A DNA stretch of 64,000 nucleotides from Bacteroidota bacterium (GTDB lineage: Bacteria; Bacteroidota; Ignavibacteria; Ignavibacteriales; Ignavibacteriaceae): contig JAMCWE010000021.1 of assembly GCA_023475265.1 (NCBI GenBank), positions 1 to 64,000 on the forward strand, written 5' to 3'. The translations under genes and the position numbers were made by a program. Below are positions 1-64,000 of the stretch, piece after piece (the stretch's first letter is position 1; the number at the start of each line of letters is the position of its first letter). Below the pieces are notes generated by a model that searched no databases, was not told where the DNA came from, and saw nothing but the letters and a program-made list of their open reading frames with translations.

Positions 1-47
1 TGAAAGGGTTTCATAATACAACATGCGTATGACGAATAATAAAATAT

Positions 48-77
48 TGTAGAGACGCATCGCGATGCGTCTCTACA
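48..77. repeat. Perfect 30-bp palindrome TGTAGAGACGCATCG|CGATGCGTCTCTACA
   Basis: Exact reverse-complement arms read from sequence, just downstream of the MFS gene stop. Confidence 0.9.
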
Positions 78-88
78 AAACAAACCAT

Positions 89-1369
89 TTACGAAACTTT
101 GTTTTGCTCAACAACCGGGGCTGGTTTTAATATTTCTTGTGCGGCTTTTTTAGAAGTGTAATTCCATAAGGTAACTAATCCAAAAATGCCTGCAATTATT
201 GCGGCTATTCCACTGGTGGCTAAGCTCCAGCGCGGACTTGCGTACTCACCGATCCATCCGATTATTGGTCCGCCGATAGGTGTTGAACCTAAGAATGCCA
301 CAGACCATAACGCAACAACTCTGCTTCGCATGTTCGGTGCGCTTTCAAGCTGAAGAAGTGTATCGCCTTGTGAAGTAAAAATAATTGAAAAGACTCCAAC
401 TATAACCATTGCAAATAGAGCAATGTGAAAACTCGGAGCGAGAGAAGCAATTAAAATTGCGGCGCCAAAACCTAATGCAGTTTTTATTAAGCCGCGTGTT
501 GTAGTTTTTTTACGGCTGGCAGTTGCCAATCCGCCAACCACAGCGCCTATGCCCATAGCTGAATTTAGAAAAGCAAAATATTCCGCGCCTCCCATAAATG
601 TAAACTTAGCAACAAGCGGCAAATTAACCTGGAACTCATAAGTAAGCGTTCCGATAATTGCCATCATCAGCAATACATTCCGCAGAAGCGGAGTGTTGTT
701 AACATATTTTAATCCTTCGCGAAGCTGTCCTTTGGCTTTCTTAACTGGTTCAACAACCAATAGTTCTTCTTTGCGCATCATGAAGAGGCAAATCATTATA
801 GCAACATACGAAGCGGCATTTATCAAGAAACATGGCGCAAGCCCGAATGCTGCAATTATTCCTCCGGCTATTGCAGGTCCAATTACACGGCTAAGATTAA
901 ACTCAGTTGAAAATAATGTAATTGCATTTCTTAGTTCTTTGCTTCCAACCATTTCAAGAACAAAGGTGCGGCGAGTAGGATTATCAATAGCGTTAATTAA
1001 ACCAAGGGATGCGGCGAGTATATAAATCATCCATAATTGAATAACATTTGCTGCAACAAGAATTCCCAATATCAGCGCAAGCAGCCCGGAGAAACCTTGA
1101 GTATAATAAAGTATTTTTCTTTTTGGTAAACGATCGGCAATTACTCCACCCATAGCTCCGAAGAATAATATAGGTAAAAATTGAAGAGCGGTTACTAATC
1201 CAAGTGCAGTCCCGGAATTTGTTATCTTTAGTACCAGCCACGCTTGACCGATAGTTTGCATCCATGTTCCGGGTAATGAAATGCTTTGCCCGATTAAATA
1301 AAGACGAAAATTTCTAACCTTAAGTGAAGAGAATGTGCTGCTGCCAAATTTTTTTATATAATTATTCAT
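89..1369 (-). CDS. MFS transporter (multidrug/enterobactin-exporter-like)
   Basis: Multi-TM protein with MFS motif GGVIADRLPKRKIL; ORF opens at 1429 but MNNYIKKFG at 1369 is the likelier start. Confidence 0.85.
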   Translation of the reverse strand: MNNYIKKFGSSTFSSLKVRNFRLYLIGQSISLPGTWMQTIGQAWLVLKITNSGTALGLVTALQFLPILFFGAMGGVIADRLPKRKILYYTQGFSGLLALILGILVAANVIQLWMIYILAASLGLINAIDNPTRRTFVLEMVGSKELRNAITLFSTEFNLSRVIGPAIAGGIIAAFGLAPCFLINAASYVAIMICLFMMRKEELLVVEPVKKAKGQLREGLKYVNNTPLLRNVLLMMAIIGTLTYEFQVNLPLVAKFTFMGGAEYFAFLNSAMGIGAVVGGLATASRKKTTTRGLIKTALGFGAAILIASLAPSFHIALFAMVIVGVFSIIFTSQGDTLLQLESAPNMRSRVVALWSVAFLGSTPIGGPIIGWIGEYASPRWSLATSGIAAIIAGIFGLVTLWNYTSKKAAQEILKPAPVVEQNKVS

Positions 1370-1608
1370 TTGAAAAGCATAACAATAGAAGTTAGAAGTA
1401 TGTAGGGGCAGCCGGTTTGCATTGAACAATCTTTTTGATTCATTACTTTAAATTTATTCATTTCCCAAAACATATATTCTGATCCTAATCATCTTACACC
1501 GAAATAAATCAAATTGTCTTATTGTTTAATTGCTAAATTGTTTTTAACAATTAAGCAATTTATCTTTTCTTCTAAAGTCAAAAATAAATTAAATAATATA
1601 ATAAATGC

Positions 1609-2592
1609 TTAAACCAATCTTATCAATAAATAAGCAAGAGCGGCAATAGCGGCAGAGAGAGGAATTGTAAGAACCCATGCCCAGATAATTCTTCCGGCAA
1701 CTCCCCATCTAACTGCGGTTAATCTTTTTATTGAACCAACACCTGTAATAGCGCCCGTAATTGTATGAGTTGTACTAACAGGAATTCCCATTGCGGTCGA
1801 CATAAATAAAGTTGATGCAGCTCCTAATTCAGCACAAAATCCGTCAACTGGTTTTAGCTTTGCTACACGCTGACCAAGTGTTTTAACAATTCGCCAGCCG
1901 CCGAATATAGTACCTAAAGCCATTGCTGCATGACATGATAATACTACCCACAATGGGATAAAAAATTTATCAAGAAGATGGGCGCTGTAAAGCAATCCGG
2001 CAATAATACCCATAGTTTTTTGCGCATCATTACCGCCGTGTCCAAGGCTGTAAAGAGAAGCGGAAATCAATTGTCCTTTTCTAAAAATATGATCAACCTT
2101 TTTTGGAACACTTTTGCTAAATAATCTGTAAATTAAAATTCCGAATCCAACGCCAAGAATCAAACCAAGGATAGGTGAAACAAAAATGAAAAGTACCGTC
2201 TTTAAAATTCCGCTTGCAACTAAAGAAGAAGCTCCTGCTTTAACCATCGCAGCGCCCATCAAGCCGCCGATAAGCGCATGTGAAGAGCTTGTTGGAAGCC
2301 CAAAATACCAGGTAATAATGTTCCACAAACTGGCTCCCATTAATGAAGCAAAGACAATCGAAGAGTCAATGATTTTTATATCAACAATTCCTTTTCCAAT
2401 TGTGCCGGCAACATGCAAACCAAAAACCAGAAAAGCAACGAAGTTGAAAAACGCAGCCCAAGCAACAGCAAGTTTTGGCGAAAGAACTCTAGTTGAAACA
2501 ACCGTAGCAACTGAATTAGCAGCGTCATGAAAGCCATTAAGAAAATCGAAGGTTAAAGCCAATATAATGATGAGTATAATCGAAATAGTCAC
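1609..2592 (-). CDS. PiT-family inorganic phosphate transporter
   Basis: GFHDAANSVATVVSTRVLSP and GHGGNDAQKTMG motifs typical of PiT. Confidence 0.93.
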   Translation of the reverse strand: MTISIILIIILALTFDFLNGFHDAANSVATVVSTRVLSPKLAVAWAAFFNFVAFLVFGLHVAGTIGKGIVDIKIIDSSIVFASLMGASLWNIITWYFGLPTSSSHALIGGLMGAAMVKAGASSLVASGILKTVLFIFVSPILGLILGVGFGILIYRLFSKSVPKKVDHIFRKGQLISASLYSLGHGGNDAQKTMGIIAGLLYSAHLLDKFFIPLWVVLSCHAAMALGTIFGGWRIVKTLGQRVAKLKPVDGFCAELGAASTLFMSTAMGIPVSTTHTITGAITGVGSIKRLTAVRWGVAGRIIWAWVLTIPLSAAIAALAYLLIRLV

Positions 2593-2594
2593 TA

Positions 2595-3221
2595 CTAAGC
2601 CTGCTTAACTATTATTGATTCAATAATTTTTGCAACGTCTTCACATTGGTCTAGAACTTTTTCAGTGTTTAGGAATATATCTTTCCACTTCATAATATAA
2701 ATAGCATCAAATCCGCCACTGAACAAATCCGCAATAGCTTCATTTCTTAATTGGTCACCTAAATTTTCCAGGTTATTTACTTGACGGCAATATTCGTGGA
2801 CAGTAGTATCCTTTTTTAGATGACGCAAACCATTAACAGCTTTCGTAATGTAATCGATTGATGTGTCGATCAATTTTAATACTTCTAAAAATTTTTTATT
2901 TACTTTATCTACTTTATAAATTGTCATCATGTTGGAGATCTTAAGAATCAAATCTACAATATTATCAAGCTCATGGGCTAAAGAATGAATGTCTTCCCTA
3001 TCTATCGGGGTAATAAATGTATTATTTAACTTCTCAAAAATTTCGTAAGTAATTTTATCGGCGGCATGTTCGATATTTTTAATTTTCTGAACTTCACTCT
3101 CCGCAAAATTTTCAGTGCTAACACTATCATGTATTTGCTTTGATGCGCTTATACAATAGTTTGCAAGGTTATCAAACATATCGAAGAATTCGTATTCTTT
3201 AGGTAAAAAATTCAATCCCAT
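2595..3221 (-). CDS. DUF47 / PhoU-like phosphate transport regulator
   Basis: All-helical ~208 aa protein immediately upstream of the PiT gene, same strand. Confidence 0.85.
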   Translation of the reverse strand: MGLNFLPKEYEFFDMFDNLANYCISASKQIHDSVSTENFAESEVQKIKNIEHAADKITYEIFEKLNNTFITPIDREDIHSLAHELDNIVDLILKISNMMTIYKVDKVNKKFLEVLKLIDTSIDYITKAVNGLRHLKKDTTVHEYCRQVNNLENLGDQLRNEAIADLFSGGFDAIYIMKWKDIFLNTEKVLDQCEDVAKIIESIIVKQA

Positions 3222-3343
3222 CTTTTAACCTTTTCATTAAAATTTGATGTACTAAAATACAGGTAATTTCGTTTCTGAAAAAATAAAAAGACGAATAAAT
3301 TTTGCGGGAAATTCTGGCAAGGAAAGATTTTTGAAAAATAAAA

Positions 3344-3369
3344 AGCCTGCCTTTTTCCTTAGGCAGGCT
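3344..3369. terminator. Hairpin AGCCTGCC...GGCAGGCT
   Basis: 8-bp inverted repeat with T-rich loop and flanks, downstream of asnA. Confidence 0.6.
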
Positions 3370-3396
3370 AAACAATAATTGGATTTCAGTTGGTTA

Positions 3397-4527
3397 TTAT
3401 TCTAGGACGTAAATATCATTTTCAATGCAAATCTCCTTTAGAATTTTTGGCCAGACCGTAACGCTTACTTCGCCTAAATGTGCTTTTCTTAAAAGAAGCA
3501 TATAAGTTCTTGATTGACCAATGCCTCCGCCGATACTTAAAGGCAAGTCATTATTTACTATTCCTTGATGATAAGGCAATTTAAGAAAATCATTTTGATT
3601 AGTAATTTGAAGCTGCGCTTTTAATGATTCTGCATTCACTCTGATACCCATCGAAGTCAATTCGTGCCGGCGATGAGTAACCGGATTCCAAACAAGTATA
3701 TCTCCATTTAAACCATGCATAGCTCTTCCATCTTCTGATTCTGTTTCGGTGACCCAATCATCATAATCTGCAGCGCGCATTTCGTGAGGATAACCATCTT
3801 TCAATGTCCATCCGATTCCGATTATAAATACTGCGGGATATTTCTGAAGGATTGCTGTCTCGCGCTGCTTTCTGGTCATATCGGGAAATATATCAAGAAT
3901 ATCTTCGGCATGAAGAAAAGTAAGTTCATTGGGAAGATTAGGATATTTGTCATTTTTTAATTGCGGAAATAATTCTTGAATATGCGTTTCTGCGCCTTTA
4001 ATTACTTTCCAAATTTTTCGAACTACATATTTCAAGAATTTTAAATTGCGCTGATCAGAAGTGATTGCCCTTTCCCAGTCCCACTGATCAACGTAAGCGC
4101 TATGGTCATGATCAAGAAAATAATCTTTCCTAACAGCGCGCATATCGGTGCAAAGCCCTTCGCCGGGCAGCATTCCAAATTGTTTTAATGCTACACGTTT
4201 CCATTTGGTTGCTGCTTGAACAATTTGTGCATCGATCGGGTGTTTGTTGTAATCATTAGAAATATGAAATTGAATTGGCGTTCTAGATCCGTCTCTGTCC
4301 AATAAATCATTTACTCCGCTTTCAGTATCAACAATAAGCGGAACTTGAACCATAATTAGGTTAAGCTCTTTGCAGAGATTTTCTTCAATATAATTTTTTA
4401 CTGCAAATATTGCTTTCTGGGTTTCTTTAGGATTGAGTAATGAATGATAATCATGCGGAAGGATATTTTTTAGATCATCATAATTACCAATGCCGGGGCC
4501 TGCTAAATCAGCTTTCTTATCTCCCAT
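3397..4527 (-). CDS. asnA: Aspartate--ammonia ligase
   Basis: LIMVQVPLIVDTESGVNDLLDRDGSRTPIQFHISND and GGGIGQSRTYMLLLRKAHLGEV signatures. Confidence 0.95.
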   Translation of the reverse strand: MGDKKADLAGPGIGNYDDLKNILPHDYHSLLNPKETQKAIFAVKNYIEENLCKELNLIMVQVPLIVDTESGVNDLLDRDGSRTPIQFHISNDYNKHPIDAQIVQAATKWKRVALKQFGMLPGEGLCTDMRAVRKDYFLDHDHSAYVDQWDWERAITSDQRNLKFLKYVVRKIWKVIKGAETHIQELFPQLKNDKYPNLPNELTFLHAEDILDIFPDMTRKQRETAILQKYPAVFIIGIGWTLKDGYPHEMRAADYDDWVTETESEDGRAMHGLNGDILVWNPVTHRRHELTSMGIRVNAESLKAQLQITNQNDFLKLPYHQGIVNNDLPLSIGGGIGQSRTYMLLLRKAHLGEVSVTVWPKILKEICIENDIYVLE

Positions 4528-4823
4528 TTTTTCCTCCTTAAATAAGAATAATGGTTATTTAATTTTGTTTAATAATAATTTTGAAATTGCTTCACAACTT
4601 TTCTTTTTGAAAAAATGATCAGCAATCAAAAGAAATAAAGAGAGACTTATCAGTTCTTTTATAAAGATTTTTTAAAGATACTTTTGCCGGTTACTCCACT
4701 TTAGTTTGTAGAATTGGGAAAGTGGAATTAGAATAATTCCCATTAAATTAAACTATTACAATAGAAATTTAATTTATCAGAATCATTGTTGCAATAAAAA
4801 AATTTTACCGCACCAAAATGAAA

Positions 4824-5954
4824 TTATTCTAATCTCTTCTTAAATCTTAATGAGCTTGCAAAAAGAATTACAACGCCGAAAAGCAGCAGCATAAGTGTTT
4901 CGGGAATTAATTCTGTAAATGAAGCTCCCTTCAAAATTACAGCTCGCAAAATTGTAATATAATAACGAAGCGGAATCAGATAAGTAATGTACTGTATAAT
5001 TTTCGGCATATTCTCAATTGGGAATGCAAATCCGGATAAGTAAATCATTGGCATCATAATTCCGAATTGAGCAACCATCATCGCCTGTTGTTGTGTTTTG
5101 GAAATTGTGGAAATAAATAATCCAATTCCCAATGTGGTAAGGACAAAAAGGAAAGAAGAAAATACCAGGAACACAAAGCTCCCTCTTATTCCAATTCCAA
5201 ACCAAAAAATCATTACACTTAAGACTATTAAAACATCGATAAAACCTAAGATTACAAACGGCACAACTTTCCCGATAATAAGCTGCGAAGGTTTAATCGG
5301 CGTAACGATTAATTGTTCGAGAGTTCCGATTTCACGTTCTTTAACTATTGCCATTGACATTAGGATAGTTGTAATAACCATAAGTATCAATCCCATTATG
5401 CTTGGAACCATAAACACTCTTGTCTTAAGATCAGGATTATACCAAACGCGAATTACCGGCGTAATACTTCCTGCAATCGGGTTTTTCATCCCGGTTTTAT
5501 TAGCGGTTTGCAGCAAAATATTTTTTGAATAGCTTGTAACAATCCCCTGAACATATCCGAATGCAATTGAAGTTTTATTTCCATCGGATCCGTCAAATAC
5601 AGCCTGCACAGGAACTGTCTGCATCCTATTAATATTTTTTTCAAAATCTTTTGGAATTACCAAGGCCCACAATACTTTCCCTTTATTTATATCGTTCGTT
5701 ATCTGATTGTAGCTGTTAACATAATCGTCAATTTCAAAATATCCTGAGCGTTCAAACTTCTCAATAAAATCTCTGCTTGTTGCAGTTTTGTCTTGATCAT
5801 AAATTGCAGTATGAACTGTATTAACATCCATATTTGCAGCATAACCAAGAACCACAAGCTGAATTACCGGTGCAAGGAAAACAATTCCGAATAATCTAGG
5901 ATCTCTTTTTAATTGAAGAAACTCTTTGATAATAATGTTCCAAATGATTTTCAT
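4824..5954 (-). CDS. ABC-2 type transporter permease (YhhJ/YbhS/YbhR-like)
   Basis: N-terminal TM, large extracytoplasmic domain, C-terminal TMs, EREIGTLEQLIVTPIKPSQLIIGK motif. Confidence 0.9.
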   Translation of the reverse strand: MKIIWNIIIKEFLQLKRDPRLFGIVFLAPVIQLVVLGYAANMDVNTVHTAIYDQDKTATSRDFIEKFERSGYFEIDDYVNSYNQITNDINKGKVLWALVIPKDFEKNINRMQTVPVQAVFDGSDGNKTSIAFGYVQGIVTSYSKNILLQTANKTGMKNPIAGSITPVIRVWYNPDLKTRVFMVPSIMGLILMVITTILMSMAIVKEREIGTLEQLIVTPIKPSQLIIGKVVPFVILGFIDVLIVLSVMIFWFGIGIRGSFVFLVFSSFLFVLTTLGIGLFISTISKTQQQAMMVAQFGIMMPMIYLSGFAFPIENMPKIIQYITYLIPLRYYITILRAVILKGASFTELIPETLMLLLFGVVILFASSLRFKKRLE

Positions 5955-5976
5955 AATAATCCAACCATGTTTTATC

Positions 5977-7107
5977 TTAAGCAGTTTTTGATTTCATATT
6001 AATTATAGATGATAACGAAAGCATAATCATTGAAAAAATAAAAAGGTAAATTAACTGCGGCCAGAAGGCTTCTATCCCGGCACCTTTCAATAAAATAGCA
6101 CGCAAAATTATAAGGAAGAATTTAGCAGGAGTTATATTGGAAAGAACTTGTACAACCGGCGGCATACTTTCAATCGGGAAAATGTAACCTGATAAAAGCA
6201 TTGAAGGCAGCATCGATACAAGCGTTGCCATTTGAAAAGCTACTTGCTGTGTGTCAGCAATGCTTGATACTAAAATTCCAAGGTTCAATGTTGCAAACAA
6301 AAAAAGTAATGTTGAAAAGAAAAGGAGAATAATATTTCCTTTAATAGTTATCCCAAAAAGGACATAACCGGCTGCCAGAATAAAAGCGGCAATCATCAAA
6401 GCGATAACTGTATAAGGAATTGTTTTTCCGATTAACAGCTCGAAGGAAGTAAGCGGCGAAACATTTATCTGCTCGATTGTTCCTCTTTCCTTTTCACGAA
6501 CAATCGAAAGTGAAATTGAAACTACCGCTGTAATTATTAAGATCATTGCGATTAGTCCGGGTATCAGGAAGAAAGTTGAATTGAGCTCAGGATTAAACCA
6601 GAACGCAGGCCGCAGATCAATCGGTATATAAGATTTCCTTCCCATCACGGCAAGAACACTGCTCTGAATTTTTTGTGAATAAGAAGCAGTTGCTGCACTC
6701 ATATAACTTATAATTATTGAAGCAGAATTCGCATCAACTCCATCAATTAAAATTTGAACCGGCGCAGATTGTTTAGAATATATTTTTTTAGAAAAGTCTT
6801 CAGGAAATACAATGACACATTGCGCTTCTTTAGTGTCAAGCACTTCTTTAATTTGATTTTCATTATGAATGTAACCGATGAGATCAAAATAGTCGGAGCT
6901 GGTTAATGATTTTACAAAATTTCTGCTGTCGGTCGATTTATCACGGTCGTAAACAACCATTTTAATATGATGGACATCGAAGTTAATCGCGTAACCAAAT
7001 ATTACAAGCAAGAGAACCGGAAAAACAAAAAGGACATAGAGCATTCTCTTATCTCGTTTGAGCTGTCGTACTTCCTTTTTAGCAATCGCTTTAATTCTAT
7101 TCAACAT
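5977..7107 (-). CDS. ABC-2 type transporter permease
   Basis: Paralog of the adjacent permease; REKERGTIEQINVSPLTSFELLIGK motif; overlaps upstream ATPase gene. Confidence 0.9.
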   Translation of the reverse strand: MLNRIKAIAKKEVRQLKRDKRMLYVLFVFPVLLLVIFGYAINFDVHHIKMVVYDRDKSTDSRNFVKSLTSSDYFDLIGYIHNENQIKEVLDTKEAQCVIVFPEDFSKKIYSKQSAPVQILIDGVDANSASIIISYMSAATASYSQKIQSSVLAVMGRKSYIPIDLRPAFWFNPELNSTFFLIPGLIAMILIITAVVSISLSIVREKERGTIEQINVSPLTSFELLIGKTIPYTVIALMIAAFILAAGYVLFGITIKGNIILLFFSTLLFLFATLNLGILVSSIADTQQVAFQMATLVSMLPSMLLSGYIFPIESMPPVVQVLSNITPAKFFLIILRAILLKGAGIEAFWPQLIYLFIFSMIMLSLSSIINMKSKTA

Positions 7108-8038
7108 TTTTGTTTGTGTCCTTTTCTAAAAGATAGATGAATACATCCTCAAGTGTAGGAACAATTTTATCAATTCTTATTATGTCGATTAATTTTTCAT
7201 CAGTTAAAACTTTTCTTATCATACTCCGGCCTTCATTTTCATCTTTCACACTTACGTGAAGATAATTACCAAATATTGAAGTCTCTTCAACCCAACTTTC
7301 TTTTGATAAAATATCTAAAGCATCTACAACTCTGTTACATTCAATTTCGAGGATGGAATTTGTAAGATATTTTGTCTTCAATTCCTTCGAGCTTCCGCTG
7401 GCGATAATGTTGCCGGCGTTTATCAAAGTAATTGTATTGCAGAATTCAGCTTCATCCAAGTAATGAGTAGTAACAAAAACTGTAACACCATTTTGAGAAA
7501 GTTCATTTATCAAATCCCAAAAATTTCTTCTTGAAATTGGATCAACACCGCCAGTAGGTTCGTCAAGGAAAACAATCTTCGGTTCGTGAATAACAGCGAT
7601 GGCAAGCGCAAGCCTTTGCTTTATTCCTCCCGGCAAAGAACTTGTAAGAAGTTTTTCTTTACCCTCAAGATATGCAACTTTTAAAACCCATTTTTTCCGT
7701 TCTGCAAGTTTGCTGTTATAAAGTCCATACACACCGCCATAAAAATTTATATTCTCTTCGACTGTCAGGTCATTGTAAAGAGAAAATCTTTGCGACATAT
7801 ATCCGATATTAGCTTTCACTTTATCCGGCTGTTTCATTACACTGAATCCGCCAACCATCGCATCACCTGAAGTCGGCTCAAGAATTCCACAAAGCATTTT
7901 GATTGCTGTTGATTTGCCAGCACCGTTAGCTCCGAGGAAACCAAAAATCTCACCTTGCTTTACATTAAATGAAATTCCGTTTACAGCAGTAAAGCTTCCA
8001 AATTTTTTTGTCAGATTATTTACTTCAATTGAGTTCAT
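7097..8038 (-). CDS. ABC transporter ATP-binding protein
   Basis: Walker A GANGAGKST, SSLPGGIKQRLALA signature, Walker B IVFLDEPTGGVDP. Confidence 0.95.
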   Translation of the reverse strand: MNSIEVNNLTKKFGSFTAVNGISFNVKQGEIFGFLGANGAGKSTAIKMLCGILEPTSGDAMVGGFSVMKQPDKVKANIGYMSQRFSLYNDLTVEENINFYGGVYGLYNSKLAERKKWVLKVAYLEGKEKLLTSSLPGGIKQRLALAIAVIHEPKIVFLDEPTGGVDPISRRNFWDLINELSQNGVTVFVTTHYLDEAEFCNTITLINAGNIIASGSSKELKTKYLTNSILEIECNRVVDALDILSKESWVEETSIFGNYLHVSVKDENEGRSMIRKVLTDEKLIDIIRIDKIVPTLEDVFIYLLEKDTNKNVE

Positions 8039-8066
8039 TTTTTTTCCAGTAGTTAGTAGAAAGAAG

Positions 8067-8432
8067 TCAGGAGATAGAAGTGAGAATAGCTTTTGAATAA
8101 CTATTTAATAATTTGCTGACCTCTTCCGCTAAATTTTTCAAATCCTTATTATTTTCAATATAACATAAATCCTTTGAAAGGGTTAAATAGTATTTGCATT
8201 CTTCAAGAGAGCCTTCAGAAGTATTTAGGAACTTGACTTTATCGTTCTTACCTCTTTTTCTATAGCCTTCAGCTATATTTGCTGGGACTGAAACAGCCGC
8301 TCTTCTAAATTGAGAAGTTAAGCCAAACAATTCTTCTTTAGGAAAAATCTTTGTAATCTTGTATACCTCAAGTGTAAATTGATGAGCTTTCTGCCAGACT
8401 ATTAATTCAGTAAAACTTTTAGATTTTTCCAA
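8067..8432 (-). CDS. Four helix bundle protein (S23 / 23S rRNA intervening-sequence protein family)
   Basis: FTELIVWQKAHQFTLEVYKITKIFPKEELFGLTSQFRRAAVSVPANIAEGYRKR is the canonical family signature. Confidence 0.93.
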   Translation of the reverse strand: MEKSKSFTELIVWQKAHQFTLEVYKITKIFPKEELFGLTSQFRRAAVSVPANIAEGYRKRGKNDKVKFLNTSEGSLEECKYYLTLSKDLCYIENNKDLKNLAEEVSKLLNSYSKAILTSIS

Positions 8433-8547
8433 AGCTGACTCCTAATAATTTAGTTGTAAAATAAATTGTGCTATATTTTTCAAACAATATTCTACCTGAC
8501 AGACTTCTTCGTCTTCTGACTTCTGTCTTCTGATTCCTAACTCCTTC

Positions 8548-9867
8548 TTAATAAATTTTCTTTCCAACTGATTTATCCAATCTAACTTTTGCGATCTCAT
8601 AATCGACTAGCGAATTTACGTAGTAAGTTTTTGCTGCCAGCAGAGCCGTTTCAGCATCTATTAAATCAGTGCTTGAAGCAACTTGACTGTTATATTTATC
8701 TTTTATCATTCGATAATTTTCTTCAGCTTGCTTAACTCCGAGCTTGGAAACATTTACTTTATCAAAAGCTCTTTTAAATGTTAGATAGTCCTGATAAACT
8801 TCAATTTCAACAGCATCTTTTAATTGTGAAAGTGAAGTTTCCACTTGAATTTTATTCTGCTCAGCTATCGTTGTTTGGGATGAAGTATACCCCCAGTTCC
8901 ATAACGACCAGCTTAGTTGCACACCAACATCCCACGTATTCTTGAATTCATTTATCGCAGGTAAATAACGTGAGTTTGGTTTGCTATAATAATAATCGCC
9001 AATGAGATACAACGAAGGAAACCAAGGCGATTGAGAAGCAGTTACATTTTTGCTACTTGCTTCAACTCGATATTGAAGAGACTTCAGTTCATTTCTACTG
9101 CTTCTTGCTTCGTTGAGTAGACCTTTCAAATTATAATTAACTTTTGTTGTAGCAAGATCACCGGCTTCAATTTCTGTTTGCGAATCTAGTGGAAGACCGA
9201 TTGCCTGATTAAATGTCATCCTTGCAATGTCAAGCATATTATCCGCTTCAATTTTCTGCAGCTGTGTAGAAGAATATTGAACTTCAATTTTTAAAACATC
9301 ATTCTGAGTTGCCAATCCGTTAGCTGCAAAATTTTTAGTATCATCAAGATGCTGCTTTATCTGCTGCAAATTTTCTCCCAGCACTTTATCATTCTGTTGG
9401 GCTTTATAATAATTCCAAAATGCCCTTTGAATTCTTAGTGCTTCATCATTTTTATCGCTATTAAAATCAGACTCGGTTGCTTGATAATTTAGTTGAGCCA
9501 TATTTTTTAACGACATCAATCTGAAGCCTGTAAATAAAGGTTGCTGTAAGCTTAGCTTTAAATTATAATTATCTAATATTACCGGTGAGATTTGAATTGG
9601 TTTAGCAAAAATCGGCAGCGATACTTCAAACGGCGGAATATCGCTTAGACGCATATACCCGGCGGAGAAACCAAGCTGAGGCAGCATCTGCGAAGTTGCA
9701 GAAGTTACCTGTGCTGAAGCGCTAACCAACTTAGAATGTGAAATCTTTAACTCTTTACTATTTTTCATTCCTATCTCAATACTTTCAGTCAACGTTAATT
9801 TACTTGCTTGAGCTAAAAGGCTCGTAACTGATATTAGAGTTAATATTATTATTTTTTTCATGTCCAT
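8548..9867 (-). CDS. TolC family outer membrane efflux protein
   Basis: Signal peptide, OEP-type repeat helices, position in efflux cluster. Confidence 0.9.
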   Translation of the reverse strand: MDMKKIIILTLISVTSLLAQASKLTLTESIEIGMKNSKELKISHSKLVSASAQVTSATSQMLPQLGFSAGYMRLSDIPPFEVSLPIFAKPIQISPVILDNYNLKLSLQQPLFTGFRLMSLKNMAQLNYQATESDFNSDKNDEALRIQRAFWNYYKAQQNDKVLGENLQQIKQHLDDTKNFAANGLATQNDVLKIEVQYSSTQLQKIEADNMLDIARMTFNQAIGLPLDSQTEIEAGDLATTKVNYNLKGLLNEARSSRNELKSLQYRVEASSKNVTASQSPWFPSLYLIGDYYYSKPNSRYLPAINEFKNTWDVGVQLSWSLWNWGYTSSQTTIAEQNKIQVETSLSQLKDAVEIEVYQDYLTFKRAFDKVNVSKLGVKQAEENYRMIKDKYNSQVASSTDLIDAETALLAAKTYYVNSLVDYEIAKVRLDKSVGKKIY

Positions 9868-9906
9868 TCCTCAATAAAATTCATTTTGATTAAAGCGAAC
9901 ATTCAG

Positions 9907-10866
9907 TTAAGATGAGACTTCTTTTATCTCATTGATTAAATGAATAAAAACATTTTCAAGTGAAGTTGGAATAATTCTATGGTCGATCATTTGTATTCCG
10001 TTTTCTACAAGCAAGTTTTCAATTTGTGTAAAATCCTTTTGATAATCATCCAAAGCCAAATTCAACCTGTCGCCAAACATCTGTACTTCGTAATTACTTT
10101 TTTCCTTTAACAATTTGTATGCTTTAATTATTGGAGTACACACAATTTCCACAATAGATTTTTTTATAGATGCCTTAACATTTTTGGGTGTATCAAAGCT
10201 TAAAACTTTTCCATCATTAAGAAGAACAACTCTGTTGCATCTCTCTGCTTCATCAAGATAAGGAGTGGACATAAATATCGTAACTCCATCTTTTTGTAGA
10301 TTAGAAAGTATCTTCCAAAAATCTCTGCGAGATACTGGGTCAACTCCGGTCGTTGGTTCATCAAGGAAAATAATTTTAGGTTTATGAATTAATGTGCAGG
10401 CGAGAGCTAGCTTTTGTTTCATACCGCCGGAAAGGTTGTCTGCCAATCTAGTTCTGAAAGGAGTTAATCTTGTAAATTCTAACAATTCATCTCTTCTATG
10501 TTTATAATCTTTAACTCCATGAAGATCAGCAAAGAATTCGATGTTCTCGTCAATTGTAAGATCGCCATACAGACTAAATTTTTGCGAAAGGTAGCCAATC
10601 TCTTTTTGAATTTTATTTCTATCTTTAGTTAAGTCAAATCCAAAAAGTTCTGCCGAGCCATTAGTCGGCGTGAGTAAACCGCAAAGAAGCCGAATGGTAG
10701 TTGTTTTGCCGGCGCCATCCGGACCAACTAAGCCGAACATTTCTGCATTCTTTACATCAAATGAAATTCCATTCAATGCGCGAACATTTCCGTAGTCTTT
10801 AATTATATTATTTACTTTTATTGCCGCATCCATTTTTGTTTTCCTAATTTCAGGAAGCTGATCCAA
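9907..10866 (-). CDS. ABC transporter ATP-binding protein
   Basis: GPDGAGKTTTIRLL, NLSGGMKQKLALA, IIFLDEPTTGVDP. Confidence 0.95.
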   Translation of the reverse strand: MDQLPEIRKTKMDAAIKVNNIIKDYGNVRALNGISFDVKNAEMFGLVGPDGAGKTTTIRLLCGLLTPTNGSAELFGFDLTKDRNKIQKEIGYLSQKFSLYGDLTIDENIEFFADLHGVKDYKHRRDELLEFTRLTPFRTRLADNLSGGMKQKLALACTLIHKPKIIFLDEPTTGVDPVSRRDFWKILSNLQKDGVTIFMSTPYLDEAERCNRVVLLNDGKVLSFDTPKNVKASIKKSIVEIVCTPIIKAYKLLKEKSNYEVQMFGDRLNLALDDYQKDFTQIENLLVENGIQMIDHRIIPTSLENVFIHLINEIKEVSS

Positions 10867-10912
10867 AAATATTTTTTATTTACTAATCGGTTAGTTATGT
10901 CAATCCGCAATT

Positions 10913-11881
10913 TTATTTAATCAGAATTTCTGCATCAGCCGGCATTCCATCCTTAAGTGAATAATCAGAATTTGGAATGTGAATTTTAACAGCATAAACC
11001 AGCTTGGTACGTTCATCTTTTGTCTGAATATTTTTGGGAGTGAACTCTGCTTCAGGGGAAATGTAAATAACTTTGCCATTAAAACTTCTATTCGGATAAG
11101 TATCAACTTGCACTGAAGCTTCCTGGCCAAGTTTTACTTTGCCCAAATCAGTTTCCGGAATGTAAATTACCAAATCGACATAATTAAGATTTGAAATCAT
11201 TACCAATGAAGAAAGAGGCGCAACGCTCTCACCGGCTTCTACAAACTTCTTTACGACAAATCCATTTATTGGCGCAGTGACAAATGAATCACTTATATTT
11301 TTTTTGAGAAGATTTACAGAAGCTTTTTGTCTGTCTAAATTTGCTTCAGCTTGTTTAATTTCCTCAGGACGTGCAAGATTTTTTATCTTTTTAAGATTTT
11401 CTTTTGATGAATTCAATTGTGCGTTGGCAATATCATATTTTGCAAGTACATCATCCCATTGCTGCTTTGTTATTGAATTTGACTTATATAATTTTTCATT
11501 CCTTTTCATTGTGGACTCAGCAAGCTCAAAATTAGCTTTAGCTTGTTTAACAGCATCTTCGGCTTGCTTTATATCTTCAGCTCTGGCGCCCTGCTTAAGA
11601 AGCGCTAACTGAGCGCCTGCTGCATCTGCGCCTGCTTCAGCCTGCTGAAGCTGAATTGATAATAAATCATGATCGATAGTTAACAACGTATCCCCGGCAT
11701 TAACTTTATCGCCTTCATTAAAAAATAATTTTTTAACTTGTCCACTAACTTTTGCCGACACCGTAACATTCGTTGCTTCAATTGTACCGGAAGCATCAAT
11801 CTTATTATGATTATCTCCACTACCACAACCGAATCCAATTACTAATGTTGCTAAAATTATTAATCGAGAAATAATTTTCAT
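10913..11881 (-). CDS. HlyD family secretion/membrane-fusion protein
   Basis: Lipoprotein-type leader (GFGCGSG), SGTIEATNVTVSAKVSGQVKKLFFNEGDKV lipoyl-like domain, coiled coil. Confidence 0.92.
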   Translation of the reverse strand: MKIISRLIILATLVIGFGCGSGDNHNKIDASGTIEATNVTVSAKVSGQVKKLFFNEGDKVNAGDTLLTIDHDLLSIQLQQAEAGADAAGAQLALLKQGARAEDIKQAEDAVKQAKANFELAESTMKRNEKLYKSNSITKQQWDDVLAKYDIANAQLNSSKENLKKIKNLARPEEIKQAEANLDRQKASVNLLKKNISDSFVTAPINGFVVKKFVEAGESVAPLSSLVMISNLNYVDLVIYIPETDLGKVKLGQEASVQVDTYPNRSFNGKVIYISPEAEFTPKNIQTKDERTKLVYAVKIHIPNSDYSLKDGMPADAEILIK

Positions 11882-12489
11882 TGGATAACTCTATTTTTAA
11901 GTTTATTAAATTCCTTTTTCCCTTTATCAGTCATTATCCCGAGCATTAATATTTCTATCGTTTCTCTCAATGCCTCAATCATTGTAAAACGATTATTTAA
12001 AACGAACATTGGATTCACAACAGCTCTAAGGGATGCAATAAATATTGTTACAATAATTTCCGTGTTCTTTTTTATAAAGTAACCTTCTCGCTGGCCCTGC
12101 TTAACAATGCCGGAAAGAAATGACAACATTTTTTTAGTTCTTAAATCATCGATTTCTTTCCAAACATCCGGCGCATAATGATGGATATCATTTATAGCCT
12201 CAAGGTTAACCTTCAAAACAATGCTGCCAACAGTCTGAAATATTTTGAATAATTTTTCTACAGCATTGCAACGTATTTTTACAACATCATCAATCATTTT
12301 AGAATTTCTGCTTAAAAATCTAACGGCTATTTCCCTAACCAATTCTTCTTTTGAAGTAAAATTTCTATAGATAGTCTTTTTACTGACATGCATTTCTGCA
12401 GCAATTTGGTCCATCGTTGTTTTATAGAATCCTCCTGCCATAAACTTTTGAGCGGCAAATTCTATAATCTTTTCTTTTTCTTCATTCAT
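11878..12489 (-). CDS. TetR/AcrR family transcriptional regulator
   Basis: N-terminal HTH AAQKFMAGGFYKTTMDQIAAEMHVSKKTIYRNFTSKEELV; ATGA overlap with downstream HlyD gene. Confidence 0.93.
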   Translation of the reverse strand: MNEEKEKIIEFAAQKFMAGGFYKTTMDQIAAEMHVSKKTIYRNFTSKEELVREIAVRFLSRNSKMIDDVVKIRCNAVEKLFKIFQTVGSIVLKVNLEAINDIHHYAPDVWKEIDDLRTKKMLSFLSGIVKQGQREGYFIKKNTEIIVTIFIASLRAVVNPMFVLNNRFTMIEALRETIEILMLGIMTDKGKKEFNKLKNRVIQ

Positions 12490-12500
12490 TTTAATACGTT

Positions 12501-12569
12501 GGAAACTTTATTTGTTTTTAACGTTTCCAAAATAGTTAACGGAAACTATTTTGTCAATAGATAGTTTCC
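12501..12569. promoter_or_regulatory. Candidate TetR operator region with four GGAAAC/GTTTCC boxes
   Basis: Perfect IRs AAAATAGTT-N6-AACTATTTT (12529-12552) and GGAAACTAT-N11-ATAGTTTCC (12541-12569) directly upstream of tetR. Confidence 0.65.
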
Positions 12570-12663
12570 GGTACATTTTAACAAATTTATAAAAAGAGAT
12601 GATTATCACAGAAGGACAAATATGAATTCGGAATTATTCTTAAGTAATAATTAAAAAATAATT

Positions 12664-14100
12664 TCAGAAGCGTTTTATTATTGATTCGATTTCATTCAAT
12701 AAATCAATCAAGTCATCAATCGAAGTAAATGGATTCATTAAACTTGTGCGAAGATATGTTTTATTTTTCATATCAGTTTGAACTATAAAAAATTTTCCAT
12801 CTTCAATTATGGTTTTCCTAATTTGACGATTAAGAAAGTTTAGCTCTTCATCCTTCTTTGTTTTATCCACATATCTAAAGCAAACTATATTGCTCTCCGG
12901 CTCAACAGCTAACTCGAAATTTTTTCTTTCCTTAATCAACTCTGCAAAATTTTTACCTAAATCAAAAAGCAAGGTAACTATTTCATCAAATATTTTAATA
13001 CCGTACGTTCTGATTATGGAATAAACTTTTAAGCTCATCGTATTCTTTGTACACTCAAATGTCCGCTTGCCTAAATTGTACCAATCTTTTTCTTCCTTTG
13101 CCTCCCAGAGATAAGATGCTTTTTGAGAAAATGTTTCATAAGATTTGTCTCCATCTTTAAATAACACCGCTGTTACAAGCGAAGGATGCATCAGTAGTTT
13201 ATGAAAATCTATTATAACCGAATCAGCTTTTTCGATTCCTTTTACTAGATGCTTATACTTTTCAGAAAAACTTGCCGGACCTCCGTGGGCACCATCGACA
13301 TGAAGCCAAAGATTATTCTTAACACAAGAATCAGAGATCTCATCTAAGGAATCAAAAAGTCCAAGTGAAGTTGAACATGAATTTGCAACAACGCCGATTA
13401 CTTCAATTCCTTTTTTTGTTGCCCTTCTAAAAGCATCTTCTAAATTATTTACATCCATCTTAAAATTATTATTAATCGGTACTTTAATAATTCCTTCATC
13501 TCCCCAGCCCATAATTCTAACGGCACGATCAATTGAATAATGAGATTCTTCAGAGACCAAAATTGCTGTTTTATTTTTAGTACCTTCCTTCCAAATATTA
13601 TAATTTGATTTAGCCTGTCTTAAAGCTAATAGTGCAGTTAAGTTTCCCATAGTTCCGCCGGATGTCAACATGCCATCAGCAGAATTATTCATTCCGATAC
13701 TTTTAGCTAATATTTTTATAACTAATTTTTCGAGCGCGATTCCGGTGCTTCCCATCTCGTAAACGCCGGTTGCGTTGTTCATAAATGAACTTAAGAAATC
13801 GGAAAGGGCTGCGGCAGGCAATACCGGCGGTACCTGGTGCCCAATATATTTTGGATCATGTAAATGAATGGAACTATTAATAATTTTTGTATAGAATTCA
13901 TTCAGATTTGATTCTGTAGAAATATCAAAATCTTTTTCCCAAAAGCTGAACATTTCGTCTGGAGAATTAAATGGAAGAACCTTTAGCTCGGATTTACCAG
14001 TAATTGTTTTCTCCAAATAGTTTGATAGTTCATCTACTAACTTGTATGCATTTTTTCTAAAAAGATTAACATCAAAAGCTTTATCAAGAAGGCTCGCCAT
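12664..14100 (-). CDS. Pyridoxal-phosphate-dependent group II decarboxylase (aromatic amino acid / diaminobutyrate decarboxylase-like)
   Basis: LTSGGTMGNLTALLALRQ, WLHVDGAHGGPASFS, PLP-lysine motif DFHKLLMHP. Confidence 0.9.
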   Translation of the reverse strand: MASLLDKAFDVNLFRKNAYKLVDELSNYLEKTITGKSELKVLPFNSPDEMFSFWEKDFDISTESNLNEFYTKIINSSIHLHDPKYIGHQVPPVLPAAALSDFLSSFMNNATGVYEMGSTGIALEKLVIKILAKSIGMNNSADGMLTSGGTMGNLTALLALRQAKSNYNIWKEGTKNKTAILVSEESHYSIDRAVRIMGWGDEGIIKVPINNNFKMDVNNLEDAFRRATKKGIEVIGVVANSCSTSLGLFDSLDEISDSCVKNNLWLHVDGAHGGPASFSEKYKHLVKGIEKADSVIIDFHKLLMHPSLVTAVLFKDGDKSYETFSQKASYLWEAKEEKDWYNLGKRTFECTKNTMSLKVYSIIRTYGIKIFDEIVTLLFDLGKNFAELIKERKNFELAVEPESNIVCFRYVDKTKKDEELNFLNRQIRKTIIEDGKFFIVQTDMKNKTYLRTSLMNPFTSIDDLIDLLNEIESIIKRF

Positions 14101-14316
14101 TTTTTATTCCATTAATTTATTCTTGAATATTTTCTTTGAAATGAAATATAATATTTTAAGTCAAATATTATTAACCATTTATCAGAAAGAATTTGAATAT
14201 TAATCTGAATAGAAATTTCTTTCCACTTTTGTCTATCAAAAAACTAAATTGTAATTTTGAAGGAAAGATTAGCAAACATTAATATTATTTTGTTAAATTT
14301 TATAAACGGGGTGCTT

Positions 14317-15237
14317 ATGAAACGAAGAGAATTCCTAAAGACAAGTTCAGCAGCAGCAGTTGCAGCAGGTTCCTCTTTTTACTTTGGAAACCTTTCAAAT
14401 CTTTTTCCAAAAAATATTATTGCAAATGCTTCTTTTGATTTGGTTGCTGTTAAAGGCAGCGAACCTGATATAATGTTCGATAAAGCAATTGAATCTTTAG
14501 GTGGAATAAAAAACTTCGTAGAGAAAGGTCAGACTGTTGTAGTAAAACCAAATATTGGTTGGGACACTTCCGCGGAGAGAGCAGCTAACACAAATCCGAA
14601 GCTAATTAAAAGAATTATTGAGCATTGCTTGCATGCCGGTGCAAAAGAAATATTTGTATTCGACCATACCTGCGATAATTGGATTAAATGCTATTCAAAT
14701 AGTGGAATTGAAAAGACAGCAAAAGATGCCGGGGCAAAAGTTGTTTCAGGTGCAAGCGAAGGTTACTATCAAGGAGTCCAAGTCAAGTCTGGGAAAAATC
14801 TAAAATATGCAAAAGTGCATGAGTTAATTTTAAGTTCTGATGTTTTTATAAACGTACCTGTCTTGAAAAGTCATGGAGGCGGAAGAATTACTGCTGGCAT
14901 GAAAAATTTGATGGGAATTGTTTGGGATAGAGGCTATTGGCATCAAAACGATCTTCATCAATGCATCGCTGATTTCTCCACATTCAAAAAACCTGATCTT
15001 ACTATTGTAGACGCTTACAATGTTATGATGCGCAATGGACCGCGTGGTTCATCCGTGAAGGATCTTGCAACAATGAAATCTTTAATTATTTCAAAAGATA
15101 TTGTTGCGGCTGACGCTGCTGCGGCAAAATTGTTTGGGATAAATCCTGATGAAGTATATTATATAAAATATGCCGACGAGATGAAAATTGGAACGAAGGA
15201 TTTATCAAAGCTAAATATCAATAGAATAAAAATGTGA
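14317..15237 (+). CDS. DUF362 domain-containing protein with Tat signal
   Basis: MKRREFLKTSSAAAVAAGSSFYFG Tat leader; VVVKPNIGWDTSAERAANTNPKL and NVPVLKSHGGGRITAGMKNLMG DUF362 motifs; ORF opens at 14257 but 14317 is the likelier start. Confidence 0.85.
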   Translation: MKRREFLKTSSAAAVAAGSSFYFGNLSNLFPKNIIANASFDLVAVKGSEPDIMFDKAIESLGGIKNFVEKGQTVVVKPNIGWDTSAERAANTNPKLIKRIIEHCLHAGAKEIFVFDHTCDNWIKCYSNSGIEKTAKDAGAKVVSGASEGYYQGVQVKSGKNLKYAKVHELILSSDVFINVPVLKSHGGGRITAGMKNLMGIVWDRGYWHQNDLHQCIADFSTFKKPDLTIVDAYNVMMRNGPRGSSVKDLATMKSLIISKDIVAADAAAAKLFGINPDEVYYIKYADEMKIGTKDLSKLNINRIKM

Positions 15238-15273
15238 AAAAAGTTACTAACATAATTTTTTAATCGGGGAAGT

Positions 15274-16842
15274 TTGGTTATGAAATTATCTCATCTAAAA
15301 ATTATTCGTGTTATTATCTCACTTATTATTTTCATATCAATTTCAGCTTTGTTTTTGGACATTAGAAATTTTCTTTCACCTGCTTATACAAATTATTTTA
15401 CCTACCTTCAATTCATACCGTCTTTAATTAAATTTCTGAAACTCACAGGAATAACAGCCGCTGGATTTATTTTTATAATTATTCTAACGCTCTTATTCGG
15501 AAGAGTTTATTGCTCAAGCATTTGTCCGCTAGGAACTTTACAAGATATTTTTTCAAAAATTTATGTCCGCATAAAAAAGAAAAAACACTTTATGTTGCGC
15601 AAGCCTTCATATATGATAAGATATTTATTTTTAGCAATTCCAATTATATTTATCCTTAACGGAAATTTATTCGCAATTAATTTGTTAGACCCGTACAGTA
15701 ATTTTGGTCGAATCTCTACTCAACTATTCAAACCAATATTAATCGTATTAAATAACTTAGTTTCCTTTGTGCTTGATAAATTTAAGATTTATTCAATTTT
15801 TGCGATTGACTTAAAAGAAATAGATTTTATTTTAATTTTATTTCCGATCTCATTTTTAATTATAGTTTTAGGATTCTCTTTAACAGCCGGTAGATTGTTT
15901 TGCAATACCATTTGTCCGGTTGGGACAATACTAGGATTGATATCACGATTTTCTTTATTCAAAATTAAAATTGATTTAGAAAATTGTATTAGTTGTAACT
16001 TGTGCGAGAAAGTTTGTAAATCGGGATGTATAGATAAAAAAGAAAAAGTAGTAGATTTCAGCCGCTGTGTAAACTGTTATAATTGTTTCACTGTTTGTCC
16101 AACAAATGGGATAGACTACTCATACGGATTTAAAAAGCACTCCAATAAAATTCCTGAAGAAGTAGATTATAAGAAAAGAGAATTCGTAGTTTCAATAATT
16201 GCATTCTTAATCGGGACGTCAAAACTTGCATATGCTCAAACTAAAATTGTAGCAAAAAAACTAAGCACTATCCCGATCATTAAAAAGAATCCTATCTCAC
16301 CACCCGGTTCAATTAGTTTACAACATTTTACAGAAGCATGTACTGCTTGTCATTTATGTATTAGCGCTTGCCCAACTCAAGTTCTTCAACCATCATTTTT
16401 AGATTATGGCTTTTTAGGAATGCTTCAGCCAAAGATGGATTACAATATTAATTTTTGCAACTTCGAGTGCGTAATATGCAGCCAGGTTTGTCCTACCGGT
16501 GCTATAATTCCAATTCAACTAGAAAAGAAAAAGCTAACACAACTCGGAAAAGTAAAATTCATAAAAGATAATTGCATTGTTTACACCGAAAAAACTGATT
16601 GCGGAGCTTGTGCAGAACATTGTCCATCAAAAGCAGTTACTATGATTCCCTATGAAAAAATTAGAGCTCCGGAAATAAAAGACGAATACTGCATCGGATG
16701 CGGCGCTTGTGAATATGCTTGTCCCGTAAAGCCGTATAAGGCAATTTATTTAGAGGGTAACTCAATTCATCAGCAGGCAAAAGTAAAGGAAGAAAAAAAG
16801 ATCGAAGAAAAAATAAATTATAAAGAAGACTTCCCTTTTTAA
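15274..16842 (+). CDS. Membrane polyferredoxin, NapH/MauN-like 4Fe-4S protein
   Basis: Repeated CxxCxxCxxxCP motifs, CSSICPLGTLQD and CNTICPVGTILG membrane-ferredoxin motifs, multiple TM segments. Confidence 0.9.
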   Translation: MVMKLSHLKIIRVIISLIIFISISALFLDIRNFLSPAYTNYFTYLQFIPSLIKFLKLTGITAAGFIFIIILTLLFGRVYCSSICPLGTLQDIFSKIYVRIKKKKHFMLRKPSYMIRYLFLAIPIIFILNGNLFAINLLDPYSNFGRISTQLFKPILIVLNNLVSFVLDKFKIYSIFAIDLKEIDFILILFPISFLIIVLGFSLTAGRLFCNTICPVGTILGLISRFSLFKIKIDLENCISCNLCEKVCKSGCIDKKEKVVDFSRCVNCYNCFTVCPTNGIDYSYGFKKHSNKIPEEVDYKKREFVVSIIAFLIGTSKLAYAQTKIVAKKLSTIPIIKKNPISPPGSISLQHFTEACTACHLCISACPTQVLQPSFLDYGFLGMLQPKMDYNINFCNFECVICSQVCPTGAIIPIQLEKKKLTQLGKVKFIKDNCIVYTEKTDCGACAEHCPSKAVTMIPYEKIRAPEIKDEYCIGCGACEYACPVKPYKAIYLEGNSIHQQAKVKEEKKIEEKINYKEDFPF

Positions 16843-16892
16843 TTTTCAGATAGACGATAAGTACGTTTACACATAAGTATATACAAATTTAT

Positions 16893-17945
16893 TTATTCGT
16901 CAAACTTAATTACACATTTGTTATCATTACTTTTTATCGCTGATTCAATTATATTAATTGTAGTTAAAACTTCTTCAGGTTTTACAATTAATTCTTTTCC
17001 TTCTGCTATGACTTCATATATGTTTTCAAAAAAACCTGCATAAGAACCAGGGATTGTTTCAATCTTTTTATTTACTTCTGCTCCATTTATAGTTGTATCA
17101 ATCGTGCCCCAAAACTCTTCCGGTTCTTTTCCCCAATCTGAAGAATGTTTATAACCTGACTTCTTCAAAGTATCTTCTTGCGGATCCAATCCATATTTAA
17201 TATATGAACCTTCAGTTCCGTGAAGTGTAAAACGAGGTAAAGGAATTTTGGAAAGGAAGTTGCTTTTCAAGGTAACTTTTAATTTGCCGTAATCTAAAAT
17301 CAATTCGAAGCTGTCTATTATTTTTCCATTTGGCCTTTGTGTTCTTAGATCAGCAAAAACAGAATTGGGCTTTCCAAATAAACAAACAGCTTGATCAATC
17401 AGATGAGGGCCAATATCATACAGCAATCCGGTTCCCGGCAAAGTTTCTTCTTTCCAGGTATTTGGTTTGATGAAATTTCTGAACCTGTCAAAATGGGATT
17501 CATATTCAGCTAATTCGCCAAGAAGCTTATCTTTAATTATTTTTTGTACCGTTAAAAAATCTCCATCCCAGCGACGGTTCTGGAAAGCAGTTAATATTTT
17601 ATTTTTCCCCGCCGCAATTCCAATCAATTCCTTCGCTTCATCAGACGTTACGGTAAATGGCTTTTCTATTATTACATGTTTACCTGCAAGCATTGCTTCT
17701 TTCGCCATTTGATAATGAAGATGATTTGGAGTGTTAATTATAACCAGATCAATTTCTTCATCATTTAATATTTCATCAAAATTTTTTACTACTTCAACAT
17801 AAGGATAAAGCTGCTTTGACCGGCTGCTATGCCGTTCAACTATTTTCATCAAATTAAAATTTGGATTGGCATCAAGAAACGGCGCATGAAAATATTCTCC
17901 GGACATCCCAAAACCGACTAATGCTGTATTTATTTTTTTACTCAT
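16893..17945 (-). CDS. Gfo/Idh/MocA family oxidoreductase
   Basis: Rossmann N-terminus ALVGFGMSGEYFHAPFL; HVIIEKPFTVTSDEAKELI. Confidence 0.93.
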   Translation of the reverse strand: MSKKINTALVGFGMSGEYFHAPFLDANPNFNLMKIVERHSSRSKQLYPYVEVVKNFDEILNDEEIDLVIINTPNHLHYQMAKEAMLAGKHVIIEKPFTVTSDEAKELIGIAAGKNKILTAFQNRRWDGDFLTVQKIIKDKLLGELAEYESHFDRFRNFIKPNTWKEETLPGTGLLYDIGPHLIDQAVCLFGKPNSVFADLRTQRPNGKIIDSFELILDYGKLKVTLKSNFLSKIPLPRFTLHGTEGSYIKYGLDPQEDTLKKSGYKHSSDWGKEPEEFWGTIDTTINGAEVNKKIETIPGSYAGFFENIYEVIAEGKELIVKPEEVLTTINIIESAIKSNDNKCVIKFDE

Positions 17946-18047
17946 AATTTTTTGTTTATAATTTTCTATTCATTTTTTAATGATAGCTATAATTTTTAAT
18001 TTATTATCAATAATTTAATAATTACAATTTATATAATATAATTTTCT

Positions 18048-19061
18048 ATGAGCATCCGGTATCAAATTCTTGGCAAACCCGGCAAAGACAATGCGCTTAT
18101 GGTTTGGATAAATGCCGGTACAAAAATGTATAAGTTGTTATTCGATTGCGGTGAAAATATTTTTTCGGATCTAAAACCTTCCGATGTTAGCTCTATCGAT
18201 TTTTTATTCTTCTCCCATCTTCATCTCGATCATGCAGCCGGATTTGATTATTTTTTTAGAAGAAATTATGATAGGAATAAGCAAGTTAATATTTATGGTC
18301 CGCAAAATACTGCGGACATAATTCATCATCATATGCTTGGCTACACATGGAATTTAGTAGATGGAGTATCCGGTGAATGGTTTGTCTCTGATATTACAAA
18401 AAATTCATTTATCACTTCAAAATTTTTAACATCGGAAGGATTCTCTAAGAAACGCCGTGTTAAGAAAACTCAGTTTAAAAAAACTATTATTGATAATAAA
18501 CATTTTAAAGTTGAAATGGTCTTGCTCAATCATATTATTCCATCTGCTGCTTACAAAGTAACAGAAAAAAAATGGTTTAATATCGATAAGACATTGCTCG
18601 TTCAAAACAATTTTAATCCCGGAGCCTGGCTTGACGCAGTCAAGAAACTTTCCATTGATGGAAGAAAAAAAATAAATATTGATGGGAAGGTTTATACTTT
18701 AAAGGAACTAAGAAAGCTATTACTCATAGAACACGAAAGCGACAGCATTGCTTATCTCACTGATTTTATATACGACAGAACCTCTGTATCCAAAGCAAAA
18801 AAATTAATAAAGGACTGCAAAACAATAATTTGTGAAAGTCAGTATTCAAAAGACGATGCTGCTTTAGCTAAAAAAAATTATCACCTCACAACTGAACAAG
18901 CAGCCACTTTAGCAAGGGATTCAAATGGAAAGAAGTTAATCTTATTCCACATTTCTGAAAGGTATCATTCAAAGGAAGAATACTCGCGGTTGCTAAAAGA
19001 AGCTAGAAATATTTTTCCAAATACTTTTTCCCCTGAAGAGTGGGAAATTAAAAAATCATAA
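18048..19061 (+). CDS. MBL-fold metallo-hydrolase (ribonuclease Z-like)
   Basis: FFSHLHLDHAAGFDYF (HxHxDH motif), later LFHISERYH. Confidence 0.88.
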   Translation: MSIRYQILGKPGKDNALMVWINAGTKMYKLLFDCGENIFSDLKPSDVSSIDFLFFSHLHLDHAAGFDYFFRRNYDRNKQVNIYGPQNTADIIHHHMLGYTWNLVDGVSGEWFVSDITKNSFITSKFLTSEGFSKKRRVKKTQFKKTIIDNKHFKVEMVLLNHIIPSAAYKVTEKKWFNIDKTLLVQNNFNPGAWLDAVKKLSIDGRKKINIDGKVYTLKELRKLLLIEHESDSIAYLTDFIYDRTSVSKAKKLIKDCKTIICESQYSKDDAALAKKNYHLTTEQAATLARDSNGKKLILFHISERYHSKEEYSRLLKEARNIFPNTFSPEEWEIKKS

Positions 19062-19568
19062 ATTCTTCTTGACATGTTGAACAGTATTTTTTAATTTCAT
19101 GCAGCCAAAAATAAAAGGGACACAATCCCGGACAGATTTTCACTTAATATGGCTTTCTTATATTGAATTAAAGGGCGGTATTTGAGAATTATTTTAGCTC
19201 CTTTATTTAATAACCATAAGACTCTTTTATTAAGAGGCGGAAACACATTGAATATATTTAATGCCCGATCAATTACTGAATTTAATATAAACAGTGCATT
19301 TAAATTTTTCACCCCCATACAGTTAACGGGAGACCAGGCCTTTAGAATCATCTTTTCTACAGATGATCCTTTCCAAAATTTAATCAAAACAAAAAAATAC
19401 TTTAGAAAAAAAATTCTTATAACCGGGTAAACCGGTATTGTTATTAATTGCCGCAAGTGTGCATGCAATTGAAATGTTCTTTGAATTAATTACAACTGAT
19501 TTTTTATTAACAGAATTGATGTTCATGTTTTGCAACGATGCTAAGTACGGAAGCAAGTGCCATAGCTT

Positions 19569-19803
19569 AATTGAAGCAGTAAGCAATTTGAATGTAAACT
19601 TGCTATTTCCGTATGCAGAAGAGTAAAGTTTATATGCAAGTGGTAGTCTTTCATGTTTGGAAGGCTATGGTTTGCAGCCAGGCTGCTGTTTTCCAAATGC
19701 AGAAAACTATGCCTTACAAACAAACCATTATCTTCCATATACGGAAGGTTATGGGGTATATATAAGTCATGGTTTTCATAGTGCGGAAGGATATGATTTA
19801 TGA
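19569..19803. repeat. Degenerate 42-bp tandem repeat array (about 5 units)
   Basis: Units aligned by eye: ATTTCCGTATGCAGAAGAGT.. / TCTTTCATGTTTGGAAGGCTATGG.. / TTTTCCAAATGCAGAAAACTATGC.. / TCTTCCATATACGGAAGGTTATGG.. / TTTTCATAGTGCGGAAGGATATGA..; three internal units are exactly 42 nt. The 5' boundary is uncertain. Confidence 0.8.
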
Positions 19804-19906
19804 AAAAAACATCGCCTTCCGCAATTAAAAAAGTGCAATTTCAGCTTGTTTTATAGGTTTTCGGTGCTTTAAAACTACTTTCTCAAATAAAATAAAGGAG
19901 GCTTAA

Positions 19907-20638
19907 ATGCCATACAGGGAACTTCCAAAATCTGATGCAGGGAAAGAAGATGCTCTGCAAATAATCTACGGCTTAGCCGATGCCAAGCCGGCAAGTGAGT
20001 TGGCTTTTTCGCAGGCTAACGGCGATAAAGTAAAAGTATTTTATCCAATATTTAAGAAAGAGATAAAGGAAAGAGGCAATGCGCTTTCGGCTCAATCGGA
20101 AGCTACAACGGTAAGGGCTGCCGCCGAGGGCAAATGCAAAACATATGTTTCGCATTTTTACCAGGTGTTCAATCTTGGTGTTGACCGCGACGAACACAAA
20201 GCGAGCGAGAGGGCTTTTTACAAGCTGGATGTTAGCCAGGAAACAGTGCCTTTATTAAATAACGCGGATGACATTCGCCGCAATGCAGAAAATATAATTA
20301 CTGGCGAAGCAGAGCGTGTTAATGCAGGCGGCGCGCCAATGTCCAATCCTTCAAAAGACCAGGTTGAAGCTGCATATAATGATTTTGCAGCCAAGCTAAA
20401 AGACCAGACAGATAAAAAAAGTACATACTCAAAAGAGCAGAAAGATGTTGATGATATCCGTGCGCAGGCGGATGAGCTGATAAAAGACGTATGGGATGAA
20501 GTAGAATTCTATTACCGTAAACTTTCCTCCGCAGCAATGCGCAGAGAAGCGAGAATATATGGAGTTGTGTACGTATCGCGTCCCGGCGAGCCGGTGGAAG
20601 AAGTAACGCCGCCCGCACCGGAACAGCCGGTGAAGTAG
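19907..20638 (+). CDS. Conserved hypothetical protein of unknown function (helical, Pro-rich C-terminus)
   Basis: Long ORF, RBS-like AAAGGAGG upstream (aaaggaggcttaaATG), good codon structure. Confidence 0.85.
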   Translation: MPYRELPKSDAGKEDALQIIYGLADAKPASELAFSQANGDKVKVFYPIFKKEIKERGNALSAQSEATTVRAAAEGKCKTYVSHFYQVFNLGVDRDEHKASERAFYKLDVSQETVPLLNNADDIRRNAENIITGEAERVNAGGAPMSNPSKDQVEAAYNDFAAKLKDQTDKKSTYSKEQKDVDDIRAQADELIKDVWDEVEFYYRKLSSAAMRREARIYGVVYVSRPGEPVEEVTPPAPEQPVK

Positions 20639-20648
20639 TAAGTTATAA

Positions 20649-20681
20649 AGAGATGACATCTTTTTAAAAGATGTCATCTCT
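20649..20681. terminator. Long hairpin AGAGATGACATCTTTT..AAAAGATGTCATCTCT
   Basis: Perfect inverted repeat just after the 20638 stop. Confidence 0.75.
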
Positions 20682-20849
20682 ATGAATTGGAAATATTATT
20701 GAAATATTTAAATAAATAAATCATGGAGATTAAGCTGATGTTTGATTGGAGTGTTAGCAGGAAAGTAAATCGTGTTGACAAGATGAATGAAATGTAGTTT
20801 GGTCTATTCTATTAACGGTTAAGTTTTTAAAATAAATTGAAGGTAGAAA

Positions 20850-21119
20850 ATGAATTTTCTGCATTATGATTTGAATCTCTCTCCCAATGAGATTGTTGAG
20901 GTAACTCTTGACAAACAAGCAAATGTTCGTCTGTTAGATGATATTAATTATTCAAAGTATAAGTCTGGGCAACAACATACATATTATGGTGGTCGTGCTA
21001 CAACAAATCCAGTTAGGTTATCACCACCCCATTCTGGTCATTGGCATTTAGTAATTGACCTTGGAGGTTATGCGGGGACAGTTAATGCTTCAGTTAGAAC
21101 TTTTAGAGGTGGTCAATGA
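20850..21119 (+). CDS. DUF1883 domain protein (Atu1913-like)
   Basis: MNFLHYDLNLSPNEIVEVTLDKQANVRLLDDINYSKYKSGQQHTYYGGRATTNPVRLSPPHSGHWHLVIDLGGYAGTVNASVRT matches the family as recalled; whole protein is the single domain. Confidence 0.82.
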   Translation: MNFLHYDLNLSPNEIVEVTLDKQANVRLLDDINYSKYKSGQQHTYYGGRATTNPVRLSPPHSGHWHLVIDLGGYAGTVNASVRTFRGGQ

Positions 21120-21502
21120 GCCAGAATAAAAACACAATAGCAGAAGGTCAATTTCTTCCTGAAATAAGAAAAGGTAGAGTTAAAACTCTTACAATTCACG
21201 AGATATCTGAAACTGAACTTAACATTCTAGCTCAAGGTTCTCCAAATACAATTTATCTTAATTTTGCAATAGGTTTATTTACTTTAGCTGCATCTTTTTT
21301 GATATCCATTTTGACAACAAAAATTGAATCAGATAGAGTATATATGACTTTCGAGGTTATAGCCATAATTGGTTTTATATCTTCCATCTTTTTATTTATA
21401 CTTTGGAAAAAAGATTATAAATCAAATAAGAAGGTTGTTGAAGAAATAAGGAAAAGGTTACCGCCAGAAGGTGAATCAAAAAGTCTAAATACAAAAACAT
21501 AA
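21116..21502 (+). CDS. Small membrane protein, two predicted TM helices, unknown function
   Basis: ATGA overlap with DUF1883 gene; TM segments IYLNFAIGLFTLAASFLISILT and FEVIAIIGFISSIFLFILW. Confidence 0.75.
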   Translation: MSQNKNTIAEGQFLPEIRKGRVKTLTIHEISETELNILAQGSPNTIYLNFAIGLFTLAASFLISILTTKIESDRVYMTFEVIAIIGFISSIFLFILWKKDYKSNKKVVEEIRKRLPPEGESKSLNTKT

Positions 21503-21683
21503 CCAACTTTTGCACCCGACCGTGTTTTCATAGCGGCGGTGGTTAAGTTCTTGGATTTGGTAAAAAAGGTAGGCGTTGATAGTAAAGATGTTCTACTATA
21601 TAAAATAGTTAAAAATTTTTGGCAGTGTCTTTTCAGTTCGGTATCACTGTTCTGGGTGGACGGGTGAAAAGATACACCGTTAT
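21499..21683. other. Structured intergenic element with nested inverted repeats (possible attC-like or ncRNA element)
   Basis: Outer arms ATAAC-N3-CTTTT-g-CACCCG (21499-21518) and CGGGTG-AAAAG-N7-GTTAT (21661-21683); inner hairpin AACTT..CACC..CCG/CGG..GGTG..AAGTT (21505-21549). Confidence 0.4.
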
Positions 21684-21715
21684 ATACTTAATCATAAATT
21701 AAAAATTATCTAAAA

Positions 21716-22240
21716 ATGAACGATTCAAAAAAAAACAAAGGAATTCTATGGTTAGGCTTTCTATTATCACTGCTAATATTATTATTGTCAAATGCTCTTT
21801 CATGGTTAGATGATTCCGATTATAATTGGATTTTGTCAAGAGTACCTTATAAATGGCAATTAACTATATGGGTGATGATAATATTATCATTAGTATTTTC
21901 ATTGCTTTATAATAAGATATTCTTCATTAGTAAGGTAGATTATGGCAAACAAGAATTAAAAAATGAATCTGTAGATGTTGATAACCAATTAACTGGGACC
22001 AACAATGGCATAATGGAAAATCTTTCTTCGGCAGAAGCTGCTATATTGATGATTTTTCTTGACGAAAATAGTAAGGTTATAAAATTAAAATATGATTCTC
22101 TCGCTAAGGTTCTTATGAGAAACGGAGTCTTGCGTTGTCTAAAATATGATGGTACATTGCCAAAACAAGAAATTATGATAGAAGAATGGGCTTGGGAATG
22201 GGTTAATAGAAACAAAGAAAAACTCAAAGCGAAAATATAG
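21716..22240 (+). CDS. SieB-like (superinfection exclusion protein B-like) membrane protein
   Basis: Two N-terminal TM helices plus C-terminal domain (SSAEAAILMIFLDENSKVIKLKYDSLAKVLMRNGVLRCLKYDG...WAWEWVNRN) resembling SieB-family architecture. Confidence 0.45.
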   Translation: MNDSKKNKGILWLGFLLSLLILLLSNALSWLDDSDYNWILSRVPYKWQLTIWVMIILSLVFSLLYNKIFFISKVDYGKQELKNESVDVDNQLTGTNNGIMENLSSAEAAILMIFLDENSKVIKLKYDSLAKVLMRNGVLRCLKYDGTLPKQEIMIEEWAWEWVNRNKEKLKAKI

Positions 22241-22355
22241 CCTAAATGTAAAAACTCAACTACATCTTTAATAAGTAGAAACTCAAGAGGATAATATTAT
22301 CCCAATGCAAAAATTCCGCCGCTGTGGATTGTAAAAAAAGAGATTTTATTATCTC

Positions 22356-22734
22356 ACTCTTTCAGAGTTTGGTAAAAGATTTGCTATTTATACGCCGGGG
22401 TGTTACCCCGGCCTAGATTACTTAACACCTTCGGTGTAGTGCAGAAAATATAATTTGAAATATTAATCAAAAATATTTCCTCGAAGAGGAAAAATAAATA
22501 AGCCAGGGGTAAAACCCCTGGTAAAAAGACAAAACACAAACACATTTTACTCTGTAAGAGTTAAATAAATTTTTTTACCGGGGTGTTACCCCGGCCTGAT
22601 TTATATGACTCCTTCGGAGTCGGACAAATAAAATGAAATATGAATTTATTCCTCGAAGTGGAAGAATAAATAAGCCGTGGGTAACACCCACGGATAAAAG
22701 AAACACCTCAAATAATATTTTACTCTGTAAGAGT
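22356..22734. repeat. REP-like array of short perfect hairpins upstream of RAYT gene
   Basis: Hairpins at 22356-22368, 22394-22412 (GCCGGGGTgttACCCCGGC), 22425-22437, 22477-22491, 22503-22521, 22549-22561, 22578-22594, 22607-22621, 22649-22663, 22675-22693, 22722-22734. Confidence 0.9.
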
Positions 22735-22757
22735 AATATAAAAGTGAGAAGAATTTT

Positions 22758-23213
22758 ATGCCTCAATCACTTGCAAATGTTTTAGTGCATGTAATATTTT
22801 CTACAAAGAATCGTTACCCTTTCCTTTCGGACATTAATATTCGTAACGAAATGCATGCATATCTCGGCGGAACAATAAATAATCTTAACAGCCAGGTTAT
22901 TCTTGTCGGCGGAAGTACTGATCATGTTCATATACTTTGTAAACTTTCACGAAATTATTCCATTGCAAAGGTAGTCGGAGATATTAAACGAAGCTCATCG
23001 AAATGGATAAAAACAAAAGGAAGAATGCTCGCAAAGTTTGAATGGCAGAATGGATATGGAGCGTTTTCCGTAGGCAAATCGGAAACAAATCGTTTGGAAA
23101 AATATATATTAAATCAAGAGATTCATCATAGCAAGAAAAGTTTTCAAGATGAATTCCGATTATTTTTACAAGCATATCAAATTGAATATGATGAAAGATA
23201 TGTTTGGGATTAA
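22758..23213 (+). mobile_element. REP-associated tyrosine transposase (RAYT; IS200-like Y1 transposase)
   Basis: VHVIFSTKNRYPFL, GGSTDHVHILCKLSRNYSIAKVVGDIKRSSSKWI, NGYGAFSVGKSETNRLEKYILNQEIHHSKKSFQDE. Confidence 0.93.
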
Positions 23214-23222
23214 TGTTATCTC

Positions 23223-23303
23223 ACTCTTTCAGAGTTCAATTTAAGATTTGTTATTTATAGCCGGGGTGCTGCCCCGGCCTGGTTTACCTAACACCTTCGG
23301 TGT
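23223..23303. repeat. REP-like hairpins downstream of RAYT gene
   Basis: ACTCTttcAGAGT (23223-23235), GCCGGGGTGCTGCCCCGGC (23260-23278), ACACCttcGGTGT (23291-23303), same order as the first upstream unit. Confidence 0.9.
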
Positions 23304-23373
23304 AATGTGGAAGAAATAGAAAAGAATAGGTTCAAGTTATACATTATTCCCATACCTTAAATGGCGAAATAAT

Positions 23374-24126
23374 TCACAAATATATTTTAAAATACTTCCG
23401 TAAATTCAAATTAAACTCTTCTTCATCTTTTAATTGAGTTTCAGTTTTAACACCGTCTTTATTGATGATTAATTTAAGATCGCTTAATGTTACTCTGCCA
23501 TCTTCGGTCGCCATTGTGCAAATACGTTTCTGCGTAAAGCTCGTCTGCGGTGATGTTTGATTATAAATGCACATCTCGTTGAAATCGTTCAACGCTCTTT
23601 CCTTCAATGTAAAAATATATTGGTCCTCAAATTTGTTTCCATCTAACGATCTCATCAGCTTAAAATAATCTTCATCGTGCTTAATAATTTTATAAGTCCT
23701 TCCGTATTGCTTCTGAGTCAGCTCAAGCTCAATCTTCAATGGTTCGATGAATGAGTCACCAAAGCCAACATCGACTAGCCATTCATCATCAAGTTTTACT
23801 ATAATTGCCATATGGTCAAATTCTTTACCGAAATCTCCTTTACTATTCGCAACTCGCGCGGAAATCATTTTTCCATTGTATCCAAGATTAGTAAGCAGAC
23901 TAAAAAAAGATCCATTAAGTTCATAACAAAAACCGCCTCGATTGTTGATTACAATTTTTGTGTAAAACTTTTCGAAATCAAGAATGATCTCTCTTCCAAG
24001 ATGAATATCTAAATTTTCAAATGGCACATTAAGAATATGAGATTTATGTAATGCGATCAAGGTTTGAAGATTTGGGTTTTGCTGAGAATTAATTCCAATT
24101 CTGGAAAGATATTTTTTTATTTCCAA
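23374..24126 (-). CDS. Arylamine N-acetyltransferase family protein
   Basis: ILNVPFENLDIHLGR, NRGGFCYELNGSF (catalytic Cys), FDHMAIIV, WLVDVGFGDSF. Confidence 0.92.
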   Translation of the reverse strand: MEIKKYLSRIGINSQQNPNLQTLIALHKSHILNVPFENLDIHLGREIILDFEKFYTKIVINNRGGFCYELNGSFFSLLTNLGYNGKMISARVANSKGDFGKEFDHMAIIVKLDDEWLVDVGFGDSFIEPLKIELELTQKQYGRTYKIIKHDEDYFKLMRSLDGNKFEDQYIFTLKERALNDFNEMCIYNQTSPQTSFTQKRICTMATEDGRVTLSDLKLIINKDGVKTETQLKDEEEFNLNLRKYFKIYL

Positions 24127-24183
24127 AGTAGTTACTCATAAATTATTAATTTGAAAATCATAAAAGAATAAGTTACTCGCAAA

Positions 24184-27015
24184 TTAATTTTTTAATCTTA
24201 ACTCTTTTTTAAGATATACCCCGGTTATACTTTTTTTATTTTTTATTATGGATTCCGGAGTTCCTTCGGCAATAATTTTTCCGCCATCATCTCCGCCGCC
24301 AGGGCCTAGATCGATAACCCAATCTGCAGTTTTAATAACATCCAAATTATGTTCAACAACAACAACAGTATTTCCCTTTTCTACGAGTTTGCTTAATACT
24401 CCAAGAAGAATATTTACATCTTCAAAATGAAGACCCGTGGTTGGTTCATCAAGAATGTAAAGTGTTTTACCTGTGCTCACCTTGCTTAATTCAGTTGCAA
24501 GCTTTACGCGCTGAGCCTCGCCGCCTGAAAGCGTTGTTGCCTGCTGGCCTAATTTTATGTAACCAAGTCCGACATCATTAATAGCTTTTATTTTTCTTTT
24601 AATCCTTGGCAGGTCTTCAAAAAATTCTAAAGCTTCGCTTACTCGCATCTCAAGCACATCAGCAATTGATTTAGTTTTATACAAAACTTCAAGAGTTTCA
24701 CGATTATATCTTTTCCCGCGGCAAGATTCGCATTCAACGTACACATCAGGTAAAAAATTCATTTCAATTTTTTTCAACCCGTCGCCGCCGCATTCTTCGC
24801 ATCTTCCACCAGCAACATTGAAACTAAATCTTCCAGTGCTGTATCCCCGCATTTTAGATTCCGGAAGCTGCGAAAATAAATCTCTGATAAATGTAAACAG
24901 ACCAGTATATGTCGCCGGGTTTGATCTTGGAGTTCTTCCAATTGGCGATTGATCGATTTCTATAATTTTATCGATCTGTTCTAAACCTTCAATAGTATCA
25001 TAAGGCAAAGAAACTGTTTTTGAGTTGTAAATTTTATTCATTAAAATTTTAACAAGCGTTTCATTCATTAAAGATGATTTTCCGGAACCGCTAACGCCGG
25101 TAATTAAAGTAAAAGTGCCAAGAGGAATTTTTAAAGTTACATTCTGAAGGTTATGGCCTCTTGCGCCTTTTAAGATTAAATATTTTCCGTTCCCTTTTCT
25201 TCTTTCCTGAGGGACAACAATTTCTTTTTTATTTGTAAGATAAGATAACGTTAATGAATTAATTCCGTTTTGAGATTCAACTAGTTTCATTGTTTCACCG
25301 GCAAGACAAACTTCCCCGCCATGTTCGCCGGCGCCCGGACCAAGGTCAATCATATAATCAGAGCTTTCAATTGTTTCGCGGTCATGTTCAACAACAATAA
25401 CTGTATTTCCTAAGTCTCTTAAATTTTTTAATGAGTTAATAAGTTTGATATTATCGCTTTGATGAAGTCCTATGCTTGGTTCATCCAATACATAAAGAAC
25501 ACCGGCAAGCTGCGATCCAATTTGAGTAGCTAATCTAATTCGCTGAGATTCGCCGCCGGATAAAGTTCTTGCTGAACGATTAAGTGTTAAATAATCCAAT
25601 CCGACATTAAGCATAAATCTAAGCCGCTCAGTTATTTCTTTTAATATTGGTTTTGCTATGATTGAATTTCTTCCGGTAATATGTAAATCTTTAAAAAACT
25701 CCTCGCATTTTTTTATAGAAAAATTGGTCACCTCGCTAATATTTAATCCTTGGAACTTGACTGCTAATGATTCTTGCTTTAGTCTTCCTCCTTTACAAGT
25801 TTGGCAAGGAACCGTGTTCATATAAGATTCAACCCATTCACGAATGTTATTCGATGATGTAGTGTTGTAATAATTTTTCAAATAATTTATCAAACCGGAA
25901 AATCTATGAAAATAAGTGACAGGCTTTCCGCTGCCGTAAGAATAAGAGAATGCAATTTTATCTTTACTGCCGTAAAGAAGAATTTCTTTTTGATCTTCAG
26001 ATAAATCTTTTAGCTTGGTATCGAAATTAAATCCGTACTTCTCACTCACAGAACTTAATTGATTAAAAAACCAAACTGAACGAGGCTTACCAAGCGGTGA
26101 TAAAGCTTCATCATTAATCGATTTGTTCCAATCAGGAATAATCAAATTTATGTCAAGCTCTTTTTTTTCACCTAAACCTTCGCAGTCAGGACAAGAACCG
26201 TAAGGTGAATTAAACGAAAAAGAATTTGGAGCTAATTCCCGATAACTAATTCCGCAATCTAAACAAGCTAAATGCCTGCTAAAAATATGATCTTGTGAAT
26301 TATCATTTACAATTACAATCCCGTTTCCATAATTTAATCCAACTTCAATTGATTCAGTTAATCTATTTCTTGAATTTTCATTCACTGTCAGTTTATCAAC
26401 AACAATTTCAATATTATGAATTTTATATCTGTCAACCTGGAAATTTTTTGTAATCTCGTAGAATTCATTATCAACTCTTACTTTCAAAAATCCATCCGAA
26501 AGTATTTCTTCAAACAATTCACGATAATGACCTTTTCTTCCACGGACAACCGGTGCGAGTACAAAAACTTTTTTATTGTTTAACGATGTTAAAATAGAAT
26601 CAATAATTTGTGAAGATGATTGCCTTGTAACTGGCTTGCCGCAATTATAGCAATGCGGAGTGCCAAGTCTTGCATAAAGAAGTCTTAAGTAATCATAAAT
26701 TTCGGTAACAGTCCCAACAGTTGATCTCGGGTTTCCCGAAGTTGATTTCTGTTCAATTGAAATTGCCGGACTTAATCCTTCGATAAGATCGACGTCGGGT
26801 TTTTCCAGCATGTCTAAAAATTGCCGCGCGTATGCGGAAAGTGATTCAATGTATCTTCTTTGCCCTTCGGCATAAATTGTATCAAATGCTAATGAAGATT
26901 TTCCGGATCCTGAAAGACCTGTAATAACTGTAAAAGAATCTCTTGGAATTTCTAAATCAATATTTTTAAGGTTATGCTCGCGAGCGCCTTTTATTATAAT
27001 AGTTTCTTCTAACAC
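24184..27015 (-). CDS. uvrA: Excinuclease ABC subunit A
   Basis: [39 protein letters not shown]; two ABC domains; Zn-finger CxxC motifs. Confidence 0.98.
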
Positions 27016-27133
27016 TGCTAACCAAATTTTGAAAATTTAAAATATTATATTAGGTATCATGAGTTAGAAAATCAATTTAATTTGAGATGTATCATAATAC
27101 TTTTCTTTATAAAAATTGATACTTTTACTGTAA

Positions 27134-27757
27134 ATGAGTGAAATCAAAGAAATAAAAACCATAAAAAAAACGGCGGAAATAAAATTTAAAGAAAAAGGTT
27201 CGCTATTTATTGCAGAATCTTATTTTGTTTCTTCCGACAATGATGCAATATTAATTCTAGAAAAGATTAAGAAAAAATTTTTTGATGCAACTCATCATTG
27301 TTTTGCTTATAAACTTTTGAACTTGGGTTACAAATATTCTGACGACGGCGAGCCGAACGGAACAGCAGGAAAAAGAATTTTAAATGCCATCGAACATTTC
27401 AATTTGGTAAATTGTTTGGTCATTGTAACTAGATATTTTGGCGGAACAAAGCTTGGCGTCGGGCCGTTAGGAAAGGCTTATTATACTTCTGCTTTTCAAG
27501 CTTTAGAAGTTTCTGAATTCATTATTCAAAAACCTTACTCGATTGTTACATTGAATTTCGACTTCAATTATCTCAATCTTCTCCACAAAACATTAACAAA
27601 TCATGACGGCAAAATCATCGAAACAAAATACGATTCAACAGTTAATTTTGTTTGTTTCATAAATGCAAACGAAAAAGATTCATTTACTTCAGAATTAATT
27701 GAGGCAACAAAGGGGAAAATTGAAATATCAATAAATAACACTGTACAATTTTTGTAA
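27134..27757 (+). CDS. YigZ/IMPACT (UPF0029) family protein
   Basis: DATHHCFAYKL..YSDDGEPNGTAGKRIL..VVTRYFGGTKLGVGPLGKAY. Confidence 0.93.
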   Translation: MSEIKEIKTIKKTAEIKFKEKGSLFIAESYFVSSDNDAILILEKIKKKFFDATHHCFAYKLLNLGYKYSDDGEPNGTAGKRILNAIEHFNLVNCLVIVTRYFGGTKLGVGPLGKAYYTSAFQALEVSEFIIQKPYSIVTLNFDFNYLNLLHKTLTNHDGKIIETKYDSTVNFVCFINANEKDSFTSELIEATKGKIEISINNTVQFL

Positions 27758-27844
27758 AAATTTGTATTAAATTATTTATTATTTACCTTGCTAAAAATAC
27801 AAACATTGACGAAATTTAACATACGCAACAATTTTTGATGTAAA

Positions 27845-28303
27845 ATGTCAACAAAAGATGAAATAAACCACAATGCGGGAAAGCTCGCTGACCTAACTTT
27901 CAGTCTGCTTGCAAGTTGTCAGGAAAAAGAAAGCAGGCTTGCCGAACAACATGGACTCACACAAGCTGAGTTCAGGTGTTTACGTTTATTTGGAACTGAC
28001 GAATGTCTAAATAACAAAAAAATTGCTGAGAGAATGAATCTTAGTCCAAGCCGACTTACTAGAATAATTGACGGCTTAGTGGCAAAAGATTATATCATAA
28101 GAGAAATTGATAACGCAGATAGAAGAAATATGCGTGTTTCTCTTTCGGCCAAAGGCTCTCAAATTGTTCAGCTGTTAAATTCTGCTTATGTAGATATACA
28201 TAAGGAAATTCTAACGGACATTGATGAAACTCAGCATCAGCCATTAATTACTGCAATGACTAGTTTACTTTCGGCAGTTCAAAGATGGATAGCTAGACCG
28301 TAA
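27845..28303 (+). CDS. MarR family transcriptional regulator
   Basis: KKIAERMNLSPSRLTRIIDGLVAKDYIIREIDNADRRNMRVSLSAKG. Confidence 0.92.
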   Translation: MSTKDEINHNAGKLADLTFSLLASCQEKESRLAEQHGLTQAEFRCLRLFGTDECLNNKKIAERMNLSPSRLTRIIDGLVAKDYIIREIDNADRRNMRVSLSAKGSQIVQLLNSAYVDIHKEILTDIDETQHQPLITAMTSLLSAVQRWIARP

Positions 28304-28316
28304 TTTAGGTAGGCGG

Positions 28317-28340
28317 GACTCGTTACACCGGTAACGAGTC
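28317..28340. terminator. Bidirectional hairpin GACTCGTTAC-ACCG-GTAACGAGTC between convergent genes
   Basis: Perfect 10-bp arms in 43-bp convergent intergenic region. Confidence 0.8.
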
Positions 28341-28346
28341 TTGCAA

Positions 28347-28784
28347 TCAATTATGTTTTCTTTTGATTTCATTAGAATACATTTTTGCCCATTCTAAATC
28401 CGATAGAAGTTCGGTTAAATTTAAAAAGCTTTGCTGGGATAATTCAAAATAGACTTCTTCAAAGTGCAATTTGAACTGTTCATCAGCATTAGAGATAATG
28501 GTTTTTATTTGCTGAACTATTTTATTCATATTATCCGAAAAATCTTTTTTAATTTCATTAAGATTTGATATTTCCGCATTCGTACTTTCTTTTTGAACAA
28601 TACGCAGTAAACCATTAACATATTTTGCAGTAAAAATTAAATCATCAAAAGCATTTTCAGTTTTGTTTTTTAAAACCTCTTCATAAATCCGCAGAAGCTC
28701 GGCTTTTCTTTTTAATTTTGATTTAGAAAATTTTTCAACTTGATCAATAAATTCCGCCGAAGCTCTATTTACAAATTCATCCAT
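28347..28784 (-). CDS. Hypothetical helical protein
   Basis: ORF with coiled-coil-like composition, coupled to downstream methyltransferase-strand genes. Confidence 0.65.
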   Translation of the reverse strand: MDEFVNRASAEFIDQVEKFSKSKLKRKAELLRIYEEVLKNKTENAFDDLIFTAKYVNGLLRIVQKESTNAEISNLNEIKKDFSDNMNKIVQQIKTIISNADEQFKLHFEEVYFELSQQSFLNLTELLSDLEWAKMYSNEIKRKHN

Positions 28785-28795
28785 TTTAGATTCAC

Positions 28796-29452
28796 TTAAA
28801 TTTTTATTCCTATTCCTATTCCATCACCAACTGGTAGGATGGTTGTTTTTAGATTTGTTTGGGAAGTAAACATTTCATTAAATTCTCTTATTATCTTGGT
28901 CGAAAGTTTCTGATCATTCGGAACACGTGCTGATGCTGCTAATCCATGCCATAATAGATTATCTACAAAAACTACTCCACCTTTTTTAAGAAGCGGCATC
29001 GAATAATCAAATAGTTGCTTGTAATCAAGCTTATCTGCATCAAGAAATATTAAATCAAATTTTTTATCAAGTTTTGGTAAAACTTCAAGTGCATTGCCGA
29101 ATATCAAATTTATTTTTTCTTCCAAACCGGACTTTTTAATATTCTCTTTTGCGATTGACAAATTATCTTTACTTTTTTCTATTGTGTAAACAATAGATTT
29201 TTCATTTAGGTTCCGGGCAATTCTAATAGATGAGTAAGTAATAGATGAGTAAGCAATTGCTGTCCCGAGTTCAAGAACATATTTTGGTTCTATAATTCTT
29301 ATAAGTAATTCAAGAAGCTGTGCGGAATCTTTTTTTAAAATCGGAACTTTATTTTTCTTTGCGAATATTTCCATATCGGAAATAAGCGGATCATCATTTA
29401 TCAGAAATTTTTCTAGATATTTTTTTTGAGAAGGATACAAAATGTTGTCCAT
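28796..29452 (-). CDS. O-methyltransferase (caffeoyl-CoA/SAM-dependent family)
   Basis: YVLELGTAIAYSSITYS, FDLIFLDADKLDY, GGVVFVDNLLWHG. Confidence 0.92.
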   Translation of the reverse strand: MDNILYPSQKKYLEKFLINDDPLISDMEIFAKKNKVPILKKDSAQLLELLIRIIEPKYVLELGTAIAYSSITYSSIRIARNLNEKSIVYTIEKSKDNLSIAKENIKKSGLEEKINLIFGNALEVLPKLDKKFDLIFLDADKLDYKQLFDYSMPLLKKGGVVFVDNLLWHGLAASARVPNDQKLSTKIIREFNEMFTSQTNLKTTILPVGDGIGIGIKI

Positions 29453-29517
29453 TGAAAACCCTTAACTTTGTTTTTAATTTTTTATAACCGAACAATCATA
29501 TCTCTAATTTTTGCAAA

Positions 29518-31497
29518 TCATTTAAGAAGAACCATTTTATTTCCATAATTTTTTCCGCCGAGTGTTAGTATATAATAATAAACTCCGCTTGCGCACTTAA
29601 TTCCTCTATCAGATTTCCCGTTCCAAGTTACTGTATTAATTCCAGAAACTGCCACTCCATTGAATAAAATTTTCACAGTCTGCCCAATTGCATCCACCAC
29701 TATTAGTCTTGCTATTTCATTACCTTGAGAAACAAAAGAAATATTTGTCGAAGTTGAAAACGGATTTGGATAATTATTACTTAGAACATTATTAATAGTT
29801 ATGCTTTTTTGCGGTGAACCGGTTGTAATATCTAGCTGGCCATACTTGAAAGAATAAAATTCAGATGATGGTTCTCTAAAATTATTTCCAAGTGTATCTG
29901 TATATGTAAAATAGAAATTAACAAATTGGCCGTTAGACATTTGAGGTAAAGTAAAATTATATTTTAACGATCCATCATAAGAAAAATTAGAAGAAATAAA
30001 ATCGGAATCGGTGTTAGAATAATGAATTTCCGCAGAACCTTTTTGAATTCTACTTTGCGAGAAAAATATTTTATTAATTTTAAAATTATTTGAAGAATCG
30101 GAAAGATTTGGATATTCAATTGCTTTTTCGGCGGAAATCAATCCATAACCGCGATCATTGTTTGGAGTTGAATAATTATCCGCAGTCTCAAGCAAAATAT
30201 TTCTAGCTTGAACGTTTGTTAAATATGGATATACTGATAAAAGCAAAGCTCCGCATCCGCTTGCAATTGGCGTTGCCGCTGAAGTACCGCTATTATATCC
30301 GTAAGAACTAAACCCATCAACCACAGCAGCTCCATAAACATCAACACCTTGAGCTACTAAGTCAGGCTTAATTCTTCCGTCATAAGTTGGGCCGCGTGAA
30401 CTAAAAGCAGCAACATTATTATTTGCATCAACCGCACCAACAGCAATTATATGGAGTCCGTCTGCAGGAGTATCGACATAGCGCCATGAAGTATTTCCTT
30501 CATTGCCGGCAGCAGTAAAAGTTAAAACACCGCGTTGGAAAGCAAGTTCAACAGCTTTAGCACAGATTGTCGTCTTGCCATCCATATCTTTATAAGTATA
30601 GGAGTAAGTTGTGTCATCAAAAATATTATATCCTAAAGAGCTTGTTGTAATATCAACGCCCAAACCTTCCATCCATTCAAGAGCTGCCGCATAATTGTCC
30701 TCTTCGATGTGCGATTCGCTTCTATCATCCTCAGTTTTTGCAAGAATAAAACTTGCATTATATGCTGCACCAATCATTGAGCTATCTTTGAATCCTCCTA
30801 AAATAGAAAATACATAGGTCCCGTGTAATCCGGATTCCGGTGAATCTCCAGGTTGGGGTTCTGTTGAAGAATCATGAAAAACAAAATTATATTCTCCAAT
30901 TACTTTTTTATTAATTAAGGACTCATGATCTCTCCAATGAAATCCATTATCTAAAATTCCGATAATTACACCTTGACCGTTAATTCCTTTTGAGTGAACG
31001 ATCGGAATATCTGATAATTTTAGCTGACCATATGAAAGACCATAATCCGCTTGTGAAGTATAGCTTTCAATTTTATTAAGTTGCTGCTTTTCTACTATAT
31101 TTTCGGGATTATATTTTAAAATTCTTACAGGATCAATTTCTTTAACAAAAGGTAATTCATTAATTTTATTTATTTGAGCATCCGTCAAATAAGCCGAAAC
31201 TGCGTTGAACCAATTCAATTTATTTTCAATCTTTATTCCCAAATTTTCTAATTGAGTTATATAATCTTTTTTTATTGGAATATCTTCGTAAGTTATGATT
31301 TGATTAGCAGGCATTACCTTTTCTCTCCGTTCAATTGCTTTTGCAGATAATTGACTTAACGCTTCTTTATATAACGCATCGCTTTTGTTTAAAGCATTAG
31401 TTGGACTTATTCCTTTATCCTTTAAATAAATTAGATACTTGTTTTGAGAAAATGCGAAAGGTGCAACTAAAAGAATAAACAAGATAATTTTTTTCAT
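29518..31497 (-). CDS. Secreted S8 (subtilisin-like) serine peptidase with T9SS-type C-terminal sorting domain
   Basis: Catalytic ILDNGFHWRDHE, SGLHGTYVFSILGG, SGTSAATPIASG; C-terminal NYPNPFSTSTNISF...GVYYYILTLGGKNYGNKMVLLK. Confidence 0.93.
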   Translation of the reverse strand: MKKIILFILLVAPFAFSQNKYLIYLKDKGISPTNALNKSDALYKEALSQLSAKAIERREKVMPANQIITYEDIPIKKDYITQLENLGIKIENKLNWFNAVSAYLTDAQINKINELPFVKEIDPVRILKYNPENIVEKQQLNKIESYTSQADYGLSYGQLKLSDIPIVHSKGINGQGVIIGILDNGFHWRDHESLINKKVIGEYNFVFHDSSTEPQPGDSPESGLHGTYVFSILGGFKDSSMIGAAYNASFILAKTEDDRSESHIEEDNYAAALEWMEGLGVDITTSSLGYNIFDDTTYSYTYKDMDGKTTICAKAVELAFQRGVLTFTAAGNEGNTSWRYVDTPADGLHIIAVGAVDANNNVAAFSSRGPTYDGRIKPDLVAQGVDVYGAAVVDGFSSYGYNSGTSAATPIASGCGALLLSVYPYLTNVQARNILLETADNYSTPNNDRGYGLISAEKAIEYPNLSDSSNNFKINKIFFSQSRIQKGSAEIHYSNTDSDFISSNFSYDGSLKYNFTLPQMSNGQFVNFYFTYTDTLGNNFREPSSEFYSFKYGQLDITTGSPQKSITINNVLSNNYPNPFSTSTNISFVSQGNEIARLIVVDAIGQTVKILFNGVAVSGINTVTWNGKSDRGIKCASGVYYYILTLGGKNYGNKMVLLK

Positions 31498-31603
31498 AAT
31501 TCAAATCTTTACTGGCTTTGTATCGATAAAAGAAAATTTATTTACGAATGATAATATATTATTTTCACTTTGAAACTAAAAAGTAAAACTAGATCGGTGT
31601 GTT

Positions 31604-32530
31604 CTAATGAATAATTTTAAGGATGCGGTTCCATCTAACAGAGTTAAAAAAATTTTTGAGTGTAAACGAATTTGAAACATTCCATGACCAATAAATCAAT
31701 TCAGCTTTTCCAATAATATTATCCTCAGGCAAAAATCCCCAATAACGACTATCCATACTATCGTCGCGATAATCTCCCATCACAAAAAAATAATTTCTTT
31801 TAAAAGTATAACTTCTCACAGGTCTTCCAAAAATTGTAATTACAGTTCCTTCAACACTTACTGCCAGACCTCCAAGTTCTCTATCAATTGCAAGTTCCCA
31901 TATGTTAATATTTTTGGGATTGATTTCAATTGTCATTCCTTTTTTGGGAATAACGATTGGACCATAATTATCACTGTTCCAATCAAATCCTGAAGGGAAA
32001 ATTCTGGGGTCACGAACTCCTTTTTTTTGAAATGATGTTTTTGAAATTATTGCTGTAGAAGGTGATGAAATTTTTTCATTATTAATAAACACCACTTTAT
32101 TTTTAATTTGAAGTGAATCGCCTGGGCAGCCAATTATCCTTTTTATAAAATCTATATTTTCATCTGGTTCAATCTCATCCATGTATCCTGGGAAATGAAA
32201 TACTACAACATCATTTATTTTCGGCGTACCGGTTTTAAATATTTCCAATGAAGGAATTTCAATATTTGTTAACGGAATAAATCTTGGTGTAGAAAAAGCG
32301 TAAGACACTTTATTTACAATTATAAAATCGCCGGCCAATAAAGTATTTTCCATCGATTCAGTCGGTATGGTATCAGCTTCAATAAAAAAGGTTTTTAAAA
32401 TAATTGCAGCGAAGAGAGCAATTAAAATATATCTAATGAAATGTCTTTTTCTTAATTGATAAAAGATTGACGAGTTTTGATTTTCAGTGACACCGGTTAT
32501 GATTTTATCATCGTTGTCTTGAATAGTCAA
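31604..32530 (-). CDS. lepB: Signal peptidase I
   Basis: TESMENTLLAGDFIIVNKVSYAF (catalytic Ser), IKRIIGCPGDSLQI, FFVMGDYRDDSMDSRYWGFLPEDNIIGKA. Confidence 0.95.
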   Translation of the reverse strand: MTIQDNDDKIITGVTENQNSSIFYQLRKRHFIRYILIALFAAIILKTFFIEADTIPTESMENTLLAGDFIIVNKVSYAFSTPRFIPLTNIEIPSLEIFKTGTPKINDVVVFHFPGYMDEIEPDENIDFIKRIIGCPGDSLQIKNKVVFINNEKISSPSTAIISKTSFQKKGVRDPRIFPSGFDWNSDNYGPIVIPKKGMTIEINPKNINIWELAIDRELGGLAVSVEGTVITIFGRPVRSYTFKRNYFFVMGDYRDDSMDSRYWGFLPEDNIIGKAELIYWSWNVSNSFTLKNFFNSVRWNRILKIIH

Positions 32531-32544
32531 AATATCATCCTAGA

Positions 32545-34347
32545 TTAATCTTCAATTTGAAGGACTGCTAAAAATGCTTCTTGGGGAATTTCAACATTAC
32601 CAACTTGTTTCATTCTTTTCTTGCCTTCTTTTTGTTTTTCAAGAAGTTTTCTTTTTCTTGTTATATCACCGCCGTAACATTTAGCCAAAACATTTTTGCG
32701 AAGAGCTTTCACAACCGATTTTGAAATCACTTTTGTACCGATAGCAGCTTGAATATCAATTTCAAACATTTGCCGCGGAATTAAATCTTTTAATTTCGCA
32801 CAAACTTTTCTTCCCCAATCATAAGATTTGGATTTATGAACGATCATGGAAAGTGCATCAACTGGCTCACTGTTAAGTAAAATATCGAGCTTCACCAAAT
32901 CCGATTCTTTATAACCGATATATTCATAATCAAAAGAAGCATAACCGCGAGACATGGATTTAAGCTTATCATAAAAATCAAAAATGATTTCTGAAAGTGG
33001 AAATTCAAATTGAAGATCAGCTCTTGTTGGATCGAGATAAGTTGTATTTTTATAAACGCCTCTTTTGTCCATCGCCAACTTCATAATATTACCGACATAT
33101 TCACTCGGACAAACTATCTGGGCTTTTACATAAGGTTCCTCTACGCTCTCAATATCTCCAATGGTGGGCATTTCAGCAGGATTGTCTACAACTATCTTCT
33201 CTCCTTTTTTATTTAGAACATGATACTCAACATTCGGAAGTGTTGTTATAATCGATTGGTTATATTCCCGCAAAAGTCTTTCTTGAACAATCTCCATATG
33301 CAGAAGACCGAGGAATCCGCATCTAAAACCAAAACCTAAAGCGGCAGAAGTTTCCGGTTGATAAATCAAAGCCGAATCATTCAAACGAAATTTTTCAAGT
33401 GCATCTCGCAAGTCTTCAAATTCATCCGCATCAGTAGGATAAAGACCGCTGTATACCATTGGTTTAACTTCTTTATAACCTGGTAATGGTTGATCCGCAC
33501 CATTTTTTGCATGAGTTACAGTATCTCCAACTTTGATATTATGTACTTCTTTAATTCCGGAAATTAGATAGCCAACATTACCGGCAGAAAGCTCGTCAGT
33601 CTTAATTTTTTTTAATCCGAGTACGCCAATTTCTTCAGCTTCTATTTCTTTATCAACGACAAAATATTTTATCTTGTCATTTGTTTTCAAAGTTCCGTTA
33701 AAAATTCTTATATAAGCAATTGCACCGCGGTAGGCATCAAATATTGAATCAAAAATTAATGCTTGCAGCGGCGCATTTGGATCTCCGGATGGTGACGGAA
33801 TTTTTTTTACGACAGCTTCAAGTATCTCATGAATTCCAATTTTTGATTTAGCGCTTGCAAGTAAAATTTCATTTGGATCGCAGCCAATTAAATCAATAAT
33901 TTGCCCCTTAACTTTTTCGACTTCAGCGCTTGGTAAATCAATTTTATTTATAACAGGTATTATTTCTAGTCCGGCGTCAATTGCAAGATAAAGATTACTT
34001 ATCGTTTGTGCTTCAACTCCTTGAGCTGCATCAACAACAAGTAACGCTCCTTCACAAGCCGCCAACGATCTTGAAACTTCATATGAAAAATCCACATGCC
34101 CGGGAGTGTCGATTAAATTTAAAACATAATCATTATTATCACTCGCTTTATATTTCATTTGAATGGCGTGTGATTTTATAGTAATTCCTCTTTCTCTTTC
34201 AAGTTCGAGATCATCAAGAACTTGCGCCTTTGCTTCACGTTCTGAAACCGTTCCAGTCCATTCAAGTAAGCAATCCGCAATTGTTGATTTACCATGATCA
34301 ATATGCGCTATAATACAAAAATTTCTAAGGTTGTTCATAATTTCCAA
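32545..34347 (-). CDS. lepA: Elongation factor 4
   Basis: [47 protein letters not shown]-type EF4 C-terminal motifs. Confidence 0.97.
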
Positions 34348-34434
34348 AAGATTGAATATTAAATATAAATACGTAATTAGAATATTGAAAGGAATATAGA
34401 TATACTGAATGCTATATATTATTCGAAAGCTTAA

Positions 34435-35409
34435 TTAGAAAATTTTTTCACTTTCTTTTTCATCTTCTTCAATCATCTCCAATATTACTCCTTCGCGTAA
34501 AGCGTATTCTGAAATTGTAATATTTTTTAGATTAAAAAGATCAAAAATTTTATTCAAAATAATCAAACCGGCAGGTAGAATATCCGCACGTTTCTTATCT
34601 ATGCCTTTAATTTTTTGTCTTTCTTGAAGGTTCTTAGCTTCTAAAATTTCACGAGTAATTTCTCTTAATTGGATTTCATTGAATGAAAATCCATTTAACG
34701 ATTTGTTATTTTCTTCTTTTAATCTGCTGCGGATAATTGATGCCGTTGACTGGATCGTACCGGAAGTACCAACAGTAATTTCAAAATCTTTATTGAATGA
34801 AATATTTTTATTTGAAATAATCTGATGTTCAATAAATTTTTCGCATTCGATTAATGCTTTATTGGAGAGTGCATACTCCGGAAAATATTTTTTACTCATT
34901 CTCACAGCGCCAATTTTTATACTCTCAGCAAAAATTGGTTCACCATTATTGCCCAAAATAATTTCGGTGCTTCCACCTCCAATGTCAATACACAACACTT
35001 TTTTATTGTGAAGATTTAATGCTTCCTTTGCGCCTTGAAAAATCAATTTAGCTTCATGATTTCCTTCAATAATTTCAACGACTATACCGGTTTCTTTCAG
35101 AACTGTTTTAATAAATTCATTTTTATTTTGTGCTTCTCTTACAGCGCTAGTAGCAACGGCTCTAATTTTTGCTTTATACTTGTTGGATAGATTTTTAAAT
35201 CCAAATAAAATATCTAAAGCTTTTTTAGATTCTTCAGGCGAAATAAATTTGAAATCATCTTTGGAATCTGAGCCAAGCCGTATTACTTTCCTTTCCCGGT
35301 CAACTATTTTGAATGAACCATTTTTTTTCTTCTCAACAATTATAAGATGAAAAGAATTCGTTCCCATATCAATCGCTGCAAAATATTTTTCATGCGCTGG
35401 TATCGACAT
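34435..35409 (-). CDS. Ppx/GppA family exopolyphosphatase/phosphatase
   Basis: AAIDMGTNSFHLIIVE, VLCIDIGGGSTEIILG. Confidence 0.94.
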   Translation of the reverse strand: MSIPAHEKYFAAIDMGTNSFHLIIVEKKKNGSFKIVDRERKVIRLGSDSKDDFKFISPEESKKALDILFGFKNLSNKYKAKIRAVATSAVREAQNKNEFIKTVLKETGIVVEIIEGNHEAKLIFQGAKEALNLHNKKVLCIDIGGGSTEIILGNNGEPIFAESIKIGAVRMSKKYFPEYALSNKALIECEKFIEHQIISNKNISFNKDFEITVGTSGTIQSTASIIRSRLKEENNKSLNGFSFNEIQLREITREILEAKNLQERQKIKGIDKKRADILPAGLIILNKIFDLFNLKNITISEYALREGVILEMIEEDEKESEKIF

Positions 35410-35422
35410 TAATTTCTTATAA

Positions 35423-36523
35423 TTATAATCGTTTAAGTTTCTGATTTAAAATTTGTTCACACAATTTATATACATCTTCCACAGTTACATCATCAATTAA
35501 TTCTGATTTTCTAATAAAAAATTTATTTGCACCAATTGGCGCCCAGTTGAACGGATTTGTCGGGCCAAAAATAGATATCTGCGGTGTTTCAGTTGAACCA
35601 GCTACATGCATAATTCCGGTGTCGTTTGAAATAAATAAATCTGACTTGGAAATCAAAGCTGCGACTTCAGTAATTTTTTTGTTTAAGAAAGACGCCGTTT
35701 CAAACTTTGCGTTCTTCTTAATATAATCAATTTCCTCAGCATCAGAATTACTTCCGGTCAAATAAAATTTAACAGGATAATTCTCTTTCAATTTTTCCAT
35801 TAAACTCAAATACTTTTTTAGCGACCATCGATTAGGAATCTTACCTGCGCCGATATGAAATCCGATAAGCAAGTAATTACTTTTTGAATTTATTTTTGCT
35901 ATAAATTTTTCTGCAGTTTCGATATCATCTTTATCAAAATAAATATCGGATCGATAATTATTTGTGTTGATACCAAACGGTCTCACAATGTCTAGACTTC
36001 TTTCTGCTACATTCGAATCCGGGTGTTTTCGCCAATCTATTTTTACTAATCTATCGAACAGAAATGCGCTTTTGTTTTCATTACCATCCAAGGATTTGGC
36101 ACCAATTCTAATTTTAGAATTTGAAAATCTAGAAATAAGATTACTCGTAAATGATATTGAAACTGTAACCGGCACAATACAAACTTCATATTGATTTTGT
36201 AAAATTTTGATGAACTTCATAATGTAGGATGGATTGAAAATTTTCTTCTTGTCAAATACGAATAGCTCATCAACAAACCTATTTTTTATTACTCCGCTGT
36301 AATTTGACGGGCTTACGATGAGCGTTAAATGGCAATCCGGATATGTTTCTTTTATAGCTCTAAGTAGGGAAACTCCGGCAAGTAAATCACCAAGCTGATT
36401 ATGCTGACGAACAACAAGAATATTTTTCGGCTTCCCAATATCTAAGCTCGGATTTTCAGCAACCGAAAAGAATTTTCTAAAAAATCCATATATACAATTC
36501 GATAAAATATTATTATCAGCCAT
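35423..36523 (-). CDS. Glycosyltransferase family 9 (ADP-heptose:LPS heptosyltransferase-like)
   Basis: ILVVRQHNQLGDLLAGVSLLRAIKETYP; ISNDTGIMHVAGSTETPQISIFGPTNPFNWAP. Confidence 0.92.
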   Translation of the reverse strand: MADNNILSNCIYGFFRKFFSVAENPSLDIGKPKNILVVRQHNQLGDLLAGVSLLRAIKETYPDCHLTLIVSPSNYSGVIKNRFVDELFVFDKKKIFNPSYIMKFIKILQNQYEVCIVPVTVSISFTSNLISRFSNSKIRIGAKSLDGNENKSAFLFDRLVKIDWRKHPDSNVAERSLDIVRPFGINTNNYRSDIYFDKDDIETAEKFIAKINSKSNYLLIGFHIGAGKIPNRWSLKKYLSLMEKLKENYPVKFYLTGSNSDAEEIDYIKKNAKFETASFLNKKITEVAALISKSDLFISNDTGIMHVAGSTETPQISIFGPTNPFNWAPIGANKFFIRKSELIDDVTVEDVYKLCEQILNQKLKRL

Positions 36524-36528
36524 CCGAT

Positions 36529-36732
36529 TTATGAATTTTCTTTATCAGTCTTTTTATCATTCTTTATTTCTATAAAATCGACCTCTTCAGCATCTTTATA
36601 TTTCGATTCGGTTTTAGTTTTCTTTGCGGTTTGGTTAGTCCCTCTTGATGCAGGTATAAAATATCTAAGGAATAATCCTGCACCTTTAAACAAAATATAA
36701 ATAACTACTATCCAAAAAATTAATTCTGGCAT
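36529..36732 (-). CDS. Small single-TM protein (DUF4834-like)
   Basis: N-terminal TM ELIFWIVVIYILFKGAGLFLRYF, charged tail, overlaps next gene by one base. Confidence 0.6.
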   Translation of the reverse strand: MPELIFWIVVIYILFKGAGLFLRYFIPASRGTNQTAKKTKTESKYKDAEEVDFIEIKNDKKTDKENS

Positions 36733-37394
36733 TATCCTTCTATCCTTCGCGATTCAGGTTTAAAATATTCGGTATATCCTCTATCGTCTCTAAATATTTG
36801 TTTAAATAATTCATCAAAATCGTCATCACTATTTACAAAATCTATTTCTGAAGAATTAACGATAAGCAGCGGGCTTTCATTATATCTAAAGAAAAAATGA
36901 TTATATGCTTCGCTCAATTCTTCAATATAATTCAGTGACAAATTTCTTTCAATCTTTCGATTACGCTGTTTAATATTAAACATCAATCTGTCAACGCTCG
37001 ATTGAAGATAAACAACAAGATCAGGTTTACGTAAATTTCGGGATAGAAGCGGGAATAAAGTTTCATAAAGTTTCAGCTCCTCCCCGGATAAATTTAAATA
37101 CGCAAAAACTTTATCTTTTTCAAACAGATAATCACATACAATAAATTCCGTAAATAAATTTTCTTGATTAAGCTCCTGCTGCTGCTTGAATCTATTTATT
37201 AGGAAAAACATTTGTGTCTGGAATGCAAATCTTTTTCTATCACTATAAAAATTTTCTAGAAACGGATTTACTTCAAATTGTTCAAGAATTAATTCAGCAT
37301 TCAATTTTTCCTTAAGCTTGCGTGCTAAAGAAGTTTTACCTGCACCAATCACGCCTTCAACAGCAATATATTTTACTTCAGAATTTTCGTTCAA
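36732..37394 (-). CDS. Deoxynucleoside kinase
   Basis: YIAVEGVIGAGKTSLARKL, RKRFAFQTQMFFLINRFKQQ, LRKPDLVVYLQSS. Confidence 0.93.
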   Translation of the reverse strand: MNENSEVKYIAVEGVIGAGKTSLARKLKEKLNAELILEQFEVNPFLENFYSDRKRFAFQTQMFFLINRFKQQQELNQENLFTEFIVCDYLFEKDKVFAYLNLSGEELKLYETLFPLLSRNLRKPDLVVYLQSSVDRLMFNIKQRNRKIERNLSLNYIEELSEAYNHFFFRYNESPLLIVNSSEIDFVNSDDDFDELFKQIFRDDRGYTEYFKPESRRIEG

Positions 37395-37410
37395 TTTTAT
37401 TCTTCCTTTT

Positions 37411-37911
37411 TTATAAAATTTTATCCGATAATTGTTGAATGATGAATTTTTCAGAATTTTCTAAGCAAATATCACAAATTTTTTTGTTTAATGTCGGATG
37501 GACGAAATCAGCGGCTATTTCCGATAGCGGAACAAGAACAAAATCCCTATAAATAATTTCTTTATGAGGAATAGTTACTTTATCGTTTGAAAATTTCATG
37601 TCATTAAAAAATAATAAATCTAGATCAATTTCTCTTGGCCCCCATTTGGCTCTTTTAATTCTGCCTAAATTATTTTCAGTAAATTTCAGAAAATCAAAAA
37701 GCTCAATTAAGGTCAAATTAGTTTCTGCTTTGATAACTGCGTTAAGAAAATTTTCTTGATCTTTATAACCATACGGAATTGTTTCATAAACTGAAGATGA
37801 TACTACAACATTACAATTTTGATTTTCATTTATTCTAAAAATCGAATCGCGTAAAAACTTTAGCTTATCGCCTTTATTCGATCCTAATGCTATGTAAGAA
37901 AAGTTCTGAAT
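37411..37911 (-). CDS. folK: 2-amino-4-hydroxy-6-hydroxymethyldihydropteridine pyrophosphokinase (HPPK), full length with ATT as apparent start
   Basis: Frame open to a TAA at 37912-37914; translation IQNFSYIALGSNKGDKLKFLRDSI...VYETIPYGYKDQENFLNAVIKAETNL joins the ORF-track product; WGPREIDLDLLFF signature. Confidence 0.9.
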   Translation of the reverse strand: MQNFSYIALGSNKGDKLKFLRDSIFRINENQNCNVVVSSSVYETIPYGYKDQENFLNAVIKAETNLTLIELFDFLKFTENNLGRIKRAKWGPREIDLDLLFFNDMKFSNDKVTIPHKEIIYRDFVLVPLSEIAADFVHPTLNKKICDICLENSEKFIIQQLSDKIL

Positions 37912-37960
37912 TTAACTACCTGGGAAAAATTAAATGAAATAAATAAAATGATTTTACTAA

Positions 37961-38338
37961 TCAACCTTTAAGATCTTCTTTTGACTTTACCACTTCAACT
38001 TCTACACAATCAACAACGCCACCCAAAGGAGGATTGTTTTTTCGTATTCTAACAGCAACTTTGTCTATTTGATAAAATTTGGTTAAAAGTCCGTCAGCAA
38101 TTTTTGTTGCAAGTGTTTCAATCAAATAATATTTCTGATCAAGGGCAAGCTGATACATAAACTTATAAGCTTTGTCATAGTCAATAGTTTGTTTAAGACT
38201 ATCTTTTTTTGCAGCTTCTTTGAAGTTTGTGTAAATATCAACGTCGGCTTCAAACTTACCGCCAACACTTTGTTCTTCTGACATAACACCATGATAAGCG
38301 TAAAATACAGCTTTTTTAATCCGAATAATGTTTTCCAT
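37961..38338 (-). CDS. folB: Dihydroneopterin aldolase
   Basis: FYAYHGVMSEEQSVGGKFEADVDI, LIETLATKIAD, VRIRKNNPPLGGVVDCVEVEV. Confidence 0.93.
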   Translation of the reverse strand: MENIIRIKKAVFYAYHGVMSEEQSVGGKFEADVDIYTNFKEAAKKDSLKQTIDYDKAYKFMYQLALDQKYYLIETLATKIADGLLTKFYQIDKVAVRIRKNNPPLGGVVDCVEVEVVKSKEDLKG

Positions 38339-38463
38339 ATAAATAAAAATTTTTTATAATCTGTTTATGTAATTTAATACTTTCCAAGCGAAAAGGATGA
38401 ATTAGAAATCATGCTTCGTAAAATTTTCTAATAATTTTTTAACTTTTTTATTTTGATCCGCTG

Positions 38464-39198
38464 TCAGTTTCTCATTGCAATTATTCCAAATGCTCTTCCG
38501 GATTGCTGTCCATCTCGTCTATAAGAATGTAAAAGTTGGTTCATTTCAAATGAACAAAGTGATGAAGCTTGAATGTTATAACTTTTTACACCGAAGTTAA
38601 TTAAAATATCATAATTAGTTTGAGCTACATCAAGTAAATATTTTTTACCGGATGGAATTAAGTATTTATTTTCAAAATGTTTGGCAACTTCTTCACCAAC
38701 TTCATAATTTTTTTGATTTATAGAAGGAGCTATATAAGCCAAAATATTTTCCGGTTTTGATTGAAATGCATTTGAAAGTGTTAGTAATGTTTTGTGAAGA
38801 ATCCTTTTCTTTGTTCCCCGCCAGCCGGAGTGAACTGCTGCAATTATTTTTCTTTTCTTATCATATAAAAAGATTGCAGCGCAATCTGCTGTGCTAATCG
38901 CAAGGCCAAGATTAATCTTATCGGTAATCATAGCATCGCTTTCACCGCAAACTCCTCCTTTTGTAACATAAATAATTTTGTCACTATGAATTTGTTTTTG
39001 TAAAGCAATGTTATTTAACTCCATGCCGAGTGAATTAAAAAAGAGTAACCGATTTTCATCTACAATTTTCTTATCATCACCAACACTCTTAGAAACATTG
39101 AAAAAATACGGTGCTTCTCTATTTGCCCCAACTTTTGTACTGAAGCCAAAAATAATTTCAGGATTTTTTTTAAAGACGAGCGATTTAAGGATCAACAT
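38464..39198 (-). CDS. pgeF: Peptidoglycan editing factor / YfiH-family laccase-domain protein
   Basis: KQIHSDKIIYV, ISTADCAAIFLYD, AAVHSGWRGTKKRI, CSFEMNQLLHSYRRDGQQSGR. Confidence 0.92.
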   Translation of the reverse strand: MLILKSLVFKKNPEIIFGFSTKVGANREAPYFFNVSKSVGDDKKIVDENRLLFFNSLGMELNNIALQKQIHSDKIIYVTKGGVCGESDAMITDKINLGLAISTADCAAIFLYDKKRKIIAAVHSGWRGTKKRILHKTLLTLSNAFQSKPENILAYIAPSINQKNYEVGEEVAKHFENKYLIPSGKKYLLDVAQTNYDILINFGVKSYNIQASSLCSFEMNQLLHSYRRDGQQSGRAFGIIAMRN

Positions 39199-39327
39199 TA
39201 ATATTGAGTTATTTTATTATTGAAATTCTTAATATAATTTAATGAAATTTTAGGAAGGAAATAAAAAATAATTTTCCCATTTTCCTACTTTTTCTATCAA
39301 TTGAGAGTATAAAAGCTAAATGTTATA

Positions 39328-40143
39328 TTGGCGCATCAAAATGAAAATAAAAAGGCAATTGATTTGAATATTCTTGTAACAAATGATGATGGTATTTATT
39401 CACCGGGAATTTTTGCATTGACAAAATCTTTAGGTGAAATTGGAAATGTAACCGTGGTAGCTCCATTGCAGGAGCAAAGCGCAGTAGGTCATGCAATCAC
39501 CATGCAAATTCCATTGCGTGTAACTGAAGCTTTTAAAAATGGTGATTTTTTTGGTTATGCTGTAAGCGGCACGCCTGCGGATTGTGTTAAAATAGGAATA
39601 AGAAATATTATGAAAGTACCTCCCGATTTGGTTGTTTCAGGTATTAATCATGGATCAAATACTGCCATCAACATAATTTATTCCGGGACGGTTTCAGCAG
39701 CCAGGGAAGCGGCTATAATGGATGTTCCATCAATGGCAGTTTCAATTACAAATCATGCTGCAAAAGATTTTAGATTTGCCGCCAAGGTTTCTAATCTTTT
39801 AGCTAACAAAATTGTTGGAAAGGATATTCCTCTTGGAACATTATTAAATGTTAATATACCCGATGTTCCCGAAGAAAAAATATCTGGAATTGTTTTGACC
39901 AAGCAAGGGAAATCAAAATGGGATGACATTTATGAAAAGCGGACAGATCCTTATGGGAAAAATTATTACTGGCTTACAGGAAACTTAATGGAAGTTGATA
40001 CAGAATTAGATATTGATCAAGTGGCGATTAAAAAAAATTATGTTTCTGTTTCTCCAATCCATTTTGATCTTACGGATTATGAAACTTTTGATAAAATGAA
40101 AAATTGGAACATTGAAAGGTTATTAAATGGGAAAGAAAATTAA
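39328..40143 (+). CDS. surE: 5'/3'-nucleotidase SurE
   Basis: NILVTNDDGIYSPGIFAL, VSGTPADCVKIG, VVSGINHGSNTAINIIYSGTVSAAREA; start is TTG (39328 or the later TTG before NILVTND). Confidence 0.95.
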   Translation: MAHQNENKKAIDLNILVTNDDGIYSPGIFALTKSLGEIGNVTVVAPLQEQSAVGHAITMQIPLRVTEAFKNGDFFGYAVSGTPADCVKIGIRNIMKVPPDLVVSGINHGSNTAINIIYSGTVSAAREAAIMDVPSMAVSITNHAAKDFRFAAKVSNLLANKIVGKDIPLGTLLNVNIPDVPEEKISGIVLTKQGKSKWDDIYEKRTDPYGKNYYWLTGNLMEVDTELDIDQVAIKKNYVSVSPIHFDLTDYETFDKMKNWNIERLLNGKEN

Positions 40144-40993
40144 TATTCAACAAATCGATGCTTTTTCTGATAGACCTTTTCGAGGAAATTCCGCTGGAGT
40201 TACATTTGGCGATGGATTATCTGACGAAGAAATGCAATTGATAGCCAGGGAAATGAATCTTGCCGAAACAGCTTTTTTATGTAAGTCATCAATTGCTGAT
40301 TATAATTTAAGATGGTTTACTCCAAGCACTGAAGTTGATCTATGTGGACATGCTACGATTGCTTCTCTTCATTTTCTAAATTCAAATGAATTTTTGAAAA
40401 ATAAATCTGAAATAAATTTTGATACTCGTTCCGGCATTTTAAAATGTAAAATAAAAGATGAACGATATTTCATGCAGATACCAATTTTTAAGACTGAAAT
40501 TTTTAATGGCAAAAAAAATGAATTTCTTGAGGCTTTAGGACTTTCTGGAAACGATATTGAGAAATCATTTCCTTTTATAATTTTGGAAAACGGATATTTA
40601 TATATTTACGTTAAGAATCTTTCGGCAATAAAAAACTTAAAACCTAACTATAAGGAACTCTTAAGACTTCAAAAGTTTTATAATGCCGGAGGAACGATTG
40701 TATTTACAAGAGAAACTTTTGATAAAGAAAATTTCGCGCATCTCCGTTTCTTTGGATCTTTTTATGGAATTGACGAAGACCCAGTAACCGGTTCTGCAAA
40801 TGGTCCGTTGCTTTTGGTTTTAAATAAATTGGGCATTATTAAAATTGGAAATGAAGAGATTAATCTTTCATTCGAGCAAGGCGACATAATTGGCAGGCGC
40901 GGTAGAATTGGCGTTCATTTCTCTCCAAAGGATAACGAGCTTTTCATATCCGGCCAGGCAATTACTGTTTTGAAGGGAGAAATGATTTTTTAG
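40127..40993 (+). CDS. PhzF family isomerase/phenazine biosynthesis-like protein
   Basis: QQIDAFSDRPFRGNSAGVTF, RWFTPSTEVDLCGHATIAS, DPVTGSANGPL. Confidence 0.94.
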   Translation: MGKKINIQQIDAFSDRPFRGNSAGVTFGDGLSDEEMQLIAREMNLAETAFLCKSSIADYNLRWFTPSTEVDLCGHATIASLHFLNSNEFLKNKSEINFDTRSGILKCKIKDERYFMQIPIFKTEIFNGKKNEFLEALGLSGNDIEKSFPFIILENGYLYIYVKNLSAIKNLKPNYKELLRLQKFYNAGGTIVFTRETFDKENFAHLRFFGSFYGIDEDPVTGSANGPLLLVLNKLGIIKIGNEEINLSFEQGDIIGRRGRIGVHFSPKDNELFISGQAITVLKGEMIF

Positions 40994-43144
40994 ATGTTTA
41001 ATTATGAAAAAATAAATCTCAACTTTTCTTTCTCACCATTTTATTTTTTTTTATTTTTGTTTTTATTTGCTGCGTATTCATTTTATGTTTATAAATATAC
41101 AATCCCAAAAATAAATCCATCAAAAAAAATATTTCTCACCGCTCTTAGAGCTATTGCTCTGATTTTACTTCTTTTTGTTTTCTTCGAACCAATTTTAACT
41201 TTATCCAAGAAAAAAGTTCTTGAACCTGTTAACCTTATATTTCTTGATAATTCAAGATCAATACAAATTAATGATGGAGCAAACCGCACACAGACAATAA
41301 AAGATTTCGTGAATGATCTTCGACAAAATGATTTAGCAAATAACTCGATACTATTTACATTCGGAACTAAAACTACCGGTTTAAATGTCGATAGCTTAAA
41401 TAAACTAAACTTCACCGAAGGTAGTACAAATTTTTCAAAGATTTTTTCTACGGTTAACAAAATTGACCAAAACATTTCATCAATTGTAATTGCAAGCGAT
41501 GGAGTAATTACCGAAGGTTCCGATCCGCTTCATTCAGCTGAAAAATTAAACGTACCGATTTTTACTATTGGTGTGGGCGATTCAACTACACGAAATGATG
41601 TCGCTGTTAAAAATGTATTGTACAATGAAATGATTTATGCACAAACACCGACCGCTATAGTTGCTTCAATAACGAATACTGGATTCGGCAACAAAAATGC
41701 TGCCGTTTCATTTTTTGAAAATGACGTTTTAATTGATCATAAAAATATTATTCTGAGTTCCGATGGTATTCAAAATGTTGATTTCACTTATACACCCAAA
41801 ACGGGAGGAGAAAAAAAACTAACTGTTGTAGTTTCAAATATTCCAGGTGAATTTACACTCGCAAATAACCGAAAAGTATTTTATTTAAATGTATTGAGTA
41901 ATAAAGTAAAAATTTTGTTAATTGCCGGAAGTCCATCTTCGGATGTTTCTTTCATTAAAAACACTTTGAGATCAGATGCTAATTTTACTATAAATTCTAT
42001 TACTCAAATTGCAGCAGATAAATTTATTGAGAAAAATAATCAGCAAAAATTAATAGATAGCGCTAATATATTTTTCCTTGTTGGCTTCCCATCAAAAGAA
42101 ACCCCGATGAATTTGCTGCAGAGTGTAATTAAGGAAATCTCTGAAAAAGACAAACCATATTTTATAACTCTTTCAAGCGGGATTGACTTTTCAAAATTAA
42201 AACTCATTCAAAATGAATTGCCTTTTGTAATTGGAAATATCAACAATGATTATCTAGAAATTCTACCGGACATCACTGCTGATCAAAAAGACAATCCGCT
42301 GCTTCAAAACAATTTTTCAAGTCCGATTAGTGCTTGGAATAATCTTCCCCCGGTTTATCAGCCAAATGTTGATTTGAAATCAAAACCGGAGAGTATAATA
42401 ATTTCCAAAGAAAAAATTAATAATGTCCCGATGAACAAACCTTTGATCTTATCCAGAATTCTTGGTAACAAAAAATCTATTGCGGTTTTAGCTAAAGATA
42501 TTTGGAGATGGAAACTTGAAACTGCTCCAAAAGATCTAGATTTGTTTGATAGATTTATAATCAGCAGTGTGAAATGGCTTAACAAGAAAGAGACTCAAAA
42601 ACAGGTAACGATAAAGACTTCTAAAAAACTTTATTCTCTTGGTGAGCAAGTTGAATTTAATGCTCAAGTTTACGATCAAACGTATAATCCAGTTTCTGAT
42701 GCAAGTGTAAATGTAAAAATTAAATCCGGGGACGAAACAAATGATATCAATTTAAATTCAGTTGGAAATGGTTTGTATGAAGGTACTTTTCAATCAGATA
42801 AAGTTGGAGATTATACTTATTCCGGCGAAGCAATTCAAAATAATAATAAATTAGGCAGCGATAACGGAAGCTTTAACATTGGCGAAGTAGATATTGAAAT
42901 GATTAAACCCAGAATGAATTATGAATATCTTAATCTTTTAGCAAATCAAACCGCCGGAAAATTCTTTTATAACTCAGAGTACAAACAACTTTTCCCGATA
43001 TTAAAAGATCTGAATAAAAAATCGTCAAAAAATAAAATTGAAGTGAGCGACATAAATCTTTGGTCGAACGAATGGCTGCTTATAATTGCAATAATATTAT
43101 TTGCATCAGAATGGTTTTTTAGAAAAAGATGGGGAATGATTTAG
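40994..43144 (+). CDS. Large membrane protein with vWA-like domain
   Basis: N-terminal TMs, LIFLDNSRSIQINDG (MIDAS-like), extended periplasmic region, C-terminal TM. Confidence 0.8.
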   Translation: MFNYEKINLNFSFSPFYFFLFLFLFAAYSFYVYKYTIPKINPSKKIFLTALRAIALILLLFVFFEPILTLSKKKVLEPVNLIFLDNSRSIQINDGANRTQTIKDFVNDLRQNDLANNSILFTFGTKTTGLNVDSLNKLNFTEGSTNFSKIFSTVNKIDQNISSIVIASDGVITEGSDPLHSAEKLNVPIFTIGVGDSTTRNDVAVKNVLYNEMIYAQTPTAIVASITNTGFGNKNAAVSFFENDVLIDHKNIILSSDGIQNVDFTYTPKTGGEKKLTVVVSNIPGEFTLANNRKVFYLNVLSNKVKILLIAGSPSSDVSFIKNTLRSDANFTINSITQIAADKFIEKNNQQKLIDSANIFFLVGFPSKETPMNLLQSVIKEISEKDKPYFITLSSGIDFSKLKLIQNELPFVIGNINNDYLEILPDITADQKDNPLLQNNFSSPISAWNNLPPVYQPNVDLKSKPESIIISKEKINNVPMNKPLILSRILGNKKSIAVLAKDIWRWKLETAPKDLDLFDRFIISSVKWLNKKETQKQVTIKTSKKLYSLGEQVEFNAQVYDQTYNPVSDASVNVKIKSGDETNDINLNSVGNGLYEGTFQSDKVGDYTYSGEAIQNNNKLGSDNGSFNIGEVDIEMIKPRMNYEYLNLLANQTAGKFFYNSEYKQLFPILKDLNKKSSKNKIEVSDINLWSNEWLLIIAIILFASEWFFRKRWGMI

Positions 43145-43197
43145 AAAAAAATTTTTATAGTTTGAAAAAATAGACTTACAAATTAGGCGGGGATAAT

Positions 43198-43881
43198 ATG
43201 TATCTTTTTACCGAAATATTTGATTTTTTTCTTCCACGATTTTGCCCTTCGTGCAACAAAAATCTTACAACTGAAGAAAGAATTATTTGCCCGGAATGTT
43301 TGGGAAAAATCCAAAGAGTAAATGAAGAAAGACTTCAACTCGAATATCAAAAGAAATTTTTATCGAAAAAAATTATATCTGGATTCACATCTCTTTACCT
43401 TTTCGAAAAAGATAAAGAGCTTCAAGCAATAATTCATGCGATAAAATATAATCAAAGATTCTTAATTGGAAAATTCCTTGGCAAATTAGTTGGTAAAAAT
43501 TTCGAAATATTATTTAATGATTGGCAGATTGATTTTATAATTCCTATTCCGCTTCATCATTTGAAAAAAGCTGAACGTGGTTACAATCAATCATTTTATA
43601 TTGCAAAAGGGATTGGTAAACAAACTAACATTCCGGTAAACGTATATTCAATAAAAAGAAAACGATTCACTCAATCTCAAACTTTGTTAAATCAAAAAGA
43701 GAGAGAAGAAAATATTAATGGCGCTTTTTCGATCCACAGGTTTTCAAATATAACCGGCAAAAATATTTTACTGGTTGATGATGTAATTACAACGGGCGCA
43801 ACAATAAATGAATGTGGAAAAGTTTTGATAGATAATGGAGTAAAAAATGTTTATGCTGCTTCTTTAGCAATAGCAGATTGA
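43198..43881 (+). CDS. ComF family phosphoribosyltransferase
   Basis: Zn-finger CPSCNKNLTTEERIICPEC; ILLVDDVITTGATINECGKVL. Confidence 0.93.
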   Translation: MYLFTEIFDFFLPRFCPSCNKNLTTEERIICPECLGKIQRVNEERLQLEYQKKFLSKKIISGFTSLYLFEKDKELQAIIHAIKYNQRFLIGKFLGKLVGKNFEILFNDWQIDFIIPIPLHHLKKAERGYNQSFYIAKGIGKQTNIPVNVYSIKRKRFTQSQTLLNQKEREENINGAFSIHRFSNITGKNILLVDDVITTGATINECGKVLIDNGVKNVYAASLAIAD

Positions 43882-43891
43882 TTTTTAAAAC

Positions 43892-45520
43892 TTACATTCT
43901 TTCAGGTGCATTTACACCAAGGATTGATAATCCATTTTTAATAACAATCTTTGTAGCCATAGCAAGTGCTACTCTCGCTTCTGCTAATTTTTTTTCAGTT
44001 CCTAAAATTCTACAAAAAGTGTAAAACTTGTGGAATAGTGCAGCAAGTTCCTCTAAGTAAGTACATATTCTGTGAGTTTCAAAAAGTTCAGCACTAATTA
44101 ATATTTCTTCTTTAAATTGATGAAGCTTTTTTAATAGCTGCTGCTCTTCATTAGTGGAAAGCAAATTCAAATTTTCAAATGAAGCATGAAGGTCTTCTTT
44201 CTCAATCATTTTAAGGATTGAACAAATTCTTGCATGAGCATATTGTAAATAAAAAACCGGGTTCTCATCGGATTGTTTTTTAGCAAGCGATAAATCAAAA
44301 TTCATGTGAGTAGTTATATTTCGCATATTGAAAAAGTATCGGACAACATCAGCGCCAACTTCGTCAACTAATTGATCGAGCGTAATATAATTTGCTTTAC
44401 GCGTTGACATTTTTACAACTTCACCACCATCCATTATAGTTACAAATTGGTGAATCAGAACTTTTACTTTTTCCGGATCATAACCTAAAGCATTTAATCC
44501 GGCAAGAACATCAGGATAAGTTGCATTATGATCTGAGCCAAAAATATCAATCATCAAATCATAACCGCGTATAAATTTTACAACATGATAAGCAATATCA
44601 GGAAGCCGATATGTAGGCTCGCCAGATGATTTAACAATTACTTTATCCTGTTCATTTCCAAGCTCAATTAATTTTAACCATGTAGCTCCATCTTTTTCGT
44701 AGACCAAATCTTTTTCTTTAAACGAAGCTATCGTTTCTTTTATTTTTCCTTCTTCGTAGAGTGAATTTTCATTGAAAAATATTTTATGAATAATATTTAA
44801 TTTTTCTAAAGATTTTTTAATATCTATAAAAATTTCTGTCTCAGCCTTTTCTTTGAATTTACCTTCGGCTGGTTCATTAACTAATTTATCACCATACTCA
44901 TCATATAAACTTTTAGCAATGTCTTTGATATATTCGCCTTGATAATAATCTTCAGGAAAATCAATTTTGTTTCCAAGTATTTCCAGATATCTAAGCCTAA
45001 CCGAATCACCAAGAACCCGCATTTGCCTTCCGGCATTGTTAAAATAATATTCTCGATCAACTGAATAACCAACCCATTCTAAAAGGTTTGCAATTGTATC
45101 TCCAAAAACAGCGTTACGTCCATGCCCAACTGTTAAAGGCCCGGTTGGGTTTGCTGATACAAATTCAACATTAGCTTTTTTGCCATCAAATATTTTTGAA
45201 CGGCCATAATTATTTTCTTCTTTTAAAATGCCTTCAATAATTTTTGCTATGAAAGATGAAGTAAAGAAAAAATTGACAAAACCAGGTCCGGCAATTTCAA
45301 CTTTCTTGATATTCGAAGGATCATAATTCAACGAGGAAATTATTTCTTCAGCAATTTCTCGAGGCTTTCGTTTTAATTTTTTTGCAATCAGCATGGCTGC
45401 ATTTGAAGATAGGTCACCATGAGATTCAATTTTGGGAATATCAAAAACTAAATTAAGATCTTTTAAATATTCTAACTTCTTTGCCGTTGCATTAAATATT
45501 GATTGTAAATATTCTTTCAA
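43892..45520 (-). CDS. argS: Arginine--tRNA ligase
   Basis: VEFVSANPTGPLTVGHGRNAVFGD (HIGH-like), MSTRKANYITLDQL, DALR anticodon domain. Confidence 0.97.
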   Translation of the reverse strand: MKEYLQSIFNATAKKLEYLKDLNLVFDIPKIESHGDLSSNAAMLIAKKLKRKPREIAEEIISSLNYDPSNIKKVEIAGPGFVNFFFTSSFIAKIIEGILKEENNYGRSKIFDGKKANVEFVSANPTGPLTVGHGRNAVFGDTIANLLEWVGYSVDREYYFNNAGRQMRVLGDSVRLRYLEILGNKIDFPEDYYQGEYIKDIAKSLYDEYGDKLVNEPAEGKFKEKAETEIFIDIKKSLEKLNIIHKIFFNENSLYEEGKIKETIASFKEKDLVYEKDGATWLKLIELGNEQDKVIVKSSGEPTYRLPDIAYHVVKFIRGYDLMIDIFGSDHNATYPDVLAGLNALGYDPEKVKVLIHQFVTIMDGGEVVKMSTRKANYITLDQLVDEVGADVVRYFFNMRNITTHMNFDLSLAKKQSDENPVFYLQYAHARICSILKMIEKEDLHASFENLNLLSTNEEQQLLKKLHQFKEEILISAELFETHRICTYLEELAALFHKFYTFCRILGTEKKLAEARVALAMATKIVIKNGLSILGVNAPERM

Positions 45521-45562
45521 AAGTATTTCCTAAATTCGTTAGAGTGAAATTAAAATAAATAA

Positions 45563-45979
45563 TTATTTCGGCTGCAACTTTCTAGGTCTTCCACGTTTCT
45601 TTTTAAGTTCAGGTTCTGGTTTGGGTTTCAAAGCAGGATCACTGATATCAGTTATTACAGCGTCTCCCCATAATTTTTCCAAATTATAATATTCTCTGTA
45701 TTCTTTTTTAAAAACATGTACAACCACATCAATGTAATCCAGCAAAACCCAATTGAGGCCAGTGTAACCTTCCTTATGCCAAGTTCTAATTCCTTCATCG
45801 CGCAAGCTTTTATCAATCTCATCTGAAATTGCTTTTACTTGAGTATCGGAATCCGCACTGCAGATAACAAAAAAGTCAGACATTGTGGTTAGCTTTTGAA
45901 GATCTAAAATTTTTACATCATAACCTTTTTTGTTGAAAATAAGATCGCTTATTTTTGTAGCTAATTGTTGTGAGTTCAA
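45563..45979 (-). CDS. rsfS: Ribosome silencing factor with basic AT-hook-like C-terminal tail
   Basis: DVKILDLQKLTTMSDFFVICSADSDTQVKAI, GLNWVLLDYIDVVVHVF; tail KKKRGRPRKLQPK. Confidence 0.93.
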   Translation of the reverse strand: MNSQQLATKISDLIFNKKGYDVKILDLQKLTTMSDFFVICSADSDTQVKAISDEIDKSLRDEGIRTWHKEGYTGLNWVLLDYIDVVVHVFKKEYREYYNLEKLWGDAVITDISDPALKPKPEPELKKKRGRPRKLQPK

Positions 45980-45990
45980 TATATTTCCTT

Positions 45991-46476
45991 TTACTTATAT
46001 GGTTTTAAATTATTAAAATCTTTTCCAATAATTAATGAAACATCTAAAAAGTAATTATTATTCATTTGCTGAATTACATTTTTATGATCAATGCCTAATG
46101 TATCGGCAACTTTAAAAGCATTTATCATGTTACCTGTTCTATCTACCACAATTGATTTTTCAACATCATATGAAATATAATTTCCGATTTGGACAACATC
46201 AAAATTATGATTTCGTAAATAGTCTGTAAGTGTATCGGCTACACCGGAAACTCCACATCCATTCAATACTTCCACTTGAATTATCGAAGGATTCGATTTT
46301 TTTCTAATTTCAATATCAGTTGAATTTTTTGCCGATAAATTTGAATAGAGTGAATACGACATATAAAAAATAATTACGGCAAGAAGAAAAATAATTGAAT
46401 TTAAAATGAAATTTGAAGTAGATTTTTTTATTTGTTTATCAGAATGCAGATTTTTTAAATTAGATTTTCCCTTCAC
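45991..46476 (-). CDS. LytR C-terminal domain-containing protein
   Basis: Single TM then IQVEVLNGCGVSGVADTLTDYLRNHNFDVVQIGN. Confidence 0.85.
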   Translation of the reverse strand: MKGKSNLKNLHSDKQIKKSTSNFILNSIIFLLAVIIFYMSYSLYSNLSAKNSTDIEIRKKSNPSIIQVEVLNGCGVSGVADTLTDYLRNHNFDVVQIGNYISYDVEKSIVVDRTGNMINAFKVADTLGIDHKNVIQQMNNNYFLDVSLIIGKDFNNLKPYK

Positions 46477-46534
46477 TTATTATTTAACTCTGGAAAAGAT
46501 TATAAGTATTTGATAAACTTTCACTCAATTTTTT

Positions 46535-47044
46535 TTATCTATTAAAAAAAGAATCATTATTATCAAAACCATTAAAGAATCCGTAATTGTAACCTCCGTA
46601 ATATGAGTATGGAGAATAGTAATTATAAGGAAGATTTCTATATTGAATAGAAATAGAAAAGTTCTTCCAAGGTTGATAATTTACTGCTGCTTTGCTGATA
46701 TAAATTCCATTTAAACTATTATTGAACTGTTTGCCGAGCGTGCTGTAAGGTGTGTGAATAATGCTTGCATCAAGTTGGACATTCAAATTATTATTGAACT
46801 TGTACATCATACTGTTTGTATAAACACCTAATGCTAATCCTTGGTTGCCAAAAGAAGAATAAGATAAGCTATAAGATTGTTTCATCTGAAAATTATCCGG
46901 ATTTATGAATCCAAATAAAGAAGATGAAGGTTGAGCTAATATTCCATCTTTAATATCTGCTGTTGGGAAGCCGGAATCTTTGAATTGAGCAAAACCGGAG
47001 ACAGAAAATACAACAACCAATAAGACAAATAATTTTTTCATCAC
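46535..47044 (-). CDS. Hypothetical secreted protein
   Basis: Signal peptide MMKKLFVLLVVVFSVSGFAQ; Tyr/Asn-rich C-terminus. Confidence 0.75.
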   Translation of the reverse strand: MMKKLFVLLVVVFSVSGFAQFKDSGFPTADIKDGILAQPSSSLFGFINPDNFQMKQSYSLSYSSFGNQGLALGVYTNSMMYKFNNNLNVQLDASIIHTPYSTLGKQFNNSLNGIYISKAAVNYQPWKNFSISIQYRNLPYNYYSPYSYYGGYNYGFFNGFDNNDSFFNR

Positions 47045-47133
47045 AACACCTCAGAATTTCGAGTGAATATTAAATAAATCAATTAACAAAATCAATGAAT
47101 TAACTCTTCAAAGTTTTCCAAATGTTAAGTGAA

Positions 47134-47490
47134 TTACAGAATTTTGGAAATTTCATTGTTTTTATCTACAAGAACTATTTGAGGTTTATAATTCTTCGCT
47201 TCATCTTCGGTCATTTGAGAATATGCTATAATTATAACCTCATCACCAACCGCACCCAAACGAGCAGCCGGACCATTTAAGCAAATCATTCCACTGTTAG
47301 ACGGACCTTCAATAGCATAAGTTTCAAGTCTGTTTCCATTATTTACATTTACTACTTGTACTTTTTCATAAGGTAAAATATTAGCTTTTTCCAATAAATA
47401 CTTGTCTATCGTAATGCTTCCTTCGTAGTAAAGCTCCGACATCGTTACCGTAGCTCGATGTATTTTCGAGCGGAACATTTCTCTTGTCAT
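47134..47490 (-). CDS. panD: Aspartate 1-decarboxylase
   Basis: [25 protein letters not shown] self-cleavage GS site; [20 protein letters not shown]. Confidence 0.96.
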
Positions 47491-47652
47491 TAATTCTCCG
47501 CAAATTTTTTGCGGCGAAATATAATCAGAACCAATTTATAATTTCAAGGTTTAACTAAATCAATATTAATTTAAAGATTTAAATTTATATACGTAACATT
47601 AAAATTTTATGTATCCCTTTTAACAAATTGCTGAGAATTTTTGATTTCTCCC

Positions 47653-47682
47653 TTGACAAATCAAAAAACTGTTTTATATTTG
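47653..47682 (+). promoter_or_regulatory. Candidate trp operon promoter: TTGACA-N16-TATATT, overlapping TAnnTTTG-type element TATATTTG
   Basis: Sequence ttgacaaatcaaaaaactgttttatatttg upstream of trpL. Confidence 0.6.
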
Positions 47683-47690
47683 GAACCAAC

Positions 47691-47786
47691 ATGAAAAAGA
47701 TTTCTGGAACATATTATTACACTAATAAAAAATTTAACCAAAATTCTTGGTGGTGGTATAGTGCGCATAATAGTATGACCCAGTGA
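47691..47786 (+). CDS. trpL: trp operon leader peptide MKKISGTYYYTNKKFNQNSWWWYSAHNSMTQ
   Basis: 31-codon ORF with three consecutive UGG Trp codons (47748-47756), followed by terminator and trpE. Confidence 0.92.
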   Translation: MKKISGTYYYTNKKFNQNSWWWYSAHNSMTQ

Positions 47787-47813
47787 TTTTGAGATAAATA
47801 ATTTTTACTAACG

Positions 47814-47850
47814 AACCCTTCTCAGTCAAACTGGGAAGGGTTTTTTGTTT
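47814..47850 (+). terminator. trp attenuator terminator AACCCTTCTCAGT-CAA-ACTGGGAAGGGTT + T-tract
   Basis: 13-bp stem with a single G-U wobble, 3-nt loop, TTTTTTGTTT tail. Confidence 0.93.
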
Positions 47851-47862
47851 TATGGTGGAAAT

Positions 47863-49338
47863 ATGAATTTCAATAGATTTAAAGAACTTGCAAAAGAATA
47901 TAATTTAATACCGGTTTATGAAGTAATCACAGCGGATTTACTTACTCCCGTTTTAGCCTATTTAAAAATCCGTGAGAAAGGAAAGCAAAATTTCCTTCTT
48001 GAATCTGTTGAGGGTACATCAAACATGGCTCGTTATTCTTTTATTGGAAAGAATCCAATTAAGATAATTCAAAATAAGGGAATTGAAATTTCAGAAAGAA
48101 CAAACGGCAGCTTTAAATCATTTCAAGAATCTATTTTCGAACTTATCCGCAAAGAGTTAAAACAATTTAAACAACCAAAAATTGAAGAGCTGCCGGATTT
48201 CACCGGCGGAGTTGTTGGATATTTAGGTTATGAAAATATTTCTCTTATTGAAAAAGTAATAAAGTTTAATTCCGAAAGTTTCAACAACCCGGATTCAATA
48301 TTCGGAATTTACAACACGATTCTTGCCTTCGATCATTACAAACATCAAATAACTTTAATAACAAATGTAAAAGTTGATAATAATACAAACCTTGAAAAAG
48401 CATTTAATGATGCAAAAGAAATCTTATCTTCATTAAGAATGGAATTGAAAAAACCAGTGGAATACAATTCCGACTTTGATCTTGATGGAGAGGTAAAAGA
48501 ATATTTTGAGACCGGAGAATTTTATAATCAAGTTGAAGCTGGAAAACAAAATATTATCGAAGGAGATATTTTTCAAATTGTTCTTTCAAAAAGATTTTCA
48601 TCAAGATATAAAGGCGATTTGCTTAATGTCTATCGAGCTTTGCGGATTATCAATCCATCTCCGTATATGTATTTTCTGGAGTTCGAAAATGATTTTACAA
48701 TTATCGGCACATCTCCTGAAGATTTATTGAAAGTTAAAAATAGAAAGACTCAACTCTTACCAATTGCCGGAACAAGAAAGCGCGGAAAATCATTCGAAGA
48801 AGATAAAAATCTTGAACAAGATTTGATCAACGACCCGAAAGAACAAGCCGAGCATACAATGCTTGTTGATTTAGGCCGGAATGATCTCGGCAGAGTTTGT
48901 AAGTATGGTTCTGTAAAAGTTACGGAGAACATGAAGATCCAAAAATATTCGCACGTAATGCACATGGTTTCAAAAGTTGAAGGTGAACTTGCGGATGATA
49001 AGGATTCTATTGATGCTTTGATGTCTTGCTTCCCTGCTGGAACAGTTACCGGTGCGCCGAAGATTCGCGCAATTCAACTCATTGATGAATATGAAAAACA
49101 AGAAAGAAATGTATACGCCGGTGCCGTTGGTTATTTTGATTTTTCCGGTAATCTTGATATGTGCATTGCGATAAGAACATTGTTCGCAAAAAAGGATGTA
49201 GTCTATTGGCAAGCCGGTGCCGGAATAGTTGCAGACAGCAAGCATGAACTTGAAGCAAAAGAAATTAGAAATAAATCTGCAGCAATGGTGAATGCATTAA
49301 AATTTGCGGAGGTGATTGATGAAAATATTGGTAATTGA
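47863..49338 (+). CDS. trpE: Anthranilate synthase component I
   Basis: LLESVEGTSNMARYSFIG, NPSPYMYFLEF, GTVTGAPKIRAIQLI; ORF-track TTG start lies in the terminator T-tract, so ATG 47863 is preferred. Confidence 0.96.
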   Translation: MNFNRFKELAKEYNLIPVYEVITADLLTPVLAYLKIREKGKQNFLLESVEGTSNMARYSFIGKNPIKIIQNKGIEISERTNGSFKSFQESIFELIRKELKQFKQPKIEELPDFTGGVVGYLGYENISLIEKVIKFNSESFNNPDSIFGIYNTILAFDHYKHQITLITNVKVDNNTNLEKAFNDAKEILSSLRMELKKPVEYNSDFDLDGEVKEYFETGEFYNQVEAGKQNIIEGDIFQIVLSKRFSSRYKGDLLNVYRALRIINPSPYMYFLEFENDFTIIGTSPEDLLKVKNRKTQLLPIAGTRKRGKSFEEDKNLEQDLINDPKEQAEHTMLVDLGRNDLGRVCKYGSVKVTENMKIQKYSHVMHMVSKVEGELADDKDSIDALMSCFPAGTVTGAPKIRAIQLIDEYEKQERNVYAGAVGYFDFSGNLDMCIAIRTLFAKKDVVYWQAGAGIVADSKHELEAKEIRNKSAAMVNALKFAEVIDENIGN

Positions 49339-49885
49339 TAATTATGATTCATTTACTTACAATCTTGTTCAGCTCTTAGGCAAACTTGATTGCAAGCTTG
49401 TTGTCAAGCGAAATGATGAAGTAAATGAAAATCAAATTAATGAAATTAAGCCGGATAAAATTTTGGTTTCACCCGGCCCCGGCAGACCTGAAGATTCAAA
49501 TGCATCAATAACTGCTTTTGAAAAATTTAGTAAAAAAATTCCGATCCTTGGGGTTTGCCTCGGTCATCAAGCAATGGGTTATGTTTATGGAGGAAAAATT
49601 ATAAAAGCCCCGGTTTTAATGCACGGAAAAACTTCAATTATTAATCATGATGGTAGAACGATCTTTAAAAATATTCCACAAGGATTTAAAGCAACAAGAT
49701 ATCATTCGTTAATAATTGAAAAGAAATCGCTTCCTGAAGAACTTGAAATTTCAGCAGAGTCAGAAGATGGTTGTATCATGGGAATTCGACATAAAGAATT
49801 TCCGGTAGAAGGAATTCAATTTCATCCCGAATCATTTTTAACCGATGAAGGAATTAATATAATTAAAAATTGGTTGGCAACATGA
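49319..49885 (+). CDS. trpG: Anthranilate synthase component II (glutamine amidotransferase)
   Basis: ILVIDNYDSFTYNLVQLLG, ILGVCLGHQAMG; overlaps trpE end. Confidence 0.96.
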   Translation: MKILVIDNYDSFTYNLVQLLGKLDCKLVVKRNDEVNENQINEIKPDKILVSPGPGRPEDSNASITAFEKFSKKIPILGVCLGHQAMGYVYGGKIIKAPVLMHGKTSIINHDGRTIFKNIPQGFKATRYHSLIIEKKSLPEELEISAESEDGCIMGIRHKEFPVEGIQFHPESFLTDEGINIIKNWLAT

Positions 49886-50907
49886 TAAAAGAATATTTGG
49901 AAAAAATTGTCAGCAATAAAGATTTATCATTTGATGAATCTTTCACAGCGATGAGTGAAATTATGAATGGTGAAGTAAACAATTCTCATCTCGCCGGATT
50001 TCTTATCGCACTTAAATCTAAAGGCGAAATGCCTGCTGAAGTTGCGGGCTTTGCAAAAGCAATGCAGGAGAAAAGCATTAGAATAAATTGCGTTGATGAA
50101 AATGTAATTGATGTTTGCGGTACCGGCGGAGATAATTCCGGCAGCTTCAATATTTCAACTGCCACTGCTTTTGTTGTAGCCGGCGCCGGCGTTAAAGTTG
50201 CAAAGCATGGCAATCGTTCTATTTCAAGTAAAAGCGGCAGCGCCGATGTTTTACAATCTCTTGGTGTAAATATTAATCTTACTAAGGATCAATCAGAAGA
50301 AGCACTGAATAATATTGGAATCGCATTTCTCTTTGCACCTCTTTATAACCCGGCAATGAAGTATGCTGCTATAGTTAGAAAAGAGCTTGGTATGAAAACT
50401 GTTTTCAATATGCTTGGACCATTAACTAATCCAGCCAGAGTAAAAAAACAAATTATTGGTACTTTCAACCTCAAGGCTGCTAAAACTATGGCGGAAGCCG
50501 CAAAGTATCTCGATCTTAAAAAAGTTTGTTTTATCTGTGGCAATAATAAATATGATGAAATTTTTCTCGGTGATTTGACTGAAGTAAATGAATATAATCA
50601 AGGCAAAGATATCACTTCGTATACTTTGTCGAATGAGTCTTTTAATTATCCATTGATTCAACAAAATGATATTAAAGGTGATACTCCTGAAGTTAATGCC
50701 CAAATTATTCTTGAAGTTTTCAGCAATCACAAAAAAAATGGTGCGTTTCATACGGTAGCTGCGAATGCTGCTTTAGCTTTATATGCAGCAGATTATTCCG
50801 ACAATTTAAATGAGTGTCAGAGAGCTGCAGAAAATTCAATCTTAAGTGGTGCTGCTTTAAATAAATTGAATGAACTGAAAAAATTTAGCTCTTCTTTTAT
50901 GAGTTAA
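49882..50907 (+). CDS. trpD: Anthranilate phosphoribosyltransferase
   Basis: VCGTGGDNSGSFNISTATAFVVAGAGVKVAKHGNRSISSKSGSADVL. Confidence 0.97.
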   Translation: MIKEYLEKIVSNKDLSFDESFTAMSEIMNGEVNNSHLAGFLIALKSKGEMPAEVAGFAKAMQEKSIRINCVDENVIDVCGTGGDNSGSFNISTATAFVVAGAGVKVAKHGNRSISSKSGSADVLQSLGVNINLTKDQSEEALNNIGIAFLFAPLYNPAMKYAAIVRKELGMKTVFNMLGPLTNPARVKKQIIGTFNLKAAKTMAEAAKYLDLKKVCFICGNNKYDEIFLGDLTEVNEYNQGKDITSYTLSNESFNYPLIQQNDIKGDTPEVNAQIILEVFSNHKKNGAFHTVAANAALALYAADYSDNLNECQRAAENSILSGAALNKLNELKKFSSSFMS

Positions 50908-50939
50908 AATATTTTGGAAATAAATAAACGAAAGACAAA

Positions 50940-51734
50940 GTGAACGTTCTAGAAAAAATTTTAGATAAGAAAAAAGATGAAGTGTCATTATTGAAAAGAA
51001 AATTTTCAATCGATTCCTTTAGCAACATGCCATTCTTTTCTGAGAAATCTTTGAGCTTTATTGATGAAGTAAGATCAAACAAAAATATTTCGATAATCGC
51101 CGAGATAAAAAAAGCTAGCCCTTCCAAAGGATTAATCAGAGAAAATTTTGACCATCTTAGTACCGCAGAAATATATTTCAGTCGGAATGTTAATGCTGTA
51201 TCTATTTTAACTGATAAAGAATTTTTTCAAGGTGACATTAATTTTTTGCTAGATATAGCTAAGATTAAACAAGTTCCATTGTTAAGGAAAGATTTTATTA
51301 TCGATGAAATTCAGGTTTATGAAGCTAAGGCTAATGGAGCGGATATTATTTTATTGATTTGCGAAGCTCTTACTAAAAATCAGATAAAAGAATTTACGTC
51401 TCTGGCAGAAGAAATCGGATTGGAAGTTCTTTTAGAGCTTCACTCAATTGATCAAATTGACAAAATCGATTTTACAAGAAATAAATTGATCGGTGTTAAC
51501 AACCGCAATTTAAATGATTTCTCTGTTGATCTTTCAACGACACAAATTATTTCTAAGTATTTACCGGAAGATATAATTCTTGTTTCTGAAAGCGGAATAA
51601 GCAATAAAGATGATATTATTTTTTTACGGGAAACAAAAGTAAATGCAATATTAGTCGGTGAGCTGTTAATGAGTTCGAATAATATCGAACTAAAACTTTC
51701 TGATCTTAAAAATTGGTGTTCAAATGAAGGTTAA
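50940..51734 (+). CDS. trpC: Indole-3-glycerol phosphate synthase (GTG start)
   Basis: IIAEIKKASPSKGLIRENF, LIGVNNRNLNDFSVDL. Confidence 0.96.
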   Translation: MNVLEKILDKKKDEVSLLKRKFSIDSFSNMPFFSEKSLSFIDEVRSNKNISIIAEIKKASPSKGLIRENFDHLSTAEIYFSRNVNAVSILTDKEFFQGDINFLLDIAKIKQVPLLRKDFIIDEIQVYEAKANGADIILLICEALTKNQIKEFTSLAEEIGLEVLLELHSIDQIDKIDFTRNKLIGVNNRNLNDFSVDLSTTQIISKYLPEDIILVSESGISNKDDIIFLRETKVNAILVGELLMSSNNIELKLSDLKNWCSNEG

Positions 51735-52344
51735 AGTTTGTGGAATAACCAATCTTGCTGATGCTTTGATGTGTGAAAAGTTTGGCGCAGATGCACTCGG
51801 ATTTATCTTCTACAAAAAAAGTAAAAGATATATTGCTACAGAGAAAGCAAAAGGAATCATAAATCGTTTATCCCCATTTACAATAAAAATTGGTGTGTTC
51901 GTAGACGAAACTTCTGAATATATAAATAAAATTGCCGAAGAAATAAAAATCAATCTAGTTCAGCTTCACGGAAACGAAACTCCGGAAATAGCAGAAAGAG
52001 TTTCTCTGCCGGTTATAAAAAGCTTTAGGATTTCATACGATTTTGATTTTTCAATTTTAACTAATTATAAGAATGTTTATTATCTGCTTGATTCATATTC
52101 AAAAAATGAATTCGGTGGGACCGGTAATAAATTCAACTGGCAAATGATTCCTGAAGAATTAAAAGATAAAATTATTCTGGCAGGTGGAGTTTCAATAAAC
52201 AATATCGAAGAGATTTATAAAAATATTAATCCTATTGCAGTAGACATTTCGTCTTCACTCGAAAGAGAACCTGGGAAAAAGGATCAACAAAAGGCAAAAA
52301 GTTTTTTTACGAAATTAAATTCATTGAAGGAAAATTTATGTTGA
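51724..52344 (+). CDS. trpF: Phosphoribosylanthranilate isomerase
   Basis: KVCGITNLADALMCEKFGADALGFIFY; VQLHGNETPE. Confidence 0.95.
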   Translation: MKVKVCGITNLADALMCEKFGADALGFIFYKKSKRYIATEKAKGIINRLSPFTIKIGVFVDETSEYINKIAEEIKINLVQLHGNETPEIAERVSLPVIKSFRISYDFDFSILTNYKNVYYLLDSYSKNEFGGTGNKFNWQMIPEELKDKIILAGGVSINNIEEIYKNINPIAVDISSSLEREPGKKDQQKAKSFFTKLNSLKENLC

Positions 52345-53372
52345 TAATTATGAAGCTTGATACTCCAAGAGATTCAATTGAAAGAGTAAAAAGCAAAATC
52401 GTCGAAAGAAATTGTGTACCGCATGAAATTCCTGGCGCAAGCAAACTTGGAATTGGTATCACCGGCCCTACGAGCCTTCTTATAGAAGAAGAATTTCAAA
52501 ACATGGAAGATGTTGAAGAAGTAATTCGTGTTACAAAACCTTACAAACTTGTCAGCCGGGAAATGAAAAAGGAAGATACAATAATAAAAATGAATGAGCT
52601 AAAAATCGGCGGAGAAGAATTGACGATCATAGCTGGCCCGTGTTCTGTAGAAAGCAGGCAGCAGCTATTCGACATTGCTGGAGAGTTGAAAGAATTGGGA
52701 ATTAAATTCCTTCGAGCCGGCGCTTATAAACCTCGCTCAAGTCCATATTCTTTTCAAGGATTAAAAGAAAAAGGAATTGAGATTCTTTTCGAAGTTAAAA
52801 AAGAACTTGGAATGATGATTGTAACTGAAGCAAAAGATTCAAAGTCTCTTCCGCTGATCGCTGATGTTGCTGATATCATTCAAATAGGCGCACGCAACAT
52901 GCAAAACTTTTCATTACTTGAGGAAGTCGGCCAATTAAAAAACACAATTCTCTTGAAGCGAGGATTAGCAGCAACAATTGAAGATCTGCTTATGAGCGCA
53001 GAATATATTTTATCACAAGGTAATTTTAATGTAATTCTTTGTGAGCGAGGAATACGAACTTTTGAAACGATGACAAGAAATACTTTAGATTTAAATGCTG
53101 TACCAACAATTAAAAAGCAATCTCATCTTCCTATCATTGTGGATCCATCGCATGGAATTGGAATTTGGGATAAAGTTCAGCCAATGGCTATGGCAGCAAT
53201 TGCATGCGGTGCAGATGGCTTAATGATCGAAGTACATAATCATCCGGATAAAGCTTTATCGGATGGATATCAATCTCTAACACCAAAGAATTTTAAAAAA
53301 CTTTTAGAAAAAATCGAACAGTTGGCTCCAATTGTCGATAGAAAGATTTCAGATTATGCAAATGTCGAATAA
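52338..53372 (+). CDS. aroF: 3-deoxy-7-phosphoheptulonate synthase (AroG_Bsub/AroAII-type with N-terminal ferredoxin-like domain)
   Basis: [62 protein letters not shown]. Confidence 0.95.
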
Positions 53373-54555
53373 ATATAATTCCCCGGATGTAAACGGGCAT
53401 TTCGGGAAGTTCGGTGGAAAATATGTTCCCGAAACTTTGATCACTCCTTTAAAAGAATTGGAAGAAACTTATTTTCAATTGACTAAAGAAAAAAATTTTC
53501 AAGATGAATTAAATAAATTAAATAAAGAGTATACGGGCCGCCCTACTCCGCTAACTTTTGCAGATGGATTAACAAAATATTTCGACAAAGCAAAAATTTA
53601 TTTGAAGCGGGAAGATCTTTGTCATACTGGCGCACATAAAATAAATAATGCACTTGGCCAAATTCTTCTTGCAAAAAAACTCGGTAAGACAAGAATAATT
53701 GCTGAAACCGGCGCAGGACAGCATGGAGTAGCAACTGCAACAGTTTGTGCAAAATTCGGATTAAAATGTTTTGTTTATATGGGCGAAGTTGATATCGAAC
53801 GGCAAAGCTTAAATGTTTTTAGAATGAAACTTCTTGGAGCTGAAGTTATTCCAGTTTCATCCGGCAGCAGAACATTAAAAGATGCTGCCAATGAAGCCAT
53901 AAGAGATTGGGTAACAAATGTAAAAGATACTCATTACATAATCGGTTCGGTTGTTGGTCCGCATCCTTACCCAATGATCGTAAGAGATTTTCAATCAGTT
54001 ATCGGCAAAGAAACTAAAGAACAAATTCAAATAGCGGAAGAAAGATTGCCGGATTATATAGTAGCCTGTGTTGGCGGCGGCAGTAATGCCATTGGAATTT
54101 TTTATTCATTCATTAATACTAAAGTAAAGCTTATCGGTGTTGAAGCTGCTGGTTATGGAATAAACACAAATAAACATTGTGCAACTTTAACTCTTGGGCG
54201 AGAAGGGATTTTTCAAGGAATGAAAACTTATCTTCTTCAAAATGATGAAGGACAAGTTTCTGAAGTTCATTCAATTTCAGCCGGACTAGATTATCCTGGT
54301 GTTGGTCCGGAACACAGCCTTTTTAAAGATGAAGTTATTGCTGATTATTATTCAGTAACAGATGATGAAGCGATTCGAGCAACTGAATTATTATCTAAGG
54401 CGGAAGGAATTATTCCTGCGCTTGAATCAGCACATGCGGTTGCTTATTTGAACTATCTAATGCCAAATACAAAGAAAGACGAAATTGTAATCGTTAATAT
54501 TAGCGGCAGAGGTGATAAAGATTTAAACACAATTAAAGATAAATTGGGATATTAA
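53356..54555 (+). CDS. trpB: Tryptophan synthase beta chain
   Basis: [40 protein letters not shown]; start 53356 or 53362, overlapping the end of aroF. Confidence 0.97.
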
Positions 54556-55341
54556 ATGACAACTATTGCAAATTATATTTCAGGCAAAAACAATAAAAAT
54601 GAAAAAGTCCTTTCGGTTTTTTTAACCTCCGGATTTCCAGATAAAAATAATTTTGTCGAACTTGCGTTAAGAGCCTTAGAAGCCGGCGCAGACATGCTTG
54701 AAATTGGTTTCCCGTTTAGCGATCCGTTAGCAGATGGTCCTATCATTCAACATTCATCTCAAATCGCACTTGAAAACGGAATTAACATTACCAAGACTTT
54801 TAATTTCATAAAAGAAATTAGAAGCCGCACTGACAAACCTTTGATCCTGATGGGTTATGCAAATCCTGTATTATCTTATGGAATAGAAAAGTTTGCTGAA
54901 AACGCAAAATCATTAGGAGTAAATGGAGTAATAATTCCGGACATTCCGATCGAAGAATATGAAAATTTTTATAATCATTTATTTGATGAAGTTAATACTA
55001 TATTATTAGTTACGCCTACTACTTCAAATGATCGTATTAAATTAATAGATGAAAAGAGCAGCGGATTTATATACTGTGTTTCTGTAAGCGGAACCACAGG
55101 GATTACTAATCAAGATAAAATTACTAGTATAGAATTTGTAAAACGAACTCGTTCAATTGTAAAAAAGAATAAAATGCTAGTAGGATTTGGAATTTCAAGT
55201 GTTAAAGATGCTCAATCTTTTGCGCCTTATTGCGATGGAATAATTGTTGGCAGCGCAGTTATTAAATCTCTGATGAATGATAGCTCGGATTATGTTAAAA
55301 CGCTTGATCTTATAAAAAAATTAAAACAGGCATTAGTTTAA
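54556..55341 (+). CDS. trpA: Tryptophan synthase alpha chain
   Basis: AGADMLEIGFPFSDPLADGPIIQHSS; GFIYCVSVSGTTG. Confidence 0.97.
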   Translation: MTTIANYISGKNNKNEKVLSVFLTSGFPDKNNFVELALRALEAGADMLEIGFPFSDPLADGPIIQHSSQIALENGINITKTFNFIKEIRSRTDKPLILMGYANPVLSYGIEKFAENAKSLGVNGVIIPDIPIEEYENFYNHLFDEVNTILLVTPTTSNDRIKLIDEKSSGFIYCVSVSGTTGITNQDKITSIEFVKRTRSIVKKNKMLVGFGISSVKDAQSFAPYCDGIIVGSAVIKSLMNDSSDYVKTLDLIKKLKQALV

Positions 55342-55628
55342 TTCATTCAAAATATTTAAAAATGCTGAAAATTGGGCAAGGTTTATAAATTGATTGGCTA
55401 ACTTTATAACCATAAAAATAGCTTAAATGTTAAAAATAAATTTTCCCATTGTAAAATGATTATAAATATTATAAATTTACTACGCCAAAAAGAATAATAA
55501 TACAAGATTAAAAGATTTCAAACATCCCTTCTGTTTCTCTATATTGTTCAGTAAGATTTGTTTTCCTTTTTAATTCCTGCTTATTCATTCTTTTATAATA
55601 TTTCTAAAATAATTTAAGGAAAAATAAC

Positions 55629-55967
55629 ATGAACATTTTTGTTGGCAATTTATCACGGGATGTTACCGATGATGAATTAAGAGAGTTGTTTGCCAATTAC
55701 GGGCAAGTAAAAAGCGTAAAAATAATAAGGGATATGTTTAGTCAGGAATCAAAAGGATTTGGTTTTATTGAAATGCCAGGACTTTCTGAAGCCCAAAAAG
55801 CAATTGGTGAATTAAATACAAAAGAGCTTAAAGGCAAAAAGATTTCCGTAAACGAAGCAAGACCACGCACTAACGATAGAAGAGGTGGAACTGGCGGGAA
55901 TAGAAGAAGTAGCGGCGGCGGCGGTAGTAGCAGAGGCGGCAGCGGCGGCGGTGGAAGGCGCTGGTAA
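55629..55967 (+). CDS. RNA-binding protein: single RRM with Gly/Arg-rich tail
   Basis: RNP2 NIFVGNL, RNP1 KGFGFIEM, RRGGTGGNRRSSGGGGSSRGGSGGGGRRW. Confidence 0.93.
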   Translation: MNIFVGNLSRDVTDDELRELFANYGQVKSVKIIRDMFSQESKGFGFIEMPGLSEAQKAIGELNTKELKGKKISVNEARPRTNDRRGGTGGNRRSSGGGGSSRGGSGGGGRRW

Positions 55968-55982
55968 TTTATTAGAATATAA

Positions 55983-56023
55983 TGATGCATCGTGTAATAA
56001 TTAATTTATGAAGCGATGCATCA
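55983..56023. terminator. Inverted repeat TGATGCATCG...CGATGCATCA (terminator-like)
   Basis: Perfect 10-bp arms, followed by AATATTTTTATT. Confidence 0.55.
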
Positions 56024-56101
56024 AATATTTTTATTAAAACCTTTCTTAATCTAAGACTTGACTTCCGGAATAAAATCTACATTCAATAAGTTTAAATAGA
56101 T

Positions 56102-56578
56102 TTATTTTACTTTCACAATCATTTCTATTTCTAATGGCGCATTCATTGGGAGTTCATTAACACCAACTGCACTTCTAACATGTTTACCTTTATCTCCGAA
56201 AATTTTTCCAATTAATTCTGAAGCGCCGTTTGCAACTTTAGGTTGATTTGTAAAATAATCAGCACTATTTACATAAACAGTTAGCTTAACAATTTGATCA
56301 ACTTGGTCTAAGCTGCCGATAACGCTTTTAACAGCGCTTAAACAATTTAATGCAGAAATTTCTGCAGCCCGCTGGCCATCGGCTTCGCTTAAATCTGCTC
56401 CAATTTTCCCGGTAAATTTTAATTCGCCCCTTACAGTTGGCAATTGACCGGATGTGAAAACTAAATTATCAATTTTAATTGCCGGTATATATGCTGCCAA
56501 AGGCTTTGGCGCTTCCGGAAGTTCATAACCAAGCTCTTTTATTTTGTCTTCTATCATACAAGCTCCTTTTTTTATCAA
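56102..56578 (-). CDS. RidA family (YjgF/YER057c/UK114) protein
   Basis: [46 protein letters not shown]. Confidence 0.93.
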
Positions 56579-56647
56579 TCGAAGTTTTTATTATTTTTCA
56601 ATTAGTAAAAGATATAAAAATGATTTCCAATTTAAAGGATTTTAATT

Positions 56648-57409
56648 ATGACCGATAGTAAATTTAACGAATTTGTAGAAATTGTGAAAAGACTCAGAAT
56701 CGAATGCCCATGGGATAAAGAACAAACAAATGATTCCATTAAAGCGGCAACAATAGAGGAAGCTTACGAAGTGGTTGATGCAATTGATAAGGAAAATTTT
56801 GAGGAATTAAAAAAAGAACTCGGGGATTTGCTTTTGCATGTTGTCTTTCATTCTGTAATTGCAGAGGGAGAAAATAAATTTACACTTGATGAAGTAATAG
56901 ATTCCATTAAGGAAAAATTAATTAGAAGGCATCCACATGTCTTTGGTGAAGTCGTAGTTTCAAATGCTGATGATGTAAAGAGAAATTGGGAAGCGATAAA
57001 ATTAGATGAGGGAAGAATTTCAATTTTAGATGGAGTTCCGGAGATAATGCCATCTTTACACAGAGCTTTTCGTTTGCAGGAAAAAGCAAGCAAGGTGGGA
57101 TTTGATTGGGAAAGGAAGGAAGATGTTTGGAAAAAAGTAATTGAAGAAATTGAAGAAATGCATTACTCAGAAAAAAAAGAATCAAAACAAGAACTTGAAG
57201 CCGAAATTGGTGATGTGTTTTTCGTTCTTACAAATTATGCAAGATTTTTAGGAATAAATCCTGAGAATGCTTTAAGATTAACAAATGAAAAATTTATTAA
57301 AAGATTTCAATACATTGAAAAAAAAATAAACGAATCAGGCAGGCAGATTAATGAATCAAATTTGGCAGAGATGGATAAATATTGGAATGAAAGTAAATTA
57401 AAATTGTAA
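56648..57409 (+). CDS. mazG: Nucleoside triphosphate pyrophosphohydrolase MazG
   Basis: CPWDKEQTNDSIKAATIEEAYEVVDAI, ELGDLLLHVVFHSVIAEG, RRHPHVFG. Confidence 0.95.
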   Translation: MTDSKFNEFVEIVKRLRIECPWDKEQTNDSIKAATIEEAYEVVDAIDKENFEELKKELGDLLLHVVFHSVIAEGENKFTLDEVIDSIKEKLIRRHPHVFGEVVVSNADDVKRNWEAIKLDEGRISILDGVPEIMPSLHRAFRLQEKASKVGFDWERKEDVWKKVIEEIEEMHYSEKKESKQELEAEIGDVFFVLTNYARFLGINPENALRLTNEKFIKRFQYIEKKINESGRQINESNLAEMDKYWNESKLKL

Positions 57410-57449
57410 ACATTAAAGTTTAAAAAGGTCTTATTTTTTTAGTTGATAA

Positions 57450-58433
57450 TTAAATAACAGATTTTCCGTTAGATGATCCTTCGGTTCCGTTGAATTTTTC
57501 ATAAGCGTTTATAATATCTTTTACAAGTTTATGACGCACTACATCTGATTTTTCAAAATAAACAAAACCTACTCCTTCAATATTTTTTAAAATATCTTTT
57601 GCTTGTATCAATCCACTGATAGATTTTGAGGGCAAATCTATTTGTGTAATGTCTCCTGTTATAATCGCTTTTGAATTTACACCTAATCTTGTTAGAAACA
57701 TTTTCATTTGAACATCTGTTGCATTTTGTGCCTCATCTAAAATAACGAATGCATTATTAAGAGTTCTGCCGCGCATATATGCAAGCGGTACAATCTCAAC
57801 AACTTTTTTTTCAATATAATTTTTTAGCTTATCCGAAGGCATCATATCATCCAATGCATCATAAAGCGGGCGAAGATAAGGATCTATTTTTTCTCGAAAG
57901 TCTCCAGGTAAAAAGCCTAAGCTCTCACCGGCTTCAACAGCAGGGCGTGCTAATATAATTTTATTTACAATTCCTTTCTTTAAAGCTGATACGGCAAATG
58001 CAACCGCAAGATAAGTCTTCCCAGTACCGGCTGGACCAATTGCAAAACAGATATCATTCTTAGCTGCTGTCTGCAAATAGTTTATTTGACCAGCTGTTTT
58101 TGCTTTTATTACATCACTTTTTGTATACAGAATTATTGAATCAAATTCTTTTTCAGTAATAATTTCTTTCCCTTGAGTAGTAAGGTCAAGAATGGTTTCA
58201 ATATCTGAAGTTTTTAATGATCCGTTTGTATTGATTACATAGATCATTTCTTTAATTACTTTTTCAATAGCATTGACTTCTTCCAAGACACCCTTTATTA
58301 AAACATTTTCTCCTCTTACTATAATTGCTGCATTAAATCTATCTTCAATAATTTTTAAGTTGGTGTCATTCATTCCCAACAAAGTCATCAAATCTACATT
58401 TTCAAGCGTCATGCGTTTCTCAATAACAGTCAT
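57450..58433 (-). CDS. PhoH family protein
   Basis: FAIGPAGTGKTYLAVAFAVSAL, GRTLNNAFVILDEAQNAT, ITGDITQIDLP. Confidence 0.95.
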   Translation of the reverse strand: MTVIEKRMTLENVDLMTLLGMNDTNLKIIEDRFNAAIIVRGENVLIKGVLEEVNAIEKVIKEMIYVINTNGSLKTSDIETILDLTTQGKEIITEKEFDSIILYTKSDVIKAKTAGQINYLQTAAKNDICFAIGPAGTGKTYLAVAFAVSALKKGIVNKIILARPAVEAGESLGFLPGDFREKIDPYLRPLYDALDDMMPSDKLKNYIEKKVVEIVPLAYMRGRTLNNAFVILDEAQNATDVQMKMFLTRLGVNSKAIITGDITQIDLPSKSISGLIQAKDILKNIEGVGFVYFEKSDVVRHKLVKDIINAYEKFNGTEGSSNGKSVI

Positions 58434-58452
58434 CTTCCTCCTTCATAATAAA

Positions 58453-58485
58453 AAAAGCCCTTATCACCTAAAATGACAAGGGCTA
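58453..58485. terminator. Hairpin AGCCCTTgTCA..TgATAAGGGCT
   Basis: Inverted repeat agcccttatcac/gtgataagggct-like around 58453-58485 between same-strand genes. Confidence 0.6.
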
Positions 58486-58520
58486 AAATATTTAATAAAC
58501 CGGACACAAAAAATGTTAAA

Positions 58521-59198
58521 TTATTTAGCTGGTGCTGGTTTATAATTCTTTTTAATTTTTTCGTACTTTGCTTTTTCTTCTTCAGTTAAATTCGGAATCT
58601 TAAAAATTTGTTTAGGATAAATTAAATTAGGATTCTTTATTTGATCGCGATTTGCTTTGTAAATTACCGGCCAAGCAAAACCATTTCCATAGAATGTTGG
58701 CTTCTTAGCAATATTCCATAAACAATCGCCTTTAACAACGGTATAGTTAATTTCTTTAGGAGCTTCAACCCAAGCATCTAAAGCAGCTTGCATTTGATTA
58801 TGAACTTTATCAAAAAATTCCGGTAATGCACTAATTTTATTAGCTTTTAAAGCGTCAAGATCTTTTTGTCTATCTGCTTTAGGTCCTTCTTTTCTTTGAA
58901 TCTTTCCATCAAGTTCATTTACCGCACTTCTAAAATTATCAACATCTGCTTGAGTAGCACCAACAAGTGCATAAAGTTCTTTCATGCAATCTTCATAACT
59001 TTCAACACTTTTTGATTTTAAATTATTTACATCAGTTTGTAACGAAGTAATTTCTTGAGTCAAACTTTGCTTCTCAGTATTGAGGCGGTTCATCTCGGCT
59101 TGCCATTCATCTTTTGTCATTTTTTCCTGAGCAAAAACTGCTACAGAAAAGAAAATCAAAAGAGATAAAATACTTATTAAATTTCTACTTAATTTCAT
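58521..59198 (-). CDS. Secreted LysM domain protein with coiled coil
   Basis: Signal peptide; YTVVKGDCLWNIAKKPTFYGNGFAWPVIYKANRDQIKNPNLIYPKQIFKIP. Confidence 0.88.
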   Translation of the reverse strand: MKLSRNLISILSLLIFFSVAVFAQEKMTKDEWQAEMNRLNTEKQSLTQEITSLQTDVNNLKSKSVESYEDCMKELYALVGATQADVDNFRSAVNELDGKIQRKEGPKADRQKDLDALKANKISALPEFFDKVHNQMQAALDAWVEAPKEINYTVVKGDCLWNIAKKPTFYGNGFAWPVIYKANRDQIKNPNLIYPKQIFKIPNLTEEEKAKYEKIKKNYKPAPAK

Positions 59199-59245
59199 TT
59201 TAATTCCTCCAAATCCATTTTTAATTTTAATTTCATAAAAGAATA

Positions 59246-59524
59246 TTATTTAGAAGACATCTTTTCTAAATTAGCCTTAGTCTCTTCTTTCTGCTTATTG
59301 CATTCAGCAAGTTTTTCTTGCTTTGCTGCAATTTCTTTTTCAAGATTTGCTCTTTCATCTTTCAATGAATTTGCTTGAGATTGGAGAGAATTAACTTCAC
59401 TTCTCAGGTTATTTAATTGAGCCATTTCTGCTTCACTAACACCGCCGCAACCACTTAAAAATGCTGTCGTAACAGCAAAAGCAGCTACTATAACAGTGTT
59501 CCTAACAATTTTAGTAACTTTCAT
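59246..59524 (-). CDS. Small Lpp-like coiled-coil lipoprotein
   Basis: Lipobox FLSGCGG followed by heptad-like repeat. Confidence 0.8.
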   Translation of the reverse strand: MKVTKIVRNTVIVAAFAVTTAFLSGCGGVSEAEMAQLNNLRSEVNSLQSQANSLKDERANLEKEIAAKQEKLAECNKQKEETKANLEKMSSK

Positions 59525-59734
59525 ATTAGAACCTCCAAAAATTAATTTTTTAGTAAGTTGATTAAATTTTTTCCAAAAAAGATCTCACTAAAATACACCT
59601 ACACACAAAATACACAACAATAACTAATTCCTTGCAAATTAAGTTTTTATAACACTATACTATATAACAAAATAGGGTAATAAATTCAAGCATAGGGTAA
59701 AAAACATTATTATTATTTGCGCCATACAACATTT

Positions 59735-60415
59735 TTAGAGTAATCTTCTTTCCACAAAACTAGTATAACTGTTGCCGGCAATTATTAAATGATCAAATAC
59801 CGGTATCTCCATAATTTTTCCTGATTCAACAATTTTTTTAGTGATAGCAATATCTTCCGTACTCGGATCGGGGTTACCACTTGGATGATTGTGGATTAAA
59901 ATTATACTTGCAGAACTATTTTCAATTGCTGCTTTAAATATTTCCCGAGGATGGACCACACTTGAATTTAAGCTTCCAATCGATATAGTTTCGATCTTAA
60001 TAATTTTATTTGCAGTATTCAAACAGACTACAATGAATTTTTCTTTTAACTCATCCTTTAATAATGGAATAAAAATTTCAGCGACATCTTTTGGTGAAGT
60101 GATTTTATTTTCTGAGTACCATTTCGATTGAGATAATATTCTCCTGCTTATTTCAAATGCTGCCAAAAGTGTTGCTGCCTTATCTTTTCCAATACCGGAA
60201 CTTTTAGTTAATGTTGACAAAGGTTTAGACGCAAGAACAGCAAGGTTTCCCTGTTCAATTATTAACTCTTGCGCTACATCAATAACAGATTTGCCCTTAG
60301 TTCCTGTTCGTAAAAGGATTGCTATTAATTCTGCATCAGAAAGATTTTGAGCGCCTCTCAGCATAAGTTTCTCCCGAGGCCTATCATCTAAAGGAAGTTC
60401 TTTAACTTTTAACAT
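59735..60415 (-). CDS. radC: RadC family (JAB/MPN domain) DNA repair-like protein
   Basis: RPREKLMLRGAQNLSDAELIAILLRTGTKGKSV; ILIHNHPSGNPDPSTEDI. Confidence 0.95.
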   Translation of the reverse strand: MLKVKELPLDDRPREKLMLRGAQNLSDAELIAILLRTGTKGKSVIDVAQELIIEQGNLAVLASKPLSTLTKSSGIGKDKAATLLAAFEISRRILSQSKWYSENKITSPKDVAEIFIPLLKDELKEKFIVVCLNTANKIIKIETISIGSLNSSVVHPREIFKAAIENSSASIILIHNHPSGNPDPSTEDIAITKKIVESGKIMEIPVFDHLIIAGNSYTSFVERRLL

Positions 60416-60433
60416 CTTCCCCCTTTCTATATT

Positions 60434-62173
60434 TTATTTGCTAAGTTTGAATTTATCTACAAGTTCAAATCTACCATCTTTATATCTAACAATATTTAAA
60501 AATTTATTTACTCTGTCCTTATCAAAATAAATATCATTATGGTAACCTTGATATTTTATTTTAGCTTCAAGCTCATCATCTAAAGTTTTGCGATCGGCAT
60601 TAAAATCTTTAACTACAGTTAATAAATATTCAGCAGCATCGTATCCATATAAAACATTTCTATCTGCTTCCATTTTTGTTTGATTAGAAAATCCTTTATT
60701 AAAAATTTGGTATGCAGAATCTGTGTAATCAATAAAATAATCCGAATCGAAAGTTAATTTATTACTTAATTCCGGATAAGTCTCGAAACCTTTTGCTAAA
60801 AACCAATCTTGATTTCCATAAATTGGCAGACTAAAATTATATAATACAAATTGTGAAAGAATAGCCGGCACATCGCGGTTATCAACTAATGGCAAATATA
60901 TTCCATCCAACTTGGATGAATCCGCAACGATTTTTGAAATTTGTTTTGCGAAGGAAGTGCTGTCACTATTATATTTTTGTGCAGTAATTATTTTGCCGCC
61001 TAACAGCTTAAATTCTTTTATGAATGAATCAGCAAAGGTTGGTGAATAACCCTCCTCAGCATATAGCACTGCCATTCTTTTTTTATTTTCAACATAATAA
61101 ATATATTCAGCCATTACCTTTCCCCTCAATTGAAATGTTGGATTGGCTTGAAAAAAACTGGGATACAATCCTGTTAAATCATCATCTGTGGCTGTTGGCG
61201 AAATTATAGGAATATTTGTATTCGAGAAAGCTTTTAATGTCTCCTTAACTTCGTCACTATAAATAGGTCCGATAATTGCTTTAAGAGAAGGAATTTTTGT
61301 AAGTTCATTTTTAATTTTTTGTATTTCGCTTTCATCCCGTTTAGTATCTCGGATTATAAGTCCAAGCTTTTGATCATGATCTTTATTATAAGTTGAAACG
61401 GCAAACTTTATCCCTTCAAGAATTTCCGAGACAGCTCTCATATCAACATTTCCTGAACTACTACTTAAAGGTAAAAGTGCAGCAATAACCGGAGTAGAAA
61501 TATTTTCTTGACCGTTTATTAATTTTTTATTTAGACTTTCAGCTTCCATTTTCTCTTCAGAATTGGGGAAGTCTTTTAATATACTTTTAAATGAATTTGA
61601 AGCGTCCGCTGAATCATCATTTTGAAGATATGATTTGCCAAGCAATAATAATAGAAATGGTTTTGAATTAATTCCATTGGAACTATCTGCAATTGATTTG
61701 ATTTGGATTGTTGATAAATAATTCAAAGCAATTTTTTCAGCGCTGGTTTTTGCATAATTGTTATAAAAAGTTGAAGAAGCTGTATCTATCAGTGCGGTCA
61801 ATTCCATCACTGCTGAATAATAATCTTTTGACTCAACATAAATTTGCGCTAAAGTTAATTTTGCTTCATCAACATATTTGCTGTCAGGGTATTCTTTTAA
61901 AAATTGTTTAAGGATGTCCTTTGCCTCATAAAATAATTTTAATTGCAGCAAAGATTTTCCATCAAATATATATACAATTGTAGTTTTCGGATTAAGTCTA
62001 TTTTGCATAATGATGTGGTTAAAAATTTGATGAGCATCTTTGAAGTTTGATGAATTATAAAAATCTAAACCTTGTTTGAATTCATTATTAACTTTTGAAG
62101 TATCATTTTCCTGAGAATACAAAAAAATGGGAAACAAAATTAGTATTGAAAGTGCTATTAAATTTCTAACCAT
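60434..62173 (-). CDS. Periplasmic-binding-protein-like receptor (LpoA/ABC Leu-binding type) with N-terminal TPR
   Basis: TPR-like N-terminus; VIAALLPLSSSSGNVDMRAVSEILEGIKFAV...IIGPIYSDEVKETLKAFSNTNIPIISPTATDDDL. Confidence 0.85.
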   Translation of the reverse strand: MVRNLIALSILILFPIFLYSQENDTSKVNNEFKQGLDFYNSSNFKDAHQIFNHIIMQNRLNPKTTIVYIFDGKSLLQLKLFYEAKDILKQFLKEYPDSKYVDEAKLTLAQIYVESKDYYSAVMELTALIDTASSTFYNNYAKTSAEKIALNYLSTIQIKSIADSSNGINSKPFLLLLLGKSYLQNDDSADASNSFKSILKDFPNSEEKMEAESLNKKLINGQENISTPVIAALLPLSSSSGNVDMRAVSEILEGIKFAVSTYNKDHDQKLGLIIRDTKRDESEIQKIKNELTKIPSLKAIIGPIYSDEVKETLKAFSNTNIPIISPTATDDDLTGLYPSFFQANPTFQLRGKVMAEYIYYVENKKRMAVLYAEEGYSPTFADSFIKEFKLLGGKIITAQKYNSDSTSFAKQISKIVADSSKLDGIYLPLVDNRDVPAILSQFVLYNFSLPIYGNQDWFLAKGFETYPELSNKLTFDSDYFIDYTDSAYQIFNKGFSNQTKMEADRNVLYGYDAAEYLLTVVKDFNADRKTLDDELEAKIKYQGYHNDIYFDKDRVNKFLNIVRYKDGRFELVDKFKLSK

Positions 62174-63092
62174 CTAATACCACAGAATTATTTAAAAGTG
62201 TGGATGCTTGATTTTTTCCGGTAATAGCAGTTTGGTTTTCAGGATCAAGTTTAATTGCGATGTCAAAATATGCTAAAGCATCTTTTGCTTTTTGAGATTT
62301 CAAACAAGCTTCGGCAAGCTTTGTATAAACATCAGATGGAACTTCTTCAATCTTCTCAATGTACTTTAAAAATTTTTTTTCAGCTTTGGAGAATTCACTT
62401 AGCTTCAAATAAATTTTTCCAGCTAATTCATATATAGAAGGCTCTTCTGGATTTAGCTTGATCGCTTTTTCAATTGGCAATACCGCATGAGCATACATCC
62501 CCATGTTATAATATGTTTCAGCATAAATTTTATTTAGTTCCCAAAAATTTGAATACATTGTTTCAGCCTTCTTAGCATACATCAAAGTGTTTTCAAAATT
62601 CTTCAAATTCAATTCTAGCTTTGCTAAGTAAATATATGCTTCATGAAGAAGTTCCGATTGTTTTCCAAATGAAATAAAATTTAGAAAACTATTCTTTGCC
62701 AATTCAAATTCATTAAGCATAAAATGAGAATAGCCAATAAAGAAAGAAACTGAAGGTTCCTCTTGAGGCAAAATATAGCTTAATGTTTCAATCGCATCTT
62801 CCCATTTAGAATTTCTTAAAAAGAATTGCCCATAGAATAATCTAACATCTTTATTCTCAGGATCTTTTTCGAGAATCTGTTTTAATAAGCTTGATGCAGA
62901 ATTTAAATTTCCCAATTGTTCATAAAGACTTGAAAGCCGAAAATATAATTCGATGAGTTCAGGATTTTGTTCAATAAGTGAATTGTATATTTGAACCGAA
63001 TGCAGAAGCTTTCCCTGAGCCTCAAAATCTTGAGCCAGTTTCATTTTATGATCAAGCTGATATTTCTTTTCAGACATCTTATTCCCACTCAA
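62166..63092 (-). CDS. Tetratricopeptide repeat protein
   Basis: Multiple TPR units; overlaps both neighbours. Confidence 0.88.
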
Positions 63093-64000
63093 TTGTGGAA
63101 GGTGGTTTAGAGCTTATATCATAAACAACTCTATTTACACCTCTCACTTTATTAATAATCTTGCTCGAAAGATTTGCAAGAAAATCATTATCAAATCTGA
63201 ACCAGTCTGCTGTCATCCCATCAACTGAAGTAACTGCACGAAGTGCTAAAACATTATCGTATGTTCTAAAATCTCCCATTACTCCAACGGATTGAATTGG
63301 TAATAAAACTGCAAAGGCTTGCCAAATTTTATTATATAAATTTGCATCTTTTATTTCATTTATAAAAATATCGTCTGCTTCTCTTAATATATCTAGCTTT
63401 TCCTTTGTTATCTCTCCCAAAATTCTTACTGCCAAACCAGGGCCAGGAAAAGGATGTCGTTCAATAAATTCTTCCGGAATATTTAATTCTCTTCCAACAT
63501 TTCTAACTTCATCTTTAAATAATTCTCTGAACGGCTCAATTAGTTTTAAATTCATTTTTTCAGGTAAGCCGCCAACATTATGATGAGTTTTAATAGTTAC
63601 TGATGCGCCTTTAAATGAGGTAGATTCAATTACATCAGGATAGAGAGTTCCTTGAACTAAAAATTTAACATCGTCATGTTTTTTTGCTTCTTCTTCAAAT
63701 ACCTCGATGAAAGTATTGCCAATTATTTTTCTTTTCTTCTCCGGATCTGTAACGCCAGCCAATTTTTTTAAGAACTTTTCCGATGCATCGATGTGTATAT
63801 GATTTAAATTTAATTTTTCTTCAAAGAGCTTACCAATTTTTTTGCTTTCATCTTTTCTCATTAATCCGGTATCGATATGAACGCAAATTAGATTATCGCC
63901 TATTGCTTTTTTAACTAGAACTGCTGCAACTGTTGAATCAACACCACCGCTAAGAGCACAAATTACTTTAGAATTTCCGGATGTGTTTTTAATTGCAGCA
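63079..64000 (-). CDS. guaA: GMP synthase (glutamine-hydrolysing), 5' end beyond the window
   Basis: Reading through the window edge: [52 protein letters not shown]...[27 protein letters not shown]. Confidence 0.95.

Follow-up and report, generated by a model that had tools for sequence, protein, structure and literature searches.

A predicted tryptophan-responsive attenuator ahead of the trp operon in Ignavibacteriales, with an antiterminator that appears to take the 3' arm of the terminator

The leader ahead of trpE in the window (the whole 64,000-nt stretch of DNA that was analysed) very probably attenuates transcription of the trpEGDCF-aroF-trpBA operon in a Trp-responsive, ribosome-mediated manner. 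The computed support consists of the parts themselves, their conservation, the covariation of three helices and a thermodynamic predisposition of the RNA at the decisive transcript lengths; what we infer concerns the Trp response, the transcription start, the ribosome positions and the kinetics. Ahead of the trp genes lie a tandem-Trp ORF whose translation is predicted, a terminator, a computed antiterminator that excludes the terminator and could be masked by a ribosome, and a 1:2 helix. A leader-peptide device of this type is textbook material and would not surprise a specialist; the new part, and the one of interest, is the 3'-arm geometry of the antiterminator. The locus would represent a complete three-helix Trp attenuator with covariation over about 45 genera, in which the antiterminator takes the opposite terminator arm, and it offers an Rfam-ready leader family and a predicted regulator in little-studied bacteria. 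The features, in window coordinates, are the following.

47653-47682, + strand: promoter, TTGACA (47653-47658) and TATATTTG (47675-47682), the latter fitting the TAnnTTTG -7 consensus of Bacteroidetes
47691-47786, + strand: leader peptide ORF, 31 aa, MKKISGTYYYTNKKFNQNSWWWYSAHNSMTQ, TGA stop
47697-47719, + strand: segment 1, 5' strand of the anti-antiterminator, containing the ACATAT of codons 7-8 (pair probability, covariation and codon statistics)
47748-47756, + strand: three tandem Trp codons, TGG TGG TGG, predicted ribosome stall site
47768-47790, + strand: segment 2, 3' strand of the anti-antiterminator, overlapping L1 (folding and covariation)
47779-47785, + strand: L1, outer antiterminator strand CCCAGTG, overlapping the last codons and the stop (covariation)
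47790-47794, + strand: L2, inner antiterminator strand TGAGA, partner 47820-47824 (weak in the swap test)
47813-47848, + strand: intrinsic terminator with 5' arm, 3-nt loop, 3' arm and T tract; the L1 target is 47829-47835
47863-55341, + strand: trpE-trpG-trpD-trpC-trpF-aroF (DAHP synthase)-trpB-trpA, the operon predicted to be regulated (NCBIfam models)

The individual elements proposed by the initial annotation were recovered. Its TGG triplet lies inside the leader ORF, its 13-bp terminator with T-tract (47814-47842) was found as a 14-pair hairpin (47813-47843) that has a loop of 3 nt and is trailed by a T tract, and the four strands from which it had drawn an antiterminator, CCCAGT (47779-47784), TGAGA (47790-47794), TCTCA (47820-47824) and ACTGGG (47830-47835), are all present. 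The hairpin was the strongest of four terminator-like matches in the 5 kb scanned, and the 221-nt region folded to -56 kcal/mol as compared with -39.6 ± 3.9 kcal/mol after shuffling (z = -4.2), beating 200 of 200 shuffles. The 4.77-Mb genome has just 17 copies of TGGTGGTGG, and among ten other TGGx3 loci inspected (of the 17 sites, the window's own included) none was a leader-terminator unit. Downstream, a profile search recovered the full trp pathway, with every operon gene above its curated NCBIfam cut-off (trpG through the trpG_papA subfamily model), while panD lies divergently upstream of the leader. A DAHP synthase gene (52350-53369) is situated inside the operon between trpF and trpB; because of this position, a Trp attenuator here would also govern entry to the common aromatic pathway.

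The leader was examined in relatives by gathering upstream regions via TrpE from the class and the order (n = 134), and in 102 of them (window included) a terminator stood behind a Trp-cluster ORF. Within the order, the Trp-cluster leader ORF was present in 99 of 101 genomes (44/46, 50/50 and 5/5 by family), and leader and terminator together stood upstream of trpE in 91 of the 101 genomes examined (43/46, 43/50 and 5/5). The initial annotation had made its case depend on retention of the WWW leader and terminator in relatives, and retention is what these counts document; a chance motif was likewise ruled out as an explanation, because leader and terminator are conserved across the order's three families. 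Elsewhere in the class the leader occurred in families f19, f6, f23 and f13 and in one of four f4 genomes, and it was not found in the TrpE upstream regions scanned from f17, f18, f9, f5 and f24. Outside the class, a Trp-cluster leader preceded trpE in most sampled genomes of f28, f34, f36 and f37 and in single genomes of f35, f38, f45, f47, f49, f51, f52 and f54, and none was found ahead of trpE in the sampled genomes of f26, f31, f33 and f44. Since the leader is present in many families and absent from other sampled ones, its distribution in the phylum is widespread but patchy. At the f37 loci L176-L184 and L142-L148, WWWP leaders stand upstream of trpE, for the most part with no terminator in the scan; these perhaps have interrupted terminators or another output.

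The leader ATG of the window lies 8 nt past the -7 element, a gap from which a 5' UTR of about 4 nt, and thus a near-leaderless start, is predicted. TAnnTTTG, the -7 consensus of Bacteroidetes (PMC7366714), was found in 55 genomes, in 52 of which it preceded the leader ATG by 4-13 nt; a TTG at the upstream spacing was present in 53 of the 55, so that the TTG/TAnnTTTG pair marks 53 of the 102 leaders (window included). If transcription starts about 5 nt after TAnnTTTG, the predicted 5' UTR would be roughly 0-8 nt in about half of the 102 leaders. UTRs this short are uncommon in the phylum: those below 10 nt make up about 3.7% in Bacteroides (PMC7366714), and a passage of the Flavobacterium psychrophilum transcriptome study gives 5.5% of the mRNAs examined as leaderless (PMC9723704).

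In the mechanism that we propose, the transcript would begin a few nucleotides ahead of the leader ATG and the ribosome would trail RNA polymerase. With charged tRNA-Trp abundant, the ribosome would reach UGA and hide L1 and L2, upon which the terminator would form and transcription would end. With charged tRNA-Trp scarce, the ribosome would stall at UGG-UGG-UGG; during the stall L2 would engage the terminator's upper 5' arm, after which L1 would pair with the emerging loop and upper 3' arm, a capture that would let polymerase clear the U tract ahead of terminator formation. In transcripts carrying no ribosome, segment 1 would pair with the L1/L2 region and the terminator would be restored.

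Folding of the nascent RNA agreed with the stall/stop logic that the initial annotation had put forward: antitermination is predicted when a ribosome occupies the Trp codons, and termination when it occupies the stop codon. The calculations describe equilibrium on partial transcripts, not kinetics, and a ribosome footprint extending up to 14 nt beyond the first nucleotide of the A-site codon was assumed (E. coli values). In the window, when the ribosome occupied the first or the third Trp codon and the transcript was exposed to 47835-47838, the antiterminator probability was 0.98 and that of the terminator ≤0.01, and with the ribosome at the stop codon the terminator probability was 0.90-0.97. 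With no ribosome, the antiterminator reached 0.84 at 47835 and the terminator 0.97 by 47838. Once 47842 was exposed the terminator was favoured whatever the ribosome state, as at full length; thus, the decision must fall while polymerase crosses the U tract, and the device can work only kinetically. The switch was predicted generally as well: among all 102 sequences, when 9 nt of the hairpin were kept hidden, pairing by the leader strand prevailed in 97 with the ribosome at the first Trp codon and in 18 with it at the stop; the corresponding numbers were 79 and 12 with 7 nt hidden, and 45 and 4 with 5 nt hidden, a length at which the leader strand prevailed in no more than 45-56 of the 102.

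L1, near the leader stop (CCCAGUG, CUCAGUG, CCCGGUGAAU and similar), complements the terminator loop and the upper 3' arm (ACUGGG, CACUGAG, AUUCACCGGG). Its offset from the stop codon varies from about -12 to +17 nt, which would largely keep it within reach of a ribosome sitting at the stop, and this drift relative to the stop codon argues that the RNA, not the peptide, is under selection. In 86 sequences L1 and the 3' arm formed 263 Watson-Crick pairs over four variable columns, as compared with 206 ± 6.6 for arm-swapped sequences and a maximum of 233 in 5000 swaps. When the swaps were made within families with one genome per genus, z-scores of -4.2 (19 genera) and -5.0 (26 genera) were obtained for this pairing, versus -2.2 and -1.1 for pairing with the 5' arm. 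Counts of both-side changes came from 36 aligned genomes of the window's family, an alignment that served for the antiterminator, anti-antiterminator and terminator; the nested antiterminator had 25 such changes versus 8.0 ± 2.5 (reached in 0 of 500 shuffles) and the terminator 17 versus 2.5 ± 1.5, shuffle comparisons of this kind being inflated by relatedness, which the one-per-genus tests reduce but do not abolish. Sliding the antiterminator partner by 1-3 columns in the same alignment lowered pairing from 86% to 36-48%. A terminator U.G wobble at columns 149/162 was kept in 24 of the 36 genomes, and 3'-arm column 162 tracks L1 column 103 (C-G 19, U-A 8, U-G 6); the 3' arm therefore appears to be tuned to L1 at the terminator's cost. 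Consensus folding of the family alignment returned the terminator only, an expected outcome because the alternative helices compete, and pairs were then counted for the named structures. Of the antiterminator drawn in the initial annotation, then, capture of the 3' arm by L1 is borne out by covariation and nascent-RNA folding, while the nested TGAGA:TCTCA helix (L2 with the 5' arm) shows compensatory change in certain lineages (one genus, for example, pairs CTGTAA with TTGCAG) and is weak overall by the swap test, most of the covariation signal lying in the outer pairing.

Covering L1 is a third helix, in which 20 pairs join 47697-47719 to 47768-47790, that is, leader codons 3-10 to the stop-codon region; the pair probability of its core is near 1 in the window RNA folded without a ribosome. 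In the 36-genome alignment 14 of these 20 pairs were compensatory (68 cells versus 29.6 ± 5.3), and the one-per-genus tests gave z-scores of -6.1 and -7.3. The Trp codons sit in the loop of this 1:2 helix, downstream of segment 1. Because segment 1 is upstream of them, a stalled ribosome would give it no direct masking, unlike the situation in E. coli. The initial annotation had described a compact variant of the 2:3 scheme, a description that lacked this helix; with a conserved anti-antiterminator present, the scheme is a full three-helix switch and not a reduced one. Within segment 1, leader codons 7-8 read ACA TAT (47709-47714), and their third bases are nearly fixed in relatives: TAT is used in 69 of 71 leaders, as compared with 64% in trpE, the preceding third-base A is likewise found in 69 of 71, and ACATAT lies in frame at +18 from the ATG in 70 of 71. 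ACATAT is thus conserved beyond what pairing requires.

Two opposite antiterminator geometries of the same leader seem to exist in the phylum. Leaders of the order paired better with the loop and 3' arm than with the 5' arm and loop in 86 of 91 cases, the exceptions being L007, L061, L101, L108 and L109. Three of these (L101, L108 and L109) belong to the window's own family, and their better pairing with the terminator 5' arm could reflect reversions of a strand exchange. The 5' arm was preferred in f6, of the same class. Eight leaders from beyond the class were tested too, and seven of them favoured the 5' arm, often by a wide margin (GCAGUGGG with CCCACUGC); the eighth, from the f35 genome, leaned slightly to the 3' arm. 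On contig 80 of the window's genome (locus L169, about 370-520) there is in addition a his leader peptide, MKKFNTNIKKHTAHHHHQKFGSAGLC, together with the terminator ACCCCGGCAGATGTCGGGGT; the unit stands just upstream of an ORF that, by eye, we take to be hisG. TAnnTTTG lies 10 nt before the ATG of this leader, whose strand TGCCGG finds its partner in the 5' arm of the terminator. Since the order prefers the 3' arm and both most outside leaders and this genome's own his leader prefer the 5' arm, the exchange would be a feature of the order, not of the phylum as a whole, subject to the small size of the outside sample. On balance, we lean towards the view that the trp attenuator of the order has exchanged strands relative to most outside-class leaders and to its own his leader, so that a ribosome-gated element takes the terminator's loop and 3' arm, the Trp codons sit in the anti-antiterminator loop and the start is near-leaderless. 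If true, the two geometries would amount to a natural experiment on attenuator rewiring.

The preference of the outside-class leaders and of the his leader also lends weight to a different reading, namely that the order uses E. coli-type geometry, in which the partner of the leader strand is the 5' arm (2:3) and 3'-arm pairing is a by-product of the resemblance of L1 to that arm. TGAGA:TCTCA does engage the 5' arm, with compensatory changes in certain lineages, but the swap tests separate the two arms in favour of the 3' arm, 86 of the 91 order leaders prefer it, and at the U.G wobble the 3' arm follows L1 and not the 5' arm; we regard this reading as improbable, and a pure 5'-arm antiterminator in the order was set aside on its weak covariation and on the 86/91 preference for the loop and 3' arm. 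It is very unlikely that the leader is an ordinary small gene with its own terminator and no Trp regulation: genes commonly end in terminators, yet here the Trp-codon cluster is retained in 99 of 101 order genomes although the peptide has otherwise largely diverged, covariation extends over three mutually exclusive helices, and the stop codon shifts against a conserved RNA element, pointing to selection on the RNA. T-box and TRAP-type attenuation also control trp genes through terminators, and either might operate here with the short ORF incidental. We consider this exceedingly improbable, as no T-box or other Rfam family reached its gathering score anywhere in the window, the T-box model being unmatched, and about three (G/U)AG triplets were counted in the leader by eye against roughly eleven per TRAP site. 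The Rfam Trp_leader model (RF00513) gave no gathering-score match in the window and was missing among the weak matches too; the best weak amino-acid attenuator match on the leader was His_leader, at 21.6 bits versus a cut-off of 49. The Trp-responsive, ribosome-mediated attenuator is thus the reading we retain.

In the E. coli (Yanofsky-type) trp leader, the antiterminator forms on the terminator 5' arm and the Trp codons lie in segment 1. The present leader resembles it in placing a tandem-Trp peptide and three mutually exclusive helices ahead of trpE. It differs in that the antiterminator engages the loop and 3' arm and contains a nested 5'-arm helix, so that the main pairing is not that of the 2:3 subtype; in that the Trp codons fall between segments 1 and 2 and not inside segment 1; and in having a predicted near-leaderless start and a longer peptide (31 aa).

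In the open-access literature covered by our search, we found no description of this attenuator, of any trp attenuator in this bacterial class or of a 3'-arm antiterminator. The paper of Lopatovskaya et al. 2010 (Mol Biol 44:128), cited in PMC4833913, may list trp attenuators of the phylum. According to a 2010 survey, leader-peptide systems had, before its own Firmicutes case, been shown only in Proteobacteria and Actinobacteria (PMC2965389); the genera with covariation here belong to a different lineage. The initial annotation had remarked that such attenuators are best characterised in those two phyla, a remark to be qualified for the present phylum by the WWW leaders in many of its families and by a prior suggestion: the F. 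psychrophilum transcriptome study describes strong hints that leader peptides ahead of amino-acid operons act by attenuation (PMC9723704). That organism is reported as a member of the Bacteroidetes, whose promoter consensus the window shares, and the suggested system is like ours in having leader peptides before amino-acid operons; it differs in that the main text of the study does not name tryptophan and the passage concerned does not describe alternative helices (PMC9723704). The trpL of Sinorhizobium meliloti is a leaderless attenuator RNA whose Trp-codon ORF starts at the extreme RNA 5' end and attenuates trpE(G), a start that in our leader is predicted; its peptide is 14 aa and it belongs to another phylum (PMC7298713). 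The trp attenuators of Corynebacterium and Streptomyces likewise combine two to three Trp codons, a terminator and an antiterminator before trp genes, and share a conserved gGCC-rGCy-GGCC triple (PMC1262725), whereas in the present leader a 5'-arm-like element stands at the leader stop and pairs with the 3' arm.
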